The notes under the pieces were generated by a model. It saw nothing but the letters and a program-made list of their open reading frames with translations, searched no databases and was not told the DNA's origin. Made by a program: the position numbers and the translations under genes. Positions 1 to 64,000 of a stretch of 64,000 nt of DNA are shown here, piece by piece. The DNA comes from Desulfospira joergensenii DSM 10085 (GTDB lineage: Bacteria > Desulfobacterota > Desulfobacteria > Desulfobacterales > Desulfobacteraceae), in contig NZ_ATUG01000003.1 of NCBI RefSeq assembly GCF_000420085.1, positions 186,001-250,000 on the forward strand. The letters run 5' to 3'. The stretch's first letter is position 1. Each line of letters opens with the position of its first letter.

Positions 1-855
1 GAAAAGGTCAGTCTGTTTGTCCTTGAGATTGCCGATAAGATATTCCAGATCGAATCCAAGCTTATCATTTCCCATGAACAGACCGATTCCATGTACAAAT
101 CCGGACAGGGGTTTGAGAGTGTCCTTCAAGATGAAATGGGAGAACTGAAAAAAACTTCTGATATAGCCACCAGCCTGGAGGAACTCAAATCCCAGATCAC
201 AGCCAGACTGGCCTCCATTGACCAGGCTCTTTTAAAGAAACAGAAAACGGAAAAGGTCATCCAGATGGCTGCAAGAAAGAATATGGATGCCTTTAAGTCC
301 GGATTTGTTAAACTTAAAAAAGAGCTGGACCAGGCCACCCGTCATTCCCGGGAACTGGAGAAGAAAGTCCAGCAGGATCAGTTGACCGGCGCCTTTAACA
401 GGAGGGCATATGACAGGAAGATTCTGGAGGAGATGGAACGGTTCAAACGGTACGGTACGGTTTATTCCCTGTTGCTCATTGACGCGGACAGATTTAAGAA
501 TATCAATGACCGGTACGGCCATGCCATTGGTGACCGATGCCTAAAGGAGATCATAAAAAGGAGCCTGCCCCTGATCCGGACCAATGATATGCTGGCCCGG
601 TACGGTGGGGAAGAGTTTGTGGTGATCATGCCGGAGACCGAGTCCGAAGGGGCCAGGGTCGCGGCGGAAAAGATTCGAAAGACCATAGAAAAAATCGAAT
701 TTCTCTATAAAAACGAAAAGGTGAGTGTAACGGTAAGTATCGGTATCTCCCAGGCAAACCCAGAAGATCAGAATCATCTCCAGGTGTTTGAACGGGCGGA
801 TATTGCCGTTTACAAAGCCAAGGAAAACGGACGAAACCAAGTGGTGGTCTACTAA
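1..855 (+). CDS. GGDEF diguanylate cyclase (5' end outside window)
   Basis: Likely makes the second messenger c-di-GMP from two GTP. The reading frame is open from base 1, so the start codon lies upstream; the visible part is 284 residues. A charged helical, coiled-coil-like stretch precedes the GGDEF domain, which begins near the DQLTGAFNRRA motif. The active-site loop is GGEEF, a catalytically competent variant. An RTND sequence sits five residues before it and matches the RxxD inhibitory I-site, so product feedback inhibition is expected. The input domain is not visible. A PilZ protein, a possible c-di-GMP reader, is encoded at 48.7 kb. Catalytic activity is inferred from motifs only. Confidence 0.93.
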   Translation, partial: EKVSLFVLEIADKIFQIESKLIISHEQTDSMYKSGQGFESVLQDEMGELKKTSDIATSLEELKSQITARLASIDQALLKKQKTEKVIQMAARKNMDAFKSGFVKLKKELDQATRHSRELEKKVQQDQLTGAFNRRAYDRKILEEMERFKRYGTVYSLLLIDADRFKNINDRYGHAIGDRCLKEIIKRSLPLIRTNDMLARYGGEEFVVIMPETESEGARVAAEKIRKTIEKIEFLYKNEKVSVTVSIGISQANPEDQNHLQVFERADIAVYKAKENGRNQVVVY

Positions 856-940
856 ACCCCAACCTTGCATACAAAATTTAGGAAAAGCAGGGTAAACTTT
901 CCACCAAAATCTATTTTACATCCACTGAACAGGAGTGTGC

Positions 941-3031
941 ATGAAACCACAACCCGGACCCAAACCGGAATCCATATTGAATCATCCCCTGGTCAAAGAG
1001 GCAGTCGCAGATATCAATCCGGAAAATATTGAAAGAAGGTCATTTATCCCCCAAAAAATCAAGGTTTTTACCACCGGGGATTCCTGCCTGGAAGAAAAAG
1101 AGGAATTCAAATTCACGCTGCACAAGGAGGCCCGGCGAATCCTGCCGGATATCATTGATAACTCTGTTCAGAAGATCGTAGATCCCGGAGATTCCGCCCG
1201 GGATCAGAAAAAAGAGTTTAAACGGAAAACAAGGATCGGGGTTGTCTTTTCCGGAGGACCTGCCCCGGGCGGGCATAATGTGATTGCCGGGCTCTTTGAT
1301 GCCATAAAATCCTTTAACCCGGATTCCCAACTCTTTGGCTTTCTCAAGGGACCCGACGGGATTCTGGAATCCCGGTATATTGAAATTACCCGGGACCTCG
1401 TGGACAGGTATCGGAACATGGGAGGTTTTTCCATGATCCGGACCGGCCGGACAAAGATCGATTCCAGGGGAAAGATGGATCTGGCTCTGCAGACCTGCCG
1501 GAATCTGGGACTGGACGGTCTGGTCATTATCGGGGGAGATGATTCAAATACCAATGCCGCCTTTCTTGCCCAGCACTTTAAATCATCCGGCATCAAGGTC
1601 ATCGGGGTTCCCAAAACCATAGACGGGGATATCCAGGTCAAAACAAATGACGGTCAGACGCTTTGTGCCATATCCTTTGGGTTTCACAGTGCGGCCCGGG
1701 GATTTTCCCAGAATATTGCAAGCCTTGCCTCGGATGCCGGATCCACCACGAAATACTGGCATGTCTGCAAGGTCATGGGCCGGGTGGCCAGTCATTTGAC
1801 CCTGGAAACCGCACTTCAGACCCATGCCAACCTTTCTCTGATCGGCGAGGAACTGGCCGACTACGTCAATAGAGATCGACTTGAAAAGGCAGAAGAAGGG
1901 GGAATCGTCGATTATAATGCATTTGGGATTACCCTGCGCCACCTGTCCCGTCTGATCTGTAATACCATTGTCCGGCGGGCGGCCTTTGGAAAGAATTACG
2001 GGATCATCATCATTCCCGAGGGAATTCTTGAGTTTATCAACGAAATCCAGGTCTTTATCATCAAGCTCAATAAGATCATAGCAGATTACAATCATATCCA
2101 TGATATTAGCTTTCACCTGGTCTTTCCCGGATTGAAAGACAAGCTGGAGTACCTTCGCCATATCAGCCAGGGCATGGTGGACAATACCCCTTTTCCCATC
2201 TGGAACCTGAGGGATGACGAGCTGTTTAACCAGCTGCCCTCTTTTTTCCAGGAAGGCCTGCTGGTGGAGCGGGACCTTCACGGCAATTTTCAGTTTTCCC
2301 AGGTCAAGACCGAAAAAATCATCATGGACATGGTCAAGGAGTACCTGGGGGTATTAAAAGAGCAGGGCAGGTATAAGATCGGAATCGACAGGGAGGAATA
2401 CAAGACCCTTATGGATACGGGAAACCTGGATCTTCAATCCCATGCCAAGGCCCTGTTCAAAGATCCCCTGGCAGACTTTCTTCTGGTCAGGGAATCCATC
2501 ATCTCCCTGAAGACCTTGAAGCAGGCCCTGGTTTCCAATGACCTTCTGGGGGACGAAGAGGAAATTCCCAGACCTGTCGTGGAGATATTCAAGAAATCCC
2601 AGCCCGAGTTCAAGACCCAGACCCATTTTTACGGATATGACGGAAGGGGCTCGGACCCCACCCAGTTTGACTGCACCTATACCTATAACCTGGGGTTTAC
2701 GGCCTTTCATCTCATTGCCAATGGATCCACAGGACAGATGGCCGCCATCAAAAATCTGGAAAAGGATTTTTCCCAATGGGAACCCATTGGAATCCCCATT
2801 GCCAGACTCATGCATCTGGAGGAACGAAAAGGCAGACTGGAGCTGGTCATGGAAAAGGCCTTGGTTGACCTGGACTCCAATGCCTTTAAGGTCTTTAAGA
2901 TGGTCAGGGAGAAGTGGGTGGCGGCAAAGGCCGGACCCGATGCCTATCGAAGACCCGGGCCCATCCGTTTTTCAGGCAGGACTGAAGAAGACCGGCCCAT
3001 CACCCTGATGCTCAGTTCCCTTGACGGATAA
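941..3031 (+). CDS. pfp: Pyrophosphate-type 6-phosphofructokinase, long form
   Basis: Phosphorylates fructose 6-phosphate, probably with pyrophosphate, in glycolysis or its reversible equivalent. At 696 residues it belongs to the long PFK group, about twice the size of bacterial ATP-PFK. The first half holds the phosphate-binding GGPAPGGHN (residues 105-113), GGDDS (198-202) and PKTIDGD (224-230). The second Asp of GGDD, where ATP enzymes have Gly, is the known marker of PPi use. The ATG at 941 is chosen over a GTG at 935 because AGGAG lies five bases before it. The gene follows the diguanylate cyclase after 85 bases. PPi specificity is inferred from the GGDD motif and from the importance of PPi in sulfate reducers. 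Confidence 0.9.
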   Translation: MKPQPGPKPESILNHPLVKEAVADINPENIERRSFIPQKIKVFTTGDSCLEEKEEFKFTLHKEARRILPDIIDNSVQKIVDPGDSARDQKKEFKRKTRIGVVFSGGPAPGGHNVIAGLFDAIKSFNPDSQLFGFLKGPDGILESRYIEITRDLVDRYRNMGGFSMIRTGRTKIDSRGKMDLALQTCRNLGLDGLVIIGGDDSNTNAAFLAQHFKSSGIKVIGVPKTIDGDIQVKTNDGQTLCAISFGFHSAARGFSQNIASLASDAGSTTKYWHVCKVMGRVASHLTLETALQTHANLSLIGEELADYVNRDRLEKAEEGGIVDYNAFGITLRHLSRLICNTIVRRAAFGKNYGIIIIPEGILEFINEIQVFIIKLNKIIADYNHIHDISFHLVFPGLKDKLEYLRHISQGMVDNTPFPIWNLRDDELFNQLPSFFQEGLLVERDLHGNFQFSQVKTEKIIMDMVKEYLGVLKEQGRYKIGIDREEYKTLMDTGNLDLQSHAKALFKDPLADFLLVRESIISLKTLKQALVSNDLLGDEEEIPRPVVEIFKKSQPEFKTQTHFYGYDGRGSDPTQFDCTYTYNLGFTAFHLIANGSTGQMAAIKNLEKDFSQWEPIGIPIARLMHLEERKGRLELVMEKALVDLDSNAFKVFKMVREKWVAAKAGPDAYRRPGPIRFSGRTEEDRPITLMLSSLDG

Positions 3032-3060
3032 AACCGGGATTCGGTCTCAAGGCCTCCCAT

Positions 3061-3096
3061 AAAAATCAAGCGGGCCATCCAAGGATGGCCCGCTTG
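3061..3096 (-). terminator. Rho-independent terminator after ahbD
   Basis: A perfect 14-bp stem (3067-3080 with 3083-3096) with a two-base loop. Read on the minus strand it is followed by an ATTTTTA stretch, which fits a terminator for the leftward heme operon about 120 bases past the ahbD stop. It may also slow transcription from pfp on the plus strand, where there is no T-run. Confidence 0.75.
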
Positions 3097-3218
3097 AGAG
3101 AGATGATAGGAGGAGGGCTTTCAGAAGCAGAGCTTCCGTCTGCTGATTGGTTTATACCACTTGATGCTTACAGGAACCTTACCCCAAGATTACCATCCGA
3201 TCATTTTACCAGGCCGAT

Positions 3219-4340
3219 TTAACCGGCGGAATGTTTTTTGGGAATATAAGAGCAGAGGGGTTCTTCCGACAGATAAGAGCCTGTGGCCTCATAGGCCCGG
3301 GCCCGGCATCCCCCGCAGACCCTCTTGTACTCGCAGATTCCGCATTTGGGATCGAGTTTGGAAAAATCCCTTAGTTCGTTGAATACCTTTGAGTTTTCCC
3401 AGACCTCTTTAAAGGTCTGCTGGGTGATATCCCCGCAGGTCACGTCCAGAAAACCGCAGGTCTGTACCCTTCCCACGTGGGAGATAAAGCAGAACCCGGT
3501 TCCGGCAAGACATCCCCGGGTCACGGCGTCCAGGCCGTGGGTTTCAAAACTGACTTTTTTCCCGTCGGCCTTGGCCCTTTGTCTTAATATCCGGTAATAG
3601 TGGGGGGCGCAGGTGGCTTTGAGCTGGAGTTTTGTCTTTTCCCTCTGGTCGTAAAACCAGTTCAGGGTCTTTTCGTATTGTTCCGCGTCAATGGCGGAAT
3701 CCAGGATATACTTTCCCCGGCCCGTGGGAACCAGGAGAAAAATATGGTGGGCCACGGCCCCCATCTCCTCTGCCAGAGATAAAATTTTGGGGATTTCCTC
3801 CAGGTTGGCCTGGGTGATGACCGTATTGATCTGGAATTCAAGTCCCACATCCCGGGCGATCTTTATCCCCCGGATGGCATGGTTAAAGGCATTGTCCACC
3901 CCCCTGAACCTGTCATGGGTCTCGGGATTGGAACCGTCCAGGCTGACACTGATCCGTTTGATACCCGATTCCTTCATCTTCAGGGCGGTTTCCCGGGTGA
4001 TCAGGGTTCCGTTGGGGGCCATGACCATGCGGAGGCCGATTTGGGTTCCGTAGGCGGCAATATCGAATATATCTTCCCTGAGAAGGGGCTCTCCCCCGGT
4101 GAGGATCACAATGGGGGTGCCGACCTCCCGGATCTGTTCCAGGAGCGTAAAGGATGCCTTTGTATCCAGCTCGTTTTCATAGGGATGGTCTTCGGCCACT
4201 GCCCGGCAATGCTTGCAGGAGAGGTTGCACCTCCGGGTGGTTTCCCAGGCCACCAGCCGGATGGTGTTGGGTTCCGGTGGTCCCGAAGAAGGATGACCGC
4301 CCGGATGGGAAGCAGAGGGATTCTGATTTGAATGGGTCAT
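3219..4340 (-). CDS. ahbD: AhbD-type heme synthase (radical SAM)
   Basis: Predicted to carry out the last step of the siroheme-dependent pathway: oxidative decarboxylation of two propionates of Fe-coproporphyrin III to give heme b. The protein is 373 residues. After a Pro/Ser-rich N-terminus comes the radical SAM CxxxCxxC motif (TTRRCNLSCKHC) and the SAM-binding GGEP. The C-terminal SPASM-like region has the Cys set CGFLDVTC and CGICEYKRVCGGCRARAY for auxiliary Fe-S clusters. The start overlaps the hemB stop (TAATG), so the two are probably translationally coupled. Paralogy with AhbC makes the C/D split the main uncertainty; the CGGCRARAY ending and position favour AhbD. Confidence 0.88.
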   Translation of the reverse strand: MTHSNQNPSASHPGGHPSSGPPEPNTIRLVAWETTRRCNLSCKHCRAVAEDHPYENELDTKASFTLLEQIREVGTPIVILTGGEPLLREDIFDIAAYGTQIGLRMVMAPNGTLITRETALKMKESGIKRISVSLDGSNPETHDRFRGVDNAFNHAIRGIKIARDVGLEFQINTVITQANLEEIPKILSLAEEMGAVAHHIFLLVPTGRGKYILDSAIDAEQYEKTLNWFYDQREKTKLQLKATCAPHYYRILRQRAKADGKKVSFETHGLDAVTRGCLAGTGFCFISHVGRVQTCGFLDVTCGDITQQTFKEVWENSKVFNELRDFSKLDPKCGICEYKRVCGGCRARAYEATGSYLSEEPLCSYIPKKHSAG

Positions 4341-5314
4341 TATCCGTTCAACTCCCTTGCTACATCAACGGCCGAGTAGGTCAGGATCAGGTCGGCTCCG
4401 GCCCGCTTAATGGATATCAGGGTCTCCATGATAATCTCTTTGGCATTTACCCAGCCCATCATCTCCCCGGCTTTCATGATGGAATATTCCCCGCTCACGT
4501 TATAGGCGGCAACCGGGAGATCAATCTCCTGTCTGAGCCGGTAAATGATATCCAGGTAGGACAGGGCAGGTTTCACCATGATGATGTCTGCACCTTCCTC
4601 AATATCCATGGTGGCTTCCCGGACGGCCTCGTCTGAATTGGCCGGATCCATCTGGTAGGTCTTGCGGTCCCCGAACTGGGGGGCGCATTCGGCAGCCTGG
4701 CGAAAGGGGCCGTAAAAAGCAGAGGCATATTTTACGGCATAGGACATGATGGGGATATGGGTGAATCCTTCATCGTCCAGAATGCCCCGGATCTCAGCCA
4801 CCCGTCCGTCCATCATGTCTGAAGGGGCCACCATGTCGGCGCCTGCCTGGACATGGGAAAGGGCGGTGCGGGCCAGAAGATCCAAAGAGGCGTCATTGTC
4901 GACGCATCCCTTTTCAACCACCCCGCAATGGCCGTGGTCTGTGTACTCACAAAGGCAGACATCGGTGATTACGCTCAGATCGGGTACGGCTTCCTTGACC
5001 GCGGAAACCGCCTTCTGAACAATGCCGTCGGAGGCATAGGCACCCGTGGCAAGCCCATCTTTCTTGTCCGGAATCCCGAAGAGGATGACCCCGGGGATAC
5101 CGGCATCCCTGGCCGCCCGGGCCTGGTCAACGATGTGGTCCACGGAAAGCTGGAACTGCCCGGGCATGGATTCAATGGGTTTTTTAACGGCCCGGCCCTC
5201 CACGGCAAAAAGCGGAAGGATAAAGTCATCCCCGGAGAGTTTGGTTTCCCGGATCATCCGTCTGAAATTGTCCGTGGCCCGAAGCCGTCTGCCCCTGTAA
5301 TCGGGAAAAAGCAT
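4340..5314 (-). CDS. hemB: Porphobilinogen synthase (delta-aminolevulinic acid dehydratase)
   Basis: Condenses two 5-aminolevulinate molecules to porphobilinogen, an early tetrapyrrole step in the cytoplasm. The length, 324 residues, is normal. The Schiff-base regions are visible as SYAVKYASAFYGPFR and MVKPALSYLDII, each with its lysine. A Cys-containing stretch (VCLCEYTDHGHCG) matches the metal-binding segment of zinc-type enzymes. AAGGAG lies seven bases before the ATG. It lies between ahbC and ahbD, so one transcript carries an early and two late heme steps. Confidence 0.97.
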   Translation of the reverse strand: MLFPDYRGRRLRATDNFRRMIRETKLSGDDFILPLFAVEGRAVKKPIESMPGQFQLSVDHIVDQARAARDAGIPGVILFGIPDKKDGLATGAYASDGIVQKAVSAVKEAVPDLSVITDVCLCEYTDHGHCGVVEKGCVDNDASLDLLARTALSHVQAGADMVAPSDMMDGRVAEIRGILDDEGFTHIPIMSYAVKYASAFYGPFRQAAECAPQFGDRKTYQMDPANSDEAVREATMDIEEGADIIMVKPALSYLDIIYRLRQEIDLPVAAYNVSGEYSIMKAGEMMGWVNAKEIIMETLISIKRAGADLILTYSAVDVARELNG

Positions 5315-5325
5315 ATTGGATCTCC

Positions 5326-6507
5326 TTATTTTTTGATTTCTTCGTCGGTAAGATAGCAGGCCGGATCAGAATCCCAGGGATCATTGGCCACGGATTCGGC
5401 CCGGGCCCTGAAGTTGCCGGCACAGATATCGAGCCATCTGCACTCTGCACACCGTCCCTTGACATGCTTTTTCTTTTCCTTCATCTTCATGAGAAACTCA
5501 TTTTCAGGGTCTGTCCAGATTTTGGAAAAAGGCTTGTCCTTTATATTCCCGAAACTGATTTCCCGCCAGAACTGGTCCGGATGAACCTCACCGTCCCATG
5601 AGATGCATCCAATGCCCCTGCCGGAGTTGTTGCCCTCGTTCATCTCCAGGAGTTCCAGCACCTCTGCGGCCCGTTCCGGGTCTTCATCCAGAAGTCTCTG
5701 GTAGACATAGGGACCGTCTGCATGGTTGTCCACGGTGAGGACCTCCTTGGGTTTGTTCCGGTCGTGGAGATCCCGGGTCCGGTCCATGATCAAGTCGAGT
5801 ACTTTCCGGGTTTCCTCGTGGCTTAAATCCTCCTTGGCAATTTCCGACCCCCGTCCGGAATAGACCAGATGATAAAAGCAGGCCCTTGGGATATTTTTTT
5901 CCTCCAGAAGGTCGAATATGCCTGGAATATCCTGGACATTTCTCTTGTTGATGGTAAAGCGCAGCCCCACTTTGATGCCGGCTTCCTGGCAGTTTTCAAT
6001 GGCCTTCATGACCTTTTTAAAAGAGCCTTTTACTCCCCGGAACATATCATGGGTCTTTTCCAGCCCGTCCAGGCTGATTCCCACGTAGGAAAGACCGATC
6101 TCCTTTAAAACCATGGCTTTTTCCCGGGTAATCAGAGTCCCGTTGGTGGAGATCACCGCCCTCATCCCCTTGGAGACGGCATATCTGGCATAATCCACCA
6201 GCCTGGGATGGACCAGGGGCTCCCCTCCGGAAAAGAGAAGGACCGGGACCCCGAAATCGGCCAGGTCGTCGATCATGGCAAGGGCCTGTTCATGGTTCAG
6301 TTCATTGTCATAGGAGATGTCTTCGGATCTTGCGTAGCAGTGGACGCATTTGAGATTGCACCGCCGGGTCATGTTCCAGACCACCACGGGCTTCTTGTCC
6401 TTGGAAAATTGAAGCAGATGGGAAGGCAGTTTTCCGGAATGCCTGGAGTAGCGTAAGGTATCCGAAGGTTCCACGGTGGCGCAGTAAAGTTTTGAGATTC
6501 CAATCAT
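5326..6507 (-). CDS. ahbC: AhbC-type 12,18-didecarboxysiroheme deacetylase (radical SAM)
   Basis: Predicted to remove acetate side chains from 12,18-didecarboxysiroheme to give Fe-coproporphyrin III, the substrate of AhbD. The 393-residue protein has the radical SAM motif CNLKCVHC, a GGEP segment, and a C-terminal Cys group (CAECRWLDICAGNFRARAE) typical of the AhbC subgroup. The start overlaps the stop of the upstream ClpX-like gene by four bases (ATGA), indicating translational coupling. AhbA/B, the siroheme decarboxylase, is not in the window. Confidence 0.9.
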   Translation of the reverse strand: MIGISKLYCATVEPSDTLRYSRHSGKLPSHLLQFSKDKKPVVVWNMTRRCNLKCVHCYARSEDISYDNELNHEQALAMIDDLADFGVPVLLFSGGEPLVHPRLVDYARYAVSKGMRAVISTNGTLITREKAMVLKEIGLSYVGISLDGLEKTHDMFRGVKGSFKKVMKAIENCQEAGIKVGLRFTINKRNVQDIPGIFDLLEEKNIPRACFYHLVYSGRGSEIAKEDLSHEETRKVLDLIMDRTRDLHDRNKPKEVLTVDNHADGPYVYQRLLDEDPERAAEVLELLEMNEGNNSGRGIGCISWDGEVHPDQFWREISFGNIKDKPFSKIWTDPENEFLMKMKEKKKHVKGRCAECRWLDICAGNFRARAESVANDPWDSDPACYLTDEEIKK

Positions 6508-8249
6508 TTAATTTCTTTCCTGATAAGATCGTTTAAATAGGATTCATGGTCCAGCAGGGCTTTCTTGGAAAGAAAAAACCGGTTCTTCCCGGCTTTTTCC
6601 CGGATCAGATTAAATCCGTCGTAAAAGCTGTCATAAATGGTTTTCAGAATTTCTTCGCTGGTGGCGTTATGGTCGATGAACTGCTGGATCAGAAAATCAA
6701 CGGCATCTTCTTCAAAAACCAGATTCAGGTCATGGGATTTGGAGACCTCCAGTTCCATCTCCTTGACCGAGTCATGGAATTTCTTGACCTGCTTGACCGC
6801 AGTCTCAATTTCCATGACCCGGGTGGTAAAATACTGGGCCACCATTTCACACCGGGTTTCGGACAGGGTCAGGCCGTGACGGAGGGAAAGGACTTTCCAG
6901 TTTTCCCGCAGATAATCGGTAATATAGGTTTTAAAATTTTGGCAGGTCCTTTGAAAATCCATTTCCAGCTGCTCTTTGTTCTCGTTGGAGATGACTTTCT
7001 CAAGGATAGAGGCCGGAGAGGATAAAACTTCCTTGTTGACGGTCAAATGCCGGATATGGGTTGAAGGCAGTTTCTCTTCAAACTCGATAAGGGCGTCTTC
7101 CACCACGCTCACAAGCCCCCTGGCACCGGTATTCTCCTGAAAAGCCCGTTTGGCCAGTTCTTTAAGGGCATTATCACTGAAAACAATGTCAATGCCATAG
7201 GCGGAAAAGTCAAGCCGTTTATTCAGGATAACCGGATTGTTGGGCATCTTGAGGATGGCGTAAAGGTCTTTTTCCTCAAGGGTGTCCAGGACGCATCGGA
7301 CCGGAACCCTGCCGATGAATTCGGATTCAAAACCAAACTTGACCAGATCTTCCGCCCGGGTCTGTTTCAGCAGATCAATTTCATCCCTGGCCTGGGCCAG
7401 TTTGGAACCGAACCCGATGCTTTGGCGGGTGAGCCGTTGCCGGACCACATCGGAGAGACCTGAGAAGGCACCGCTGAGGATGAAAAGAATATTGGCCGTA
7501 TTGATCCTCCGTTTACTCCTCTGGCCGGTTTTCTGGAAGAAATCGAGTTCCTGCATCATGGAAACCGGATCATGGGGTACTTTTAAATCGACATCGGTTT
7601 CTTCCATGGGCTTTAAAAGTGCGCGCTGGACACCGGTCCTGGAAATCTGGGCACCGATAACGCTGGGGCTTGAAGCGATTTTATCGATTTCATCTATGTA
7701 GACGATCCCGCATTGGGCCAGTTCAATGTCATCGTCTGCCTCCTTGACCAGGTCCCGGATCAGGTCTTCCACATCACCGCCCACATAGCCGGTTTCTGAA
7801 AATTTTGTGGCATCGGCCTTGACAAAGGGGACTCCGATCTTTTTGGCAATCAGCCGGATCAGATAGGTTTTCCCGATCCCGGTGGGACCGAGCATAAGGA
7901 TATTTGATTTGATGTTCCCGGTGAGCCTCGGATGGCCCTCTCCCCCGGTCTGGGCATGGCGGATCCGGTTGAAATGGGTGCAGATCTTTGTGGAAAGAAC
8001 AGACTTTGCCTTGTCCTGGCGGACCACGTACTGGTCCAGATGGGCGATCAGCTCCGCCGGTTTGATATCGAAATCAATCAGTTGATTTTTGCCTTTGGAA
8101 GGAGACTTGCCGGAAACAGGGGCCTTCTGGGGCTGGATGGAAGGGGAGATAATCCGGACATTCCCGCCGAATTTCTTGTTGAGAAATTCTCCGAGTTCCT
8201 TTTCAATCTTCTTGGGGTCCTGGGCCTGGTACTCGCTTAATATTTTCAT
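6504..8249 (-). CDS. ClpX-like AAA+ unfoldase lacking the zinc-binding domain, with C-terminal extension
   Basis: A ClpX-family ATPase of 581 residues, versus about 420 for ClpX. The first ~60 residues contain no Cys and replace the usual zinc finger. The AAA+ core has Walker A GPTGIGKT, pore loop GYVG, Walker B IVYIDEIDK, the SRTGVQRALL segment, an IGF loop (SIGFGS) like the ClpP-docking loop of ClpX, and sensor-2 TGARGL. About 180 residues follow the ClpX-like C-domain and look helical, with no recognised domain. The ATG at 8249 is preferred; an in-frame TTG at 8279 would add 10 residues and has no better ribosome site. Coupling to ahbC suggests a role in heme enzyme maturation or turnover, but that is inference. 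Confidence 0.85.
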   Translation of the reverse strand: MKILSEYQAQDPKKIEKELGEFLNKKFGGNVRIISPSIQPQKAPVSGKSPSKGKNQLIDFDIKPAELIAHLDQYVVRQDKAKSVLSTKICTHFNRIRHAQTGGEGHPRLTGNIKSNILMLGPTGIGKTYLIRLIAKKIGVPFVKADATKFSETGYVGGDVEDLIRDLVKEADDDIELAQCGIVYIDEIDKIASSPSVIGAQISRTGVQRALLKPMEETDVDLKVPHDPVSMMQELDFFQKTGQRSKRRINTANILFILSGAFSGLSDVVRQRLTRQSIGFGSKLAQARDEIDLLKQTRAEDLVKFGFESEFIGRVPVRCVLDTLEEKDLYAILKMPNNPVILNKRLDFSAYGIDIVFSDNALKELAKRAFQENTGARGLVSVVEDALIEFEEKLPSTHIRHLTVNKEVLSSPASILEKVISNENKEQLEMDFQRTCQNFKTYITDYLRENWKVLSLRHGLTLSETRCEMVAQYFTTRVMEIETAVKQVKKFHDSVKEMELEVSKSHDLNLVFEEDAVDFLIQQFIDHNATSEEILKTIYDSFYDGFNLIREKAGKNRFFLSKKALLDHESYLNDLIRKEIK

Positions 8250-8292
8250 AATAATCTTAATATAACCAAGATCGTTCAATGTTCAAGGCAGG

Positions 8293-8478
8293 CTAGGATT
8301 CCTTTTTTCCCTTTGTCTTGAAATAGGAGCACGGTTTTCCAGAAGCCTGGAATACCACCATGCTGGGAAGCTGCTTGGTTTTAAATCCCATTGCACGGCA
8401 GCCGTTGGGATGTTCCGGTTCCCAGGTCACATAGAAGAACCTGCACTTAAAACAATCTCTTCTGGTTTCCTCGGTCAT
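8293..8478 (-). CDS. Small four-cysteine protein of unknown function
   Basis: A 61-residue protein with Cys in CFKCRFFYVTWE, NGCRAMGF and KPCSYF. This spacing suggests a structural metal site. I recognise the pattern as a small conserved protein of Desulfobacterota-type genomes, but I know no proven function. It lies upstream of the ClpX-like gene in the same direction, 43 bases from its preferred start, so it may head the heme operon. The start is the first ATG of the frame. Real coding is supported by conserved-looking composition and position rather than by any domain. Confidence 0.7.
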   Translation of the reverse strand: MTEETRRDCFKCRFFYVTWEPEHPNGCRAMGFKTKQLPSMVVFQASGKPCSYFKTKGKKES

Positions 8479-8565
8479 GGTCTGCTCATGGGGGTGACGG
8501 TTTACGTGTTAACCCCGGAGAACGCATCCCCGGGTTTAATCCTTTGTATTTTCAACCCTGAAAAC

Positions 8566-8595
8566 AAAAAAAGCCACGGACATTCTGCCCGTGGC
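8566..8595 (-). terminator. Rho-independent terminator after tRNA-Leu
   Basis: GCCACGG (8573-8579) pairs with CCGTGGC (8589-8595) as a 7-bp stem. Read leftward it is followed by seven T. It sits just past the tRNA-Leu 3' end and closes the gap-tpiA-secG-tRNA unit, separating it from the small Cys gene. Confidence 0.85.
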
Positions 8596-8606
8596 TTGAT
8601 TTTTAT

Positions 8607-8691
8607 TGGTGCCGAAGGGGAGATTTGAACTCCCACGGGTCGCCCCACACGCCCCTCAAGCGTGCGTGTCTACCTATTCCACCACTTCGGC
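8607..8691 (-). tRNA. tRNA-Leu (anticodon GAG), CCA encoded
   Basis: An 85-base class II tRNA with acceptor stem GCCGAAG/CTTCGGC, long variable arm, T-loop GTTCAAATC, discriminator A and a genome-encoded CCA. The anticodon stem CACGC/GCGTG holds the loop TTGAGGG, giving GAG, which reads CUC and CUU. It starts ten bases after the secG stop, so it is probably processed from the gap-tpiA-secG transcript. E. coli has the same pairing of secG with tRNA-Leu(GAG). Confidence 0.97.
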
Positions 8692-8700
8692 ATGATCGTA

Positions 8701-9033
8701 TTAGTCTGCGGCGTTATTCCCCTGATCACTTTGGTTGTCATCTGCCTGGGTCTGTTCAATGGGAGCAGGTGTTGTTCCTGCCTTCATGACGCTGGTTTCA
8801 GATTGGTGACCCGACAGATAGGCCAGGGTCAGAGAGGTAAGCATGAAGATAATGGCCACCCCTGTTGTGATTTTGGCCAGAAGGGTAGCAGGACCGGCCG
8901 CTCCGAAAAGGGTCTGGCCCGCTCCTCCGCCAAGGGATACTCCCATTTCCGCACCTTTTCCGCTCTGAAGCAGAACGATGAGGATCAGAAGAATGCAAAC
9001 GATGATATGTAAAGTAACGATTAAGGTTGTCAT
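8701..9033 (-). CDS. secG: Protein translocase subunit SecG
   Basis: Accessory inner-membrane subunit of the SecYEG channel, helping SecA-driven export. The 110-residue protein has two hydrophobic helices (about residues 3-22 and 52-72) joined by a cytoplasmic loop with [11 protein letters not shown] and a Gly-rich [14 protein letters not shown] segment, the family signature. A polar, Asp/Asn/Gln-rich tail follows the second helix. It follows tpiA by 14 bases. Confidence 0.96.
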
Positions 9034-9047
9034 TATTTTTTCAAACT

Positions 9048-9806
9048 TTATTTGTTAAAGTTTATAATTTTAATAAACTGGTCTGCATCAAGACTGGCAC
9101 CGCCCACCAGGGCACCGTCCACATCTTCAATGCTCATCAGATCCGAGACATTGTCCGGTTTGACCGATCCTCCGTATAGTATCCTTGTCCGGTCTGCCAG
9201 CTCATTGGAGAAGAGGGTGCTGATCTTGGACCGCAGATGCCGGTGTACCTCTTCTACCTGTTCAACGCTGGCGGTCCTCCCTGTACCGATTGCCCAGACG
9301 GGCTCGTAGGCCAGGACCAGATCTTCCAAGTCTCCAGGACCTGAAGCTTTTAACCCATCTGAGACCTGTTTGTCAAGTATAAAAAAAGTTTTACCCTGGT
9401 CCCGCTGGGTTTCGGTTTCTCCGATGCATAAAATGGGTTTGAGTCCGCCGGCAACGGCAGCCTGAACTTTTTTGCATACGGATTGGTCGGTCTCCTGAAA
9501 ATATTGGCGCCTTTCCGAATGTCCGATAATGGCGTATTCGGCACCGGCTGACTTTATCATTTTGGCGGACACTTCCCCGGTGAACGCCCCTTCATCTTCG
9601 TGAAAGAGATTCTGGGCGCCGGTTTTGACCCGGGTGCCTTTCAGGGCGTGGCTGACCAGGGCAAGGGAAAGGTGGGTAGGGGCGATCATGATTTCAACAT
9701 CTGATACGTCTGAAGAGAGAGAGGCCAGGTGGGCCCCTGTTTCCACTGCCTCAGGGCCGGTTTTATACATCTTCCAATTGCCTGCAATAAGAGGAATTCT
9801 GCTCAT
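9048..9806 (-). CDS. tpiA: Triosephosphate isomerase
   Basis: Interconverts dihydroxyacetone phosphate and glyceraldehyde 3-phosphate. The 252-residue TIM barrel has the active-site Asn and Lys in GNWKMYK, His in IIGHSERR, Glu in AYEPVWAIGTG, and the phosphate-binding YGGSVKPDN. AGGAGG lies three bases before the ATG. It forms a unit with gap upstream and secG downstream; phosphoglycerate kinase, often between gap and tpiA, is absent here. Confidence 0.98.
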   Translation of the reverse strand: MSRIPLIAGNWKMYKTGPEAVETGAHLASLSSDVSDVEIMIAPTHLSLALVSHALKGTRVKTGAQNLFHEDEGAFTGEVSAKMIKSAGAEYAIIGHSERRQYFQETDQSVCKKVQAAVAGGLKPILCIGETETQRDQGKTFFILDKQVSDGLKASGPGDLEDLVLAYEPVWAIGTGRTASVEQVEEVHRHLRSKISTLFSNELADRTRILYGGSVKPDNVSDLMSIEDVDGALVGGASLDADQFIKIINFNK

Positions 9807-9820
9807 GGGGCCTCCTTGAA

Positions 9821-10828
9821 TTAAAGGGATTTACCCACCATCAGGGCAAGATCGATCATCCTGGCAGAATAGCCGGCTTCGTTGTCATACCAGGAGTAGA
9901 TTTTCACCATATTCCCGTTGATCACATCGGTGCAGGATGCATCTACGATGGAGGACAATGGATTGGAATTATAGTCAATGGAGACCAGAGGAAGCTGGCT
10001 GAAGCCGAGGATTCCTGCAAGGTTTTCCAGGGAGGCTTTTTTCAGGCAATCGTTGACGGCCTCCTTGGTCAGACCCTGTTTTTCCGTGAGCACCACCAGA
10101 TCCACCATGGACACATTGGGGGTGGGGACACGGACGGACATGCCGTTGAGCTTTCCCTCCAGTTCAGGCAGGACAAGGGAAACCGCCTTGGCCGCTCCTG
10201 TGGTCGTGGGAATCATGGAGAGACCCGCCGCCCTTGCCCGGCGAAGATCCTTATGGGGAAAATCCAGAATTCTCTGGTCCCCGGTATAGGCGTGGATGGT
10301 GGTCATCATCCCGGAGACGATGCCGAAATTTTCCAGCAGCACCTTTGCCACCGGTGCCAGGCAGTTGGTGGTGCAGGAGGCATTGGAGATAATGGAGTGG
10401 GAAGAGGGGTCGTACATGTCGTGGTTGACTCCCATGACAATGGTGATATCCGGGTTTGAAGCCGGGGCAGATATCAAAACCTTTCTGGCACCGCCGTCAA
10501 GGTGCTTGGATGCCCCTTCCCGGTCCCTGAAAATTCCTGTGCATTCACATACGATATCCACATCTGAATCGCCCCAGGGAATCTGGGAGGGATCCTTAAA
10601 GGCGGTCACCGTGATCTGTCTGCCGTCCACGGCGATTCCATTTTCAGATGCCTTGATCTCATTGTCCAGTCTTCCATGCACGGAATCGTATTCCAGCAAA
10701 TGGGCAATGGTTTTAGTATCGGTAAGGTCGTTGATGAACGCAACCTCAAGTTCCGGATGATTTAAGGCTGCCCGGAACACGATTCTTCCGATTCTGCCGA
10801 ATCCGTTGATTCCCAATTTAATGCTCAT
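9821..10828 (-). CDS. gap: Glyceraldehyde-3-phosphate dehydrogenase, type I
   Basis: Oxidises glyceraldehyde 3-phosphate with NAD and phosphate to 1,3-bisphosphoglycerate. The 335-residue product starts MSIKLGINGFGRIGR with the Rossmann glycine motif. The catalytic Cys lies in SNASCTTNCLAPV and the helper His in the MTTIHAYTGDQ stretch. The ATG at 10828 is chosen because AGGAGG sits four bases upstream and because the family starts here; an in-frame start further upstream would add 31 non-homologous residues. About 100 bases separate it from the EIIA gene, with no strong promoter seen. Confidence 0.97.
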   Translation of the reverse strand: MSIKLGINGFGRIGRIVFRAALNHPELEVAFINDLTDTKTIAHLLEYDSVHGRLDNEIKASENGIAVDGRQITVTAFKDPSQIPWGDSDVDIVCECTGIFRDREGASKHLDGGARKVLISAPASNPDITIVMGVNHDMYDPSSHSIISNASCTTNCLAPVAKVLLENFGIVSGMMTTIHAYTGDQRILDFPHKDLRRARAAGLSMIPTTTGAAKAVSLVLPELEGKLNGMSVRVPTPNVSMVDLVVLTEKQGLTKEAVNDCLKKASLENLAGILGFSQLPLVSIDYNSNPLSSIVDASCTDVINGNMVKIYSWYDNEAGYSARMIDLALMVGKSL

Positions 10829-10928
10829 TTTTCCTCCTAACTTAAGTTTGTTACCGTCTGTATTCTGAATATCCCGGAGAAACTTGCGGCGGTCTGTATT
10901 GGAATGAAAATCTGCTAACACTTACGGG

Positions 10929-11342
10929 TCAGGCCCGTTTGGTCCCTTTTAAAATTCCGCTTGCAAGGGATATGCTTCTTTTGCCGTGCTCCACCAGGGA
11001 TGAGGTCAGTTTGGCCATGTCCATCTTTTCCCTTGCCGTAACCGCTTTTAAAAGAATGGGAAGGTTCACCCCGGAGATCACCTCCACCTTTCCCTCCTCA
11101 AGAAAAGAATAACTCAGATTGGAGGGAGTCCCTCCGAACATGTCCGTGAGAATGATCACCCCGTTATCGCCCTTGACCTTTGCAATGGCCTGTTTGATTT
11201 TTTTCCTGAGATGGTCCGGATCTTCCTTGATATCAATGGTGATAAAAATCAGGTTTTCCGGCTCCCTGCCAAGGATAAGCGAGGCCGTCTCGATCAGAGA
11301 CCTGCCGAGATCTGCATGGGTGACGATGAGTATGCCTGTCAT
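10929..11342 (-). CDS. PTS mannose-type EIIA domain protein
   Basis: A 137-residue cytoplasmic phosphocarrier of the EIIA-Man fold. The phospho-accepting His is in LIVTHADLG near residue 9, and the ILTDMFGGTPSN stretch is family typical. No EIIB, EIIC or EIID follows; the next gene is gap, so in this locus it probably serves regulation rather than sugar import. Its ATG overlaps the rapZ stop (ATGA), so it is translated with rapZ and ptsN. HPr and enzyme I are not in the window. Confidence 0.93.
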   Translation of the reverse strand: MTGILIVTHADLGRSLIETASLILGREPENLIFITIDIKEDPDHLRKKIKQAIAKVKGDNGVIILTDMFGGTPSNLSYSFLEEGKVEVISGVNLPILLKAVTAREKMDMAKLTSSLVEHGKRSISLASGILKGTKRA

Positions 11343-12220
11343 TTTTCTTTGACGTCCCGGTCAATATCCCTGTGGATGATACCGGGACTAAGCCCCTTTT
11401 TGTTGAGATGTTCAAAAATACTTCGCGCAATGGCCACGCTTCTGTGCCTGCCGCCTGTACATCCGACGGCAATGGTCAGATAAGCCTTGTTCTCATTTCG
11501 GTATAACGGGATCAGGTAATCGAGCAAACCTGTGTAGCGTTCCAGAAAATCTTTGGTGTCCGGATTGGACAGGACAAAATCCTTGACTTCCTCGGACTCC
11601 CCGTCCTGGTTTTTCAGTTCCGGTATGAAATAGGGATTGGCCAGAAACCGTACATCAATGACAAGGTCGGCTTCATTGGGAATACCGTATTTGAATCCAA
11701 AGGATTCCACGTTCAGCTTCATGATCTTGGACCGTTTCCTGCCCCTGGAGATCAGGTCCAGAATCCGGGATTTGAGCTCATGGACATTGTAATTGCTGGT
11801 ATCGATAACATGGTGGGCCGTCAGTTTAACCGGGGCCATGGTCTCTATTTCCGATTCTATGCTTTCCACAAGGCTGGTCCCCCGGGAAAGGGGATGGTGT
11901 CTCCGGGTCTGGCTGAATCTCTTTACGAGGATGTCTTTTCCGGCCTCAAGAAAGATGATCTGGGGCAATACGCCCAGATCCTCTATGGCCCCGATTCCGG
12001 GAGCATATTCCTGGACAAAGGTCTTGGACCTCATGTCCATGACAAAGGCGATTCCTTTAATCTCCCGGCTCTCTTTTAAGGGAAGTTCAAGGAATTTGGG
12101 AACAAGGGCCATGGGCATGTTGTCGACACAATAAAACGAGGCGTCTTCAAATGCCTGTATGGCAGTGCTTTTCCCTGAGCCTGAAAGGCCGGTAATAATA
12201 TAGACCTTTTGTCGTTTCAT
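11339..12220 (-). CDS. rapZ: RapZ-family nucleotide-binding RNase adapter
   Basis: A P-loop protein of the YvcJ/RapZ family. In E. coli RapZ steers RNase E to the small RNA GlmZ and so controls glucosamine-6-phosphate synthase; whether that role applies here is unknown. The 293-residue protein has Walker A GLSGSGKST at residues 9-17 and the C-terminal signature GCTGGRHRSV. The ATG follows the ptsN stop with no gap. Position between ptsN and EIIA is the classic rpoN-cluster order. Confidence 0.95.
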   Translation of the reverse strand: MKRQKVYIITGLSGSGKSTAIQAFEDASFYCVDNMPMALVPKFLELPLKESREIKGIAFVMDMRSKTFVQEYAPGIGAIEDLGVLPQIIFLEAGKDILVKRFSQTRRHHPLSRGTSLVESIESEIETMAPVKLTAHHVIDTSNYNVHELKSRILDLISRGRKRSKIMKLNVESFGFKYGIPNEADLVIDVRFLANPYFIPELKNQDGESEEVKDFVLSNPDTKDFLERYTGLLDYLIPLYRNENKAYLTIAVGCTGGRHRSVAIARSIFEHLNKKGLSPGIIHRDIDRDVKEK

Positions 12221-12679
12221 CTAAAATTCTTCATCCTGATCCCGGATGATTTCATAGAGTTCATCAGCGGTCCGGGCAGACTTGAGCCTCAGCTTAAAAT
12301 CTTCTCTTTTGAGGAGTTTTGAAATCTGGGCCAGCACCTTTAAATGACTGCCGGTGGAATTCTCCGGGGTGAGCAGCAGGAAAAAAATATGGACAGGTTT
12401 GCCGTCCAGGGAATCGTATTCGACACCGGTCCGGCTCAGACCGAATCCCACTTTCACGGATTCAACCGTGTTGAGCTTGCCGTGGGGAATGGCGATCCCC
12501 CCTCCGATCCCGGTACTGCCCAGCTCCTCTCTTTCCATCAACACCCGGGCAATCTCCGGGGCAGGGGCCGTACCGTTTTTGGCAACCGCCTGGGAAAGTT
12601 CATTGATGACCCCCTGTTTGTCTGCTGATTTCAGGTCATCAATAATCGAATCTTTGTCTAGAATCTCACTGATTTTCAT
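12221..12679 (-). CDS. ptsN: Nitrogen-type PTS EIIA (PtsN)
   Basis: Regulatory EIIA of the nitrogen PTS, phosphorylated on His and acting on targets such as K+ transport or kinases in other bacteria. The 152-residue protein has the active-site stretch GGIAIPHGKLN and the GFGLSRTGVEYDSLDG segment. It sits between hpf and rapZ in the rpoN cluster. No membrane EIIBC partner is fused or adjacent, consistent with a purely regulatory role. Confidence 0.96.
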   Translation of the reverse strand: MKISEILDKDSIIDDLKSADKQGVINELSQAVAKNGTAPAPEIARVLMEREELGSTGIGGGIAIPHGKLNTVESVKVGFGLSRTGVEYDSLDGKPVHIFFLLLTPENSTGSHLKVLAQISKLLKREDFKLRLKSARTADELYEIIRDQDEEF

Positions 12680-12687
12680 AGGAAGCT

Positions 12688-13230
12688 CTATCCCCCGGGC
12701 TGGATCAGTCCCAGCTTTCCGTTGTTGTGTTTGTAAAGGACGTTCAATTGCTCTGTCCGGGCGTTGTTAAAAACAAAAAAAGCCTGGCGGCCGGAAATGA
12801 ATTCAGCCACGGCATCGTCGATATCCATGGGTTTGGTGTCAATGGTTTCCATGATAATATCATCCGGGGCCAAAGGATCCGTCCAGGGCTCTAAAGTTTC
12901 AAAATCTTCAGTATTGGTTTTCAGGCTATGTTTTTTGCCTGACATATGACGTTTGATTTTTTCTTTGTTCTTTTTAACCTGGGCCCGGATTTTATCCACC
13001 AGGGCATCAATGGAGGAGTACATGCTTTCCGATTCTTCCCGGGCATGGATATTGATTCTGTCACAGGTCAGGGTAAGCTCGGCAATGTGTCTTATCTTTT
13101 CAACGCTCAATACCACGTGGGCTTCGGCAGGACCGTCCAGAAGTCTGTCAAATTTATCCAGTTTTTTTATGACATAGGACTTTAAAGATTCGGATGAATC
13201 GATATTTTTAAAGGTCACCATTATCTGCAT
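12688..13230 (-). CDS. hpf: Ribosome hibernation promoting factor, long form
   Basis: Binds the 30S decoding region in slow growth and dimerises 70S into inactive 100S ribosomes. At 180 residues it is the long type. The N-terminal S30AE domain (about 1-100) is followed by an acidic linker and a C-terminal dimerisation domain containing the DDAVAEFISGRQAFFVFNN segment and a terminal LGLIQP motif. It lies 11 bases after rpoN, the usual neighbour. Confidence 0.95.
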   Translation of the reverse strand: MQIMVTFKNIDSSESLKSYVIKKLDKFDRLLDGPAEAHVVLSVEKIRHIAELTLTCDRINIHAREESESMYSSIDALVDKIRAQVKKNKEKIKRHMSGKKHSLKTNTEDFETLEPWTDPLAPDDIIMETIDTKPMDIDDAVAEFISGRQAFFVFNNARTEQLNVLYKHNNGKLGLIQPGG

Positions 13231-13241
13231 GATAGATCTCC

Positions 13242-14684
13242 CTAAAGTTGTTTGCGTTTGTTGGAAGGCAGGATGTTGAGAACCTTCCTGTACTTTGCAA
13301 CCGTTCTTCTGGCGATCTGGATATCGGACTCCTGAAGGATGGAGGCGATCCGGTCGTCGCTTAACGGGCTTTCAGGATTTTCATTGTCAATGAGCTGGCG
13401 GATGGTCTCCTTTACGCTGGCCGAAGCCATGGATTCCCCTCCGATGCGCTCAATGGAGGAATTGAAAAAATATTTGAGTTCAAACAGGCCCTGGGGAGTG
13501 TAGGCGTATTTGTTGCTGGTCACCCGGCTGATGGTGGATTCATGCATTTCTATGTCCTCGGCAATATCCTTGAGGATCAGGGGTTTTAAATAGGCGATCC
13601 CCTTTTCGAAAAACTCCCTCTGGAATTTGATAATGCTTTCCATGACCAGGTATATGGTTTTTTGTCTCTGGTGAATGCTTTTGATCAGCCAGGATGCGGA
13701 CTGCATCTTTTCATTCAGATAATTTTTGGCATCCTTGGGAAGGACTTTACCGTTGGCAATGGCGTTCTTGTAAAACCGGTTTATCTTGAGTTTGGGAAGG
13801 CCGTCATCGTTCATGACGATTTTGAAATCATCCCCATGTTTGTACACGTAAATATCAGGGATGATATAGGAGGGTTCCTCCGTTGAAAATTTCCTTCCGG
13901 GTTTGGGCTCAAGGTATTGGATGATGGCAACGGCAGCCCTTACATCATCCACGGAGATCCGGAGGGCCTTGGCAATTTTTTTGGAGTTTCTGTTCTCCAG
14001 GTTCTTTAAATGGTACTTGATGATATCGGTAATGACCCTGTTCTTGATCCCCAACTGGTCCACCTGGATAAGAAGGGTTTCACAAAGATCCCTTGCGCAG
14101 ACACCCGGCGGATCAAAGGTCTGCAGGACCGTTAAGACTTCCTCTACCTGGTCTGGTTCGGTTTCGGCTGTAAGGGCGATTTCCTCCACATCGGAACAGA
14201 GATATCCGTCCCGGTTCAGGTTGCCGATGATCATCAGACCGATCTGTTCCTGGTCCGAATTCAGACCGTACATCATGAGCTGCCATTTCAGATGTTCTTC
14301 AAGGGTCTGTTTTTCGGGGGTAAAGGCCTCAAAATTAGGTGCTTCCGTGTTTTCGGATTCCGTATAGATCCGGCCGGTGGAATTATACTCGTTGATATAA
14401 TTTTCCCAGTCCACGTCGGAACGGACCTTTTCTTCAATGGTGACCTCCCTGACCGGTGCTTCGGCTTCAGGGGATTTGGTTTCGGTCTCATTGGCCGTGA
14501 TCTTCTTGTCGGAGGTATCCTCATTAGAGGCCTCCTCAAGGGCGGGATTCTGTTCCATTTCCTGCTGGATCATTTCCGCCAGTTCAATCCTGGAGAGTTG
14601 GAGCAGTTTGATGGCCTGCTGGAGCTGGGGGGTCATTACCAGCTGTTGGGTCAGGGTGAGGTTTTGCTGTAAGCCAAGTTCCAT
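13242..14684 (-). CDS. rpoN: RNA polymerase sigma-54 factor
   Basis: Alternative sigma factor that recognises -24/-12 promoters and needs an AAA+ activator. The 480-residue protein has the Gln/Leu-rich activator-responsive region I at its start (LQQNLTLTQQLVMTPQLQQ), an acidic region II, the core-binding domain, and the C-terminal RpoN box ARRTVAKYRK. A matching promoter is present before pilA at 25.3 kb and an activator, PilR, at 23.7 kb. It starts one base from the lptB stop. Confidence 0.98.
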   Translation of the reverse strand: MELGLQQNLTLTQQLVMTPQLQQAIKLLQLSRIELAEMIQQEMEQNPALEEASNEDTSDKKITANETETKSPEAEAPVREVTIEEKVRSDVDWENYINEYNSTGRIYTESENTEAPNFEAFTPEKQTLEEHLKWQLMMYGLNSDQEQIGLMIIGNLNRDGYLCSDVEEIALTAETEPDQVEEVLTVLQTFDPPGVCARDLCETLLIQVDQLGIKNRVITDIIKYHLKNLENRNSKKIAKALRISVDDVRAAVAIIQYLEPKPGRKFSTEEPSYIIPDIYVYKHGDDFKIVMNDDGLPKLKINRFYKNAIANGKVLPKDAKNYLNEKMQSASWLIKSIHQRQKTIYLVMESIIKFQREFFEKGIAYLKPLILKDIAEDIEMHESTISRVTSNKYAYTPQGLFELKYFFNSSIERIGGESMASASVKETIRQLIDNENPESPLSDDRIASILQESDIQIARRTVAKYRKVLNILPSNKRKQL

Positions 14685-14685
14685 A

Positions 14686-15420
14686 TTATAGTTTAAAATT
14701 ATCTCCCAGATAGATTTTTTTTGCTATTTCACTTGAAATGATCTTATCGGGCGGACCCGATTCAATCACAACGCCCTGGTTCATAATATACGCATGATCA
14801 CAAACGCCCAGGGTTTCCCTGACATTGTGGTCTGAAATCAAAACCCCGATCCCCTTGGAGGTCAGCTGTGAAATAATCTGCTGTATATCAATCACGGCAA
14901 GGGGATCGATCCCGGCAAAAGGCTCGTCAAGGAGGACAAAAAGGGGATCCGTAGCCAATACCCTCGAGATTTCAAGCCGTCTTCTTTCCCCGCCGGAAAG
15001 GGAGGCCGCCTTTTGATTGGCAAGTTTTTCAATGCCAAGCTCCTTCATCAGGCCGGATGCCTTTTCCTCTATGTCGGTTCCATTTGCCGGCAGGACCTCC
15101 AGGATGGCCGTAATATTCTCCCTGACCGTCAGTTTCTTGAATATGGAGGATTCCTGGGGCAGATACCCGATCCCTTTTCTGGCCCGAATATACATGGGAT
15201 CCCGGGTAATGTCCTCCCGGTTTAGGAAAACATGTCCCTGGTCGGGCCGGATCAGGCCGATGGCCATGTAAAAGGTAGTGGTCTTTCCTGCCCCGTTGGG
15301 CCCCAGAAGACCGGTAACCTCTCCCTGTTTAACAATAAGGTCCACCCTGTCCACAACGGTTTTATTGTTGTAGATTTTAACTAATTTTTCAAGTGAAAGC
15401 TCTGCACCCTTTTTCCACAT
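14686..15420 (-). CDS. lptB: LPS export ABC ATPase LptB
   Basis: Cytoplasmic ATPase of LptB2FG, which pulls lipopolysaccharide from the inner membrane onto the LptC-LptA bridge. The 244-residue protein has Walker A GPNGAGKT, the signature LSGGERRR, Walker B VLLDEPFAGIDP and switch His in SDHNVRET. The gene lies directly between lptA (two bases) and rpoN, the conserved arrangement. LptF and LptG are elsewhere. Confidence 0.97.
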   Translation of the reverse strand: MWKKGAELSLEKLVKIYNNKTVVDRVDLIVKQGEVTGLLGPNGAGKTTTFYMAIGLIRPDQGHVFLNREDITRDPMYIRARKGIGYLPQESSIFKKLTVRENITAILEVLPANGTDIEEKASGLMKELGIEKLANQKAASLSGGERRRLEISRVLATDPLFVLLDEPFAGIDPLAVIDIQQIISQLTSKGIGVLISDHNVRETLGVCDHAYIMNQGVVIESGPPDKIISSEIAKKIYLGDNFKL

Positions 15421-15422
15421 CT

Positions 15423-16079
15423 TTACTCCACCTTGTCCTGGGGATCGAAAAAGGCTTCCACACGGCTTTTGGGGTCGCTCTCCACCATGGCCCTGTCTTC
15501 TTTCCGGAACAGGGTGATCTTTTTGCCGGTCACCCAGCTCTTGCCGGTCAGGAGTTTCGGAGATCTGCCCGTCAGTACAAGAACCTCGTCCTCGGTGGTA
15601 TATACCATTTTATCGGCAAAGGCTTTTCGCTCTCCTGAAGTATACTCGACATTTCCCGTGGAGATGATTTTCTTTACCCTGGACTGGTCTTCTTTACCGG
15701 TGTCGTCACTATGGAAAAAGACCTTGATGGAATCGGCAAGAATGACGGAATCCTCCCGGGTGGCCCTTACGTTGCCGGTGAATTCAATTGTGGAGGAATC
15801 CTGGAGGGCCACCATGGTATCGGAGATAACGTGAAGACTCTTTTGAGCCAGGGCCTTGTCCGTGTCAGAGAGTTTTTTGGATTCCGGGCCGGCATCCTTC
15901 CCGGCTGTTTCTTCAGGACGTGCCTCTTTTTTTACAAGGGTCTGGTTCGGTTTTTTATCTTGGGTTTGGGCGGATGAGAGCGGAAGACCCAGGAAAAACA
16001 GACTGAAAAAAAAGCATGTCCAGATAAAGAGGGCAGAGCTAAGGGATCTGGGAGTTTTCACTGAAGTTTCCTTTGACAT
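15423..16079 (-). CDS. lptA: LPS transport periplasmic protein LptA
   Basis: Periplasmic OstA-like beta-jellyroll protein that bridges LptC to LptD. The product has a signal peptide (SLSSALFIWTCFFFSLFFLGLPLSSA), a charged linker of about 50 residues and the OstA domain (about 85-200). The ATG at 16079 overlaps the lptC end by 41 bases. A GTG at 16061 has a better-placed AAGGA (seven bases before it) and would give a more typical signal peptide start, so the true start may be there. Confidence 0.9.
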   Translation of the reverse strand: MSKETSVKTPRSLSSALFIWTCFFFSLFFLGLPLSSAQTQDKKPNQTLVKKEARPEETAGKDAGPESKKLSDTDKALAQKSLHVISDTMVALQDSSTIEFTGNVRATREDSVILADSIKVFFHSDDTGKEDQSRVKKIISTGNVEYTSGERKAFADKMVYTTEDEVLVLTGRSPKLLTGKSWVTGKKITLFRKEDRAMVESDPKSRVEAFFDPQDKVE

Positions 16080-16617
16080 GTCCTTTAAATGTGACTCTGT
16101 TTTTGTTCAGCTCGGTAACCATGGAGTCGGCTGTAATGACCGAGGCATGGTCTTCAAGTGTGACCCGCACGTCGGACCGTATTATATGTGTTTTTTTTTC
16201 ATAATGCAACTTATCAGTTTTCAGAACATATGTTTCATGGCGCACCAGAACGTTTTCCAGAAAGGTCATATCCCGGGTCTTGGTGTTCAATATTCCCTTG
16301 TCTGAATAGAGAAAGACCTTTTTGTTGTCCCGGGTGTAAAAGGTGACGTTTACCGCCTTGAGAACGGCCTTGTTTTCCTCTCTCAGCAAAGTGGCGGAGG
16401 CGGCTTTGAGTTCCCATTCCGTGATTCCGTTTTTCTTGGAAACCTGTTCCATGCCGTCCAGTTTGAGGGCTGCCTTGGAATCAATGTGAATATTTTCAAT
16501 TTCCGGGATCTCCATGACGGATCGGGTAAAATAGAGGAACCCCCCGAGGCTGAGGAAGATAAGAACAAGACCCCCGGAAAGGAAACGGATGATCCTCTGC
16601 CTGGCCGGCCGGTTCAT
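16039..16617 (-). CDS. lptC: LPS export protein LptC
   Basis: Bitopic inner-membrane protein that receives LPS from LptB2FG and hands it to LptA. The 192-residue product has one N-terminal membrane helix (about residues 10-30) and a periplasmic LptC jellyroll with the MTFLENVLVRHETYVLKTD type repeats. The ATG at 16617 overlaps the kdsC stop (ATGA) and is preferred to an upstream in-frame start that would run inside kdsC. Confidence 0.92.
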   Translation of the reverse strand: MNRPARQRIIRFLSGGLVLIFLSLGGFLYFTRSVMEIPEIENIHIDSKAALKLDGMEQVSKKNGITEWELKAASATLLREENKAVLKAVNVTFYTRDNKKVFLYSDKGILNTKTRDMTFLENVLVRHETYVLKTDKLHYEKKTHIIRSDVRVTLEDHASVITADSMVTELNKNRVTFKGHVKGNFSENSQIP

Positions 16618-17129
16618 GAAATAAAGGGTTCCAGTGCCGTGTCCCACAGCCCCCGGGCTTTAAGAATGGCTTCACAGACCTCCCGGACAGCCCCTTTGCC
16701 GCCCCTGGCCCGGGTAACCATCCGGGCACGCTCCTTGACCTCAGGGGGGGCGTCGTACACGGTAATGGGTGCGCCCACCCGGATCATGGCCGGAAGATCA
16801 ATGAGATCATCTCCCATGAATGCGATTTCATCGGCTTGAATTCCGGTCTGCTCCATGACGGTTTCCAGGGCCAGGGCCTTGTCCCTGACCCCGTCAAATA
16901 TGAGATCGATCTTCAGGTTACGGCAGCGGTGGAGCAGTGCTTCCGAGGCCCGTCCGGTAATGATACCGGCCCGGATTCCGGCTTTCATCAAAAGTCTCAG
17001 CCCCAGGCCGTCCCTTGAGTTGAAGCTCTTGATCTGTTCCCCTGAATCCGAATAGGTGATGGTCCCGTCGGTAAGGACCCCGTCCACATCCAATAAAAGA
17101 AGCTTTATATTCTCCAGATGAATTTTCAT
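16614..17129 (-). CDS. kdsC: 3-deoxy-manno-octulosonate-8-phosphatase KdsC
   Basis: HAD-superfamily phosphatase that converts Kdo-8-phosphate to Kdo for LPS inner core. The length, 171 residues, is normal. The nucleophile motif LLDVDGVLTDG, the ITGR segment and the metal-binding MGDDLIDLPAM are all visible. AGGA lies eight bases before the ATG. It follows kdsA and precedes lptC, so Kdo synthesis and LPS export are on one transcript. Confidence 0.96.
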   Translation of the reverse strand: MKIHLENIKLLLLDVDGVLTDGTITYSDSGEQIKSFNSRDGLGLRLLMKAGIRAGIITGRASEALLHRCRNLKIDLIFDGVRDKALALETVMEQTGIQADEIAFMGDDLIDLPAMIRVGAPITVYDAPPEVKERARMVTRARGGKGAVREVCEAILKARGLWDTALEPFIS

Positions 17130-17169
17130 GAAATTTCCTGATCTGCCTGCATGGCCGGAACCGGCCGGT

Positions 17170-17985
17170 TTACAGACCCGCAGCCTTTTTTATGGCCACA
17201 AGCGTGGTTAATAGGGACTCCATATCCTTCAAAGGCATGGAGTTGGGGCCGTCGCACAGGGCCTTTTCCGGTTCAGGATGGGTTTCAATGAAGAGGCCGT
17301 GGGCACCGGCGGCAATGGCTGCCCTGGAAAGGGTGGGCACAAATTGTCTTTCACCGGCGGAAGAATCCTGGGCACCTCCGGGCAGCTGGACACTGTGGGT
17401 GGCATCAAACACCACGGGAACCCCCATTTCCCTGAGGATGTGGATGGACCTGAAATCCACCACAAGATTGTTGTATCCAAAACTGGTTCCCCGCTCTGTG
17501 ATGCAGATATTTTTATTTCCGGCAGATTCGGCCTTGGTCAGGATGTTTTTGCATTCATGGGGAGAAAGAAATTGCCCTTTTTTGATGCTGACGGGCCTTC
17601 CGGTCCGGCAGGCCGCTGAGATCAGGTCTGTCTGGCGGCATAAAAAGGCCGGGATCTGAATTACATCCAGGACCCTGGCAGCCTCCTGGGCCTGATCCGG
17701 CAGGTGGATGTCCGAGATCACCGGAACATTCAATTGGGTCTTGACCCGGCTGAGAATCTCAAGCCCCTCGGAAAATCCCGGTCCCCGAAAGGACTGGACA
17801 GATGTCCGGTTTGCCTTGTCAAAGGAGGATTTGAATATAAAGGGGATGCCGAGTTTTTCAGTCACCTCTTTTAAATGCCCGGCCGTCTGAAATGTGATAT
17901 CTTCGGTTTCCAGGACACAGGGTCCGGCAATCAGGAAAAAACCGGCATTCCCGGATGTAAGCAGATCAAAAAAGAAGTTTTTCAT
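17170..17985 (-). CDS. kdsA: 3-deoxy-8-phosphooctulonate synthase KdsA
   Basis: Condenses arabinose-5-phosphate with phosphoenolpyruvate to Kdo-8-phosphate. The 271-residue barrel has IAGPCVLE at the start, the [12 protein letters not shown] active-site stretch, [18 protein letters not shown] and [11 protein letters not shown]. The ATG at 17985 is chosen because a -10 element at 18032-18037 would put transcription onset close to an alternative TTG at 18018. First gene of the long leftward LPS/rpoN operon. Confidence 0.95.
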
Positions 17986-18031
17986 GTAAGGCCCCAAGAG
18001 GTTTTTATCGGTTAACAATATTAGGGATCTA

Positions 18032-18058
18032 ATTATAGCCAGGCGTCAAAAAAGTCAA
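18032..18058 (-). promoter_or_regulatory. Candidate sigma-70 promoter of the kdsA-rpoN operon
   Basis: Read leftward, TTGACT (18058-18053) is followed after 15 bases by TATAAT (18037-18032). The spacing is short, though shifting the -10 by one base gives 16. The predicted start leaves about 40 bases before the kdsA ATG. It lies in the divergent region before the M23 peptidase gene. Confidence 0.5.
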
Positions 18059-18207
18059 GAATTGCTTGATAAGTTAGGGTATTGCTGGTATTTTTAAAGG
18101 CATTTTAGTCGATTGTGGCTAACCTGCTGAAAAAAATAGAAAATATCCCGAATTTTCCAGGAGTGACCTCCCATGGTGAGATTCGGCTTCCCAGGGGCAT
18201 GATTGGT

Positions 18208-19578
18208 ATGAAAAAAATTCTCTTCCTCTTGATACTTGTTGTTATGGCCGTTCCCCTTATCTGGGTGCTGGTTCATAAATACGAAGGAACCGCTCCTAGG
18301 GTCGAAGTCAGCCTGCCTTCCCTTTATCTGAAAAAAAGTTTTGAGATGGGTCTGGATGCCGGTGACCCGGGCACAGGCCTGAGAAATGTACAGGTTTCCG
18401 TAGTGCAGCAGGGCAATGAAAAAGTCCTTCTGGACAAGACATATCCGCCTTCTTCTATTCTGAATCTTTTGGGGGGGCCGTCCATGCCCCATGAACGGTT
18501 TACCCTGAATATAGAGGTTGATAAACTGGGATTGACGGATGGGGAGGCCCTGATCCGGATCCGGGTCTCGGACAACTCCTGGCGGTCCTGGAACAAGGGC
18601 AATGTCACCTATTTTGAACAAAAACTGATTGTCGATTCCACCCCTCCGAAGATCACAATTTTAAGCAAGCAGCACAACGTATCCAAGGGCGGTTCCGGGC
18701 TTGTGATTTACAGGACCTTTGAACCGGATCTCAAAACCGGGGTCAAGGTGGGTGACAATTTTTTTCCGGGATATCCCGGGATGTTTGATGACAAGGAGAT
18801 TTATGCCGCGTTTTTTGCCCTGGACTATACCCAGGGGCCTGGAACGAAAATCCGGGTCATTGCGGAAGATGCCGCCGGCAACTCCATTCAGAAGGGATTT
18901 TACCATTATATAAGGGACAAGAAATTCAAGATTGATACCCTGAATATTTCCGACCGGTTTCTTGGGGCCAAGATGCCCGATTTCAGCATGGGAGGAGAAC
19001 ACTCCGGTGCAGACGATTCCATGCTGGATAAGTTTTTAAAGGTAAATGGTGCGGTTCGGAAGGCCAATGTGGAAAAGGTGCTGGCCGCACCCAGTGACAC
19101 GGTGAACCAGGTTCTGTGGAAGGGCAGGTTCGGGCGTCTTGCCGGAGCCGCCACCCGGTCCGGCTTTGCCGACCACCGCATATACCGCTACAACGGAAAA
19201 GAAATCGACCGGGCCGTTCACCTGGGAATCGATCTTGCCTCCACAGCCCAGGCCCCGGTTAAAGCGGCCAACAGCGGCCGGGTCATCATGGCCGAGGCCG
19301 TGGGCATTTTCGGGAATACTATTATCCTGGACCATGGATTCGGCCTGGCCAGCCTTTATTCCCACCTGAGCAGTATGGCTGTCCGCCCGGGGGACAAAGT
19401 AGGCAAGGAAGATATTCTCGGAAATACCGGATTAACAGGTCTGGCCGGCGGAGATCACCTCCATTTTTCAATAATTGTCCACAATGTATTTGTCAATCCC
19501 GTTGAATGGTGGGACGCTTCATGGATAAAAAACAATATCACCTCAAAAATTGAGGCAATCGGAACCCTAAAAAACTAA
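18208..19578 (+). CDS. Membrane-anchored M23 (LytM-type) metallopeptidase
   Basis: A 456-residue peptidase expected to cut peptidoglycan cross-bridges in the periplasm. An N-terminal helix (MKKILFLLILVVMAVPLIWVLV) anchors or exports it. About 300 residues of beta-rich Ig-like sequence follow, then the M23 domain (about 330-440). The zinc site is complete: HLGID (HxxxD), YSHLS and HLHF. The ATG at 18208 has AGGGG ten bases upstream; ATG at 18199 is also possible. It diverges from kdsA. It could be an active hydrolase rather than an EnvC-like activator because no zinc ligand is missing. Confidence 0.9.
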   Translation: MKKILFLLILVVMAVPLIWVLVHKYEGTAPRVEVSLPSLYLKKSFEMGLDAGDPGTGLRNVQVSVVQQGNEKVLLDKTYPPSSILNLLGGPSMPHERFTLNIEVDKLGLTDGEALIRIRVSDNSWRSWNKGNVTYFEQKLIVDSTPPKITILSKQHNVSKGGSGLVIYRTFEPDLKTGVKVGDNFFPGYPGMFDDKEIYAAFFALDYTQGPGTKIRVIAEDAAGNSIQKGFYHYIRDKKFKIDTLNISDRFLGAKMPDFSMGGEHSGADDSMLDKFLKVNGAVRKANVEKVLAAPSDTVNQVLWKGRFGRLAGAATRSGFADHRIYRYNGKEIDRAVHLGIDLASTAQAPVKAANSGRVIMAEAVGIFGNTIILDHGFGLASLYSHLSSMAVRPGDKVGKEDILGNTGLTGLAGGDHLHFSIIVHNVFVNPVEWWDASWIKNNITSKIEAIGTLKN

Positions 19579-19611
19579 ACCGGATTGGCAAAAGAATTCA
19601 ATAAGGACATC

Positions 19612-20775
19612 ATGAGCAGTCATAAGATCAATAAAACCTATGAACAGATAAACAAGAAGATTGAACGGGGTGAGGCGGTTGTTGTCACGGCCGAAGAGAT
19701 CATTGATATTGCCCGCAGGGAAGGGGTGGTGGAGGCGGCCCGGCAGGTGGATGTGGTCACCACAGGCACCTTCGCACCCATGTGCTCCTCCGGGGCCTTT
19801 ATCAATATCGGCCAGTTCAAGCCCCTGGTAAGGACCACAAAAACCTGGTTCAACAATGTGCCGGCCTACTCGGGCCTGGCCGCGGTGGACTGTTACCTGG
19901 GCGCTACCCAGACCTGTGAGGATGATCCCCTGAACAAGCACCATCCCGGTGAATTCAACTACGGGGGCGGCCATGTGATCCAGGACCTGGTGGCGGGAAA
20001 AGAGGTTCAGATCCGGGCTGAAAGTTACGGCACCGACTGCTATCCCAATCGGAAGATCGAAAAAATCGTTACCCTCAAAGATCTTCCCAACGCCATGCTC
20101 TGCAATCCCAGAAACGGGTACCAGAACTACAATTGTGCCATCAACCGGTCCGATAAAATCAAATTTACCTATATGGGCACCCTTAAATCCAAAATGGGCA
20201 ATGCCAATTACTCCACCTCGGGACAGCTCAGCCCCCTGTTCAACGACCCATATCTGAAAACCATCGGGCTTGGCACCCGGATTTTCCTGGGCGGGGCCCA
20301 GGGGTATGTGAACTGGACCGGCACCCAGCACAAGAAGGATGTGGAGCGGGGTGTTAACGGGGTCCCCCTTTCTCCTGCCGGCACCCTTTCCGTGATCGGG
20401 GATCTCAAGGAGATGTCCCCGGAATGGCTGGTGGGACAGTCCATCCGGGGATACGGGATATCCCTTTCCGTGGGCCTGGGCATTCCCATCCCCATATTAA
20501 ATGAAGAAATTCTAAAGTATACGGCCGTGTCTGATGAAGAGATCTTCACCCAGATCGTGGATTACGGGTATGATTATCCCGAAGCCATCTCCAGATCCTA
20601 CGGCCAGGTCAGTTATGCTGAACTGAAAAGCGGTTCCATCATGGTAAAAGGACAAAAGGTAGTCACGGTACCCCTGTCCAGCATGGTCAAGGCAAGAAAA
20701 ATCGCCCGGATCCTGAAAACAGCCATCCAGCGTTCCAAGTTCTTTCTCGGTCAGCCCCAGCACATGTTCCATTAA
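19612..20775 (+). CDS. Homocysteine-forming protein, COG1900/DUF39 family
   Basis: Family implicated in making homocysteine by sulfur transfer to aspartate semialdehyde in methanogens and sulfate reducers. The 387-residue product has the family stretches TTGTFAPMCSSGAF and ESYGTDCYPNRK. Cys58 and Cys143 match by position the two Cys I recall as important in the Methanosarcina protein MA1821. There is no C-terminal CBS pair, and the usual partner (NIL-ferredoxin, COG2122) is not adjacent. The ATG at 19612 (AAGGA upstream) is preferred to a TTG at 19585. It sits between the M23 gene and lepB. Confidence 0.88.
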   Translation: MSSHKINKTYEQINKKIERGEAVVVTAEEIIDIARREGVVEAARQVDVVTTGTFAPMCSSGAFINIGQFKPLVRTTKTWFNNVPAYSGLAAVDCYLGATQTCEDDPLNKHHPGEFNYGGGHVIQDLVAGKEVQIRAESYGTDCYPNRKIEKIVTLKDLPNAMLCNPRNGYQNYNCAINRSDKIKFTYMGTLKSKMGNANYSTSGQLSPLFNDPYLKTIGLGTRIFLGGAQGYVNWTGTQHKKDVERGVNGVPLSPAGTLSVIGDLKEMSPEWLVGQSIRGYGISLSVGLGIPIPILNEEILKYTAVSDEEIFTQIVDYGYDYPEAISRSYGQVSYAELKSGSIMVKGQKVVTVPLSSMVKARKIARILKTAIQRSKFFLGQPQHMFH

Positions 20776-20796
20776 ACCCAAAGGCAGATTTCATCC

Positions 20797-21426
20797 ATGG
20801 CGAATATCAAGACGAAGAAAAAAAATGCGTGGCGGGAGAACATCGAGGCAATCCTGATTGCCGTTGTCATTGCCATGTTCATACGGACATTTATTGTCCA
20901 GGCGTTTAAAATTCCTTCCGGCTCCATGCTGGAAACCCTTCAGATCGGGGATCAGATCCTGGTCAACAAGTTCATCTACGGGGTAAAGATCCCCTTTACC
21001 GGGGGCAAGACCCTGATTCCGGTAAAAGATCCGGAGCGGGGAGATATCGTTGTTTTTCTCTATCCCGAGGACCCGTCCAAGGATTTTATCAAACGGGTCA
21101 TGGCCGTGGGCGGGGACACCATTGAAATCAGGGACAAGGAAGTCTTTATCAACGATAAAAAGGTGGAGGCGGAACCCTATGCCATCCACAAGGATAACCG
21201 GATCATCCCCGGCAAATTCAGCACCAGGGACAATCTGCACAGGATAAAAATCCCGGACAACAAGCTCTTTGTCATGGGAGACAACCGGGACAACAGCCAC
21301 GATTCCCGGTTCTGGGGATTTGTGGATTTAAGTGAAGTCAAAGGGGAGGCTTTCATGATCTACTGGTCCTGGAACAAGGAAAACTGGGGCATCCGGTGGC
21401 GGCGCATCGGAAATCTGCTATTTTAA
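20797..21426 (+). CDS. lepB: Signal peptidase I
   Basis: Inner-membrane protease that cleaves signal peptides of exported proteins. The 209-residue protein has one N-terminal membrane helix (about 14-32), the catalytic Ser in PSGSMLETL, catalytic Lys in FIKRVMAVGGD, and the GDNRDNSHDSRFWG box. A single helix and short length match the compact bacterial form. It starts 21 bases after the homocysteine-forming gene and precedes pyrB. Confidence 0.97.
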   Translation: MANIKTKKKNAWRENIEAILIAVVIAMFIRTFIVQAFKIPSGSMLETLQIGDQILVNKFIYGVKIPFTGGKTLIPVKDPERGDIVVFLYPEDPSKDFIKRVMAVGGDTIEIRDKEVFINDKKVEAEPYAIHKDNRIIPGKFSTRDNLHRIKIPDNKLFVMGDNRDNSHDSRFWGFVDLSEVKGEAFMIYWSWNKENWGIRWRRIGNLLF

Positions 21427-21436
21427 GGAAAAGATC

Positions 21437-22378
21437 ATGGTGTTTACAAGAAAGGACATTCTGGATATAAATTCCCTGGATAAAGATGAAATCTCCATGA
21501 TCCTGGACACGGCCCAGGGCATGAAGGAAATTTCCCAGAGACCGGTAAAAAAAGTGCCCACCCTCAGGGGAAAAACCATTGTTCTCTTTTTCCAGGAACC
21601 CTCCACCCGGACCAAACTCTCTTTTGATATCGCCGCCAAGCGGCTGTCTGCCGATTCCGTATCCATTTCCAAGTCATCTTCCAGCATAGTCAAGGGGGAG
21701 ACCCTTGTGGATACGGCCAGGAACCTGGAATCCATGAATCCGGACATCATTGTCATGCGCCACTCTTCATCCGGGGCAGCCCATCAGATTTCCCAACGGG
21801 TAAAATGCTCGGTGATCAACGCGGGAGACGGGATCCATGCCCATCCCTCCCAGGCCCTGCTGGACATGATGACCATCCGGGAGAAAAAGGGAAAGATAGA
21901 GGGGCTTAAAATCGCCATTGTGGGAGATATCTCCCACTCCAGAGTGGCCCGGTCGGACATCATCGGGCTTTCCAGGATGGGGGCCAAGGTTACCATATGC
22001 GCGCCGGGGACCATGATTCCCCCGGGAATTGAGGATCTGGGCTGTGGGGTGGCTGAAAACATGGAATCCTGCGTAACGGATGCCGATGTGATCATGATGC
22101 TCAGGATCCAGAAGGAACGCCAGGAAAATATTCTCTTTCCCACGGAAAGGGAGTATGCCGCCCTGTACGGCCTCAACCGGAAAAGACTGGATCTGGCCGG
22201 AAAGGATGCCATTGTCATGCATCCCGGGCCTTTGAACCGGGGGGTCGAGATCTCCAGCGGGGTGGCAGACTCGGGATGCTCTTTGATCCTGGAACAGGTG
22301 ACCAACGGGGTGGCCCTGAGAATGGCCCTTTACTACCTTGTGGCCGGAGGAGGAAGCCGACATGCAGATGTTGATTAA
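21437..22378 (+). CDS. pyrB: Aspartate carbamoyltransferase, catalytic chain
   Basis: Joins carbamoyl phosphate to aspartate in pyrimidine synthesis. The 313-residue protein has the carbamoyl-phosphate site FQEPSTRTKLSF, MRHSSSGAAHQ and the C-terminal HPGPLNRGVEI. The length and the absence of an adjacent pyrI suggest a form without regulatory chains; the following dihydroorotase gene suggests a PyrB-PyrC assembly of the type known in Aquifex, though that is inference. The end overlaps pyrC by 17 bases. Confidence 0.97.
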   Translation: MVFTRKDILDINSLDKDEISMILDTAQGMKEISQRPVKKVPTLRGKTIVLFFQEPSTRTKLSFDIAAKRLSADSVSISKSSSSIVKGETLVDTARNLESMNPDIIVMRHSSSGAAHQISQRVKCSVINAGDGIHAHPSQALLDMMTIREKKGKIEGLKIAIVGDISHSRVARSDIIGLSRMGAKVTICAPGTMIPPGIEDLGCGVAENMESCVTDADVIMMLRIQKERQENILFPTEREYAALYGLNRKRLDLAGKDAIVMHPGPLNRGVEISSGVADSGCSLILEQVTNGVALRMALYYLVAGGGSRHADVD

Positions 22379-23648
22379 AAACGCCGGGGTGATCGACCCT
22401 GGCAATTTGGAAGGAAAAAAGGACATCCTGATCCAGGAGGGTCGGATTGAGGCGATTCTGGACCCGGGGCAACCGGTTCCGGATAAATTTCAAACCCCGG
22501 AGCTTCAGATTGTTGACGCCCCGGGCATGATCCTGACCCCCGGGCTCATCGATGTCCATGTTCACCTCCGGGAGCCGGGCCATGAATATAAGGAAACCGT
22601 AGAAACGGGCCTTAAAGCCGCGGCCCGGGGAGGATTCACTGCGGTCTGCTCCATGCCCAATACAAAACCGGTGAACGACAATGGTCAGGTGACCTCTTTT
22701 ATCATCTCCCAGGGTAAAAAAGCCGGGGCTGCCAGGGTCTATCCCGCCGGGGCCGTATCCGTGGGATCCCTGGGCAAAACCCTGGCCGAGATCCATGACA
22801 TGAAAAGGGCCGGGATCCGGGCCGTCACAGACGACGGAATGCCTGTGGAAAATCCACAGCTCATGCGAAGGGCCCTGGAGTACTGCAAGGGGCTGAACAT
22901 CCCGGTTCTGGTCCATGCCGAGGACAGGAACCTGGCTGCCGGCGGCGCCATGAACGAAGGGCCCCGGGCCACCCTCCTGGGGATTCCCGGGATTCCCAAT
23001 GCCGCGGAAAGCGCCATGGTGGTCCGGGATATCGGTCTGGCCGAGCTCACCGGGGCCCATGTCCACTTCTGCCATATCTCCACGGCCGAGTCTGTGGAGG
23101 CTGTCCGCCAGGCCAAAAAACGGGGGGCAAATGTAACCTGTGAGACCGCCCCCCACTATTTTACCCTGACGGACCGGGATATCAAAGAGTATGACACCAA
23201 CTTCAAGATGAATCCCCCCCTGCGGTCTGAAAAGGACCGGGATGCCATTATCCAAGGGCTGATTGACGGCACCATTGACATGATCGCCACGGACCATGCC
23301 CCCCACAGCATCGATGAAAAAGACCTGGAGTTTGACCGGGCCGCCTTCGGCATCATCGGCCTGGAAACGGCTCTGCCCCTGGCCCTTGATCTGGTCCGGG
23401 AGGGCCGTTTGTCCATGGAGGATCTGATTCTCAAACTGTCCAAGAATCCGGCCCGGCTCATGGGGGTCGATAACGATCTAAAACCGGGAGCTGTAGCTGA
23501 TGTAACCCTTATCGACCCGGATGCGGAGTATACAATTGATCCGGAAGATTTTCTTTCCAAGAGCCGGAACACCCCATTTGGGGGAATGAAAGTCCGGGGA
23601 AACATCTTTATGACCCTGGTTGACGGGAAGATCGTTTACCAAAGGTAA
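22362..23648 (+). CDS. pyrC: Dihydroorotase, type I
   Basis: Cyclises carbamoyl aspartate to dihydroorotate. The 428-residue amidohydrolase has metal ligands in DVHVHLREPGHEYKE, the SMPNTKPVND substrate stretch, FCHISTAES and the catalytic Asp in ATDHAPHS. All ligands look intact, so it is an active enzyme rather than a PyrX-like relic. The ATG at 22362 has GGAGG eight bases upstream; a GTG at 22338 is less likely. It lies inside the pyrB end. Confidence 0.97.
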   Translation: MQMLIKNAGVIDPGNLEGKKDILIQEGRIEAILDPGQPVPDKFQTPELQIVDAPGMILTPGLIDVHVHLREPGHEYKETVETGLKAAARGGFTAVCSMPNTKPVNDNGQVTSFIISQGKKAGAARVYPAGAVSVGSLGKTLAEIHDMKRAGIRAVTDDGMPVENPQLMRRALEYCKGLNIPVLVHAEDRNLAAGGAMNEGPRATLLGIPGIPNAAESAMVVRDIGLAELTGAHVHFCHISTAESVEAVRQAKKRGANVTCETAPHYFTLTDRDIKEYDTNFKMNPPLRSEKDRDAIIQGLIDGTIDMIATDHAPHSIDEKDLEFDRAAFGIIGLETALPLALDLVREGRLSMEDLILKLSKNPARLMGVDNDLKPGAVADVTLIDPDAEYTIDPEDFLSKSRNTPFGGMKVRGNIFMTLVDGKIVYQR

Positions 23649-23672
23649 AATTCTGTGGAAGGTGACGGCCTT

Positions 23673-25061
23673 ATGAGTGACAAGCACAAGATACTGGTGG
23701 TGGATGACGAGCCTTCCATGAGGGAGTTCCTGGAGGTCCTCCTGTCCAAGGAAGGGTATGGTGTGGAACTGGCCAAAAACGGGAAACAGGCCCTGGGACT
23801 GATCCGGAAAAACCGGTATGACCTGGTCCTGTCCGATATCCGCCTGGGGGACATCACCGGCCTGGACGTGCTCAGGGAGGTCAAGAAAACACAGGGCGAC
23901 ACCGTGGTCATCCTGATTTCCGCCTATTCCACCACCGAGATCGCCGTGGAAGCCATGAACGAAGGGGCCTATGATTTTGTTCCCAAACCCTTTGACAACA
24001 CCGAACTCAAAGGAACAATCGCCAGGGCCCTGGAGCTGAAAACCCTGGAGCACGACAAGGAAAGGGTCAGTTCCGAACTCCGGGACTACATGTACTTTAA
24101 CCGGATCATCGGGAAAAGTCCGGGCATGCAGGCCATCTATAAAAAGATAGAACAGATCGGCCCCACCAAGACCAACGTCCTCATCACCGGGGAGAGCGGC
24201 ACGGGCAAGGAACTGATCGCCCGGGCCATCCATGAGAACTCCGACCGGAAAGACAAGCCTTTCGTGGTGGTCAACTGCGGGGGCATCCCGGACACCCTCA
24301 TGGAGAGCGAGTTTTTCGGCCATGTCAAGGGCTCCTTCACCGGGGCCATCAGCGATAAAAAGGGACTCTTTGAAGCGGCCAACCAGGGCACCATCTTTCT
24401 GGACGAGATCGGGGAACTCTCCATGATGCTCCAGGTCAAGCTGCTCCGGGCGGTCCAGGAGACCTCATTCAAGCCCGTGGGCGGAACCCAGGAGATCGAC
24501 GTGGACGTTAGGATCATCTCAGCCACCAACAAGAAGCTGGAAGAGGAGGTCATCGAAGGAAACTTCCGGGAAGACCTCTTTTTCCGCCTTAATGTCATCC
24601 CCATCAAGGTGCCCCCCTTAAAGGACCGGAAAGGGGATATTGAGATTCTGTCCAATCACTTTGCCGAAAAATACTCCAAAAAAATGGGCAAGGACATTAT
24701 CAAACTTTCCTCCTATGCCATTGATTTTTTAAACAAGTACAGTTTCCCCGGCAATGTCCGGGAACTGGAAAATCTCATCGAACGCAGTGTGGCACTCTCC
24801 TCCACCAACATCATCCTGCCCGAAAGCCTGACCATCTCCATGCACAAGAAACGCCGCTGGGTGGAGGGCATCGAAGACCGCCGCTTTGATCTGGAACAGG
24901 TGGAGCAGGGCGTGGATCTGGACGAAATCCTCTCCGCCATTGAATCGGCCTATCTTAAAAAGGCCATGGAACTGGCCCGGGGCAACAAGAGCAAGGCGGC
25001 CGAATACCTGAACCTGACCCTGCGGTCCCTGAGGTACCGGTTGGATAAGGTGGATGACTGA
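23673..25061 (+). CDS. pilR: Sigma-54-dependent response regulator, PilR type
   Basis: NtrC-family activator, 462 residues. The receiver (1-120) has Asp11-Asp12, phospho-acceptor Asp55 and Lys105. The central AAA+ domain has GESGTGKE, the sigma-54 contact loop GSFTGA, Walker B GTIFLDEIGEL and FREDLFFRLNV. A Fis-type helix-turn-helix ends the protein. The PilR call rests on the next gene being pilA behind a sigma-54 promoter. The cognate sensor type, PilS, is encoded at 58.8 kb, not next door. The ATG at 23673 has GGTGA seven bases upstream. It is 24 bases past pyrC, so it may share the pyr transcript. Confidence 0.92.
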   Translation: MSDKHKILVVDDEPSMREFLEVLLSKEGYGVELAKNGKQALGLIRKNRYDLVLSDIRLGDITGLDVLREVKKTQGDTVVILISAYSTTEIAVEAMNEGAYDFVPKPFDNTELKGTIARALELKTLEHDKERVSSELRDYMYFNRIIGKSPGMQAIYKKIEQIGPTKTNVLITGESGTGKELIARAIHENSDRKDKPFVVVNCGGIPDTLMESEFFGHVKGSFTGAISDKKGLFEAANQGTIFLDEIGELSMMLQVKLLRAVQETSFKPVGGTQEIDVDVRIISATNKKLEEEVIEGNFREDLFFRLNVIPIKVPPLKDRKGDIEILSNHFAEKYSKKMGKDIIKLSSYAIDFLNKYSFPGNVRELENLIERSVALSSTNIILPESLTISMHKKRRWVEGIEDRRFDLEQVEQGVDLDEILSAIESAYLKKAMELARGNKSKAAEYLNLTLRSLRYRLDKVDD

Positions 25062-25142
25062 TACGAAATTTCACAGGCACCCCATCAATTTGATCTTATA
25101 TAACCATTGAAGATTCCAGTCTTTTCAAGGTTTGGATGGTTT

Positions 25143-25157
25143 TGACATTTTTTGTCA
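25143..25157. promoter_or_regulatory. Palindrome upstream of pilA, candidate PilR enhancer site
   Basis: TGACA-TTTTT-TGTCA is a perfect 5-bp inverted repeat with a T5 centre, about 130 bases upstream of the -24/-12 element. That is a normal distance for an activator site of sigma-54 promoters. The TGTC core also recalls the PilR site reported in Pseudomonas. Function is inferred. Confidence 0.45.
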
Positions 25158-25286
25158 GCCAGGAAATGGTTTTTGTTAACTCCGGGTACTCTTACAACTC
25201 AATTTTTTTTCAGCAATCTCTCCCTTAAGAAAAATTATTCTATTATTTCAGCCTGTTAACATTTACCTATCCTTTTTTTACCCCCC

Positions 25287-25302
25287 TGGCACACCCGTTG
25301 CT
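25287..25302 (+). promoter_or_regulatory. Sigma-54 (-24/-12) promoter of pilA
   Basis: TGGCACACCCGTTGCT matches the TGGCAC-N5-TTGC(A/T) consensus with correct GG-to-GC spacing. The predicted transcription start is near 25313, about 57 bases before the pilA ATG. A T-rich palindrome lies upstream and the pilR gene ends 225 bases before. Confidence 0.92.
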
Positions 25303-25369
25303 ATTTAGGTTAGGCAGTTGAGAAAACGAACAAACAATTTTAAGTCAACCAAAAATAAGGAGAATTAAA

Positions 25370-25840
25370 ATGACTAAAATGTTGAAGAAAGACCAGAAGG
25401 GTTTTACCTTGATCGAACTCATGATCGTTGTGGCTATTATCGGTATTTTGGCGGCTATTGCTATTCCGAATTTCCTGCAGTATCAGTTGAAATCTAAGAC
25501 TGCTGAGGCAAAGACCAACCTGGGGGCAATTAAGACATCGCAAGAGGCTTACAGAGCTGAACAAGATGCTTACCTTCCTTGCGCCGCAAACCCCGCTGCT
25601 GCCATAACAGCAGGGAAAAGAACGTGGGATGCTGGCGGAGGTTTCGCAACTATAGGATTTGCACCCGCTGGTGATGTTTACTATCAGTATGCCGTTGCCG
25701 TAACAGCTCCCGCAGCAGCAACTCCACCTACTTTTTCAGCTACCGCAACAGGTGACTTGGATGCCGATGGTACAAATGCAGTTTTCACCATGACTGATGC
25801 TGGTGCACTTACAGGTCCTGTCCCTGCAACTGCATTCTAA
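25370..25840 (+). CDS. pilA: Type IV major pilin
   Basis: Structural pilin, 156 residues before processing. The prepilin leader is 11 residues ending in Lys-Gly, followed by [23 protein letters not shown] with Phe1 and Glu5 for PilD cleavage, N-methylation and assembly. The mature chain of about 145 residues has only one Cys, so the usual C-terminal disulfide loop is absent; the C-terminus is Ala/Thr-rich with a DLDADGTNA acidic stretch. AAGGAG lies eight bases before the ATG. Transcription should depend on RpoN and PilR. It has its own terminator, which favours high, separate expression. Confidence 0.97.
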
Positions 25841-25888
25841 ACCTTACTTTATAGTCAGTACTATCCCCAGAGAATTCTATTTCAAAAA

Positions 25889-25924
25889 AGAGAGAGGTCA
25901 AAGCTTTTGACCTCTCTCTTTTTT
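25889..25924 (+). terminator. Rho-independent terminator after pilA
   Basis: A 13-bp stem (25890-25902 with 25906-25918) is followed by six T. The left arm is preceded by A6, so the signal may work in both directions. Confidence 0.92.
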
Positions 25925-26154
25925 CATTTACAAGCCATACAAAATTTTCAATAAAAACTCATCCATGTACAAGAATTTTCCTTCACAGAAAAATTATCTC
26001 AAAAGATTTTAATTTAAGATTGGAACAACAGTATTGGATTTTGTTAATATGGTTTTTAAAAAATTGTAAGAGAGGTTTTACAAAACCTGGAAAACTCAAC
26101 AGTTAAATATTTTTGATAGTGTTTTATCTTATGGCATGTTATTGAAATCAAGCC
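25925..26154. other. AT-rich spacer, no gene seen
   Basis: Strongly AT-rich stretch between the pilA terminator and the next gene. No open frame of useful length and no clear -35/-10 pair. It probably holds the promoter of the following gene. Confidence 0.5.
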
Positions 26155-27048
26155 ATGAAAAAAATAGCCTTTTGCATAGTGCTCATGCTTTTTTGTTTTT
26201 TTATCAGTTCAAACATCGATAAAAAATTTCAACCTGTTATTATCGAAGATTTATTTTATCTGCCATCTGGAAATTTTTTAAAAGGCGCAGCCCTTGGATT
26301 CGATGAGATATTAGCTGATTTTTTATGGATTAAAGCACTATCTTATTTTGGCGAACATGCTTCCACCGATCAAAACTATTCATGGTTGAGTCATATTTTA
26401 GATATTGTCACCACGTTAGATCCTTTTTACCAGATTCCTTACGAATTTGGTGGAGTTATTCTTACTACAGAATTGAATGATGTGGAAAAGTCGACACTTT
26501 TACTTAAAAAGGGCATGAAAAATATCTCTACATCTCATCCTAGATATTGGTATTTTCCTTTTTTTATAGCCTTCAATTACATGTATCATAAAAATGATTA
26601 TATAACTGCCGCTCATTATCTTGAACAGGCTGCAAAATTTCCTGAAAGTCCAGCTTATATTCCTTTATTGGTATCCAGGCTTTATGCCGACGCTGATTCA
26701 CCGGAGATCGCTGTGGCTTTTTTGAAAGAGATGATAAAAAGTACGGATAAACCAGAACTAAAAACCAAGCTGACACAACGGCTCAATGAAATAATTAATA
26801 CCAACAACATAAAATTCCTGGGACAGGCCGTAGATCAATTCATTTCAAAATTTTACAGGTATCCTAACAATTTAGGAGAACTTATAGAAAAAGGTATGAT
26901 TAACTCTGTGCCGTTTGATCCCAGGGGAGGCAGGTATTATATATCCCGGGAAGATCATTTAGTTCGAAATACCAAAAAGTCGAAAAACCTGAAAGTCCAC
27001 ATTGACAAATCACCAAAATCTATTCTTAATATGGTTCCGGCAGAATAA
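26155..27048 (+). CDS. Exported helical-repeat protein with pseudopilin-like C-terminus
   Basis: A 297-residue protein with an N-terminal signal or anchor helix (residues 3-18). The middle is helical and resembles tetratricopeptide repeats (PRYWYFPFFIAFNYMYHKND, then a AAHYLEQAAKFPES helix pair). The end (YPNNLGELIEKGMINSVPFDPRGG) resembles the C-terminal motif of GspG-type pseudopilins. The LPSGNFLKGAALGFDEILAD stretch recalls proteins next to pilus ABC genes in other deltaproteobacteria. Base use is far more AT-rich than in neighbours. By position it may be the third, PilG-like, member of a PilGHI system; that is inference. Confidence 0.75.
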   Translation: MKKIAFCIVLMLFCFFISSNIDKKFQPVIIEDLFYLPSGNFLKGAALGFDEILADFLWIKALSYFGEHASTDQNYSWLSHILDIVTTLDPFYQIPYEFGGVILTTELNDVEKSTLLLKKGMKNISTSHPRYWYFPFFIAFNYMYHKNDYITAAHYLEQAAKFPESPAYIPLLVSRLYADADSPEIAVAFLKEMIKSTDKPELKTKLTQRLNEIINTNNIKFLGQAVDQFISKFYRYPNNLGELIEKGMINSVPFDPRGGRYYISREDHLVRNTKKSKNLKVHIDKSPKSILNMVPAE

Positions 27049-27064
27049 AACAGGGGCTGATAAG

Positions 27065-28009
27065 GTGTTAGAGCAAACTGCAATAAAATTAAAAGGAATT
27101 CACAAAAGCTTTTCCAACGGCTGGTTAAAAAAGTCCTTGGTGATTAAAAACCTGGACTTAGAAATTAAAAACAACGAGATCTTCGGATATCTCGGAGCCA
27201 ACGGAGCGGGTAAGACCACAACCTTTAAGCTCATGCTGGGGCTGATAAAGCCGGACAAGGGGGAGATCTCTTTCTGGGGAAATCCTGTATCCGATCTAAA
27301 GACCCGGGCATTGGTGGGCTATCTGCCCGAGCATCCCTATTTTTATTCCTATCTTACCGCAAAAGAAGCCCTGGAATTTTATGCCAGTCTCTTTGACATG
27401 GACCGGGCTTTGAAAAAAAAGAGGGTAGGGGATCTGCTCGATCTTGTGGGACTGGATCATGCAAGAGGTGTCCAGCTTCGAAAGTTTTCCCGGGGTATGC
27501 TCCAGCGCATCGGCATTGCCCAGGCCATGGTCAATGATCCCAAACTCCTGATCCTGGATGAGCCCATGTCAGGCCTGGATCCCATGGGAAGAAAGGATAT
27601 GAGGGATATTATTCTCAACTGCCGGGACCAGGGAAAGACCATTATATTTTCCTCCCATATCATTGCCGATGTGGAGATGATCTGTGACCGGGCCGGGATC
27701 CTGGCCAAAGGTGAGCTTCAGCAGATCGTGGCCATGGATGATCCCGTCACTGCCGGGGAAACCTCCTGGGAGATCACTTGCCGGGGCGGGCAGCTCAATC
27801 TGTCCGGGCTGGACCGGGAAACCGATATCAAACAGGTGGTGAGGGGGAGCCGGAACATCATCTCCACCCGGGATCAGGATTTGGCCGGCCGGATCATGGA
27901 ACAGGTAAAGGAACAGGGACTCGACCTGATCTCCTTTGCTTCGGGAAGAAAGAGCATAGAGGATATTTACATTAAAAGTATAGATGATGGGGAAGACGAT
28001 CATGAATAA
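27065..28009 (+). CDS. ABC transporter ATPase (PilH-like position)
   Basis: A 314-residue ABC ATPase of the ABC-2 exporter group. It has Walker A GANGAGKTT, a modified signature FSRGMLQR, Walker B LLILDEPMSGLDP and switch His in FSSHI, then about 90 C-terminal residues of variable sequence. The GTG at 27065 is preferred because it follows the previous stop; an in-frame TTG at 27002 lies inside that gene. The order pilA - accessory gene - ATPase - permease resembles pilA/pilGHI of Myxococcus, where the transporter is needed for piliation. Substrate unknown. Confidence 0.85.
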   Translation: MLEQTAIKLKGIHKSFSNGWLKKSLVIKNLDLEIKNNEIFGYLGANGAGKTTTFKLMLGLIKPDKGEISFWGNPVSDLKTRALVGYLPEHPYFYSYLTAKEALEFYASLFDMDRALKKKRVGDLLDLVGLDHARGVQLRKFSRGMLQRIGIAQAMVNDPKLLILDEPMSGLDPMGRKDMRDIILNCRDQGKTIIFSSHIIADVEMICDRAGILAKGELQQIVAMDDPVTAGETSWEITCRGGQLNLSGLDRETDIKQVVRGSRNIISTRDQDLAGRIMEQVKEQGLDLISFASGRKSIEDIYIKSIDDGEDDHE

Positions 28010-28769
28010 GATCACGGCCATTGCATTGAATACCTTCCGGGAATCCATAAGGGACAAGATCTTTTACAGTCTGCTCTTTTTTGCCGTGATCCTGGTGATG
28101 TTCTCCACGGTCCTGGGCAAGCTGACCATTGGTGATCCCTTAAAGATCATCAAGGATTTCGGCCTGGGATCCATCTCCATTGCCGGAACCCTGATTGCCA
28201 TATTTGTGGGTATCGGTATGGTATACAAGGAGATGGAAAAAAGAACCATCTTCATCATCCTGTCCAAACCCCTGGCCCGGTGGCAGTTTCTCATGGGAAA
28301 GTACCTGGGTCTGGGTCTCACCATCCTGGTGGAGGTGGTAGTCATGTCCGTTCTTTTGTTCGGCCTTTGTTTCGCCTACGATCCCCAGATTCCCTGGAGC
28401 CTGCTCACGGCCATTATCCCCATATTTTTCGAGATCATGATCATCCTGGCCTTTGCCTTTTTCTTTTCCACCTTTGCCAGCCCCTTTTTGAGCGGGATGT
28501 TCACCCTGGGGATCTTTATCATCGGTCATTTTACCCGGGATTTGAAAAGCCTTGCCGCCGCAACCGAAGATGTTTTGTTTAAAAATTTAGCTGATGCTGC
28601 CTATTATATTCTCCCCAACCTGGAATTTTTGAATTACAAGACCCGGGTGGTCCATCATCTGGCCATCTCAGGAGAGGAAGTGCTTCTCTCCCTGGCCTAT
28701 GCCGCCTGCTATACCCTGGCCGTGCTTTTGATCAGTATGTTTATCTTTCAGGGCAGGGATATTACCTAG
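28002..28769 (+). CDS. ABC-2 type permease (PilI-like position)
   Basis: A 255-residue membrane protein with about six hydrophobic helices: near residues 20-40, 50-70, 100-125, 130-150, 155-175 and 230-250. The RESIRDKIFYSLLFF start is typical of ABC-2 permeases paired with a separate ATPase. The ATG at 28002 has GGAAG upstream and overlaps the ATPase gene by eight bases, so the two are made together. A strong terminator follows. Confidence 0.88.
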   Translation: MNKITAIALNTFRESIRDKIFYSLLFFAVILVMFSTVLGKLTIGDPLKIIKDFGLGSISIAGTLIAIFVGIGMVYKEMEKRTIFIILSKPLARWQFLMGKYLGLGLTILVEVVVMSVLLFGLCFAYDPQIPWSLLTAIIPIFFEIMIILAFAFFFSTFASPFLSGMFTLGIFIIGHFTRDLKSLAAATEDVLFKNLADAAYYILPNLEFLNYKTRVVHHLAISGEEVLLSLAYAACYTLAVLLISMFIFQGRDIT

Positions 28770-28773
28770 AAGC

Positions 28774-28800
28774 CTAAAGCTGAAAGTCTAAAGCTGAAAG
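28774..28800. repeat. Two direct copies of a 13-bp unit
   Basis: CTAAAGCTGAAAG occurs at 28774-28786 and again at 28788-28800, one base apart, right after the permease stop and before the terminator stem. No function is evident. Confidence 0.8.
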
Positions 28801-28801
28801 C

Positions 28802-28834
28802 AAAAAACACCCGCCTGGGGCGGGTGTTTTTTTT
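28802..28834. terminator. Bidirectional rho-independent terminator
   Basis: ACACCCGCC (28807-28815) pairs with GGCGGGTGT (28819-28827) around a TGG loop. Eight T follow on the plus strand and A6 precedes it. It closes the rightward ABC operon and can also stop the leftward pilus operon. Confidence 0.93.
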
Positions 28835-28850
28835 GTGAAGCATTGGGTTT

Positions 28851-28920
28851 AATACCCCGTTGCTTGCGACGTTAAAATTGATAAATTCTTATAGGAATAC
28901 CCCGTCCTCTTGCGGCGGGG
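28851..28920. repeat. Pair of REP-like degenerate palindromes
   Basis: AATACCCCGT at 28851 and at 28897 both begin short near-palindromes with a central CTTGCG. The second copy folds as CCCCG (28900-28904) with CGGGG (28916-28920); the first is degraded. The form recalls repetitive extragenic palindromes linked to REP-associated (Y1) transposases, but no such gene is in the window. Confidence 0.45.
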
Positions 28921-28937
28921 AACTTTATGGGGACGGA

Positions 28938-29342
28938 TTAATCAGAGGTGCCTAGCAGTTCCTTTCTCTTGGACAAGGGCAGGGCCTGGATGGCGTCCTT
29001 AAGGCCCTTGCCGGAGTATACGACGATCCTGTCCGCGGTCCAGAAACCGGATTCGTCCTTTTTGATCAGAAAAACACTGGCCGGTTTTCCCTGGCGGATA
29101 TAGCTTCTGCTGACCTGGATCAGTACGGGCTGGCCCTGGGCGTCCTTTTCCCCTCTGTTCTGCCAGACGGACCGGATTTCAGATACGGTGAAGTCCCCGA
29201 TCTGGGCCACATTCCCGCTGTTGGCCAGTTCATAGACGATATCCGTAACCACCCTGTAGTCAGTTGCCTCTTCAGCAGAAGAGATGCCAATGAAACAGAC
29301 CCCCAGTATGAGGCTCAGGATAATGATTGTATAGGATTTCAT
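28938..29342 (-). CDS. Small secreted protein in the pilus tip operon, function unknown
   Basis: A 134-residue protein with a signal peptide (about residues 1-23, ending ISSAEEA). The rest is soluble and mixed alpha/beta, with no Cys in the mature part and no domain I recognise. A strong site (AGGAGGAG) precedes the ATG, and the gene follows pilY1 by only 33 bases, so it is almost certainly co-expressed with the minor pilins. It may be a periplasmic or tip-associated accessory factor; that is inference from position. Confidence 0.8.
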   Translation of the reverse strand: MKSYTIIILSLILGVCFIGISSAEEATDYRVVTDIVYELANSGNVAQIGDFTVSEIRSVWQNRGEKDAQGQPVLIQVSRSYIRQGKPASVFLIKKDESGFWTADRIVVYSGKGLKDAIQALPLSKRKELLGTSD

Positions 29343-29375
29343 AACACTCCTCCTGCTTTATTGTATTCAGGGAAA

Positions 29376-32300
29376 TCATTTAAAGATCTGCTGCCAGGAC
29401 CTGAGCCTTGTCCGCTGGTCCGGCAGATTGACATTGACAGGCGTGGGGGGCTGATCCGTGGTTCCCACGTAGAGAATGTCGTTGTAGATGACCAGTTCGC
29501 CGGAGGGTTTTCCCGTGCCGATATAGATCCCGGCAACACTTGCCGTATCACCGGATTCAGTCCGGACCTGTGTATCTCCCGAGTCAAACTCATCGTTTCC
29601 GTTGATATCAAAGACCTCAGGGCTCACAGCATTCCCGTTTTCCCAGTCCAGGGCAAAAAGCCAGGTATCCCCGTTGCCCTCGCAGACATCCCCGTCCGGA
29701 ACAAAGGTGGTGAAAAAGACAACTCCGCCGACTACCAAGGGCTGGGATATCACCCGCTCTGAGCCTGAATCGGCGGGAATGGCCAGGTTGAGGATCCAGG
29801 ATTTATTGTCGGCATTACATACCCCGTGGATGTCAGGGGAGGTGCAGGACAGGGTCCGGTATTTGTTTAAATCAGCATTGCCGTCACCGTCCAGATCGGC
29901 TAGGGTTCCGTCCGCGTTCAGGGCATATGCCTCTATGATGCTGGTTTTCATTTCCACAAGATCGCTTTTCTTATAGGCCGTGGCCGTGGCAGCTCCCTCA
30001 TCGAACAGCCCCAGGAAGTACTGCTGATCAACGGTGAGTTTATCCACCTGATCAATATACTTGCCGGTTCCGAAGTAGAGCCAGATATCCCCGTGGCCGG
30101 CATAGGCATATCCGGCCTTGGCCGTCACCGGCGTGGTGTGGTCCGTTGTTCCGGCATCATAGAAGAGTTCGGATACGGGCTTCTGGTTGAATCCGATTTC
30201 TTTCACCCGGTACATATTGCCGTAGAGATTGCCCATATAAATCCGGTCGGACAGGTAATCGTCATCCTGGGTGTCAATGACCAAGGGCGGCCCAGGAACG
30301 TCATTTTTCAGGGTTGTCGGGTGCAGCTTGATCTTATAGATGGGAGTATCGGAAGCATCCAGCCAGACCTGGCTCTTGTCCCAGGAATTGACCGCAAAAA
30401 GGTAGGATTCCTTGTCGGACTGGAGAAGGGGATCGTCGGAAGAACGGTATCCCGAACCGAAATAGGTGGCCCATCCGGTTCCTTTGGGATCAGAGTAAAC
30501 CCTGTCAATGGAGGGCCATGAAGTGGCCAGGCCCAGATCCGTATCTGTAAATTCCCATAGAAACTTTGATTTTACCTCCAGGGTTGTGCCCCCGGAAAGT
30601 GTTTTGGCCGGTGCATCAAAATCTTCACCATAGGTCACGTCCAGGGCGAAAAAGGCGGATCCTCCCTGTCCCAGCCCGGTGGTCAGCACGGTCCGCCAGC
30701 CGGTGGAATCCACGTAAATATCCATGGGTTCTGGAGATCCGTCCACCAGGAATTTATGGCAGTAGGAAGGGGAACACATATCATCGCTGGGATTTGTCCC
30801 GGCAAGGGCCATCTCGGTTTTCACGCTGTCCGGATAAAACCGCCATTTTTCGCTTCCGTCGGATAATTTGAAGACATGAAGAGCCCCGTCGTTGGAACCC
30901 ACATAGGCCAGCTCATCCCTGGCCCTGACGTTTTCATCGTACTTAAAGGCAAAATAGGAATCAAATTTATAGTAGTAGGGCGGCGATCCGATAATGGCCG
31001 GGGTGGAATTGATGACATCCCCCATGGCCTTGCATAAAAAATTATCCCCGGCTATGGAGGCGTCGGTATAGGCGGAGACATATCCCGTGGTCGTGGCGGT
31101 ACTGTCGTAGATAAATCCGTTGATCACTGCGGGCATGCTGGTCTTGGTTTCCCACAGATAGGTGGCTTCAAGCTCTCCTGTAAACGTATTGAATCGGGTT
31201 CCCGTGATATTCCCGGTCCAGTCGGAGGCGTCAAAGGAGGCGTTCAATAATATGGCGCCGTTGTCCACCGAGGTGGTGGGTGCGGGAGAAGAACCGTGAA
31301 AGACCTGGGCTTTTACATTGGAGACAATGGAGTTCATGGCGTCGATGAACTCCTGACGGTTCTGGGCCATGAACGGGACAGCGGTCCCGGTGGCGTCCTC
31401 ATTATGCAGATGGTAGAGCTGATCCTCGTCATCTGCCTCTCCGGCGGTCTGCATCTTTTTAACGATGCGGTCCAGCTGGTCGGCATTGGTCAGGCCGAAG
31501 CCTACGGCCACGATGCTGACGCCTTCGGTGATCAGGTCCTCCACCGCCTTATCGATCCTTGTGTTGTCCGTGGCCGTGTTTCCCAGGCCGTCGGTGACGA
31601 TCACCAGGATTCTGGGCTGGCAGGAGTATTTAAAATAGGTTTCAGTGTAGTAGCTGTCCAACCGGTTGGACTTGAAGTACTCCAGTCCGGCCCGCATGGT
31701 AGGGGCAAGGGGGGTGCATCCCGAAGGGTAACCGTCATCGGCCTTGTCCTGGAGGGCTGCCTGGTGAGCTGCATCATGCTCGTGGATCCCGATCCTGTAC
31801 TTGGTATAATAGGTCGGGGAATTGTCACTGTCCGAGTCATTGCAGGATCCGCCGGCCCAGGTGGCAAAACCCCAGGCAATGCTGCGGTCGAGAAACACTT
31901 CCTTGAGAACGTCCTCGGCAATGGCGATGCGGCTCATCTCAACCCCGCCCCCGATATCCATCTTGTCGTTCATACTTCCCGAGGTATCCAGTTGAACCAT
32001 GATGGCCGGATTGATCAGGTTTTCCGCATAAAGGGGGATTTCCCCGCAGGCCGCCGTGGAGGGCACGGATTTGACGATAAGGGTGATGGGAACTTTCAGG
32101 GGAGAGTTGTTGGCGGCTCCGGTAATGGTCAGTGTGGCCGTATAGGTCCCGGCAGACAAGGCAGAGGTGTTGAAATTGACCGTCACCGTATGGGAATCGT
32201 TCTGGGCCAGGGCCGGGACAACCGAGTCGGCAGCCACGGCCCAGGTCTCATCAATGGTGATGGTTGCGGTTGCCGGATCATCATTGTTTCCGGTGTTGGT

Positions 32301-32984
32301 GATGGTAAAGGTCTGGGCAGCGGCATTGTATCCCTTGAAACAGGTGGGCCCCAGGGAATCGGGATTGGCCGTCCAGTAGGGGCCCGGGCATCCGGTCTGG
32401 GGATCGACACTGTTACCGGTGGGCGGGTTTGCCGGGGTTTCGCTTCCCTTTGTCAGGTAAAACCCGTCTATGCTGGTATCTGCCTCCCGCATGGCGATCT
32501 TGAGGGTATGGGTGCCGGCCGTATTGATCTGGATGGTGTTGTCCGTCCCCACCTGCATGGATTTGGTCCAGATATAGGTGTTGTAAGTGCTTCCGAAATT
32601 CCAGGCCTTCCAGGCATCGTTGTCCACGGTAAAGAACATGGAGTCCTGGGATCCGGATAATGCCTTTCCCCGCATCCAGATATAATAGGTCCCGGTGGTT
32701 GAAAAGGTCACCTGATATGTTTTTACTTCCTTGCCCGGGGTGGTGGTGGCAGATCCGCCGCTTCCCGAGACCAGAACCGTGCCGCTGCCTTCGGCTGCCG
32801 TACTAAACCAGTCCCCCGCATTGGGGGTACCGTCCAGATTATAGGAACCGGAAAAATTTTCCGCTTCAATATAGGTGCCGGAAGGATCAATGGGGCATAG
32901 GGCCCGGGCCTGTTCCGGGATAAAGATTACAAGAACCAGAAAAAGAAAATAGAGAAAGGTTTGCCCTGAATTTTTTTTCGCCAT
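29376..32984 (-). CDS. pilY1: PilY1-type pilus tip adhesin with CBM6-like and VWA domains
   Basis: A 1202-residue exported protein. Order: signal peptide (1-28); a CBM6-like carbohydrate-binding module (about 35-180, opening YIEAENFSGSYNLDG); a beta-sandwich (about 205-305); a von Willebrand A domain (from about 327) with MIDAS motif DTSGS; and the C-terminal PilY beta-propeller with repeats such as YVGSNDGALHVFKLSDG and a calcium-type loop DLDGDGNADLN. PilY1 proteins sit at the pilus tip, promote assembly and act in adhesion and surface sensing. The ATG at 32984 has AGGGG seven bases upstream; the ATG at 33002 has none. Confidence 0.93.
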   Translation of the reverse strand: MAKKNSGQTFLYFLFLVLVIFIPEQARALCPIDPSGTYIEAENFSGSYNLDGTPNAGDWFSTAAEGSGTVLVSGSGGSATTTPGKEVKTYQVTFSTTGTYYIWMRGKALSGSQDSMFFTVDNDAWKAWNFGSTYNTYIWTKSMQVGTDNTIQINTAGTHTLKIAMREADTSIDGFYLTKGSETPANPPTGNSVDPQTGCPGPYWTANPDSLGPTCFKGYNAAAQTFTITNTGNNDDPATATITIDETWAVAADSVVPALAQNDSHTVTVNFNTSALSAGTYTATLTITGAANNSPLKVPITLIVKSVPSTAACGEIPLYAENLINPAIMVQLDTSGSMNDKMDIGGGVEMSRIAIAEDVLKEVFLDRSIAWGFATWAGGSCNDSDSDNSPTYYTKYRIGIHEHDAAHQAALQDKADDGYPSGCTPLAPTMRAGLEYFKSNRLDSYYTETYFKYSCQPRILVIVTDGLGNTATDNTRIDKAVEDLITEGVSIVAVGFGLTNADQLDRIVKKMQTAGEADDEDQLYHLHNEDATGTAVPFMAQNRQEFIDAMNSIVSNVKAQVFHGSSPAPTTSVDNGAILLNASFDASDWTGNITGTRFNTFTGELEATYLWETKTSMPAVINGFIYDSTATTTGYVSAYTDASIAGDNFLCKAMGDVINSTPAIIGSPPYYYKFDSYFAFKYDENVRARDELAYVGSNDGALHVFKLSDGSEKWRFYPDSVKTEMALAGTNPSDDMCSPSYCHKFLVDGSPEPMDIYVDSTGWRTVLTTGLGQGGSAFFALDVTYGEDFDAPAKTLSGGTTLEVKSKFLWEFTDTDLGLATSWPSIDRVYSDPKGTGWATYFGSGYRSSDDPLLQSDKESYLFAVNSWDKSQVWLDASDTPIYKIKLHPTTLKNDVPGPPLVIDTQDDDYLSDRIYMGNLYGNMYRVKEIGFNQKPVSELFYDAGTTDHTTPVTAKAGYAYAGHGDIWLYFGTGKYIDQVDKLTVDQQYFLGLFDEGAATATAYKKSDLVEMKTSIIEAYALNADGTLADLDGDGNADLNKYRTLSCTSPDIHGVCNADNKSWILNLAIPADSGSERVISQPLVVGGVVFFTTFVPDGDVCEGNGDTWLFALDWENGNAVSPEVFDINGNDEFDSGDTQVRTESGDTASVAGIYIGTGKPSGELVIYNDILYVGTTDQPPTPVNVNLPDQRTRLRSWQQIFK

Positions 32985-33018
32985 GATGTACCCCTTTTTC
33001 ATTGTTTGGATAGGAAAA

Positions 33019-33558
33019 TTAATATCCGACCCGGTAGACTTTCCTGACCCCTGTCACGACTTCGGAAGTCCCGTTGGAGTTGCATTTTACCTCGTACTGG
33101 AAATCTCGGTAACCGGCCCCGAACCCTATGGCCGGGAAATCATTCTGATAGGCCAGGCGGTACCAGTATGGAATATTTGAAATTCTGCCGTCTTCGGTAC
33201 CGGTCGAAAAGGCAGCGTTGGTGGTCTTGTCTCCCCCGTCACCGAAATTCCGGACGATGTTATAATAGATATCGTCCCAGTCATAGCTGGAATCACCTGC
33301 TTTCAAGGTGGTGTTGACAAAACTTGGGGGCGTGGCCTGGGCGTTGAGATAGGGACCGGCTTGTTTCCATCCGGAGTCGGCCGAATAAAATCGCTGATGG
33401 GCCCGGCGTTCATTCCCGGCAATTTTGAGTTCAAAACTGGTGGTGTTGATGGCGGCCAGGCCGGTGATGGTAAGAAGAGACATGATCAGCAGGGTGGAGA
33501 TGAGGGCAAAACCGGATTCGTTTTTAACGGGAGAAATTATTGTTTGAATTAATTTCAT
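33019..33558 (-). CDS. pilX: PilX-like minor pilin
   Basis: A 179-residue minor pilin. The processing site is ESG followed by FALISTLLIMSLLTITGLAAI, and position 5 is not Glu, as in some PilX proteins. The following NTTSFELKIAGNERRAHQRFYSADSG is typical of the PilX N-terminal domain. The ATG at 33558 overlaps the pilV stop (TGATG). It works with PilV, PilW and FimT to prime pilus assembly and to carry PilY1 to the tip in the known systems. Confidence 0.88.
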   Translation of the reverse strand: MKLIQTIISPVKNESGFALISTLLIMSLLTITGLAAINTTSFELKIAGNERRAHQRFYSADSGWKQAGPYLNAQATPPSFVNTTLKAGDSSYDWDDIYYNIVRNFGDGGDKTTNAAFSTGTEDGRISNIPYWYRLAYQNDFPAIGFGAGYRDFQYEVKCNSNGTSEVVTGVRKVYRVGY

Positions 33559-34010
33559 CAATATAGCTCACTTTTGAGAAAATTAATGGTTAGGGTCTTG
33601 GCCTGCTGATCCTGGTAATTCACGGTAAGGCTGACCAATTTGATATTCAACTCATCTGCCTCGTCCGTGGTTCCGTCGCCGTCGTTATCTGTTCCGTCGG
33701 TATTGGTCCATTCCGCGACATTCCAGGAGATCGACGCCACGCCCGCTGGCAGCTGATAGCCGGTAAGCTCGGTTTCATCGTGGGGATTTCCGGCCGGATC
33801 CATTGTGGAATCATCGTAGTCCAGGTTCAGCAACCGTTCGAACCCGTCACCGGCAACGGAGCTGGCAACTGTCAGATTATTTGCACTGGAATTGCCCCGG
33901 GTGCTGGAAACCTGCATGGAGTTCAATGCCAGGATCCCGATGGTCAGGACCAGCATGGCCATCAGCGCCTCGATCAGGGTAAAGCCTTGATTATCTTTTA
34001 AAAGGTTCAT
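33558..34010 (-). CDS. pilV: PilV-like minor pilin
   Basis: A 150-residue minor pilin with leader MNLLKDNQG followed by FTLIEALMAMLVLTIGILAL, including Glu5. A calcium-like acidic stretch (TDGTDNDGDGTTDEADE) is in the C-terminal half. The ATG at 34010 lies two bases after the pilW stop and is preferred to an upstream in-frame start inside pilW. Confidence 0.9.
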   Translation of the reverse strand: MNLLKDNQGFTLIEALMAMLVLTIGILALNSMQVSSTRGNSSANNLTVASSVAGDGFERLLNLDYDDSTMDPAGNPHDETELTGYQLPAGVASISWNVAEWTNTDGTDNDGDGTTDEADELNIKLVSLTVNYQDQQAKTLTINFLKSELY

Positions 34011-34012
34011 GG

Positions 34013-34702
34013 TCAATTTAACCCCAGGTTGCGGCACCGGATCCGGGTGGTCAGCATCCGGCGGCGGAAATTGTCATTATACGGTCCCCAGTTCTGTCCG
34101 GATGGGGTGGTATAGGTTGTTGTATGGGTGAATTGGGGGTCCTGACGGCGGGCCCTGGCCAGGACGGTCATCTGGACGGACCGGATATCAGCGACCGTTG
34201 CGGTGATGTTCCCGGATGCATTATAATAGAGAAATTCCACTGCCTGGATACTCTCGGCAATGTCCTGGTATCCGCCGGCATTGTTTGTCTGCATGCCGAT
34301 GTCAATGGGATCGGGAACCCCGTCTCCGTCATTGTCATTATCCGGGATCCCGTCTCCGTTACTGTCTGCATCCATGGCAAATGAAAATCCGAACTCAAGG
34401 GTCTCGGGGCCGTCTACAACCCCGTCCCCGTCCATATCGGTGGTCATCTGAAACCGCCCGGGAAGAGCCCATACGATCCCGAAATTCCCGCTTCCCGTGG
34501 GATCATACCCGGCCATGCGGAGTTCCGAGGTGATGATGGATAAGGCCGCCCGGATATTCTGCTGCATCTCCGTGACCTGATCCTGGGCGTAGTAGGTCTT
34601 CTGCTGGGATGTATAGGCGGCATAGGCGCCGATCATGATAAGGCCGGCAATGACCATGGTGATCATGAGTTCAATCAGGGTAAATCCTTTATCCTTTCTC
34701 AT
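34013..34702 (-). CDS. pilW: PilW-like minor pilin with calcium-type repeats
   Basis: A 229-residue minor pilin. The leader ends DKG before [21 protein letters not shown] with Glu5. A run of acidic DxDxDG-type loops (DADSNGDGIPDNDNDGDGVPD) lies near residues 110-135, resembling thrombospondin-type-3 calcium repeats, so the fold may depend on calcium. The ATG at 34702 overlaps the preceding stop by four bases (ATGA) and has GGAGG upstream. Confidence 0.9.
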   Translation of the reverse strand: MRKDKGFTLIELMITMVIAGLIMIGAYAAYTSQQKTYYAQDQVTEMQQNIRAALSIITSELRMAGYDPTGSGNFGIVWALPGRFQMTTDMDGDGVVDGPETLEFGFSFAMDADSNGDGIPDNDNDGDGVPDPIDIGMQTNNAGGYQDIAESIQAVEFLYYNASGNITATVADIRSVQMTVLARARRQDPQFTHTTTYTTPSGQNWGPYNDNFRRRMLTTRIRCRNLGLN

Positions 34703-35307
34703 TGCCAGGCCCCTCCGTCCCATCTCCAGATTTTGACCAGTCCGCTGACCCGGGTCCCCACGGCATAGCAGATATCCTGGTTCGGGTTTTCCAGGTAAGC
34801 GTATCCGCCGTTGCCGATTCCCTTGGAATTCACAGTTAAGATATTCACCGGAGAAGAATAACTGATATTATCGGGCGGAAGCGGATCCCCGCTGCCAGGG
34901 CTGCCGGCGGTCACATTGCCGGGACCGAACCTGACCCTGTTGTTGTAGGCCGCCGCCAGGTCAACGGTCCGGAGAATGTTGTTGTCTCCGGTTCCGGTAT
35001 AATCGTTTGCCCCGTCCCAGCCATCGGCCCCGGGGTCATCACACAGGTAATACCGGTTGTTGGCCGTATCAAAGACAATGGCCGTGCTTGAATTGTTCTC
35101 CACGGCGATCATCCTGGCCTCCTGCATGGAAGAGTATAGATCCCTTGCAGCAGACTTAAGATATATATTGTCCTGCCAGGAGGAAAAATTGGCGATGGTG
35201 ACACTGGCCAGCACAACGATAATGATCAGGACAAGGACCAGTTCGATGAGGGTGAACCCGGAGTTATTTTTCATTTGCATGAATGTATTGGATTTTGTAT
35301 TCTTCAT
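34699..35307 (-). CDS. FimT/GspH-like minor pilin
   Basis: A 202-residue minor pilin, first gene of the leftward tip operon. The hydrophobic segment FTLIELVLVLIIIVVLASVTIANF, with Glu5, is followed by the AARDLYSSMQEARMIAVENNSS stretch typical of GspH/FimT. The ATG at 35307 has AGGA upstream but makes a long leader of 17 residues; the ATG at 35280 would give an 8-residue leader but no ribosome site. Both are compatible with PilD processing. Confidence 0.87.
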   Translation of the reverse strand: MKNTKSNTFMQMKNNSGFTLIELVLVLIIIVVLASVTIANFSSWQDNIYLKSAARDLYSSMQEARMIAVENNSSTAIVFDTANNRYYLCDDPGADGWDGANDYTGTGDNNILRTVDLAAAYNNRVRFGPGNVTAGSPGSGDPLPPDNISYSSPVNILTVNSKGIGNGGYAYLENPNQDICYAVGTRVSGLVKIWRWDGGAWQ

Positions 35308-35317
35308 TATATCCTGT

Positions 35318-35346
35318 ATTATCAATGCTGGCATTGGCAAAGTCAA
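35318..35346 (-). promoter_or_regulatory. Candidate sigma-70 promoter of the minor-pilin operon
   Basis: Read leftward, TTGACT (35346-35341) and GATAAT (35323-35318) are 17 bases apart. The predicted start falls near 35311, which is inside the ribosome site of the 35307 ATG. So either the downstream ATG at 35280 is used or the true start of transcription is further up. Confidence 0.45.
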
Positions 35347-35554
35347 TTTATTTTAAAGCCCTGGGCCAAAGAATTGCAATAACAATACCACGCAGACCCG
35401 TTTCATCCCGGACGGTTTGCCTTATGCGTTGAATTTTCCGGAATACCCGACGCATGGCAGACCTTTACAACCGGGGCGATGAAAGAGCAGAACCCTCTTT
35501 TTCATGGTATAAAAAGGAAAGGACCGTTGAAATACGATTATGGGATGGTGATAT

Positions 35555-36082
35555 ATGGCTGTAAAATTGAAATATAGAAAAACCGGGTTGGGATTTGGGT
35601 ATCTCCTTTGGATCTTTTTTTTCGTACTGGTCCTTGGGGTTTTCCCGGCCGGGGCGGATTTTTATCAGTACAGGGATTCCGGCGGCACCATTGTTATTAC
35701 CGATGACTTGTCACAGGTCCCTGAAACCCAAAGGCCCGGAGCAAGGTCTTTTGAAGAGATCGTCGAAAAAAAATCAGGCGATCACGAGAAACAAAACTCC
35801 AGTCCTTCCGCCTCCAGTTCCGGGACTGCGGGTGAAAGCGGCGCCCCGGACAAGGTTCAGAATCCTGAAATGGAAACCCTGAAAGCCTGGCTGAATCAGG
35901 AGGAAAAAGAACTTAATCAGGAAAAAGAGGCCTTGCTTGTCCTTAAGGAAACCCTGAAGACACCTGCCGGGATTGAAGAGTACAACGCCAGGGTCCAGGC
36001 CCTGAATAAAAAAATTACCGCCTACCAGATCGAACTCGATAGGTTCAACCGGAAATTGAAAGAGATTGACAATCCTGAGTAA
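35555..36082 (+). CDS. DUF4124-like exported protein with coiled coil
   Basis: A 175-residue protein with an N-terminal signal or anchor helix (about 12-34). A short DUF4124-like beta unit (DFYQYRDSGGTIVITDDL) is followed by a Ser-rich linker and a charged coiled coil (about 105-172). Proteins of this type are cell-envelope proteins without a settled role. It diverges from the minor-pilin operon; the 208-base gap holds a candidate promoter for the leftward operon and no other feature I can defend. Confidence 0.78.
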   Translation: MAVKLKYRKTGLGFGYLLWIFFFVLVLGVFPAGADFYQYRDSGGTIVITDDLSQVPETQRPGARSFEEIVEKKSGDHEKQNSSPSASSSGTAGESGAPDKVQNPEMETLKAWLNQEEKELNQEKEALLVLKETLKTPAGIEEYNARVQALNKKITAYQIELDRFNRKLKEIDNPE

Positions 36083-36116
36083 ACGATGGACAATTTTTGA
36101 CCATGGGAGCGTGGTT

Positions 36117-36138
36117 TTGACTTTCAGAGAAAAGTCAA
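36117..36138 (+). terminator. Stem-loop after the DUF4124-like gene
   Basis: TTGACTTT (36117-36124) pairs with AAAGTCAA (36131-36138) around CAGAGA, followed by ATTTATT. The T-run is weak, so it is only a possible terminator. Nothing else is evident between 36139 and 36307. Confidence 0.4.
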
Positions 36139-36307
36139 ATTTATTCTCCATTTATCGTTTCCGGGCAAAAAATCTAAAACTTTCCGTAAAAGGCCTTTCC
36201 GTCAATTAATCTTCCGTCTAAATTGACTTTTGGGACAATTCGTTTTAGAAAGACAGGACCAGCCAAAATCAGCAAAAGAGCTATTTATAGAGACCGAGGA
36301 GAGACAG

Positions 36308-36859
36308 ATGAAAAATAAGACAGCAGAACGGAAAAGAACCGGTTTCACCCCCTTATCTGCCCTGATCCATATCGGGTTTGGGATTATGATCATGATATTT
36401 CTCTCCGGATGCGGGGGGAATCCCTTTTCCAGCAGCCCCGAGGACGGAGCCTCTTCGGAACCGCCTTCATCCAAGTCCAAGAAGACCACGGCCGTGTACT
36501 ATGATTTTGTGGATGTCCTGGTTCCCATGGAGCTGAAAATCGTCAAGGACAGGACCATGGTGGTAACCACGCCCGGATTCAGGTCGGGTGTCCTGACCCT
36601 CAAGGGGCGGGTGGACAGCCGTTCTCTTTTTAACTTTTTCAATAACAATATGCAGAAGGACAATTGGGGGATCATCAGCCAGATCAAATCCCCGGGGACC
36701 ACCATCATGGTCTTTAATAAACCCTCCAGATGCGCCGTGATCACCATCCGGGACGAACAGATCAACACCTATGTGGAAATCGGGGTGGCGCCCACGGTAG
36801 GGGATGCGAATCAGCACTTTTCCTCCCAGGACATGTCTGAATCCGACCTGTCCAATTAA
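36308..36859 (+). CDS. Lipoprotein of unknown function
   Basis: A 183-residue lipoprotein. The lipobox is LSGC after a hydrophobic helix, so it should be lipid-anchored. A Ser/Pro-rich linker follows, then a compact domain (about 60-165) with the VPMELKIVKDRTMVVTTPGF and VDSRSLFNFFNNNMQKDNW stretches. I recognise this as a conserved hypothetical found beside coaBC in related genomes but know no function. AGGAG lies six bases before the ATG at 36308. It is 14 bases from coaBC. Confidence 0.82.
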   Translation: MKNKTAERKRTGFTPLSALIHIGFGIMIMIFLSGCGGNPFSSSPEDGASSEPPSSKSKKTTAVYYDFVDVLVPMELKIVKDRTMVVTTPGFRSGVLTLKGRVDSRSLFNFFNNNMQKDNWGIISQIKSPGTTIMVFNKPSRCAVITIRDEQINTYVEIGVAPTVGDANQHFSSQDMSESDLSN

Positions 36860-36873
36860 ATCCGGAATTTTTC

Positions 36874-38070
36874 ATGATCAAGGACAATCATATTTTACTG
36901 GGCGTCACCGGAGGGATTGCCGCCTATAAGTCTGTCGAACTTCTACGCCTTCTTAAAAAGGCCGGGGCCGACGTCCATGTCGTCATGACCGAAGCGGCCC
37001 GGCATTTTGTGGGCCGGACCACCTTTGAAGTGCTCTCTGAAAACCCAGTGATCACAGATCTCTGGAAAGACACAGGTTCTTCCGTGGCCCATATCGACGT
37101 GGCCTCCCTGGCAGACGGGGCCGTGATCGCTCCGGCCACGGCAAACTGCATTGCCAAGCTGGCCCAAGGCTTGGCCGACGATGCCCTGACCACCACCTTC
37201 CTGGCCGTAACCTCCCCCATCCTGGTCTGCCCTTCCATGAACACGGATATGTACCAGAATCTCAGGGTTCAGAGGAATCTGGATCTTCTGGAACAGGACG
37301 GGCTCCATATTCTCGATCCGGATGAAGGGGTCCTGGCCTGCAAGACAGTCGGGGCAGGGCGGCTTCCCGAACCCTGGTTTATTCTGGACAGGATCACGGC
37401 CATGCTGAACCCAAAAGACCTGAAGGGGAAAAGACTCCTCATCTCTGCCGGGCCGACCCGGGAAGCCATTGATCCGGTCCGGTACATCTCCAACCACTCT
37501 TCGGGCAGGATGGGATATGCCGTTGCAGCAGCCGCCGAAAAAAGGGGAGGGGAGGTCACTCTGGTGTCCGGTCCCGTGGATCTGGCCCCTCCGCCGGGGG
37601 TTGGTCTCATCTCTGTGGAGACCTGCGACCAGATGGCCCGGGCCATGCTGGACGAACTTCCCCGGGCCGACATTATCATCAAGGTGGCGGCTGTGGCCGA
37701 TTACAGGCCTGTTCACCAAGAAGAGCTCAAGATCAAGAAAACGGTCGGGCAGACCCAAATGACCCTGTCCATGACGGAAAACACGGATATCCTTAAAAAG
37801 ATCGGAGAGTTAAAAACAGACCAGCAGTTTTTGGTAGGCTTTGCCGCAGAGACCCATGATCTGGAGGTCCATGCCCGCATGAAAATGGAAAAAAAGAATC
37901 TGGACATGATCGTGGCCAATATGGTGGGGGGGGAAGACTCCGGATTCCAGTCCCGGACCAATAAGGTGAAGATCTTTTCCAAGGACGGAAATTTCAGGGA
38001 TGTTCCCCTCATGGAAAAAACCAAGGTGGCCGATATTGTTCTGGATACGATCCTGGGTCATCTGGGATAA
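36874..38070 (+). CDS. coaBC: Bifunctional phosphopantothenoylcysteine synthetase/decarboxylase
   Basis: Two steps of coenzyme A synthesis. The N-terminal flavoprotein CoaC (about 1-185) has GGIAAYKS, the active His in VAHIDVA, PSMNTDMYQN and the Cys in ACKTVGAGRLPEP. The C-terminal CoaB (about 190-398) has AGPTREAIDPVRYISNHSSG. The 398-residue fused layout is the normal bacterial form. It is followed after five bases by the glycosylase-like gene. Confidence 0.97.
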   Translation: MIKDNHILLGVTGGIAAYKSVELLRLLKKAGADVHVVMTEAARHFVGRTTFEVLSENPVITDLWKDTGSSVAHIDVASLADGAVIAPATANCIAKLAQGLADDALTTTFLAVTSPILVCPSMNTDMYQNLRVQRNLDLLEQDGLHILDPDEGVLACKTVGAGRLPEPWFILDRITAMLNPKDLKGKRLLISAGPTREAIDPVRYISNHSSGRMGYAVAAAAEKRGGEVTLVSGPVDLAPPPGVGLISVETCDQMARAMLDELPRADIIIKVAAVADYRPVHQEELKIKKTVGQTQMTLSMTENTDILKKIGELKTDQQFLVGFAAETHDLEVHARMKMEKKNLDMIVANMVGGEDSGFQSRTNKVKIFSKDGNFRDVPLMEKTKVADIVLDTILGHLG

Positions 38071-38075
38071 CGGCC

Positions 38076-38675
38076 ATGCCTTCCAAAACCCCGGATAAAA
38101 CGGAATCTTTTGATATTTCCCTTTCCCTTGACCGGGTGATCAGGGATTTATCCCAGTTTGTTTCCGACCAGAAGGACCTGGACAATATTGGTTTAAAGAT
38201 TTCCGACTCTTCAAAACAGATCCTGGAGTCCTGGGTTCATCCGGAAACAATGCCCGGCCCGCCGGGAAGAGATTTTCTTTCCCAGGGACCTGAAAATTCT
38301 AAGATTTGGTTTGTGGACACCCAGCCCTCTTTTTTCAAGGGTGAACCTGGTGCCCTTTTAAAAAAAATCATCCGGGCCATGAATCTGGACCCGGCCAAGG
38401 TATTCATCTGTACCTGCACCCGGCCCGAAACCCTGGAAAATAGACTCAAAATATCCTGTCCGGACTTTCTCATTCTTCTGGGAGAGAAAACCGTCCGGTG
38501 TTTTACCGGTTCCCGGGAGTCCATGGAGAAGATCCAGGGACGCTTTCTTACCTGTTGCGGGATTCCGGCCATGCCCACCTATCATCCCAATGATCTGCTG
38601 GCGGAGCCGGACCTGAAAAGGCCGGTCTGGAATGCTCTTCAACAGGTAATGACAAAGGCGGGTCTAAAAAAATGA
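38076..38675 (+). CDS. Uracil-DNA-glycosylase-superfamily protein, probably degenerate
   Basis: A 199-residue protein whose C-terminal half matches family 4/5 uracil-DNA glycosylases, including PDFLILLGEKTVRCF and the DNA-binding PTYHPNDLL. The N-terminal half lacks the GEAPG-type motif of the active site and the CxxC of the Fe-S cluster, although Cys remain in FICTCTRPE and ISCPDF. Loss of catalysis or altered specificity is likely. It overlaps xerC by four bases (ATGA), so it is expressed with a recombinase. Confidence 0.75.
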   Translation: MPSKTPDKTESFDISLSLDRVIRDLSQFVSDQKDLDNIGLKISDSSKQILESWVHPETMPGPPGRDFLSQGPENSKIWFVDTQPSFFKGEPGALLKKIIRAMNLDPAKVFICTCTRPETLENRLKISCPDFLILLGEKTVRCFTGSRESMEKIQGRFLTCCGIPAMPTYHPNDLLAEPDLKRPVWNALQQVMTKAGLKK

Positions 38676-39625
38676 GTCCCCCCAACCTGATCCTGGAGGA
38701 GTTCATCCATGTCCTGGTGGCTGAAAAGGGATATTCCCCCCATACCTGCCGGGCCTATCGGTCCGATTTGATTCGCTTTATCTCTTTTTTTCTTTCCCGG
38801 ACACCGGATGGGGAACGTCCTGAGCATGCAAAGGTCATTTCCCGGCAGGAGAGTGAAACTGAACTCCAGATTCGTTTTTTACCTTGCGCTCGCGGGATCC
38901 GAAAGCAGGACATCCGCCAATACCTGGCTGCGGAGGTCCGGGAGGGGCGGTCAAAGAAAACCCTGTCCCGGCGCCTTTCTTCCCTGAAGTCCTTTTTCAA
39001 TTTTTTGGTGCGGGCGAACCATATGGATCTGAATCCGGCAGACGGGGTGCCTTTTCCGAAACTAGAAAAAACCATCCCCAGGTTCCTGACCATTGACGAC
39101 CTTTACAGGCTTCTGGACTCAATTCCCACTGCATCCTGGATGGACAAACGGAACCTTGCCATGTTTGAGACTTTTTATTCCACGGGCATGCGGGTATCGG
39201 AAATCCATTCCATGGACATGGATGACATTGACTTTAATTCCCAAATGATTAGAGTCTTTGGCAAAGGCAGCAAGGAACGGGTGGTCCCTGTGGGGAAAAG
39301 GGCTTTGGCCGCCATTGAAACCTACAGGGCCGCCCTGAAGGAAAAGTGTACCCCGGTTTTTTTAAACCGGTTTCATTCCAGGCTGAGCAGCCGGTCCATT
39401 CGGAGGATCTTGGACAAGATCGTCAGGGAATGCGGTCTCTTTGTCCCGGTTTCCCCCCATACCCTGCGCCATTCCTTTGCCACCCACATGCTGGATTCCG
39501 GTGCCGATCTGAGGGGGATCCAGGAGATACTGGGGCATGCCAGCCTGTCCACCACCCAGGTCTACACCCATGTGAGCATGGATCATCTGACCCGGGTATA
39601 TGACAAGGCACACCCAAGGAGCTGA
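38672..39625 (+). CDS. xerC: Tyrosine recombinase, XerC type
   Basis: Site-specific recombinase, 317 residues, probably acting with XerD at dif to resolve chromosome dimers. The N-terminal SAM-like core-binding domain (about 1-110) has a longer loop than usual around residues 45-65. The catalytic domain has Arg in TGMRVSEI, Lys in GKGSKERVVPV, HTLRHSF, LGHASLSTTQVYTH with the nucleophilic Tyr. Placement before hslV-hslU matches the xerC/codV-hslVU order of several phyla, which favours XerC over XerD or an integrase. Confidence 0.9.
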   Translation: MSPPNLILEEFIHVLVAEKGYSPHTCRAYRSDLIRFISFFLSRTPDGERPEHAKVISRQESETELQIRFLPCARGIRKQDIRQYLAAEVREGRSKKTLSRRLSSLKSFFNFLVRANHMDLNPADGVPFPKLEKTIPRFLTIDDLYRLLDSIPTASWMDKRNLAMFETFYSTGMRVSEIHSMDMDDIDFNSQMIRVFGKGSKERVVPVGKRALAAIETYRAALKEKCTPVFLNRFHSRLSSRSIRRILDKIVRECGLFVPVSPHTLRHSFATHMLDSGADLRGIQEILGHASLSTTQVYTHVSMDHLTRVYDKAHPRS

Positions 39626-39646
39626 AAACCAAGGAGTTTTGATACA

Positions 39647-40219
39647 ATGGCAGATTTTGATACATTCCACGGCACCACCATACTGGCCCTGAGGAACGGG
39701 CAGGGAGTCGTGGTGGCCGGAGACGGCCAGGTCACCCTGGGCAATATCGTGACCAAGCACAAGGCCAGAAAAGTCAGAAGAATATACAACGATAAAATTA
39801 TCACCGGGTTTGCCGGGGCCACGGCCGATGCCCTGACCCTTTCGGAAAAGCTGGAGGAAAAACTGGAAAGGTACAATGGGAGTCTGACCCGTGCCTGTGT
39901 GGAACTGGCCCGGGAATGGCGGACGGACAAGTATCTTAGGCGCCTGGAAGCCATGATGATCGCCGCAGACGAATCCAATACCTACCTGATCTCAGGGAAC
40001 GGGGATGTCATTGAGCCGGATCAGGGGGTGATCAGCATCGGGTCCGGGTCTGTTTCCGCCCAGTCCGCCGCCGTCGCCCTGATGGAGAACACCGACCTTT
40101 CCCCCAGAACAATCGTTGAAAAGGCCATGGCCATTGCAGGGGATCTTTGCATATACACCAATCACCATGTGACCCTGGAAGAGATAGAATCCGACCCGAT
40201 AAACCCAAAAGAAAAGTAA
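39647..40219 (+). CDS. hslV: ATP-dependent protease subunit HslV
   Basis: Peptidase of the HslUV proteasome-like complex. The 190-residue protein starts with a nine-residue pro-segment before the catalytic Thr ([10 protein letters not shown]). The [10 protein letters not shown] stretch, GFAGATADA and ISIGSGS segments are typical. AAGGAG precedes the ATG by ten bases. It is nine bases from hslU. Confidence 0.97.
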
Positions 40220-40228
40220 AATTTAAGA

Positions 40229-41599
40229 ATGGAAGATTTAAAACCCCAAGAAATTGTAATCGAACTGGACAAGTATATCATCGGCCAGGACGATGCCAAA
40301 AAATCCGTGGCCATTGCCCTGAGAAATAGGTGGCGGAGACGCCAGCTGGACAAGGACCTCCAGGAGGAAATCGCCCCCAAGAACATCATCCTCATCGGCC
40401 CCACCGGCGTGGGCAAAACCGAAATCGCCCGGCGCCTGGCCAATCTCACCGACTCTCCCTTTTACAAGGTTGAAGCCTCCAAATTCACCGAAGTGGGATA
40501 TGTGGGAAGGGATGTGGAATCCATGATTCGGGACCTGGTGGAGCTTACGGTCAACAATCTCAGGGCCAGGCAGCAGGATTCGGTCCAGGAAAAGGCGGCC
40601 CGGATTGCCGAGGAACGGATTCTGGATATTCTTCTGCCTCCTTCATCCCAGCATACCGGGATCAGTGGAGACAACTCCATTGAGGTGACCGGCACCCCGA
40701 ACTCTGAGGAAAAGTCCGGGGCCGGGACAAGGGAAAAGCTCAAGTCCATGCTCCGGAAGGGCAAGCTGGACAAACGGATGATCGATCTGGATGTGGCAGA
40801 CAAAACCTCTCCCATGGTGGAGATTTTCTCAAACACCGGTATGGAGGAAATGGGCATTAACGTCCGGGACATGCTGGGGAACCTTATGCCCAAAAATACC
40901 AAGCGGAGAAAAGTTTCCGTCAAAGAGGCCATGAAGCTGGTAACCCAGGAGGAGGCCTCCCATCTCGTGGATATGGAACGGGTAAAGACAGATGCCATTG
41001 CCATGGTGGAGCAGTCGGGTATCATATTTATCGATGAAATCGATAAGATCGCCGGCAAGGAAAAAAGCCAAGGTCCGGAGGTCTCAAAGGAGGGGGTCCA
41101 GCGGGATCTGCTGCCCATTGTGGAGGGCTCTTCCGTTCCCACCAAGTACGGCACGGTAAAGACGGACCATATTCTCTTCATTGCCTCGGGCGCCTTTCAC
41201 GTATCCAAACCCTCGGATCTGATCCCGGAACTCCAGGGGAGGTTTCCCATCCGGGTGGAGCTCAACTCCCTGGGGGCCAAGGAGTTCAGCCGGATCCTGA
41301 CCGAGCCCAGGAACGCCCTGATTCTCCAGTATATCGCCCTTTTACGGACCGAAGGGGTGAATCTCTCCTTTTCCCAGGATGCCGTGGAAAAGATAGCCGA
41401 CATCGCTGTTGAGGTGAATGCCACCACGGAGAACATCGGGGCGCGGAGGCTGCATACCCTCATGGAAAGACTTCTGGAGGAAATTCTTTTCAAGGCACCT
41501 GATGTTGATGTAAAGGATATAGTAGTTGATGCAGGCTTTGTGGAAGACCAGTTGATGAACATCGTAGAAAACCAGGATTTAAGCAGGTACATCCTATGA
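40229..41599 (+). CDS. hslU: ATP-dependent protease ATPase subunit HslU
   Basis: Unfoldase of HslUV, 456 residues. Walker [10 protein letters not shown], pore loop GYVG, an I-domain insertion (about 110-245), Walker [10 protein letters not shown], and [17 protein letters not shown] sensor-2 region ending with the RYIL tail that docks into HslV. All motifs are intact. Its stop overlaps argB (ATGA). A second AAA+ unfoldase of the ClpX type is in the heme operon. Confidence 0.98.
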
Positions 41600-42501
41600 G
41601 CCAGACCGTTGCAGACATATTAATTGAGGCCCTTCCCTATATCAAACGGTTTTCCGGGAAAACCATCGTGGTCAAATACGGGGGCCACGCCATGAAGGAT
41701 GAAAAACTCAAGCAGGATTTTTCCAACGACATCACCCTGTTAAAGTATATCGGCGTAAATCCGGTGGTGGTGCACGGGGGAGGTCCCCAGATCAACCTGG
41801 TTCTGGAGGCCATGGGCATGACCTCCACTTTTATCCGGGGCATGCGGTATACGGATGAATCCACCATGGATGTGGTGGAAATGGTTCTGGGGGGAAAGGT
41901 CAACAAGGATATTGTCGCCCGGATCAACCAGGAGGGAGGAAAGGCTGTGGGTCTCACCGGAAAGGACGGGGGCCTTATCCTGGCCGAAAAGATGAAGATC
42001 CTTTTCCAGGAGGATGAATCCAAACCCCCGGAAATCATTGATCCCGGCATGGTGGGGGATGTCAAGGAGATCAACCCGGACATCATCCACACCCTGACGG
42101 CCAAAGGCTTTATCCCTGTTATCGCACCGGTGGGCATCGGCTCCCGGGGAGAAACCTATAACATCAACGCCGATGTGGTGGCGGCCAAGGTGGCAACGGC
42201 CCTCCAGGCAGAGCGCCTCATCCTGCTCACCGATGTGGACGGTGTCCTGGACCAGGAAAAAAAACTGGTCTCTACCATCAGCGGGAAGACCGCAGGCGAG
42301 ATGATTTCCGACAACCGGATCTCCGGGGGCATGATCCCCAAGGTGGAAAAGGCCCTGGATGCCGTCCGGGGCGGGGTGGGAAAATCCCACATCATCAACG
42401 GCAGAATTCCCCATGCACTTCTGCTGGAATTATTTACGGATTCCGGAATCGGCACCCAGGTTTATTTAGAGGGTAAAGGCGAAAGGATAAAGGATGACTG
42501 A
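41596..42501 (+). CDS. argB: Acetylglutamate kinase
   Basis: Phosphorylates N-acetylglutamate in arginine synthesis. The 301-residue amino acid kinase has [28 protein letters not shown] and the C-terminal [14 protein letters not shown]. The extended N-terminal helix and length fit the hexameric, arginine-inhibited type. It heads argB-argD-argF-argH, translationally coupled to hslU. Confidence 0.97.
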
Positions 42502-43672
42502 TTCTATTCAAAAAACAGACGATTTTGTATTCCAAACCTATCTGCGCCAGGGCAGTGCCCCCTTTGTAAAAGGGGAGGGGACACGTCTCACGGATTCCGA
42601 GGGAAAAACCTATATAGATTTTCTGGCGGGTATTGCCGTATGCAACCTTGGGCATTGCCATCCCAGGATCACCCGGGCCATTGAAAAACAGGCATCCACC
42701 CTGGTCCATGTGTCCAACCTTTTCTATACCCGGCCCCAGGCCGATCTTGCCCAGGCCCTGGTCGAGAACAGCTTTGCCCGGCGCGTTTTTTTTGCCAATT
42801 CCGGTGCCGAGGCCAACGAAGGGGCCATCAAATTGGCCCGGAGATTTTTCCAGGTCAAAGGGGACACCCAACGGCACAAGATCATCACCATGGAGCAGTC
42901 TTTCCACGGCCGGACCATGGCCACCCTGTCCGCCACGGGACAGGATAAAATCAAAGACGGGTTTTATCCCCTGCTGGAAGGATTTATCCATGTGCCGTTC
43001 AACGATCTGGATGCCCTGAAGAATGCCATGGATGACACGGTCTGTGCCGTGATGCTGGAACCTGTCCAGGGAGAGGGGGGGGTGATCCCGGCCGATCAAG
43101 GCTATCTGGAGCAGGTCAGAGCCCTTTGTGATGAAACCGGGACCCTGCTGATATTTGACGAAATTCAGACCGGCATGGGCAGGTGCGGCACCCTGTTTGC
43201 CCACCAGGCCTACGAAGTTTTTCCGGATATCATGACCCTGGCCAAGGCCTTGGCCAACGGCTTTCCCATCGGCGCCGTGCTGGCCACAAAAGAGGCGGCC
43301 AAAGGCTTTGGGCCCGGAAGTCATGGCTCCACATTCGGCGGAACCCCTTTGGCAACGGCAGCGGCCCTTGAGGCCCTTTCCCTGATTTGTGATCCGGATT
43401 TTCTTGCCCGGGTCATTGAAACAGGAGATTATTTTAAAGAAAAATTAGGGGAACTCAGGGACCGGCATGAGCGGGTCAAAGAGATCCGGGGCAAAGGCCT
43501 TCTCATTGGGATGGAAATCGATGAAAAGGCCGGGGCCGTTGTCGATGCCTGTTTTAAAAAAGGCTTTATTATTAACGGAATTCAGGATAAAGTCCTGAGG
43601 TTTGCGCCCCCATTAATTGTGGAGAAAACTGAAATCGACCAACTTGCGGCTGTTCTGGACAGCCTGTTGTAA
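42494..43672 (+). CDS. argD: Acetylornithine aminotransferase
   Basis: PLP-dependent class III aminotransferase, 392 residues, converting N-acetylglutamate semialdehyde to N-acetylornithine. [27 protein letters not shown] and the PLP Lys in [14 protein letters not shown] are visible. It overlaps argB by eight bases. It could also serve diaminopimelate synthesis, as in E. coli. Confidence 0.96.
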
Positions 43673-43686
43673 ACCGGAGGCATGTT

Positions 43687-44604
43687 TTGAAAAAAGATCT
43701 CTTATCCTTGCTGGACCTTGAACCAAAGGATTTTAAACACCTGTTTGACAGGGCCCTAGAACTCAAGAAACGATACGGCCGGGGAATCATGGATACCCGG
43801 CTCACCGGAAAAACCCTGGGCCTGATTTTTGACAAAAAATCAACCCGCACCCGGATCGCCTTTGAAACGGCCATGATTCAGATGGGAGGCCATCCCATCT
43901 ACATGAGCACCCAGGACACCCAGATCTCCAGGAACGAACCTGCCAAGGATACGGCAAGGGTGCTCTCCCGGTACATTGACTGCTTGGCCATGAGAACCTT
44001 TGATCATGGTCTTGTGGAAGAATTTGCAGCCACTTCCTCAATCCCGGTGATCAATGCCCTGACCGACTCTTTTCATCCCTGCCAGATCCTGAGCGATATC
44101 ATGACCGTTATCGAACACAAGGGCGGATATGAAGGGGTGAAGATCGCCTGGGTGGGGGACGGCAACAACGTGGCCAACTCCTGGATCAACGCCGCCTCGG
44201 TTCTGGGTATGAACCTTATCCTGGCCTGCCCGGACGGACACGGGATCCGCCCGGAGATCCTTGAGGGTTCGGGAGCGGAAACCAAACCCAATATTGTACT
44301 TACAAACGATCCCAAAGAAGCGGTGAAAAAGGCCGACGTTGTATATACAGATGTATGGGCCAGTATGGGGGAAGAAGCTGAACTGGAACACAGAATCAAG
44401 ACGTTTCAGGGCTTCCAGGTCAATAAGGAATTGTTATCCGGAGCAAAGCCAGATGTTCTTGTCATGCACTGCCTGCCGGCCCACAGGGGGGAGGAGATCG
44501 CAGAGGATGTCCTGGAAGCGGCAGACGCGGCCTTCTGGGACCAGGCAGAGAACAAGCGTCACATGCACAAGGCCATTCTGGAAGCCCTCATTCTCAATGG
44601 ATAA
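43687..44604 (+). CDS. argF: Ornithine carbamoyltransferase
   Basis: Makes citrulline from ornithine and carbamoyl phosphate. The 305-residue protein has KKSTRTRIAFE, SRYIDCLAMRTF and the ornithine-binding HCLPAHRGEEI. The start codon is TTG, six bases after GGAGG; no in-frame ATG fits. The stop codon falls inside a 14-bp tandem repeat. It precedes argH; argG, often between them, is missing here. Confidence 0.97.
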   Translation: MKKDLLSLLDLEPKDFKHLFDRALELKKRYGRGIMDTRLTGKTLGLIFDKKSTRTRIAFETAMIQMGGHPIYMSTQDTQISRNEPAKDTARVLSRYIDCLAMRTFDHGLVEEFAATSSIPVINALTDSFHPCQILSDIMTVIEHKGGYEGVKIAWVGDGNNVANSWINAASVLGMNLILACPDGHGIRPEILEGSGAETKPNIVLTNDPKEAVKKADVVYTDVWASMGEEAELEHRIKTFQGFQVNKELLSGAKPDVLVMHCLPAHRGEEIAEDVLEAADAAFWDQAENKRHMHKAILEALILNG

Positions 44605-44624
44605 TTGAGAATGGATAATTGAGA
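44597..44624. repeat. Perfect 14-bp tandem duplication over the argF stop
   Basis: ATGGATAATTGAGA occurs twice head to tail (44597-44610, 44611-44624). The first copy contains the argF TAA. TTCTCAAT (44591) also forms an inverted repeat with ATTGAGAA around GGATA. It resembles short intergenic minisatellites of the TTGAGAATGGA type seen in many bacteria. Confidence 0.85.
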
Positions 44625-44644
44625 ATCGGGGAATTAAAAATATT

Positions 44645-46024
44645 ATGAGTGAAAAACTTTGGGGCGGCAGATTTTCCGAATCCACAGACGAACTGGTGGA
44701 AAAGTTCAATGCCTCCATTGACGTGGATAAGCGCCTTTACGCCAGCGATATTGAAGGGTCCATTGCCCATCTGAAGATGATGGCCAAGGTGTCCATCATT
44801 GAGGAAGAGGAGGCCCGGGCTCTGATCCAGGGTCTGGGCCGGGTCAAGGATCGGATTGAAAAGGATGAGATCGCCTTTTCAAACAGCCTGGAAGATATCC
44901 ACATGCACGTGGAGGATGCCCTGGGCCGGGAATGCGGAGATCTTGCCCGGAAGCTGCACACGGGACGAAGCAGAAACGATCAGGTGGCCCTGGATGTGCG
45001 CATCTACCTGAAAAAGGAAACCCGGCATCTCATTGGGATGCTCAGGGCATTTCAAAGGGCCCTGGTGGGCCTGGCCCGGGAACATCAGGATGTGATCATG
45101 CCCGGCTACACCCATCTTCAGCGGGCCCAGCCTGTTCTCTTTGCCCATCATCTTCTGGCCTATTATGAGATGTTTAAACGGGATATTGAACGTTTGTCAG
45201 ACTCCCTGAAACGGGTGGATGTCATGCCCCTGGGAGCGGCTGCCCTTGCCGGGACCACCTATCCCCTGGACCGGGAATATACCCGGGAAGTCCTGGGATT
45301 CGGCAGTGTATCCGACAACAGCATCGATTCGGTATCGGACCGGGACTTTGTCATTGAATTCATCTCCCATGCATCCATCTGCATGATGCATCTCTCCCGG
45401 ATGTCAGAGGAACTGATCCTCTGGTCCTCTTCGGAGTTTTCCTTTATCACCATTTCCGATGCATTTACAACGGGTTCCAGCATCATGCCCCAGAAAAAGA
45501 ACCCGGATGTGGCCGAACTGGTCCGGGGCAAGACCGGCCGGGTCATCGGGAATCTGGTTTCCATCCTCACCCTGATGAAATCCCTGCCCATGGCCTATAA
45601 CAAGGACATGCAGGAGGACAAGGAACCCCTGTTCGACACCGTGGACACCCTGAATATCTGTCTTGACGTATATACCCGGATGTTTCCACACATCAGAGTG
45701 AATCAAGAGGCCATGCTGGCCGCCTGCCAACGGGGATTTTTAAATGCCACGGACTTTGCCGACTATCTGGTCAACCGGGGCATGCCTTTTCGGCAGGCCC
45801 ATTCCGTTGCGGGTCAAGCCGTCGCCTTTGCCCTTGGGCAGAACAAAGAACTGGAGCAGCTGAGCCTCTCCGAGCTGCACTCTTTCAGTGACCTGGTTCA
45901 GGAAGATGTATACGGATTCATATCCCTGGAACAGATGATTGCCCGACGGATCACCTATGGCGGAACCGGATTTGCCGGTGTAAAAGAGGCCCTGGACCGG
46001 GCGGAAAAGGAGCTGAATATTTAG
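44645..46024 (+). CDS. argH: Argininosuccinate lyase
   Basis: Splits argininosuccinate to arginine and fumarate. The 459-residue protein has the signature GSSIMPQKKNPD with the catalytic Ser loop, TGRSRNDQVALD and PGYTHLQRAQP. The start is near the 14-bp tandem repeat. The next gene begins directly after the stop. Confidence 0.98.
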   Translation: MSEKLWGGRFSESTDELVEKFNASIDVDKRLYASDIEGSIAHLKMMAKVSIIEEEEARALIQGLGRVKDRIEKDEIAFSNSLEDIHMHVEDALGRECGDLARKLHTGRSRNDQVALDVRIYLKKETRHLIGMLRAFQRALVGLAREHQDVIMPGYTHLQRAQPVLFAHHLLAYYEMFKRDIERLSDSLKRVDVMPLGAAALAGTTYPLDREYTREVLGFGSVSDNSIDSVSDRDFVIEFISHASICMMHLSRMSEELILWSSSEFSFITISDAFTTGSSIMPQKKNPDVAELVRGKTGRVIGNLVSILTLMKSLPMAYNKDMQEDKEPLFDTVDTLNICLDVYTRMFPHIRVNQEAMLAACQRGFLNATDFADYLVNRGMPFRQAHSVAGQAVAFALGQNKELEQLSLSELHSFSDLVQEDVYGFISLEQMIARRITYGGTGFAGVKEALDRAEKELNI

Positions 46025-46474
46025 ATGAAGATAAACAGAACATTGCTCTTTGGGCTGGTCTGGCTCACCGCCCTGGCCATGGTCACGGCCTGCGGCAAAA
46101 AGGGACCGCCCCTGCCGCCCCTGAAAGAAGGCCTAAATCTGGCCCCCCCCATTGACCTGACCTTTCAATTGACCGGAACCCGGGTTTTTATCCAATGGAA
46201 CCATAAAACAGATCCTGACAAGGCCCGGGTCAGACCCGAAGCCTTTGAGGTGTCTGCCGCTGTCAAGGGGCCCGGCGACTGTGAGGGCTGTCCCTTTGTG
46301 TTTAAGTCCATGGCCACGATTCCCATGCCGGATATGAAATATGAACTGACCCTGGATCCGGTCAGCAGATACTATTTTCGGGTTCAGGCCCTGGGCCCGG
46401 ATGGTATGAGAAGCAAATATACCCAAACCATCTTGGTCGACCCGTCCGGGACGGGTCAGAATTCAAGCGATTAA
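46025..46474 (+). CDS. LptM/YifL-like lipoprotein with extra C-terminal domain
   Basis: A 149-residue lipoprotein. The lipobox VTAC is followed by GKKGPPLPP, the core motif of LptM (YifL), which in E. coli helps LptD assembly. Unlike the short LptM, about 110 residues follow and look like a fibronectin III-type beta domain (IDLTFQLTGTRVFIQWNHK ... YYFRVQALGPDG) with a CEGC pair. It starts right after the argH stop. The LptM relationship is by motif only. Confidence 0.72.
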   Translation: MKINRTLLFGLVWLTALAMVTACGKKGPPLPPLKEGLNLAPPIDLTFQLTGTRVFIQWNHKTDPDKARVRPEAFEVSAAVKGPGDCEGCPFVFKSMATIPMPDMKYELTLDPVSRYYFRVQALGPDGMRSKYTQTILVDPSGTGQNSSD

Positions 46475-46502
46475 ACCGGGTTGTTCCCATAAATATCAGA
46501 TC

Positions 46503-47018
46503 ATGTCTTCTTTGACCGCTTTTCTAAGTATCGGCTCCAACAAAGGGGAGAAAAAAGAGAACCTGGACCAGGCAGTCCAATGTCTGGACCAAGATCCCTT
46601 TGTCTCTGTAAAGGAAGTTTCAAAATTTTACCGGACCCGGCCCCAGAACTACGCAGACCAGGACTGGTTTATCAATGCTGCCCTGCGGATTGAGACAAAG
46701 GCAGACAACCCCTTTGGACTTCTTGAAATTCTAAAGCGGATTGAGTCTTCCCTGGATAGTGCCGGGAAGGCGTTCAGATTCGGCCCCAGGAAAATTGACC
46801 TGGATATTGTCTATTTTGAAAACTGGATTCTGAAAACCGCTCTTCTTGAAATTCCCCATCCCAGGATGCATGAAAGATGTTTTGTTCTAAGGCCCATCTG
46901 TGATATAGGAGCGGATACGATTCATCCGGTTTTTAAATTGAAAACCATTGAACTCTTGAAAACAATTGAAAATGAGAAGGATCAGGAAGTGATTCCTCTC
47001 GACCCAAAGGAGGACTGA
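46503..47018 (+). CDS. folK: 6-hydroxymethyl-7,8-dihydropterin pyrophosphokinase
   Basis: Transfers pyrophosphate from ATP to the pterin in folate synthesis. The 171-residue protein has [43 protein letters not shown] and [13 protein letters not shown], all HPPK motifs. The ribosome site is weak. It ends two bases before the transaldolase start. Confidence 0.95.
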
Positions 47019-47019
47019 G

Positions 47020-47664
47020 TTGAAATTTTTTATAGATACGGCAAATATCGATCAGATCAAGGACGCCAACAGCATGGGAATGGTGGACGGCGTCACCACC
47101 AACCCGACCCTCATTGCCAGGGAAAAGGGTGAATTCAAGGAGATCATCGCCCAGATCTGCCAGATTGTGGACGGACCGGTGAGTGCGGAAGTCATCAGCC
47201 TTGAAACCGACGGCATGGTGGAAGAGGCCAGGGAGCTGGCCAGGATCGGGAAAAACATCGTGGTTAAGATTCCCATGACCGTTGAAGGACTCAAAGCGGT
47301 GAAAACCCTTTCGTCCGAAGGGATAAAGACCAACGTCACCCTGGTGTTTTCCGCACTCCAGGCACTCATGGCTGCCAAGGCCGGAGCCACCTATGTATCT
47401 CCCTTTGTGGGACGTCTCGATGATCTGGCCCAGGAAGGCATGGGGCTTATCGAAGAGATCGTTCAGATCTTTGCCAATTACGAGTTTGACACCCAGATCA
47501 TCGTGGCCAGCATCAGGAATCCCCTCCATGTCCTGGATTCGGCCATGATGGGGGCTGACATCGCCACCATCCCCCACGGTGTCCTGAAAAAGCTGGCTTC
47601 CCACCACATGACGGACAAGGGAATTGAATCCTTCATGGCCGACTGGAACAAGAAAAAGGGGTAA
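47020..47664 (+). CDS. tal: Transaldolase of the TalC/FSA-like small family
   Basis: A 214-residue aldolase. The Schiff-base Lys is in VVKIPMT, and TTNPTLIA is typical. The active-site segment is [11 protein letters not shown], with Phe where E. coli fructose-6-phosphate aldolase has Tyr. Phe at this place is the transaldolase form, so I expect transaldolase rather than FSA activity. The start is TTG with AGGAGG six bases upstream. It probably supports pentose phosphate interconversion. Confidence 0.93.
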
Positions 47665-47671
47665 TCCCTTT

Positions 47672-48238
47672 ATGACCTGGCCGGAGAAGGTGAAGGAGGC
47701 GGTTCTGACCCCCAATTTCATAACCCTTTCCAGAATCGTTTCAATACCGGTGATCATGGGGCTTCTGACATGTGATCACCGCTGGACCACCCTGATTGCG
47801 GCCCTCCTTTTTTCCCTGGCATCTGTCACAGACTACCTGGACGGGTATCTGGCCAGAACAAGGGGGCTGATCACCCCTCTGGGAAAGATCCTGGATCCAT
47901 TGGCAGACAAGCTCCTGGTTTCTTCCACCCTGATCATGCTGGTGGGCATTGAGTTCATCCCCGGATGGATTGCCAGTCTGATCATAGGAAGGGAATTGGC
48001 TGTGACCGGGTTGAGATGCGTGCTCATTGAAAGGGGGCAGGATGTCTCTGCCTCCTGGCTGGGAAAGGTTAAAACCGGGTTTCAGATCGCGGCCATTATT
48101 CCTCTAACCCTGCATTACCCCTACCTTGGGATTGACTTTACTGCCGTCGGACAATTCTTTTTATACGGGGCGTTGCTCATTACGGTCTGGTCCGGAACCG
48201 ACTATTTTATCAAGGCGAAAAAATATCTGGTGTTCTGA
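47672..48238 (+). CDS. pgsA: CDP-diacylglycerol-glycerol-3-phosphate 3-phosphatidyltransferase
   Basis: Inner-membrane enzyme making phosphatidylglycerol phosphate. The 188-residue protein has about five membrane helices and the CDP-alcohol phosphotransferase motif DG-x2-AR-x8-G-x3-D-x3-D, fully present in DYLDGYLARTRGLIT through the following LDPLADK. The ATG at 47672 is preferred; an upstream in-frame start would run inside the transaldolase gene. tRNA-Gly and tRNA-Cys follow, as in E. coli. Confidence 0.95.
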   Translation: MTWPEKVKEAVLTPNFITLSRIVSIPVIMGLLTCDHRWTTLIAALLFSLASVTDYLDGYLARTRGLITPLGKILDPLADKLLVSSTLIMLVGIEFIPGWIASLIIGRELAVTGLRCVLIERGQDVSASWLGKVKTGFQIAAIIPLTLHYPYLGIDFTAVGQFFLYGALLITVWSGTDYFIKAKKYLVF

Positions 48239-48246
48239 TTTTCATA

Positions 48247-48275
48247 TTGACAAAATAGACTCAAACCTATATTAA
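48247..48275 (+). promoter_or_regulatory. Sigma-70 promoter of the tRNA-Gly/tRNA-Cys pair
   Basis: TTGACA (48247-48252) and TATTAA (48270-48275) are 17 bases apart, and the tRNA begins 16 bases after the -10. The consensus -35 suggests strong transcription. Confidence 0.75.
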
Positions 48276-48291
48276 TACCTTTTGTTGCTGG

Positions 48292-48366
48292 GCGGGAATA
48301 ACTCAGTGGTAGAGTGCGACCTTGCCAAGGTCGAAGTCGCGGGTTCAAATCCCGTTTCCCGCTCCA
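48292..48366 (+). tRNA. tRNA-Gly (anticodon GCC), CCA encoded
   Basis: A 75-base tRNA with acceptor GCGGGAA/TTCCCGC, D-loop with AGTGGTAGA, anticodon stem CGACC/GGTCG around TTGCCAA, T-loop GTTCAAATC, discriminator T and encoded CCA. It reads GGC and GGT. Confidence 0.97.
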
Positions 48367-48373
48367 CCTTCAA

Positions 48374-48448
48374 GGCGGCTTGGCCAAGGGGTAAGGCAAC
48401 GGCCTGCAAAGCCGTTATTCTCCGGTTCAAATCCGGAAGCCGCCTCCA
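48374..48448 (+). tRNA. tRNA-Cys (anticodon GCA), CCA encoded
   Basis: A 75-base tRNA with acceptor GGCGGCT/AGCCGCC, anticodon stem ACGGC/GCCGT around CTGCAAA, T-loop GTTCAAATC, discriminator T, a known Cys identity element, and encoded CCA. It lies seven bases after tRNA-Gly. Confidence 0.97.
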
Positions 48449-48460
48449 TAAAAAAATCAA

Positions 48461-48493
48461 GGGTTTCGAAACCGATTTCGAAACCCTTTTTTT
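48461..48493 (+). terminator. Rho-independent terminator after tRNA-Cys
   Basis: GGGTTTCGA pairs with TCGAAACCC (9 bp, eight-base loop), followed by seven T. It ends the tRNA transcript. Confidence 0.92.
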
Positions 48494-48560
48494 ACGGTCT
48501 CATTCCCCGGAAAGCAGTCTATATGGAAAGATCCATCCATTTATCGATTCGGGTTTATCC

Positions 48561-48589
48561 TTGACAAAACTGGATTGAAACCATACAAG
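48561..48589 (+). promoter_or_regulatory. Candidate promoter of the PilZ gene
   Basis: TTGACA (48561-48566), 17 bases, then TACAAG (48584-48589), which is a weak -10. Transcription would start about 70 bases before the gene. Nothing else is seen between the tRNA terminator and 48666. Confidence 0.4.
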
Positions 48590-48666
48590 ATTTGAATAAC
48601 CATACATGATAATTCGCCGGTAAGGACGAAAAAGAAAGGCCTAAGGTTTATTGAAAGGAAAAATCC

Positions 48667-49332
48667 ATGGAGGGAATCGAGGACATTCTGGAACTTGACA
48701 AATCTGAGGGATTAAATATTGAGATCGGTACCGAGGTCTATCTGGATATCACAGGTGTCAGTTTTTCGGTTTCCAGCATATTCGTGGGCCTGCTTGAAAA
48801 CGAGTTCATGATCATCACCCTTCCCAAGCGGTTCAAAAGTGTTCAGAACAAACTCTACCCGGGCAATAAGATGATCGTTAAATACCTCCATGAGGGGTCG
48901 TTGTATGCATTTCAGACCAGCGTCATTGAAATGATTACAGACCCAATCAGGGCTCTTGCCATTGAATATCCCAAAATTGTCCAGAAACAGGAACTCAGGG
49001 TCGTCAAGAGGAACAGTGTGGTGATTCCGGGCCGGGTAGAGCTGAAGAAAAATCACCTTCCCGTGGTTGTATTTGACATCAGTAAAAAGGGATGCTGTTT
49101 TAAATATATCGATGACAAAAAGAATAATTTCATTTTCCGGGAAGGGGACCTGCTCAGGATCTTTTGCCAGTTTCCCGGGGTTGAGAGTGAATTGGGTGCC
49201 ATGGCCTATATCCGGAACATCCGGCGGGAGAAACGGCAGATCTCCATCGGTACGGAGTTCTCGGACATGACTAAGAAATTTATCAGTCCCCTGATGGAGT
49301 TCCTCTGCTCCATTGAAGGATTTCAATCTTAG
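48667..49332 (+). CDS. YcgR-like PilZ domain protein, c-di-GMP effector
   Basis: A 221-residue cytoplasmic protein. The N-terminal half (about 15-95) resembles the YcgR flagellar-brake domain. The C-terminal PilZ domain has both c-di-GMP motifs: RxxxR (RVVKR) and DxSxxG (DISKKG). It should therefore bind c-di-GMP and could regulate pili, flagella or chemotaxis. A diguanylate cyclase is at the left end of the window, and a chemoreceptor gene faces this one. AAAGGA lies seven bases before the ATG. Confidence 0.9.
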   Translation: MEGIEDILELDKSEGLNIEIGTEVYLDITGVSFSVSSIFVGLLENEFMIITLPKRFKSVQNKLYPGNKMIVKYLHEGSLYAFQTSVIEMITDPIRALAIEYPKIVQKQELRVVKRNSVVIPGRVELKKNHLPVVVFDISKKGCCFKYIDDKKNNFIFREGDLLRIFCQFPGVESELGAMAYIRNIRREKRQISIGTEFSDMTKKFISPLMEFLCSIEGFQS

Positions 49333-49351
49333 AAGAGAATAAAGCTCAGAC

Positions 49352-49549
49352 TCAAAGTCCGGGCAGCCTCCGGCGATCACTGACCTTGAAAATTTGAATC
49401 TTTTTCAATCTCCTGTTCAATCCGCTCCGACGTTTAAGGCCGGTTCTGCGCTCAAAACTCACCAGAGGATCGATCCTGCAGCGTCTGTCCTTGATCCGCC
49501 TTCGTCCGCCGTTGTCCGCCGGAAAACCGAAAATATTTAATCTATTCAT
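49352..49549 (-). CDS. Small Arg-rich hypothetical protein
   Basis: A 65-residue Arg-rich sequence with repeated RR pairs (ERRTGLKRRSGLNRR). I have seen comparable DRRSGxDRR-type small ORFs in this phylum, so it may be real, but no function is known. It lies after the chemoreceptor gene on the same strand, 125 bases away. If it is not real, the interval 49333-49673 is non-coding. Confidence 0.45.
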   Translation of the reverse strand: MNRLNIFGFPADNGGRRRIKDRRCRIDPLVSFERRTGLKRRSGLNRRLKKIQIFKVSDRRRLPGL

Positions 49550-49631
49550 CCCTGAGCCCCCAACATATTTGATTCGTAAGAACGGTCTGGATATCTTTTA
49601 CGCCGGTATCAGAGGAAGGTTTGGAACAGGT

Positions 49632-49660
49632 CAGGCCCTGGGTTTACCCTCCAGGGCCTG
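49632..49660 (-). terminator. Stem-loop after the chemoreceptor gene
   Basis: CAGGCCCTGG (49632-49641) pairs perfectly with CCAGGGCCTG (49651-49660), 14 bases past the chemoreceptor stop. There is no T-run on the minus strand, so it is a weak or factor-dependent terminator. Confidence 0.5.
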
Positions 49661-49673
49661 TTGTCTTCCCCTA

Positions 49674-51626
49674 TCAGAATTTAAACTTGCCCAGAATGGT
49701 ATTGAGCTTGTCTGCCATGCGGCTCAGCTCCTGGGCATTGTTTTCCAGCTGCTGGCTGTTTTGTGAAATTTCCACAGAGGCCTCGTTAACCCCGGCGATA
49801 TCGGTATTGATCTCCCGGATGACACCCACCCCTTCCTGGATGTTCTGGCTGACAATGTCAATTTTTCCGGAGGATTCAGCCATGCTGCCGGCGATCTCCT
49901 TGGTGGAAGCAGACTGTTCTTCAATGGCCGATGCAATGGTGAGAACGATATCGTTGATATCGTTGATAATGGCCATAACCGAACTGATTTCTCCGGCGGC
50001 CTCTTTTGTGGTGGATTGAATGGATTCAATTTTGCCTTTGATATCGGCGGTTGCATGGGCGGTCTGGCCGGCCAGATCCTTAATCTCACCGGCAACGACG
50101 GCAAAGCCTTTTCCGGCTTCTCCTGCCCGGGCTGCCTCAATGGTGGCATTCAGGGCCAGAAGATTGGTCTGCTCGGAAATATCATTAATGGTATCAGTGA
50201 CCGCGCCTATGGAAACAGCCGATTTTTCCAGCAGATCCATTTTTTCCGAGGCTGTGGTGGACTGAGTGACTGCCTGGGCTGAAATCCCCTGGGCCTGCTC
50301 CGAATTTTTGGCAATTTCATTCACCGTGGAGGTCATCTCTTCTGCTGCACTGGCAACGATGTTTGTATTGTGAAGGGTTTCCTCCATGGCCTGGGAAATG
50401 GAATTCATATTACTCTCCATTTCCTCGGAGGCCGCAGCAACCGTAGCGGCCTTCTGGGAGGTGTCTTCAGCATTTGCGGCAGATCGGGTGGCAATATCCA
50501 GAAGTTTGTCGGATGAATCATTTACAAATTTTGACTCATGGGCGATGCCGGCAATGATCTGCTGGAGATTTTCCAGAAAGGAATTGAACCATTTGGCCAG
50601 TTCTCCCAGTTCATCTTTTCGCGAACCGTCGAGCCTGCGGGTCAGGTCTCCCTCTCCCTGGGCAATGTCCTTCAGCCCCTCAATAACCAGTTTAAGGGGC
50701 TTGATCACAAAGGCAGATACCAGAAAGACAATGCAGAGGAAGAGAACAGCCGTGATTACAGCACCGATGACCATGAGCTGGTTTCTTATGGTATCGGCTG
50801 CCTGGAAAACCTCGGAAACGGGAGCCGTAGCCACAATTATCCAACCGGTCAGGGGGTCCTGTGAAAAACTGACTATTTTTTCACCTCCTTTATATTCATA
50901 TGTGAGCGACCCGTTTTTCATTTCAAGAATCCGTTTTCCGAATTCAAGCTGGCTCAGGTCCAGCTTCATGATCTGGCCCGTATCCGGGGGGTAGGCCAGA
51001 ACTATCCCCAGGGAATTCATCACGTATACATATCCGGTTTCCGCCACTTTGACCTTGTCGATATGAGTCTCGGTAAAAGCACCCAGATCAACGACTGCAT
51101 ATACAATTCCCTTGACCTCTTTTCCGCTTTTCACAGGCGCGGATATGACCATGATCGGCTTTCCCGAGGTTTTGCTGACAAGGGGATCGGAGATGAAAAT
51201 CTCTCCTTTTATCGAATGCTTGAAATAATCCCTGGAAAAAACATTGACCTTGCCGATGTTTTTTGCGTGGGAGGAGGCGACGACCAGGCCGCTGCTGTCC
51301 GCAACCCGCATTCCGCTGAAAATTTTATGGGTGTCGATATAATATTTCATCCTGGCGCTGGCCGAGGACCGATTGCCATCCATATCCGACGATTCCAATG
51401 ATCCGGTGACGACATCCATACTGGACCAGGTATCCACGTCCAGCTGGTTTCGCACAAGCCAGGTATTGATTTTGGAGGCCGTGGACTGGGACAGCTGACG
51501 GATCTGGCTTTCGACTGCCGTCTCCAGTCCGGTTCTCGCGATGGAATAAGCGACGATAATGGAGACGGCAAGCCCGAAAACAATCAGGGCCACCAAAGGA
51601 ACAAGAAGTTTGGCTGTAAGCTTCAT
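49674..51626 (-). CDS. Methyl-accepting chemotaxis protein with Cache-type sensor
   Basis: A 650-residue chemoreceptor. One helix (about 8-30) precedes a periplasmic double-Cache-like domain (about 35-275; [24 protein letters not shown]). A second helix (about 280-305), a HAMP domain and a long helical signalling domain follow. The kinase-control tip [19 protein letters not shown] is intact. Helix periodicity suggests a long-hairpin class. The ligand is unknown; Cache domains often bind small organic acids or amino acids. GAGGT lies four bases before the ATG. Confidence 0.96.
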
Positions 51627-51694
51627 AACTACCTCAAAAAAAGGATTAAAATTCGTAGACTCAATTGTATTGAAATTGTATTGGAAATTTGTCT

Positions 51695-51724
51695 ATCATA
51701 GCAAATTAATGTTGAGAAAATCAA
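51695..51724 (-). promoter_or_regulatory. Candidate promoter of the chemoreceptor gene
   Basis: Read leftward, TTGATT (51724-51719), 18 bases, then TATGAT (51700-51695). It would start transcription about 60 bases before the ATG. No sigma-28 pattern was seen. Confidence 0.45.
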
Positions 51725-51783
51725 TTGGTTTCGAAATCATGCCCGGTAAATCCATTTTTCCCGAATTTTATTGACCCAAAGCA

Positions 51784-51812
51784 TTTACACCCGGTTTTGA
51801 CGGTCTTATAAT
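51784..51812 (+). promoter_or_regulatory. Sigma-70 promoter of argJ
   Basis: TTTACA (51784-51789), 17 bases, then consensus TATAAT (51807-51812). The leader to the argJ ATG is about 43 bases. No clear ArgR box was recognised. Confidence 0.72.
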
Positions 51813-51861
51813 ATCCACCGTTAAGGGCTTGGATTGGAATTATACAGATCAGGGAGTTTTC

Positions 51862-53028
51862 ATGAAGGAATTCAGGTTTGCAGGTGTCCATACCGGTATA
51901 AAAAAAGAGGGCCTCAAGGATATGGGAATTATCCTGTGCGACCGCCCGGCAAATGCGGCTGCTCTGTTCACCAAAAACAGGGTCAAGGCAGCACCGGTTC
52001 TCCTGGGAGAAAAGGTCATCCAAAAGGGGCTTTGCCAGGCCGTACTGGTCAACTCCGGTAATGCCAACTGCTTTACCGGAGACCAGGGGCTGGAAGACGC
52101 AGAGAAATCAGCCTCCCTGGTATCTGAAAGTTTTGCCGTTCCCAGGGAACGGGTCATGGTTTCATCCACCGGGGTGATCGGAGCTCCCCTGCCCATGGAC
52201 AAATTTCGTACGGGAATTCCCCTGTTAAAGCAGAGTCTGTCCCCCCAGGGGCTTGAAGATTTTTCCCGGGCCATCCTCACCACGGACACCTTCCCCAAGA
52301 TTATTGAGAACCAGGTTGAAATCGACGGGAAAAGGGTTCACATGATTGGAATTGCCAAGGGTTCGGGCATGATAAGGCCGGACATGGCCACCATGCTGGC
52401 CTATGTGTGCACCAATGCGGATATCGATTCCATGGATCTTAAAAAACGGTTGATCCTGGCCAATGAAAAATCTTTTAGCCGGATCACCGTGGACGGGGAT
52501 ACCAGCACCAACGACACCCTTTTATGCCTGGCCTCGGGACAGAGCGGGGTTGTCATTGATTCCGGCAACGGAAAGATTTTCCAGGAGATGCTGGACAAGA
52601 CCTGTCTTGAGCTGGCAAAGATGGTCGTCCGGGACGGGGAAGGGGCAACCAAACTGGCCCGGATTGTCGTTAAAGGGGCCGGGACGGCTGAAGATGCCTT
52701 CAGAGCGGCAGAGGCCATTGCCCATTCCAATCTGGTCAAGACCGCCATTTACGGACAGGATCCCAACTGGGGCAGGATTACCGCGGCTGCCGGACGCTCA
52801 GGCGCCCGGGTGGATCCCGATCTCATGGATCTCTACTTTGAAGATGTGGCCCTGGTGGTCAAGGGAAAATGGCAGGGCAGGGAAGCCGAAGCCAAGGCCT
52901 CAGAAATCATGAAAAAGGAGGAGATAACAATGACCCTGGACCTGAATTTGGGCCAGGAGAGCGATGGCTTTTTGTTTTGTGATTTTTCAGAAGGCTACGT
53001 GAAAATCAATGCCGACTACAGGACCTGA
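51862..53028 (+). CDS. argJ: Glutamate N-acetyltransferase/amino-acid acetyltransferase ArgJ
   Basis: Transfers the acetyl group from acetylornithine back to glutamate, giving the cyclic arginine pathway. The 388-residue precursor self-cleaves before the nucleophilic Thr in GMIRPDMATMLAYV, giving two chains. TVDGDTSTNDT is also family typical. The ATG at 51862 has AGGGAG six bases upstream. Whether it also makes acetylglutamate from acetyl-CoA cannot be read from sequence. It is about 10 kb from argBDFH. Confidence 0.96.
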   Translation: MKEFRFAGVHTGIKKEGLKDMGIILCDRPANAAALFTKNRVKAAPVLLGEKVIQKGLCQAVLVNSGNANCFTGDQGLEDAEKSASLVSESFAVPRERVMVSSTGVIGAPLPMDKFRTGIPLLKQSLSPQGLEDFSRAILTTDTFPKIIENQVEIDGKRVHMIGIAKGSGMIRPDMATMLAYVCTNADIDSMDLKKRLILANEKSFSRITVDGDTSTNDTLLCLASGQSGVVIDSGNGKIFQEMLDKTCLELAKMVVRDGEGATKLARIVVKGAGTAEDAFRAAEAIAHSNLVKTAIYGQDPNWGRITAAAGRSGARVDPDLMDLYFEDVALVVKGKWQGREAEAKASEIMKKEEITMTLDLNLGQESDGFLFCDFSEGYVKINADYRT

Positions 53029-53029
53029 G

Positions 53030-53767
53030 ATGAGGCTTCAAAAATATATGGCCCATGCCGGGGTCTGCTCCAGGCGGAAAGCCGAAGCCCATATTCTTGA
53101 CGGCCGGGTGGAGGTAAACGGAAAAATCGTCACCACCCTGGGTACCCAGGTCGATCCCGGCAAGGACCGGGTAAGGTTTGATAAAAAGCCGGTAAAGCCC
53201 CCCGGGAGATCCTCCCACACCTATATCCTGGTCAACAAGCCCAGGGGAATCGTCACCTCCTGTGCCCAGGAAAAAACCCGGATCATTTTGGAACTTGTTC
53301 CTGTAAAGCAGAGGGTGTATCCCGTGGGGAGGCTGGATAAGGACTCGGAAGGCCTGGTTCTGCTTACCGACGACGGTGAGCTCCACAACAGGCTCTCGCA
53401 CCCCTCCCATGACCATGAAAAGGAATACCGGGTCACGACTCTATATCCGATAAAGGATCAGGCCTTGGAGACCATGGCCGGAGGCATGGTTATTGACGGA
53501 ACCAGGACCCGGAAGGCCAAAGTCAGACGCCTGGGCAAAAACGAATTCAGGATCATCCTGAAACAGGGTCTCAACCGGCAGATCCGGAAGATGGTGGGCA
53601 AGACCGGGAACCGGGTGGAGCGCCTGCTGCGGACCCGGATGGCAAATCTCACCCTCGGCCGCCTGAAACCGGGACAATGGCGCCACCTGAGCCGGGAAGA
53701 GATCCGGCAGTTAACCGATAATTCCGATGCCCACGGCCGTTCTGATCTTGTCCAGAAAGGGTCCTGA
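53030..53767 (+). CDS. rluB: 23S rRNA pseudouridine synthase, RluB/RsuA family
   Basis: A 245-residue pseudouridine synthase. The S4 RNA-binding domain (about 1-60; RLQKYMAHAGVCSRRKAE) is followed by the catalytic domain with Asp in GRLDKDSEGLVLLT and RQIRKM. RluB is favoured over RsuA by sequence feel only. The ATG at 53030 lies one base after the argJ stop. Its 3' end overlaps the convergent trpS by 57 bases. Confidence 0.92.
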   Translation: MRLQKYMAHAGVCSRRKAEAHILDGRVEVNGKIVTTLGTQVDPGKDRVRFDKKPVKPPGRSSHTYILVNKPRGIVTSCAQEKTRIILELVPVKQRVYPVGRLDKDSEGLVLLTDDGELHNRLSHPSHDHEKEYRVTTLYPIKDQALETMAGGMVIDGTRTRKAKVRRLGKNEFRIILKQGLNRQIRKMVGKTGNRVERLLRTRMANLTLGRLKPGQWRHLSREEIRQLTDNSDAHGRSDLVQKGS

Positions 53768-54721
53768 AAATTCTCTGGCCTTGAGCGCCCCTGCCCGGAG
53801 GATGGTTTCTATGTCCCCGGGGTTTTGTACCAGTTCATCGTAAGCCTTGCGGGGTTGTTTTAGGATTTCATTGATATATTCGAACAATTCCTGCTTCATG
53901 GTTCCCCAGGCAATGCCCTTGCTGTAGCGGGCCTTCATTGTTTTGGCCTCATCTTCCGTGGCAAAGGCCCGGTATATGGAGAAGAGAGTGCAGGTTTCAG
54001 GATCCTTGGGCTCATCCGGGCCCAGGGAATTGGTCTGGATCTTCATGATCATCTTTCTCAGACGTTTTTCCGTATCAAACAGGGGGATGAAGTTGTTGTA
54101 GCTCTTGCTCATCTTTCTTCCGTCCAGGCCCGAAAGAACGGCGGAACTCTCATCCACGACCACCTCGGGCAGGATAAACAACTTCTTATACAGGTGGTTG
54201 AAGCGGGCTGCAATATCCCGGGTCATTTCCAGGTGCTGAACCTGGTCCTTCCCCACGGGTACCTTTCTGGCGTTGAACATGAGGATATCGGCGGCCATGA
54301 GAATGGGATAGGAGAAAAGCCCCATGGTGATTCCCTTGTCCGGGTCCTTGTTTCCGTCTTCTTCATTCTCCTGGACAGATGCTTTGTAGGCATGGGCCCG
54401 GTTCATGAGTCCCTTGGCGGTCAGACAGGTCAGGATCCAGGTCAGTTCCGGGATTTCAGGGATATCGGACTGGCGGTAAAATACGCAGTTTTCATGGTCA
54501 AGTCCCAGGGCGATCCAGGCTGCGGCAATCTCCAGGGAAGATTGTTTTCTTTTCTTGGGGTCGTGATTTTTAATCAGGGAATGATAGTCGGCCAGAAAAT
54601 AATAGGAAGTCAGGTCCGGGTTTCTGCTGGATTCGACGGCAGGACGGATGGCACCCACATAATTGCCCAGATGGGGAGTTCCGCTGGTGGTGATGCCTGT
54701 GAGAAAATCTGCGTTTTTCAT
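53711..54721 (-). CDS. trpS: Tryptophanyl-tRNA synthetase
   Basis: Class I synthetase, 336 residues. The HIGH-type motif is TTSGTPHLGNYVGA and the KMSKS motif is GRKMSKSYNN. Length is normal. It is transcribed leftward and its last 57 bases are also the end of rluB on the other strand. Confidence 0.96.
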   Translation of the reverse strand: MKNADFLTGITTSGTPHLGNYVGAIRPAVESSRNPDLTSYYFLADYHSLIKNHDPKKRKQSSLEIAAAWIALGLDHENCVFYRQSDIPEIPELTWILTCLTAKGLMNRAHAYKASVQENEEDGNKDPDKGITMGLFSYPILMAADILMFNARKVPVGKDQVQHLEMTRDIAARFNHLYKKLFILPEVVVDESSAVLSGLDGRKMSKSYNNFIPLFDTEKRLRKMIMKIQTNSLGPDEPKDPETCTLFSIYRAFATEDEAKTMKARYSKGIAWGTMKQELFEYINEILKQPRKAYDELVQNPGDIETILRAGALKAREFSGPFLDKIRTAVGIGIIG

Positions 54722-54782
54722 TTTTATAGGGTCCTAAAATTGGGTTTGGGTATGAATTGGGGAAGTATCAAAAACCCAGGGT

Positions 54783-57458
54783 TTAATCAATCAATTTATT
54801 GGCCCTGGCATACTCTTGGGCAAAGGCGAGCTCCTTTTTCTTTGTGGCCAGCTTTCCGTCCAGTTTGGCGTTCAGGACCCGGTTGATGATTTCAGTATAG
54901 ACCGGACCGGGTCTGATTCCGAGTCCAAGAAGGTCCCGGCCCCGGATCAGGGGCTTGACATGCCGGTGGTGGGTATAGAATTTGGAGATGTCTTTTCTGA
55001 TGGTTTCCTTTTTGGTCAGGGCCATCATATAGAGGATAAACTCGGTTTTAAAGTTAATCAGTCCCCAGTAAAGCTCCTGCCGGGTCAGAGGATAACTCTC
55101 CTCAATCAGAGATAGCCGGTTTTCTGCCTTATACCTCTTTTCGAGCATCAGGGCCCTCTCATTCACCGAAAGGATCAGCCGGTTGCAGATCTCTTCGCAG
55201 ACCTGAAAGGAGCATCGGTGGAGCAGGGCCATGAAATAGACCGCCCACCTGGGATAGTCCGGGTCGACATAGAGCAGGTCATGCCAGGTCAGGGCCTTGT
55301 TTACGGATTCAAAAAGGCCGTAAATGTTGGGGGTAATGTTCAGACTGGGGTGAATCACCTTTTCAAGCCCGTAGGACTCGAGAATCCGGATGGCCGGGAT
55401 GGGGTTCTCCTCACTGAAGATCTGTTTGAGTTCCGACAGCACCCGGATGCCGCTCAGGTTTTTAAAACAGTCTATCTTTATGGCGTTTTTAATAAGATTT
55501 GAGGTGACCTTTCCGATTTTGAATCCAAACCGGTTTGAAAATTTGACGGCCCTGAAAATACGGGTGGGGTCTTCCACAAAGCTTAAGTTATGGATGATTC
55601 GTATGGTTTTGTCTTTAATGTCCCGGCTTGCCCCGAAATAATCGATCATGATGCCGAAATGATCCGGATCCAGGGAAATGGCCAGGGTGTTGATGGTAAA
55701 ATCACGCCTGGCCAGATCCATCTTGATGGAGCTTTGTTCAACAATGGGAAGGGCTGCCGGCATGGTATAATATTCCAGCCGGGCCGAGGCCACATCCACC
55801 TTGAAGTTGTCGGGAAATAAGATCACGGCCGTACCGAATTTTTTATAGGTATTGACCCGGCATTCCATGGTTTCGGCAAAATGTCTGGCAAAGGCAATGC
55901 CGTCTCCCTCCACCACAATGTCTATGTCGTCAATGGAGCGGTTCAGGAGCAGGTCCCGGACAAATCCGCCCACAACATAGGTATTCAGCCCCATTTCTTT
56001 TCCGGTTCTGCCGATGTTTTTCAGAAGTTCCAGGGTGTGCCGGTCCAGGCGCTGGTCCAGGATATTGTCCACCTGCCGCTCCCGGGCGTGATGGCGCTGG
56101 GAGATGATCTGCTCAGACTCTTTCAGGGCTTTATTGTGCTGGACTAGGTAGGAGAGAAGGTCCGTGCGGGTAATCACCCCCTGTATCTTTCCCTTTTCAA
56201 TAACCGGGACGATTCTCAGCTTTTCCTCCATGATCCTCTGTTCGATTTCAGATATCTTGGACCCAGGGGAGACAAAAGAGCCTTCAGAGTTCATATACTC
56301 TTCAACCGGCTGATTTTCCAGCTTGTGGAAAAGGGTTTTTTCAGCCACCTGCCGGGTGATATACCCTTCATAGGCATTGCTTTTCGGGTCAACTACGATC
56401 AGGGTATTGAGATTGTAGCGGGTCATCCGCCTGGCTGCCTCTTGGCAGCTTGCCCGGGGGGCAATGGTAATGGCCGGGGATGTCATGAGAGATCTGGCGA
56501 TTTGGACGGGTTTGACATCTTTTTTCAGACGGTCGATGAGCATGTGTTCAACCTGGGTCAGGGTTTTGTTGTCCACCTTGGCCGAAGCCGCAAAGGCGTG
56601 TCCCCCTCCTCCGAAACCGGCCAGGATTTTCCCTGCATCTACTTCCGGCAGCCGGTTCCTGGCGATGATATTCACCTTGTTTCCCATGAGAACAATGGCA
56701 AAAAACAGGTCCAGGCTTTCCATCCTCATGATTTTCTGGACAATGGATGCCAGGTCAGTGACGTATTCAGAGGCCGAGATGGTGGAGATGTGAACATCTA
56801 CCCCGTTGATTTTGTGGACGGTCATCTCGTTGAGAAGTTCGTTGAGCCAGGTGACCTGCTCGGTTTTGATTTCCCTGACCACCAGGCTGACAATGGTATT
56901 GATGCTGGCGCCGCAGGAGAGCAGATACCCGGCCTGGTTAAAATCGGCCCGGGTTGTGGAGGAATGGGTAAAAAGACCGGTGTCTTCATAAATTCCCAGG
57001 GCCATGACCGTGGCCTCTTCCGCTGTGGGAAGGATCTTTTTTTCCTGGAGGATCTCACTTAAAATCGTGGTGGTGGATCCGTAATTTTTAATGACCGAGT
57101 AGTGGCCGGCCACATCACCGGGCAGGGAAGGGTGGTGGTCGTAGATATGAACGGTCAGGTCTTTTTTATCCAGGAGTTCTGACACTCCGGTCAACCGGTT
57201 TCTTTGTCGGGTATCCACCAGAACCAGGGTGGTGGTGGCACTGAAATCGATCTTTCCGGGTTCAGCCATGTTAAAGAGGTAGCTCATGGAGCTGATGAAA
57301 AAGTCCCTGAGACTCTTTTCCTGGGATCCGGGAAAAATGATCACGCTGTCGGGATAAAGCTTTTGGGCCGCCAGCATGGCCCCGATGGCATCGTAATCCG
57401 CATTTACATGGCTGGTGATGACTGTTGGAACCTGGATAATCTGTTTTTTCCCGGACAA
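54783..57458 (-). CDS. DHH-CBS-tRNA nucleotidyltransferase fusion, probable A-adding enzyme
   Basis: An 891-residue fusion. Residues about 1-310 form a DHH/DHHA1 phosphoesterase (NADYDAIGA, YDHHPS, GFGGGGHAFAA). Two CBS domains follow (about 320-440). The C-terminal part (about 480-891) is a class II nucleotidyltransferase with GGFVRDLLLNRSIDDIDIV, RRDFTINTLA and DPTRIFRAVKFS. This layout matches deltaproteobacterial enzymes described as A-adding partners of separate CC-adding enzymes. The start is TTG with AGGAG upstream. The three tRNA genes here already encode CCA, so the role is repair or end maintenance. Confidence 0.92.
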   Translation of the reverse strand: MSGKKQIIQVPTVITSHVNADYDAIGAMLAAQKLYPDSVIIFPGSQEKSLRDFFISSMSYLFNMAEPGKIDFSATTTLVLVDTRQRNRLTGVSELLDKKDLTVHIYDHHPSLPGDVAGHYSVIKNYGSTTTILSEILQEKKILPTAEEATVMALGIYEDTGLFTHSSTTRADFNQAGYLLSCGASINTIVSLVVREIKTEQVTWLNELLNEMTVHKINGVDVHISTISASEYVTDLASIVQKIMRMESLDLFFAIVLMGNKVNIIARNRLPEVDAGKILAGFGGGGHAFAASAKVDNKTLTQVEHMLIDRLKKDVKPVQIARSLMTSPAITIAPRASCQEAARRMTRYNLNTLIVVDPKSNAYEGYITRQVAEKTLFHKLENQPVEEYMNSEGSFVSPGSKISEIEQRIMEEKLRIVPVIEKGKIQGVITRTDLLSYLVQHNKALKESEQIISQRHHARERQVDNILDQRLDRHTLELLKNIGRTGKEMGLNTYVVGGFVRDLLLNRSIDDIDIVVEGDGIAFARHFAETMECRVNTYKKFGTAVILFPDNFKVDVASARLEYYTMPAALPIVEQSSIKMDLARRDFTINTLAISLDPDHFGIMIDYFGASRDIKDKTIRIIHNLSFVEDPTRIFRAVKFSNRFGFKIGKVTSNLIKNAIKIDCFKNLSGIRVLSELKQIFSEENPIPAIRILESYGLEKVIHPSLNITPNIYGLFESVNKALTWHDLLYVDPDYPRWAVYFMALLHRCSFQVCEEICNRLILSVNERALMLEKRYKAENRLSLIEESYPLTRQELYWGLINFKTEFILYMMALTKKETIRKDISKFYTHHRHVKPLIRGRDLLGLGIRPGPVYTEIINRVLNAKLDGKLATKKKELAFAQEYARANKLID

Positions 57459-57512
57459 AGATTAACTCCTGTTGAATTCAGATGATGAAATTTATATACT
57501 ATCCCTTAAAAT

Positions 57513-57540
57513 TTTACAAATGAACCGATTCTGGTATAAT
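57513..57540 (+). promoter_or_regulatory. Sigma-70 promoter of pilC-pilS
   Basis: TTTACA (57513-57518), 16 bases, then consensus TATAAT (57535-57540), about 60 bases before the pilC ATG. In contrast to pilA, no -24/-12 element is seen here. Confidence 0.72.
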
Positions 57541-57601
57541 ACCCCCGTAGGACTTTACCAGGAGGATTGAATATACCAGGATCTTAAAAAAAGGAAAGCC
57601 C

Positions 57602-58813
57602 ATGCCGGACATCTATCAGTGGAAAGGTAAAAACCCCAAGGGCAGAAAGGTCAAGGGGGAAATGGAGGCCGAGAATCCGGATCAGGTGGCCTCTAGTCTC
57701 GCCAGGCGTAAAATAACCCCTTCCAGGATACGGAAAAAGCCAAAAGACATTTTAGAGAACGTCGAGTTTCTCCAGCCCAAGGTCAAAGAAAAAGATGTCA
57801 TCATCTTCTGCCGGCAGTTTGCCACCATGATCGATGCGGGCCTGCCCCTGCTCCAATGCCTGGATATCCTCCAGTCCCAGCAGGAGAACCCGACTTTTAA
57901 GAAAAATCTCAAGAAAATCAAGGAGTCCGTGGAATCCGGGGAGACCTTTGCGGATTCCCTGAGGAAATTCCCCAAGGTTTTCAATGAGTTGTTCATCAAT
58001 ATGATTGCCGCCGGAGAGGCCGGGGGTATCCTGGATGTGATCCTGGGAAGGCTGTCCGCCTATATGGAAAAGATGGCCAAGCTGAAAAAACAGGTCAAGG
58101 GTGCCATGACCTACCCGGCCATTACCATTTTCGTGGCCATCATTGTCGTAACCATTATCCTGGTGTTTGTCATTCCCGTATTTGACAAGATGTTCAAGGA
58201 TATGGGATCCAGCCTGCCTACCCCCACCCTGCTTGTGGTGGCCTTGAGTGATTTTGTCGTTGCCAAGATCTGGTATATCCTCGGCGCAACCGTTGGAGCT
58301 GTGTTCTTCCTTAAACGGTTCTACAAGACAAAAAAAGGCCGGGTCATCATGGATGATCTCTTTCTCAGGATGCCCGTCATCGGAATTCTTATCAGAAAAG
58401 TGGCCGTGGCCAAGTTTACACGGACCACATCCACCATGATCTCCAGTGGGGTGTCTATCCTGGAGGCCTTGGACATTGTTGGTAAAACAGCAGGAAACAA
58501 GGTCGTTGAGTTTGCCATAAAAGACGTTAAAACCGGGATCTCCGAGGGGCGCTCCATGGCAGACCCCCTCCTGGAAAGCGGTGTCTTTCCTTCCATGGTA
58601 TGCTCCATGATTGCCGTGGGGGAATCCACCGGAGCCCTGGATGCCATGATGGAAAAGATTGCCGACTTTTATGACGAGGAGGTGGATCAGGCCGTAAAAA
58701 CCCTCACCGATATGATCGAGCCTTTCATGCTGGTGTTCCTGGGGGTTGTGGTGGGGGGGCTTGTTATTGCCATGTACCTTCCCATATTTTCCATGGCAGG
58801 TTCCGTTGGTTAA
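57602..58813 (+). CDS. pilC: Type IV pilus inner-membrane platform protein PilC
   Basis: GspF-family platform protein of 403 residues on which the PilB/PilT motors act. It has two GspF domains (about 70-195 and 270-395), three membrane helices (near 170-195, 220-240 and 375-395), and GAMTYPAITIFVAI plus the second repeat AVAKFTRTTSTMISSGVSILEAL. AGGA lies seven bases before the ATG. Its usual neighbours pilB and pilD are absent; instead a TNT fusion gene diverges and pilS follows. Confidence 0.96.
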   Translation: MPDIYQWKGKNPKGRKVKGEMEAENPDQVASSLARRKITPSRIRKKPKDILENVEFLQPKVKEKDVIIFCRQFATMIDAGLPLLQCLDILQSQQENPTFKKNLKKIKESVESGETFADSLRKFPKVFNELFINMIAAGEAGGILDVILGRLSAYMEKMAKLKKQVKGAMTYPAITIFVAIIVVTIILVFVIPVFDKMFKDMGSSLPTPTLLVVALSDFVVAKIWYILGATVGAVFFLKRFYKTKKGRVIMDDLFLRMPVIGILIRKVAVAKFTRTTSTMISSGVSILEALDIVGKTAGNKVVEFAIKDVKTGISEGRSMADPLLESGVFPSMVCSMIAVGESTGALDAMMEKIADFYDEEVDQAVKTLTDMIEPFMLVFLGVVVGGLVIAMYLPIFSMAGSVG

Positions 58814-60119
58814 CCTGGCGTCTTCTCTTCGAAAAGATTCCTATTTTTTCCGCCAGCTCAAGTGGACCATTCTGGCCAGGATTATCTTTTCAGTTATCCT
58901 GGCCTTTTCCTGTCTGATATTTACAACAGGGAAGGGCTTTTCAATGCTGCCCCAGCCCTTTATGAGCCTCTATTATCTGGCTGCTGCTTTCCTGGCATTG
59001 TCCATCGGATATGCGGTCTGGCTCAAGTGGGGCAGTCATCTTCTGCCCCTGGCCTATGTGCAGATCATATTTGACAGTTTTGCAGTAACCGCTATTATCT
59101 TTCTCACCGGCAGTTTTAACTCGGTTTTCACCTTTCTTTACCTGGTGGTCATCATCTATTCGGCCATGCTTCTTCTTCGAAAGGGCAGTCTTCTCGTTGC
59201 AACCATTGCCAGCATTCAATACGGTATTCTCATTGAACTTGAATACTACAACTTCATACCGGCCGTTTGGAACCCTTCTCCCATCAGTGAGGATCCCGCC
59301 CATGTGATTTACCGGATCATCATCACCATAACCGCATTTTTTGCCGTTGCATTTCTGAGCGGGATCCTTTCCTTTCAATTGAAAATCGCCCGCCAGGATC
59401 TCAAGATTACCCAGGAACATTTGAAGCGGGTGGAAAAAATGGAGGCCATGGATGAGATGATTTCGGGCATTGCCCATGAAATTAAAAATCCCCTGGCCTC
59501 CCTGTCCGGTTCTATCCAAATGCTCCGGGAGGACACCCGGCCCGGCACCCATGAGGACAAACTCATGCAGATCATCCTCAGGGAGACGGAAAGACTCAAA
59601 AATATCGTCAATGACATTCGCTTGTTTGCAAAACCCAACAGGGCCGGGGCCGTTCCAGTGAATATCTCCGAGGCGGTTGAAGATGTGATCGCTCTTTTTC
59701 TGAATACCCCCCAGTGGAAACAGAGAATTGAACTCAACCCCGTTCTCGGGAAAGATCTTTACATAGACATTAACCCCATCCATCTGCAGCAGATTCTGTG
59801 GAACCTGATGAAGAATGCGGCTGAAGCCATACCCGGCAGGGGGAAAATTACCATCACCCTTGAATCTCCCAGGAATCAGAGAATTTATCTGGCCATCCAG
59901 GACAATGGAAAGGGAATTGATTCCAAGACTTCCCGCCAGATATTTGATCCCTTCTTCACCACCAAAGCCGAAGGAACCGGCTTGGGGCTTTCCATCATTC
60001 ACAGACTCATCCATACCTATGGGGGAATGATCGATTTTGATTCAATTCCGGGCAAAGGAAGTGTCTTTACCATTATCTTTAAAAATGCAAAATCACCTGA
60101 TTCACCAACAAAATCTTGA
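58806..60119 (+). CDS. pilS: PilS-type sensor histidine kinase
   Basis: A 437-residue kinase. The N-terminal half has about six membrane helices and no large periplasmic loop, as in PilS. The kinase core has the phospho-His in SGIAHEIKNPLASL, N box NLMKNAAEAI, DNGKGID and FFTTKAEGTGLGLSI. The start is read as TTG at 58806, overlapping the pilC end by eight bases. Its predicted partner PilR is 34 kb away. In Pseudomonas PilS senses PilA levels in the membrane; coupling to pilC here supports a pilus role. Confidence 0.9.
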   Translation: MVNLASSLRKDSYFFRQLKWTILARIIFSVILAFSCLIFTTGKGFSMLPQPFMSLYYLAAAFLALSIGYAVWLKWGSHLLPLAYVQIIFDSFAVTAIIFLTGSFNSVFTFLYLVVIIYSAMLLLRKGSLLVATIASIQYGILIELEYYNFIPAVWNPSPISEDPAHVIYRIIITITAFFAVAFLSGILSFQLKIARQDLKITQEHLKRVEKMEAMDEMISGIAHEIKNPLASLSGSIQMLREDTRPGTHEDKLMQIILRETERLKNIVNDIRLFAKPNRAGAVPVNISEAVEDVIALFLNTPQWKQRIELNPVLGKDLYIDINPIHLQQILWNLMKNAAEAIPGRGKITITLESPRNQRIYLAIQDNGKGIDSKTSRQIFDPFFTTKAEGTGLGLSIIHRLIHTYGGMIDFDSIPGKGSVFTIIFKNAKSPDSPTKS

Positions 60120-60145
60120 CAAATCCTCCTGATTCAAGCTATTTA
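60116..60145 (+). promoter_or_regulatory. Candidate promoter of lysS
   Basis: TTGACA (60116-60121), 18 bases, then TATTTA (60140-60145). The -35 overlaps the pilS stop codon. The leader before lysS would be about 75 bases. Confidence 0.5.
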
Positions 60146-60227
60146 TTCATGTTTTATCGTCTGAAAGACAGGATCGATAAAAAATTCACAAACGGACACC
60201 ACACAATTAGAGAAAGCATCAATATTT

Positions 60228-61706
60228 ATGGATAAAGAAAGCAGACTGATTCAGGTTCGAAAAGAAAAGATAAATGAACTAAAGGAAAAAGGGGTCAACC
60301 TATACCCCAATGATTTTAATACCGACGGATCCATTGCCCGTCTCAAGGAGATCATTGACCGGGATCCGGATTCCCTGGGGGAAGAGGGCCGGCAGTTCCA
60401 GGTAGCGGGCCGGATGATGGCCATCAACAAAATGGGAAAATCTTCCTTTATCCGGTTTAAGGACGGGTCGGATCAGATCCAGGCCTATCTGCAGAAAAAC
60501 ATATTGGGAGAAGAGACCTACGGCCTGTTCAAAAAACTGGATATCGGAGACTTTATCGGGGTCAAGGGTCCTCTATTTCAGACCCGTACCGGTGAATGGA
60601 CTCTTTTGGCCCAGGAATTCAGGCTTTTGAGCAAGGCTGTAAGACCCCTTCCTGAAAAATTTCACGGCATCAAAGATCCTGAAAAGAGGTACCGTCAAAG
60701 ATACCTGGATCTGATCATGAACGATGAATCCCGGGAGATCTTCCTGAAGAGAAGCCGGATCGTGGCGGCCATGCGAAGATTTTTCGAAGCAAAAGAGTTC
60801 ATGGAAGTGGAAACCCCCATGATGCAGCCTTTGGCAGGGGGAGCCGAAGCCACACCCTTTAAAACCTGGCACAATGCCCTGGGCATGGAGCTCTTCCTGA
60901 GGATTGCCCCGGAGCTTTACCTGAAGCGTCTGGTGGTGGGCGGTTTTGAACGGGTTTTTGAAATCAATCGGAATTTCCGGAACGAAGGGGTATCCACCCG
61001 GCACAACCCGGAATTTACCATGGTGGAGTTTTACCAGGCCTATGCCGATTACGAAGACCTCATGGACCTGACCGAGGAGATGTTTGAGGCCATTGTCAAT
61101 GAAGTGGCCGGGTCTAAAATCGTTGAATACCAGGGCCATTCCATTGATTTTTCCAGGGGATGGAAGAGGATTTCCATGATTGAATCCCTCTCCGCCATCG
61201 GTGGAATCGATCCTGCCATCCTCAAGGACACCCAGGCTCTGCTCGAATTTGCCGAAGCCAACCAGATCCAGATCACTAAAAAAGACAGGCACGGCAAGGT
61301 GCTGACCAAGCTCTTTGACGTTCTGGTCGAGCCCAAGCTGATCCAGCCTACATTTATCACCGGGTATCCTGTGGAGGTTTCTCCTTTGTCCCGGAAAAGC
61401 GAAACCGACCCTGAACTCACGGACCGGTTCGAACTCTTTATTGCCGGACGGGAAATTGCCAACGGATTTTCGGAAATCAATGATCCCGAAGATCAGCACA
61501 ATCGTTTTCTCATGCAGGTACGCCAGAGGGACGAAGGCAATTCCGAGGCCCATATCATGGATTCGGATTATGTGGAGGCCCTGGAATACGGCATGCCGCC
61601 TACAGCCGGAGAGGGGATCGGAATTGACCGCCTGGTTATGCTCTTGACAAATTCCGCTTCCATCCGGGAGGTCATCCTTTTTCCCCACATGAAAAAGAAC
61701 GCCTAG
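60228..61706 (+). CDS. lysS: Lysyl-tRNA synthetase, class II
   Basis: A 492-residue class II synthetase. An OB-fold anticodon-binding domain (about 55-150) precedes the catalytic core with motif 1 (VETPMMQP), motif 2 (FRNEGVSTRHNPEF) and motif 3 (GIGIDRLVMLL). All are intact. The ribosome site is weak. It is ten bases from the Lol permease gene. Confidence 0.97.
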   Translation: MDKESRLIQVRKEKINELKEKGVNLYPNDFNTDGSIARLKEIIDRDPDSLGEEGRQFQVAGRMMAINKMGKSSFIRFKDGSDQIQAYLQKNILGEETYGLFKKLDIGDFIGVKGPLFQTRTGEWTLLAQEFRLLSKAVRPLPEKFHGIKDPEKRYRQRYLDLIMNDESREIFLKRSRIVAAMRRFFEAKEFMEVETPMMQPLAGGAEATPFKTWHNALGMELFLRIAPELYLKRLVVGGFERVFEINRNFRNEGVSTRHNPEFTMVEFYQAYADYEDLMDLTEEMFEAIVNEVAGSKIVEYQGHSIDFSRGWKRISMIESLSAIGGIDPAILKDTQALLEFAEANQIQITKKDRHGKVLTKLFDVLVEPKLIQPTFITGYPVEVSPLSRKSETDPELTDRFELFIAGREIANGFSEINDPEDQHNRFLMQVRQRDEGNSEAHIMDSDYVEALEYGMPPTAGEGIGIDRLVMLLTNSASIREVILFPHMKKNA

Positions 61707-61716
61707 TGGCTACCTG

Positions 61717-62940
61717 ATGACCATTGAACTATTCATAGCCCGGAAATATCTCAAGGCCAAAAGAAAAGAAGGATTTATTTCCCTGATCACCTTCCTTTCC
61801 GTGGCCGGCGTGACCCTGGGGGTGATGGCCCTGGTCGTGGTGATTGCCGTCATGAGTGGGGCGGAAACCGAATTCAGGAAAAGAATACTGGGACTGGAGC
61901 CCCATATCCTCATCATGAATTACCAGGGCACCTTTGACAATTACCAGGGACTTCTGGACAAGTTAAAAACCAGTCCCCATATAATTGACACTTCTCCCAT
62001 CCTTTTTGGCCAGGCCATGATCCGGACAGGCCGGTCGTTTTCAGGGGTCATGGTCCGGGGAATATCGCCTGAACACGGGGCTTCCCTGATCAAAGGGTAT
62101 TCGGCGGCCCGGCTTGAAAAAGCCCTTGGACCGGATAAAACAAATGGAAATCTGCCCGGCATTATCCTTGGAAAGGAACTTGCCAATTCCGTGGGGGTCA
62201 TTGAAGGAGACAAACTCATCCTCATGTCCTCCAAGAGTTTTATTTCCCCCATCGGCCAGATCCCTTCCATGAAGCGTTTTGTCGTCAGGGGAACCTTTTC
62301 CTCGGGCATGTCCGAATATGACGGAATGCTGGCATATACCCGCCTCGACCAGGCCCAGGGCCTGGTTTCTTCCAAAGACAGGATCTCTGCCATCGGAATC
62401 TGGGTGGATGAGGTGTTCAAGGTGAAATCCATCCGGGAACAGGTTTTGAATTCCCTGGAGTATCCCTTTTATATCCGGGACTGGATGGATATCAACCACA
62501 GCCTATTCTCTGCCCTCAAGCTTGAAAAAACCGCCATGTTTATCATTTTGACCCTGATCATCCTGGTGGCCGCCTTTAATATCGCAAGCGCCCTGATCAT
62601 GATGGTCATGGACAAGACCAAGGAAATAGCCGTTTTAAAGGCCATGGGCGCCACCCGTGACATCATCCGGCGGATCTTCATGATCAAGGGGATGATCATC
62701 GGTTTTCTGGGCACGAGCCTTGGAACCGGTGCCGGGGTTCTGATCTGCTTTCTTCTGAAAAGATATGATTTTATCCGCCTGCCCCAGGCCTACCCCTTTT
62801 CAACCCTGCCCGTGGAACTGGAAGTTCCGGATGTGGTGGTGATCGCCTTGAGTTCTTTGGTGATCTGTTTTTTATCCACCTTGTATCCCTCCCATAAGGC
62901 ATCAAAAATGGATCCTGTGGAGGCCATCCGATATGGCTGA
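61717..62940 (+). CDS. lolC: Lipoprotein-releasing ABC permease (LolC/LolE type)
   Basis: A 407-residue permease that extracts outer-membrane lipoproteins and passes them to LolA. One membrane helix near the N-terminus (about 20-48) is followed by a large periplasmic domain (about 50-265) and three helices (near 270-300, 315-350, 370-392). The FtsX-like C-terminal core is clear. Only one permease gene is present, so it may form a homodimer. The next gene, lolD, overlaps by eight bases. Confidence 0.93.
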   Translation: MTIELFIARKYLKAKRKEGFISLITFLSVAGVTLGVMALVVVIAVMSGAETEFRKRILGLEPHILIMNYQGTFDNYQGLLDKLKTSPHIIDTSPILFGQAMIRTGRSFSGVMVRGISPEHGASLIKGYSAARLEKALGPDKTNGNLPGIILGKELANSVGVIEGDKLILMSSKSFISPIGQIPSMKRFVVRGTFSSGMSEYDGMLAYTRLDQAQGLVSSKDRISAIGIWVDEVFKVKSIREQVLNSLEYPFYIRDWMDINHSLFSALKLEKTAMFIILTLIILVAAFNIASALIMMVMDKTKEIAVLKAMGATRDIIRRIFMIKGMIIGFLGTSLGTGAGVLICFLLKRYDFIRLPQAYPFSTLPVELEVPDVVVIALSSLVICFLSTLYPSHKASKMDPVEAIRYG

Positions 62941-63628
62941 CACCGGTTTAAAAACCCTTATGACAATGGATGCCGTTTCAAAGGGGTTTAACGGCAAGGG
63001 AACAACCATCCACGTTCTCAAAGATGCCGACTTCAGGATAGATAGGGGAGAGACCATTGCCGTGGTGGGCGCTTCGGGAATCGGAAAATCGACCCTCTTG
63101 AATATCATCGGCACTCTGGACCGGCCGGATTCAGGCAGTGTGGCATTCCAGGGACAGGATCTTTTTTCCCTGGGGGACCCGGCCCTTGCCCAATTCAGGA
63201 ACACCAGAATCGGATTTGTGTTCCAGTTTCATTACCTGCTCCAGGGATTCACAGCTCTTGAGAATGTCATGATACCCGGATTGATCGGACGCAAATCCAA
63301 AAAAAGTATTGAAAAACAGGCCTTAAGTATGCTTGAAAGAGTAGGGCTTGGTTCAAGGCTCTTTCACCGGGTGGAAGATCTGTCCGGAGGAGAACAGCAA
63401 AGGGTTGCCATTGCCAGGGCCCTGGTCATGAAGCCCGATCTTCTTCTGGCGGATGAGCCCACCGGCAACCTGGATCAACAAAACGGCCGGGCCGTCCACG
63501 GACTCCTGGACGAACTGAACAAGGAACTCGGTATGACCATGATCGTGGTCACCCACAATATGAAGCTTGCACGGATGATGGACAGGTGTGTCACCATTGA
63601 AGATGCCAGAATTATACCCGCAGAATAA
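62933..63628 (+). CDS. lolD: Lipoprotein-releasing ABC ATPase LolD
   Basis: A 231-residue ABC ATPase of the MacB/LolD group. Walker [10 protein letters not shown], a Q-loop in [12 protein letters not shown], signature [15 protein letters not shown], Walker [13 protein letters not shown] and switch His in VVTHN are present. It overlaps the permease gene, so stoichiometric production is expected. Confidence 0.97.
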
Positions 63629-63632
63629 AGGA

Positions 63633-64000
63633 ATGACGGTAAACATTATGAACTTCAGACAATTTCTCAAGGCCTGGGGCCTGGCATGGTTTGTTTTCCT
63701 GTGCCTGACAAGTACACTTCATGCAGAACAGGAGCAGAGCGTGGCCATTTTCCCCTTTTCCCTTCAGGCCAGCCAGCCCAACGAAAAGATCAGGGAAAGC
63801 CTGGCCCTGATGCTCAAGGAGAAACTTGAAAAAGACGGGGTAAAAGTTGTCTTTGCCAGGGAGTATTCCAGTCCTGAAAAAATTGAGAAAATTGCAGAAT
63901 GGGATTATTTAAAATTCAGGCAGGAAGGCATCCGGCTGGGTGTGGACCGGATCATTACCGGCAACGTATTTATCTCAGGCCAGCGGATCAGTATTGACGC
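63633..64000 (+). CDS. Exported protein, probable BamA N-terminal part (3' end outside window)
   Basis: The frame is open to the window edge, giving 122 residues. A signal peptide (about 6-32, ending LHAEQ) is followed by VAIFPFSLQASQPNEKIRESLALMLKEKL, an FlgO/TolB-like alpha/beta domain. In related deltaproteobacteria this extra domain precedes the POTRA repeats of BamA, and lolCD-bamA is a common order. BamA is therefore a guess from context and the N-terminal domain. The start may be ATG at 63633 or at 63648. Confidence 0.65.
   Translation, partial: MTVNIMNFRQFLKAWGLAWFVFLCLTSTLHAEQEQSVAIFPFSLQASQPNEKIRESLALMLKEKLEKDGVKVVFAREYSSPEKIEKIAEWDYLKFRQEGIRLGVDRIITGNVFISGQRISID

Follow-up and report, generated by a model that had tools for sequence, protein, structure and literature searches.

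A PilGHI-type ABC module behind pilA in Desulfospira joergensenii, with a pilin-like head predicted on PilG and a possible counterpart around Geobacter XapD

Behind the type IV pilin gene pilA of Desulfospira joergensenii DSM 10085 lie three genes predicted to encode a repeat protein, an ABC ATPase and an ABC-2 permease, and the question they raise is what an ABC system does beside a pilin gene. The genes are part of the window, as we call the whole 64,000-nucleotide stretch of DNA that was analysed (Table 1). A preliminary description of this DNA had given the order as pilA, repeat protein, ABC ATPase and ABC-2 permease and had likened it to pilA-pilGHI of Myxococcus; the order holds and its coordinates (25370-28769) are right. 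A pilH gene was reportedly first described in 1998, and PilGHI is a kind of system that is already known. What is new is the anatomy of the PilG head and the link to XapD of Geobacter, which make the function testable.

Table 1. Features of the pilA-pilGHI locus and its surroundings, in window coordinates
Feature	Coordinates	Strand	Description
pilR-type regulator	23655..25061	+	upstream of pilA; named by homology and by the pilR-pilA order in relatives, without a family search
pilA	25370..25840	+	type IV pilin, 156 aa, prepilin motif
hairpin	25884..25924	+	perfect, 19 bp, likely terminator between pilA and pilGHI; -26.1 kcal/mol, z -7.7
pilG	26155..27048	+	297 aa, AT-rich (GC3 0.31), TPR-type protein with predicted pseudopilin-type head
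pilH	27065..28009	+	ABC ATPase, 314 aa from GTG start; alternative TTG start at 27002
pilI	28002..28769	+	ABC-2 permease, 255 aa, about six membrane segments; 8-bp overlap with pilH
pilY1 and four minor-pilin genes	29376..35346	-	convergent with pilGHI
pilC (T2SSF) and pilS (6TM_PilS histidine kinase)	57602..60119	+	genes of the PilC and PilS types

The gap of 16 bp between pilG and pilH and the overlap of 8 bp between pilH and pilI make pilGHI one unit by layout. pilA and pilG are separated by 314 bp with the hairpin inside; a pattern scan of the window did not list the hairpin at 25884-25924, and an Rfam search gave no match. In M. xanthus a 335-aa gene, presumably pilD, stands behind pilI, whereas the window has no pilD there. 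A second difference is that pilA and pilGHI are described as one operon in M. xanthus (PMC3546991), whereas in the window the strong hairpin and the spacer intervene. The genome of D. joergensenii has a PilM above the family cut-off; with PilY1, the minor pilins and proteins of the PilC and PilS types also encoded, the organism has the machinery of a type IVa pilus. Between pilI and pilY1 lies an ORF of 134 aa (28938-29342, minus strand) with a signal-like start and without a Pfam match. Further downstream, a MacB/FtsX-type permease is followed by an ABC ATPase (61717-63628), a pair that by domain content is of the lipoprotein-release kind.

The 297-aa protein has no Pfam or NCBIfam model above threshold. 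Relatives were found in 25 of the 58 genomes searched nearby (its own included), and 20 of them were aligned to build a PilG profile; all genomes searched share the order or the family of D. joergensenii, and the profile holds zero myxobacterial sequences. Run against 44 loci that had been retrieved with the M. xanthus PilA query, this profile matched 28. In Myxococcus xanthus AM003, the match (E 8e-42) is the gene directly behind pilA, and an ATPase and a permease follow. A profile comparison with PilG, which the preliminary description had proposed as a check, thus gave a clear result, and hhalign reports a probability of 99.7%. Pairwise, the window and M. xanthus proteins share 27% identity for PilG (254 columns, C-terminus included; BLASTP E 1e-28), 36% for PilH (E 3e-65) and 29% for PilI (253 columns; E 4e-41), and the order behind pilA is identical, which bears out the Myxococcus comparison. 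Searches with the window PilH in two Geobacteraceae-type genomes returned the pilA-adjacent ATPase as the best match among the 12 listed for each; in G499 that ATPase scored 218 bits and the runner-up 132. Because all three proteins are homologous, the gene order is common and the best genome-wide match of PilH lies beside pilA, this is membership in PilGHI and goes beyond resemblance; the three genes almost certainly constitute an orthologous PilGHI module. The M. xanthus module is MXAN_5782-5780 (TC 3.A.1.144.5, a number taken from an excerpt of PMC3924187), and M. xanthus pili need PilGHI according to passages in PMC3924187 and PMC3724824.

Across 394 genomes of the phylum, the PilG profile matches 149 at E<=0.001 and 86 at E<1e-20 (hand count). 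The 63 genomes among the 149 whose matches have E 1e-20 or weaker (hand count) were not counted as having PilG; judged by length and by the part that matches, most of these hits seem to be TPR proteins or pseudopilins. PilM at E<1e-20 occurs in 84 of the 86 strong-PilG genomes, compared with 307 of 394 overall (Fisher 2e-8; hand counts); conversely, 223 of the 307 strong-PilM genomes are without strong PilG (hand counts). The surroundings were viewed at 100 loci (20 plus 80 regions), of which 98 were usable; L109 and L120 were left out because the neighbourhood analysis gave no PilG there. The order is ATPase-permease-PilG at 48 loci, PilG-ATPase-permease at 29, permease-PilG-ATPase at 11 and another one at 10. 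Since PilG is kept with both the ABC ATPase and the permease at 89/98 loci and a pilin lies at most three genes from the module at 75/98, the arrangement is not due to chance.

Several loci vary on this plan. At L169, L171, L179, L185 and L189, all of the myxobacterial type, PilG and the permease stand beside pilA and the ATPase lies upstream on the opposite strand. At L037 (6569-6904), a 112-codon ORF that adjoins a minor-pilin and pilY1 cluster matches only the C-terminal part of PilG; the same genome has a full PilG at L036, and the ORF appears to be a remnant of pilG. At L032, L034, L036, L038, L105, L113, L251 and others, a short pilin (about 70-90 aa) precedes an ORF of 107-150 aa, an arrangement like the Geobacter pilA-N/pilA-C split pilin that is also found in the family of D. 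joergensenii.

Within the module, pilG stands out by base composition. It has 34% GC, compared with 50% for pilH and 49% for pilI, and its GC3 is the lowest among the 42 genes measured in the window (mean 0.62, sd 0.078), with pilA next at 0.38. The GC gap between pilG and pilH is 0.155; at the 97 loci of the survey this gap averages 0.014 (sd 0.024) and never exceeds 0.109. The preliminary wording, "an AT-rich third gene", was ambiguous: an AT-rich gene is indeed present, but it is pilG, the first of the three, and pilH and pilI are normal. With a foreign origin of pilG in mind, we looked for a distant donor in the PilG, PilH and PilI trees and saw none, since all three trees put the window together with L030 and L031, among the loci of the PilG-ATPase-permease order.

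PilG has one hydrophobic segment, at its N-terminus (residues 4-22), and no other in the whole protein; a lipobox was looked for and is absent. An AlphaFold2 model made from an alignment with 28 myxobacterial-type PilG sequences (mean pLDDT 87.7) places a membrane helix at residues 2-24, a TPR-type helical solenoid at about 39-196 and a long helix at 200-233, followed by a small two-stranded domain that extends to about residue 280 and resembles a pseudopilin-type head. PilG is thus predicted to be a membrane-anchored TPR arm that carries a pilin-type head. A fold search with the whole model listed only TPR-type proteins among its matches, because the solenoid part fills the list. Folded alone, the C-terminal 103 residues reach a mean pLDDT of 77, with the last residues poor. 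With this part, the first nine rows of a Foldseek search are pilins and pseudopilins, at weak E values of 0.45 to 4.2, and a second aligner matches the head to solved major pseudopilins: GspG of EHEC (Z 9.0, rmsd 4.3), PulG (Z 8.8, rmsd 2.2 over 86) and EpsG of V. vulnificus and V. cholerae (Z 8.4 and 8.1, rmsd 2.2), with unrelated rows at Z <=3.1. The C-terminal positions of the PilG profile also match GspG-like ORFs with a prepilin motif at 12 of 12 fetched loci, which had been chosen because the phylum search with this profile had flagged them earlier; against the sequences of solved proteins, the profile finds repeat proteins and one T2SS GspG at E 0.68. The earlier observation of a GspG-like C-terminal motif is in this way upheld by sequence and, in the structural comparison with pseudopilins that had been suggested as a check, by fold; M. 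xanthus PilG carries the same C-terminal head. We hold with high confidence that the C-terminus of PilG adopts a pilin-type head fold.

This head resembles GspG, PulG and EpsG, matching PulG from about residue 26, but unlike these pseudopilins it lacks both a prepilin leader and a hydrophobic N-terminal helix and is fused to a TPR arm. Without that helix PilG would be unable to enter a filament in the way a pilin does. The head is present at 78 of the 100 PilG loci and absent at 22, and it is consequently not required everywhere; a search near the headless PilG loci for a head encoded as a protein of its own found none. PilG is headed at each of the 20 loci that have a split-type short pilin nearby, and none of the 22 headless loci has a split pilin. 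We found no description of a pseudopilin-type head on PilG in the literature searched, which takes in a minority of subscription papers and no preprints.

The other two proteins form an ABC pair. PilH matches ABC_tran at 5e-28 and has a Walker A motif (GANGAGKT), a signature (FSRGM) and a Walker B motif (LLILDE), and PilI matches ABC2_membrane_2 at 3e-13. Among solved proteins, NosF is the best bacterial relative of PilH (E 5e-46), behind eukaryotic ABCA proteins, and NosY comes first for the PilI profile (E 2e-8), with PmtD next (0.005). The pair thus appears to be of the NosF/NosY kind, in the sense of sequence similarity and with no claim of orthology. NosDFY, likewise an ABC complex, acts mechanically on a partner protein in the periplasm, and the relation to NosF and NosY would point to mechanical work, not export. 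As in NosDFY (PDB 7o0y and related structures; maturation of nitrous-oxide reductase), the ATPase and the permease are accompanied by a third, periplasmic partner. Unlike in NosDFY, this partner is by its model a pilin-type head on a TPR arm and appears not to be a NosD, which was not among the listed matches of the PilG profile and fold searches, and substrate and pathway differ.

On these grounds we propose, with a probability of roughly 0.5, that PilGHI is an ATP-driven mechanical device for handling pilins and not a pump for a soluble substrate. PilH and PilI would be an engine in the inner membrane, from which PilG would extend into the periplasm. The PilG head, lacking the filament-building helix, would dock on the globular part of a membrane-held pilin, and ATP cycles could move PilG so as to hold the pilin, orient it or lift it towards the PilC/PilB platform. 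PilGHI would then work as NosDFY is thought to work, a parallel drawn only from the similarity of the ABC parts in sequence. To our knowledge the pilins of other bacteria do without PilGHI, which counts against pilin handling.

An alternative arises from Geobacter. In one family, a Geobacter PilA-N query has matches in 74 of 76 genomes (best identity 87%), and from this match the family (that of G199) appears to be the Geobacteraceae. Six of the 18 loci read (L251, L256, L257, L258, L261 and L264) have exactly the order pilA-N, pilA-C, multi-membrane protein, permease, PilG, ATPase; the remaining loci have variant orders or end early. Counted from GSU1496, the permease, PilG and ATPase correspond by position to GSU1499, GSU1500 and GSU1501, so that the module ATPase of the Geobacteraceae, five genes after pilA-N, takes the place of GSU1501/xapD. 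The window and the Geobacter pilA-N/pilA-C cluster thus share a permease, a PilG and an ATPase behind pilA, with the ATPase at the GSU1501 position; they differ in that Geobacter has the order permease-PilG-ATPase and a multi-membrane protein between pilA-C and the permease. By its position, XapD is quite probably PilH. No paper joining XapD with PilH was found in the literature that the search covered, with a minority of subscription papers and no preprints.

The literature files this Geobacter module as an EPS exporter: GSU1501 is xapD, annotated as an ABC ATP-binding protein in PMC5585712, and a passage of PMC4974642 describes xapD as the EPS exporter. According to PMC9244359, pili were difficult to see in a co-culture that contained G. 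sulfurreducens deleted for GSU1501. PMC4974642 also states that EPS is normal in a Geobacter pilB mutant, which has no pili, so absent pili alone cannot explain the EPS loss in xapD mutants. If the Geobacter module includes XapD, its EPS-exporter phenotype may nevertheless follow, at least partly, from lost pilus-type filaments.

Read as the Geobacter literature reads it, PilGHI would export a polysaccharide or a lipid-linked glycan that serves the matrix or the glycosylation of pilin, and the failure of pili would be secondary. The gene neighbourhoods at first sight agree. Large multi-membrane proteins (>=400 aa, >=8 hydrophobic segments) stand near 43 of the 98 modules, and they make up 52 of 543 genes at up to three genes' distance compared with 4 of 377 at a distance of four to six (Fisher 1e-8); the same strand was required in the near count alone, a difference that would lower and not raise the enrichment. 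Pfam assigns PMT_2 to 14 of the 52, Wzy_C to 11, PMT to 4 and a TMEM260-like domain to 2, and glycosyltransferases also occur within the same gene run as the module. In a looser count (positions -4 to +5), such genes occur at 10 of 26 usable myxobacterial-type loci, and two more loci are without an anchor. However, pilA loci of PilG-less genomes have such a neighbour at 6 of 13 (a fourteenth, L232, was left out for its cut-off PilG), and because these loci show the same neighbour, the glycosylation enzymes accompany the pilin and not PilGHI. At L221, L223, L225, L228, L230 and L231, which are without PilGHI, pilA is followed by a large multi-membrane protein that is probably a pilin glycosyltransferase.

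No such neighbour stands next to the M. xanthus module or beside the window module, and the window genome gave no match to PMT_2; that PilGHI occurs in both places with no glycosyltransferase-like gene beside it is counted in favour of pilin handling. A Wzm-type permease domain, which we take to be PF01061, is absent from PilI, where Pfam at E <=1 gives ABC2_membrane_2 and ABC2_membrane_3 only, which also speaks against a glycan exporter. Finally, a passage of PMC3724824 reports that a Walker A mutation in PilB brings EPS back in M. xanthus strains that had lost it through deletion of pilG, pilH or pilI, and because EPS is restored without PilGHI, its export in M. xanthus is independent of PilGHI. 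Export of a glycan is in our view unlikely, and the specific role of a glycan flippase was rejected on the control of PilG-less loci (6/13), the missing neighbour in M. xanthus and the missing PMT_2 in the window genome.

A true exporter that moves PilA across the inner membrane would fit the module's place next to pilA at 75/98 loci. Type IV pilins elsewhere reach the membrane by a general route for which an ABC pump is not known to be needed, and this, with the 223 of 307 strong-PilM genomes without strong PilG and the likeness of the ABC pair to NosF/NosY, stands against it. The Myxococcus literature leans the other way: PilGHI is listed as required for PilA export in an excerpt of PMC3924187 and is called essential for the translocation of pilin across the inner membrane in one of PMC3724824. 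On balance we regard a PilA exporter as improbable. That the head instead belongs to the structure of the pilus machine itself, for instance as a priming site beside the minor pilins, where the ABC pair would only put it in place, draws on its pseudopilin-type fold and on the minor-pilin and pilY1 genes beside the module in the window and several relatives, and is very improbable given the 22/100 loci that lack the head.

Returning to mechanical pilin handling, we tentatively extend it beyond this locus, at somewhat less than even odds: across Desulfobacterota and Myxococcota, PilGHI would be an ATP-driven TPR arm with a decoy pilin head that feeds, orients or lifts pilins at the inner membrane, Geobacter XapD would be its PilH, and the phenotypes of xapD mutants in matrix, cytochrome anchoring and nanowires would at least partly be those of pilus assembly. 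The pilin-type head of PilG gives this a concrete and mutable form, namely that the head binds pilin. The shared position with GSU1501/xapD brings together two bodies of literature whose explanations of these genes are incompatible, and it bears on which Geobacter phenotypes stem from polysaccharide and which from pilus-type filaments.
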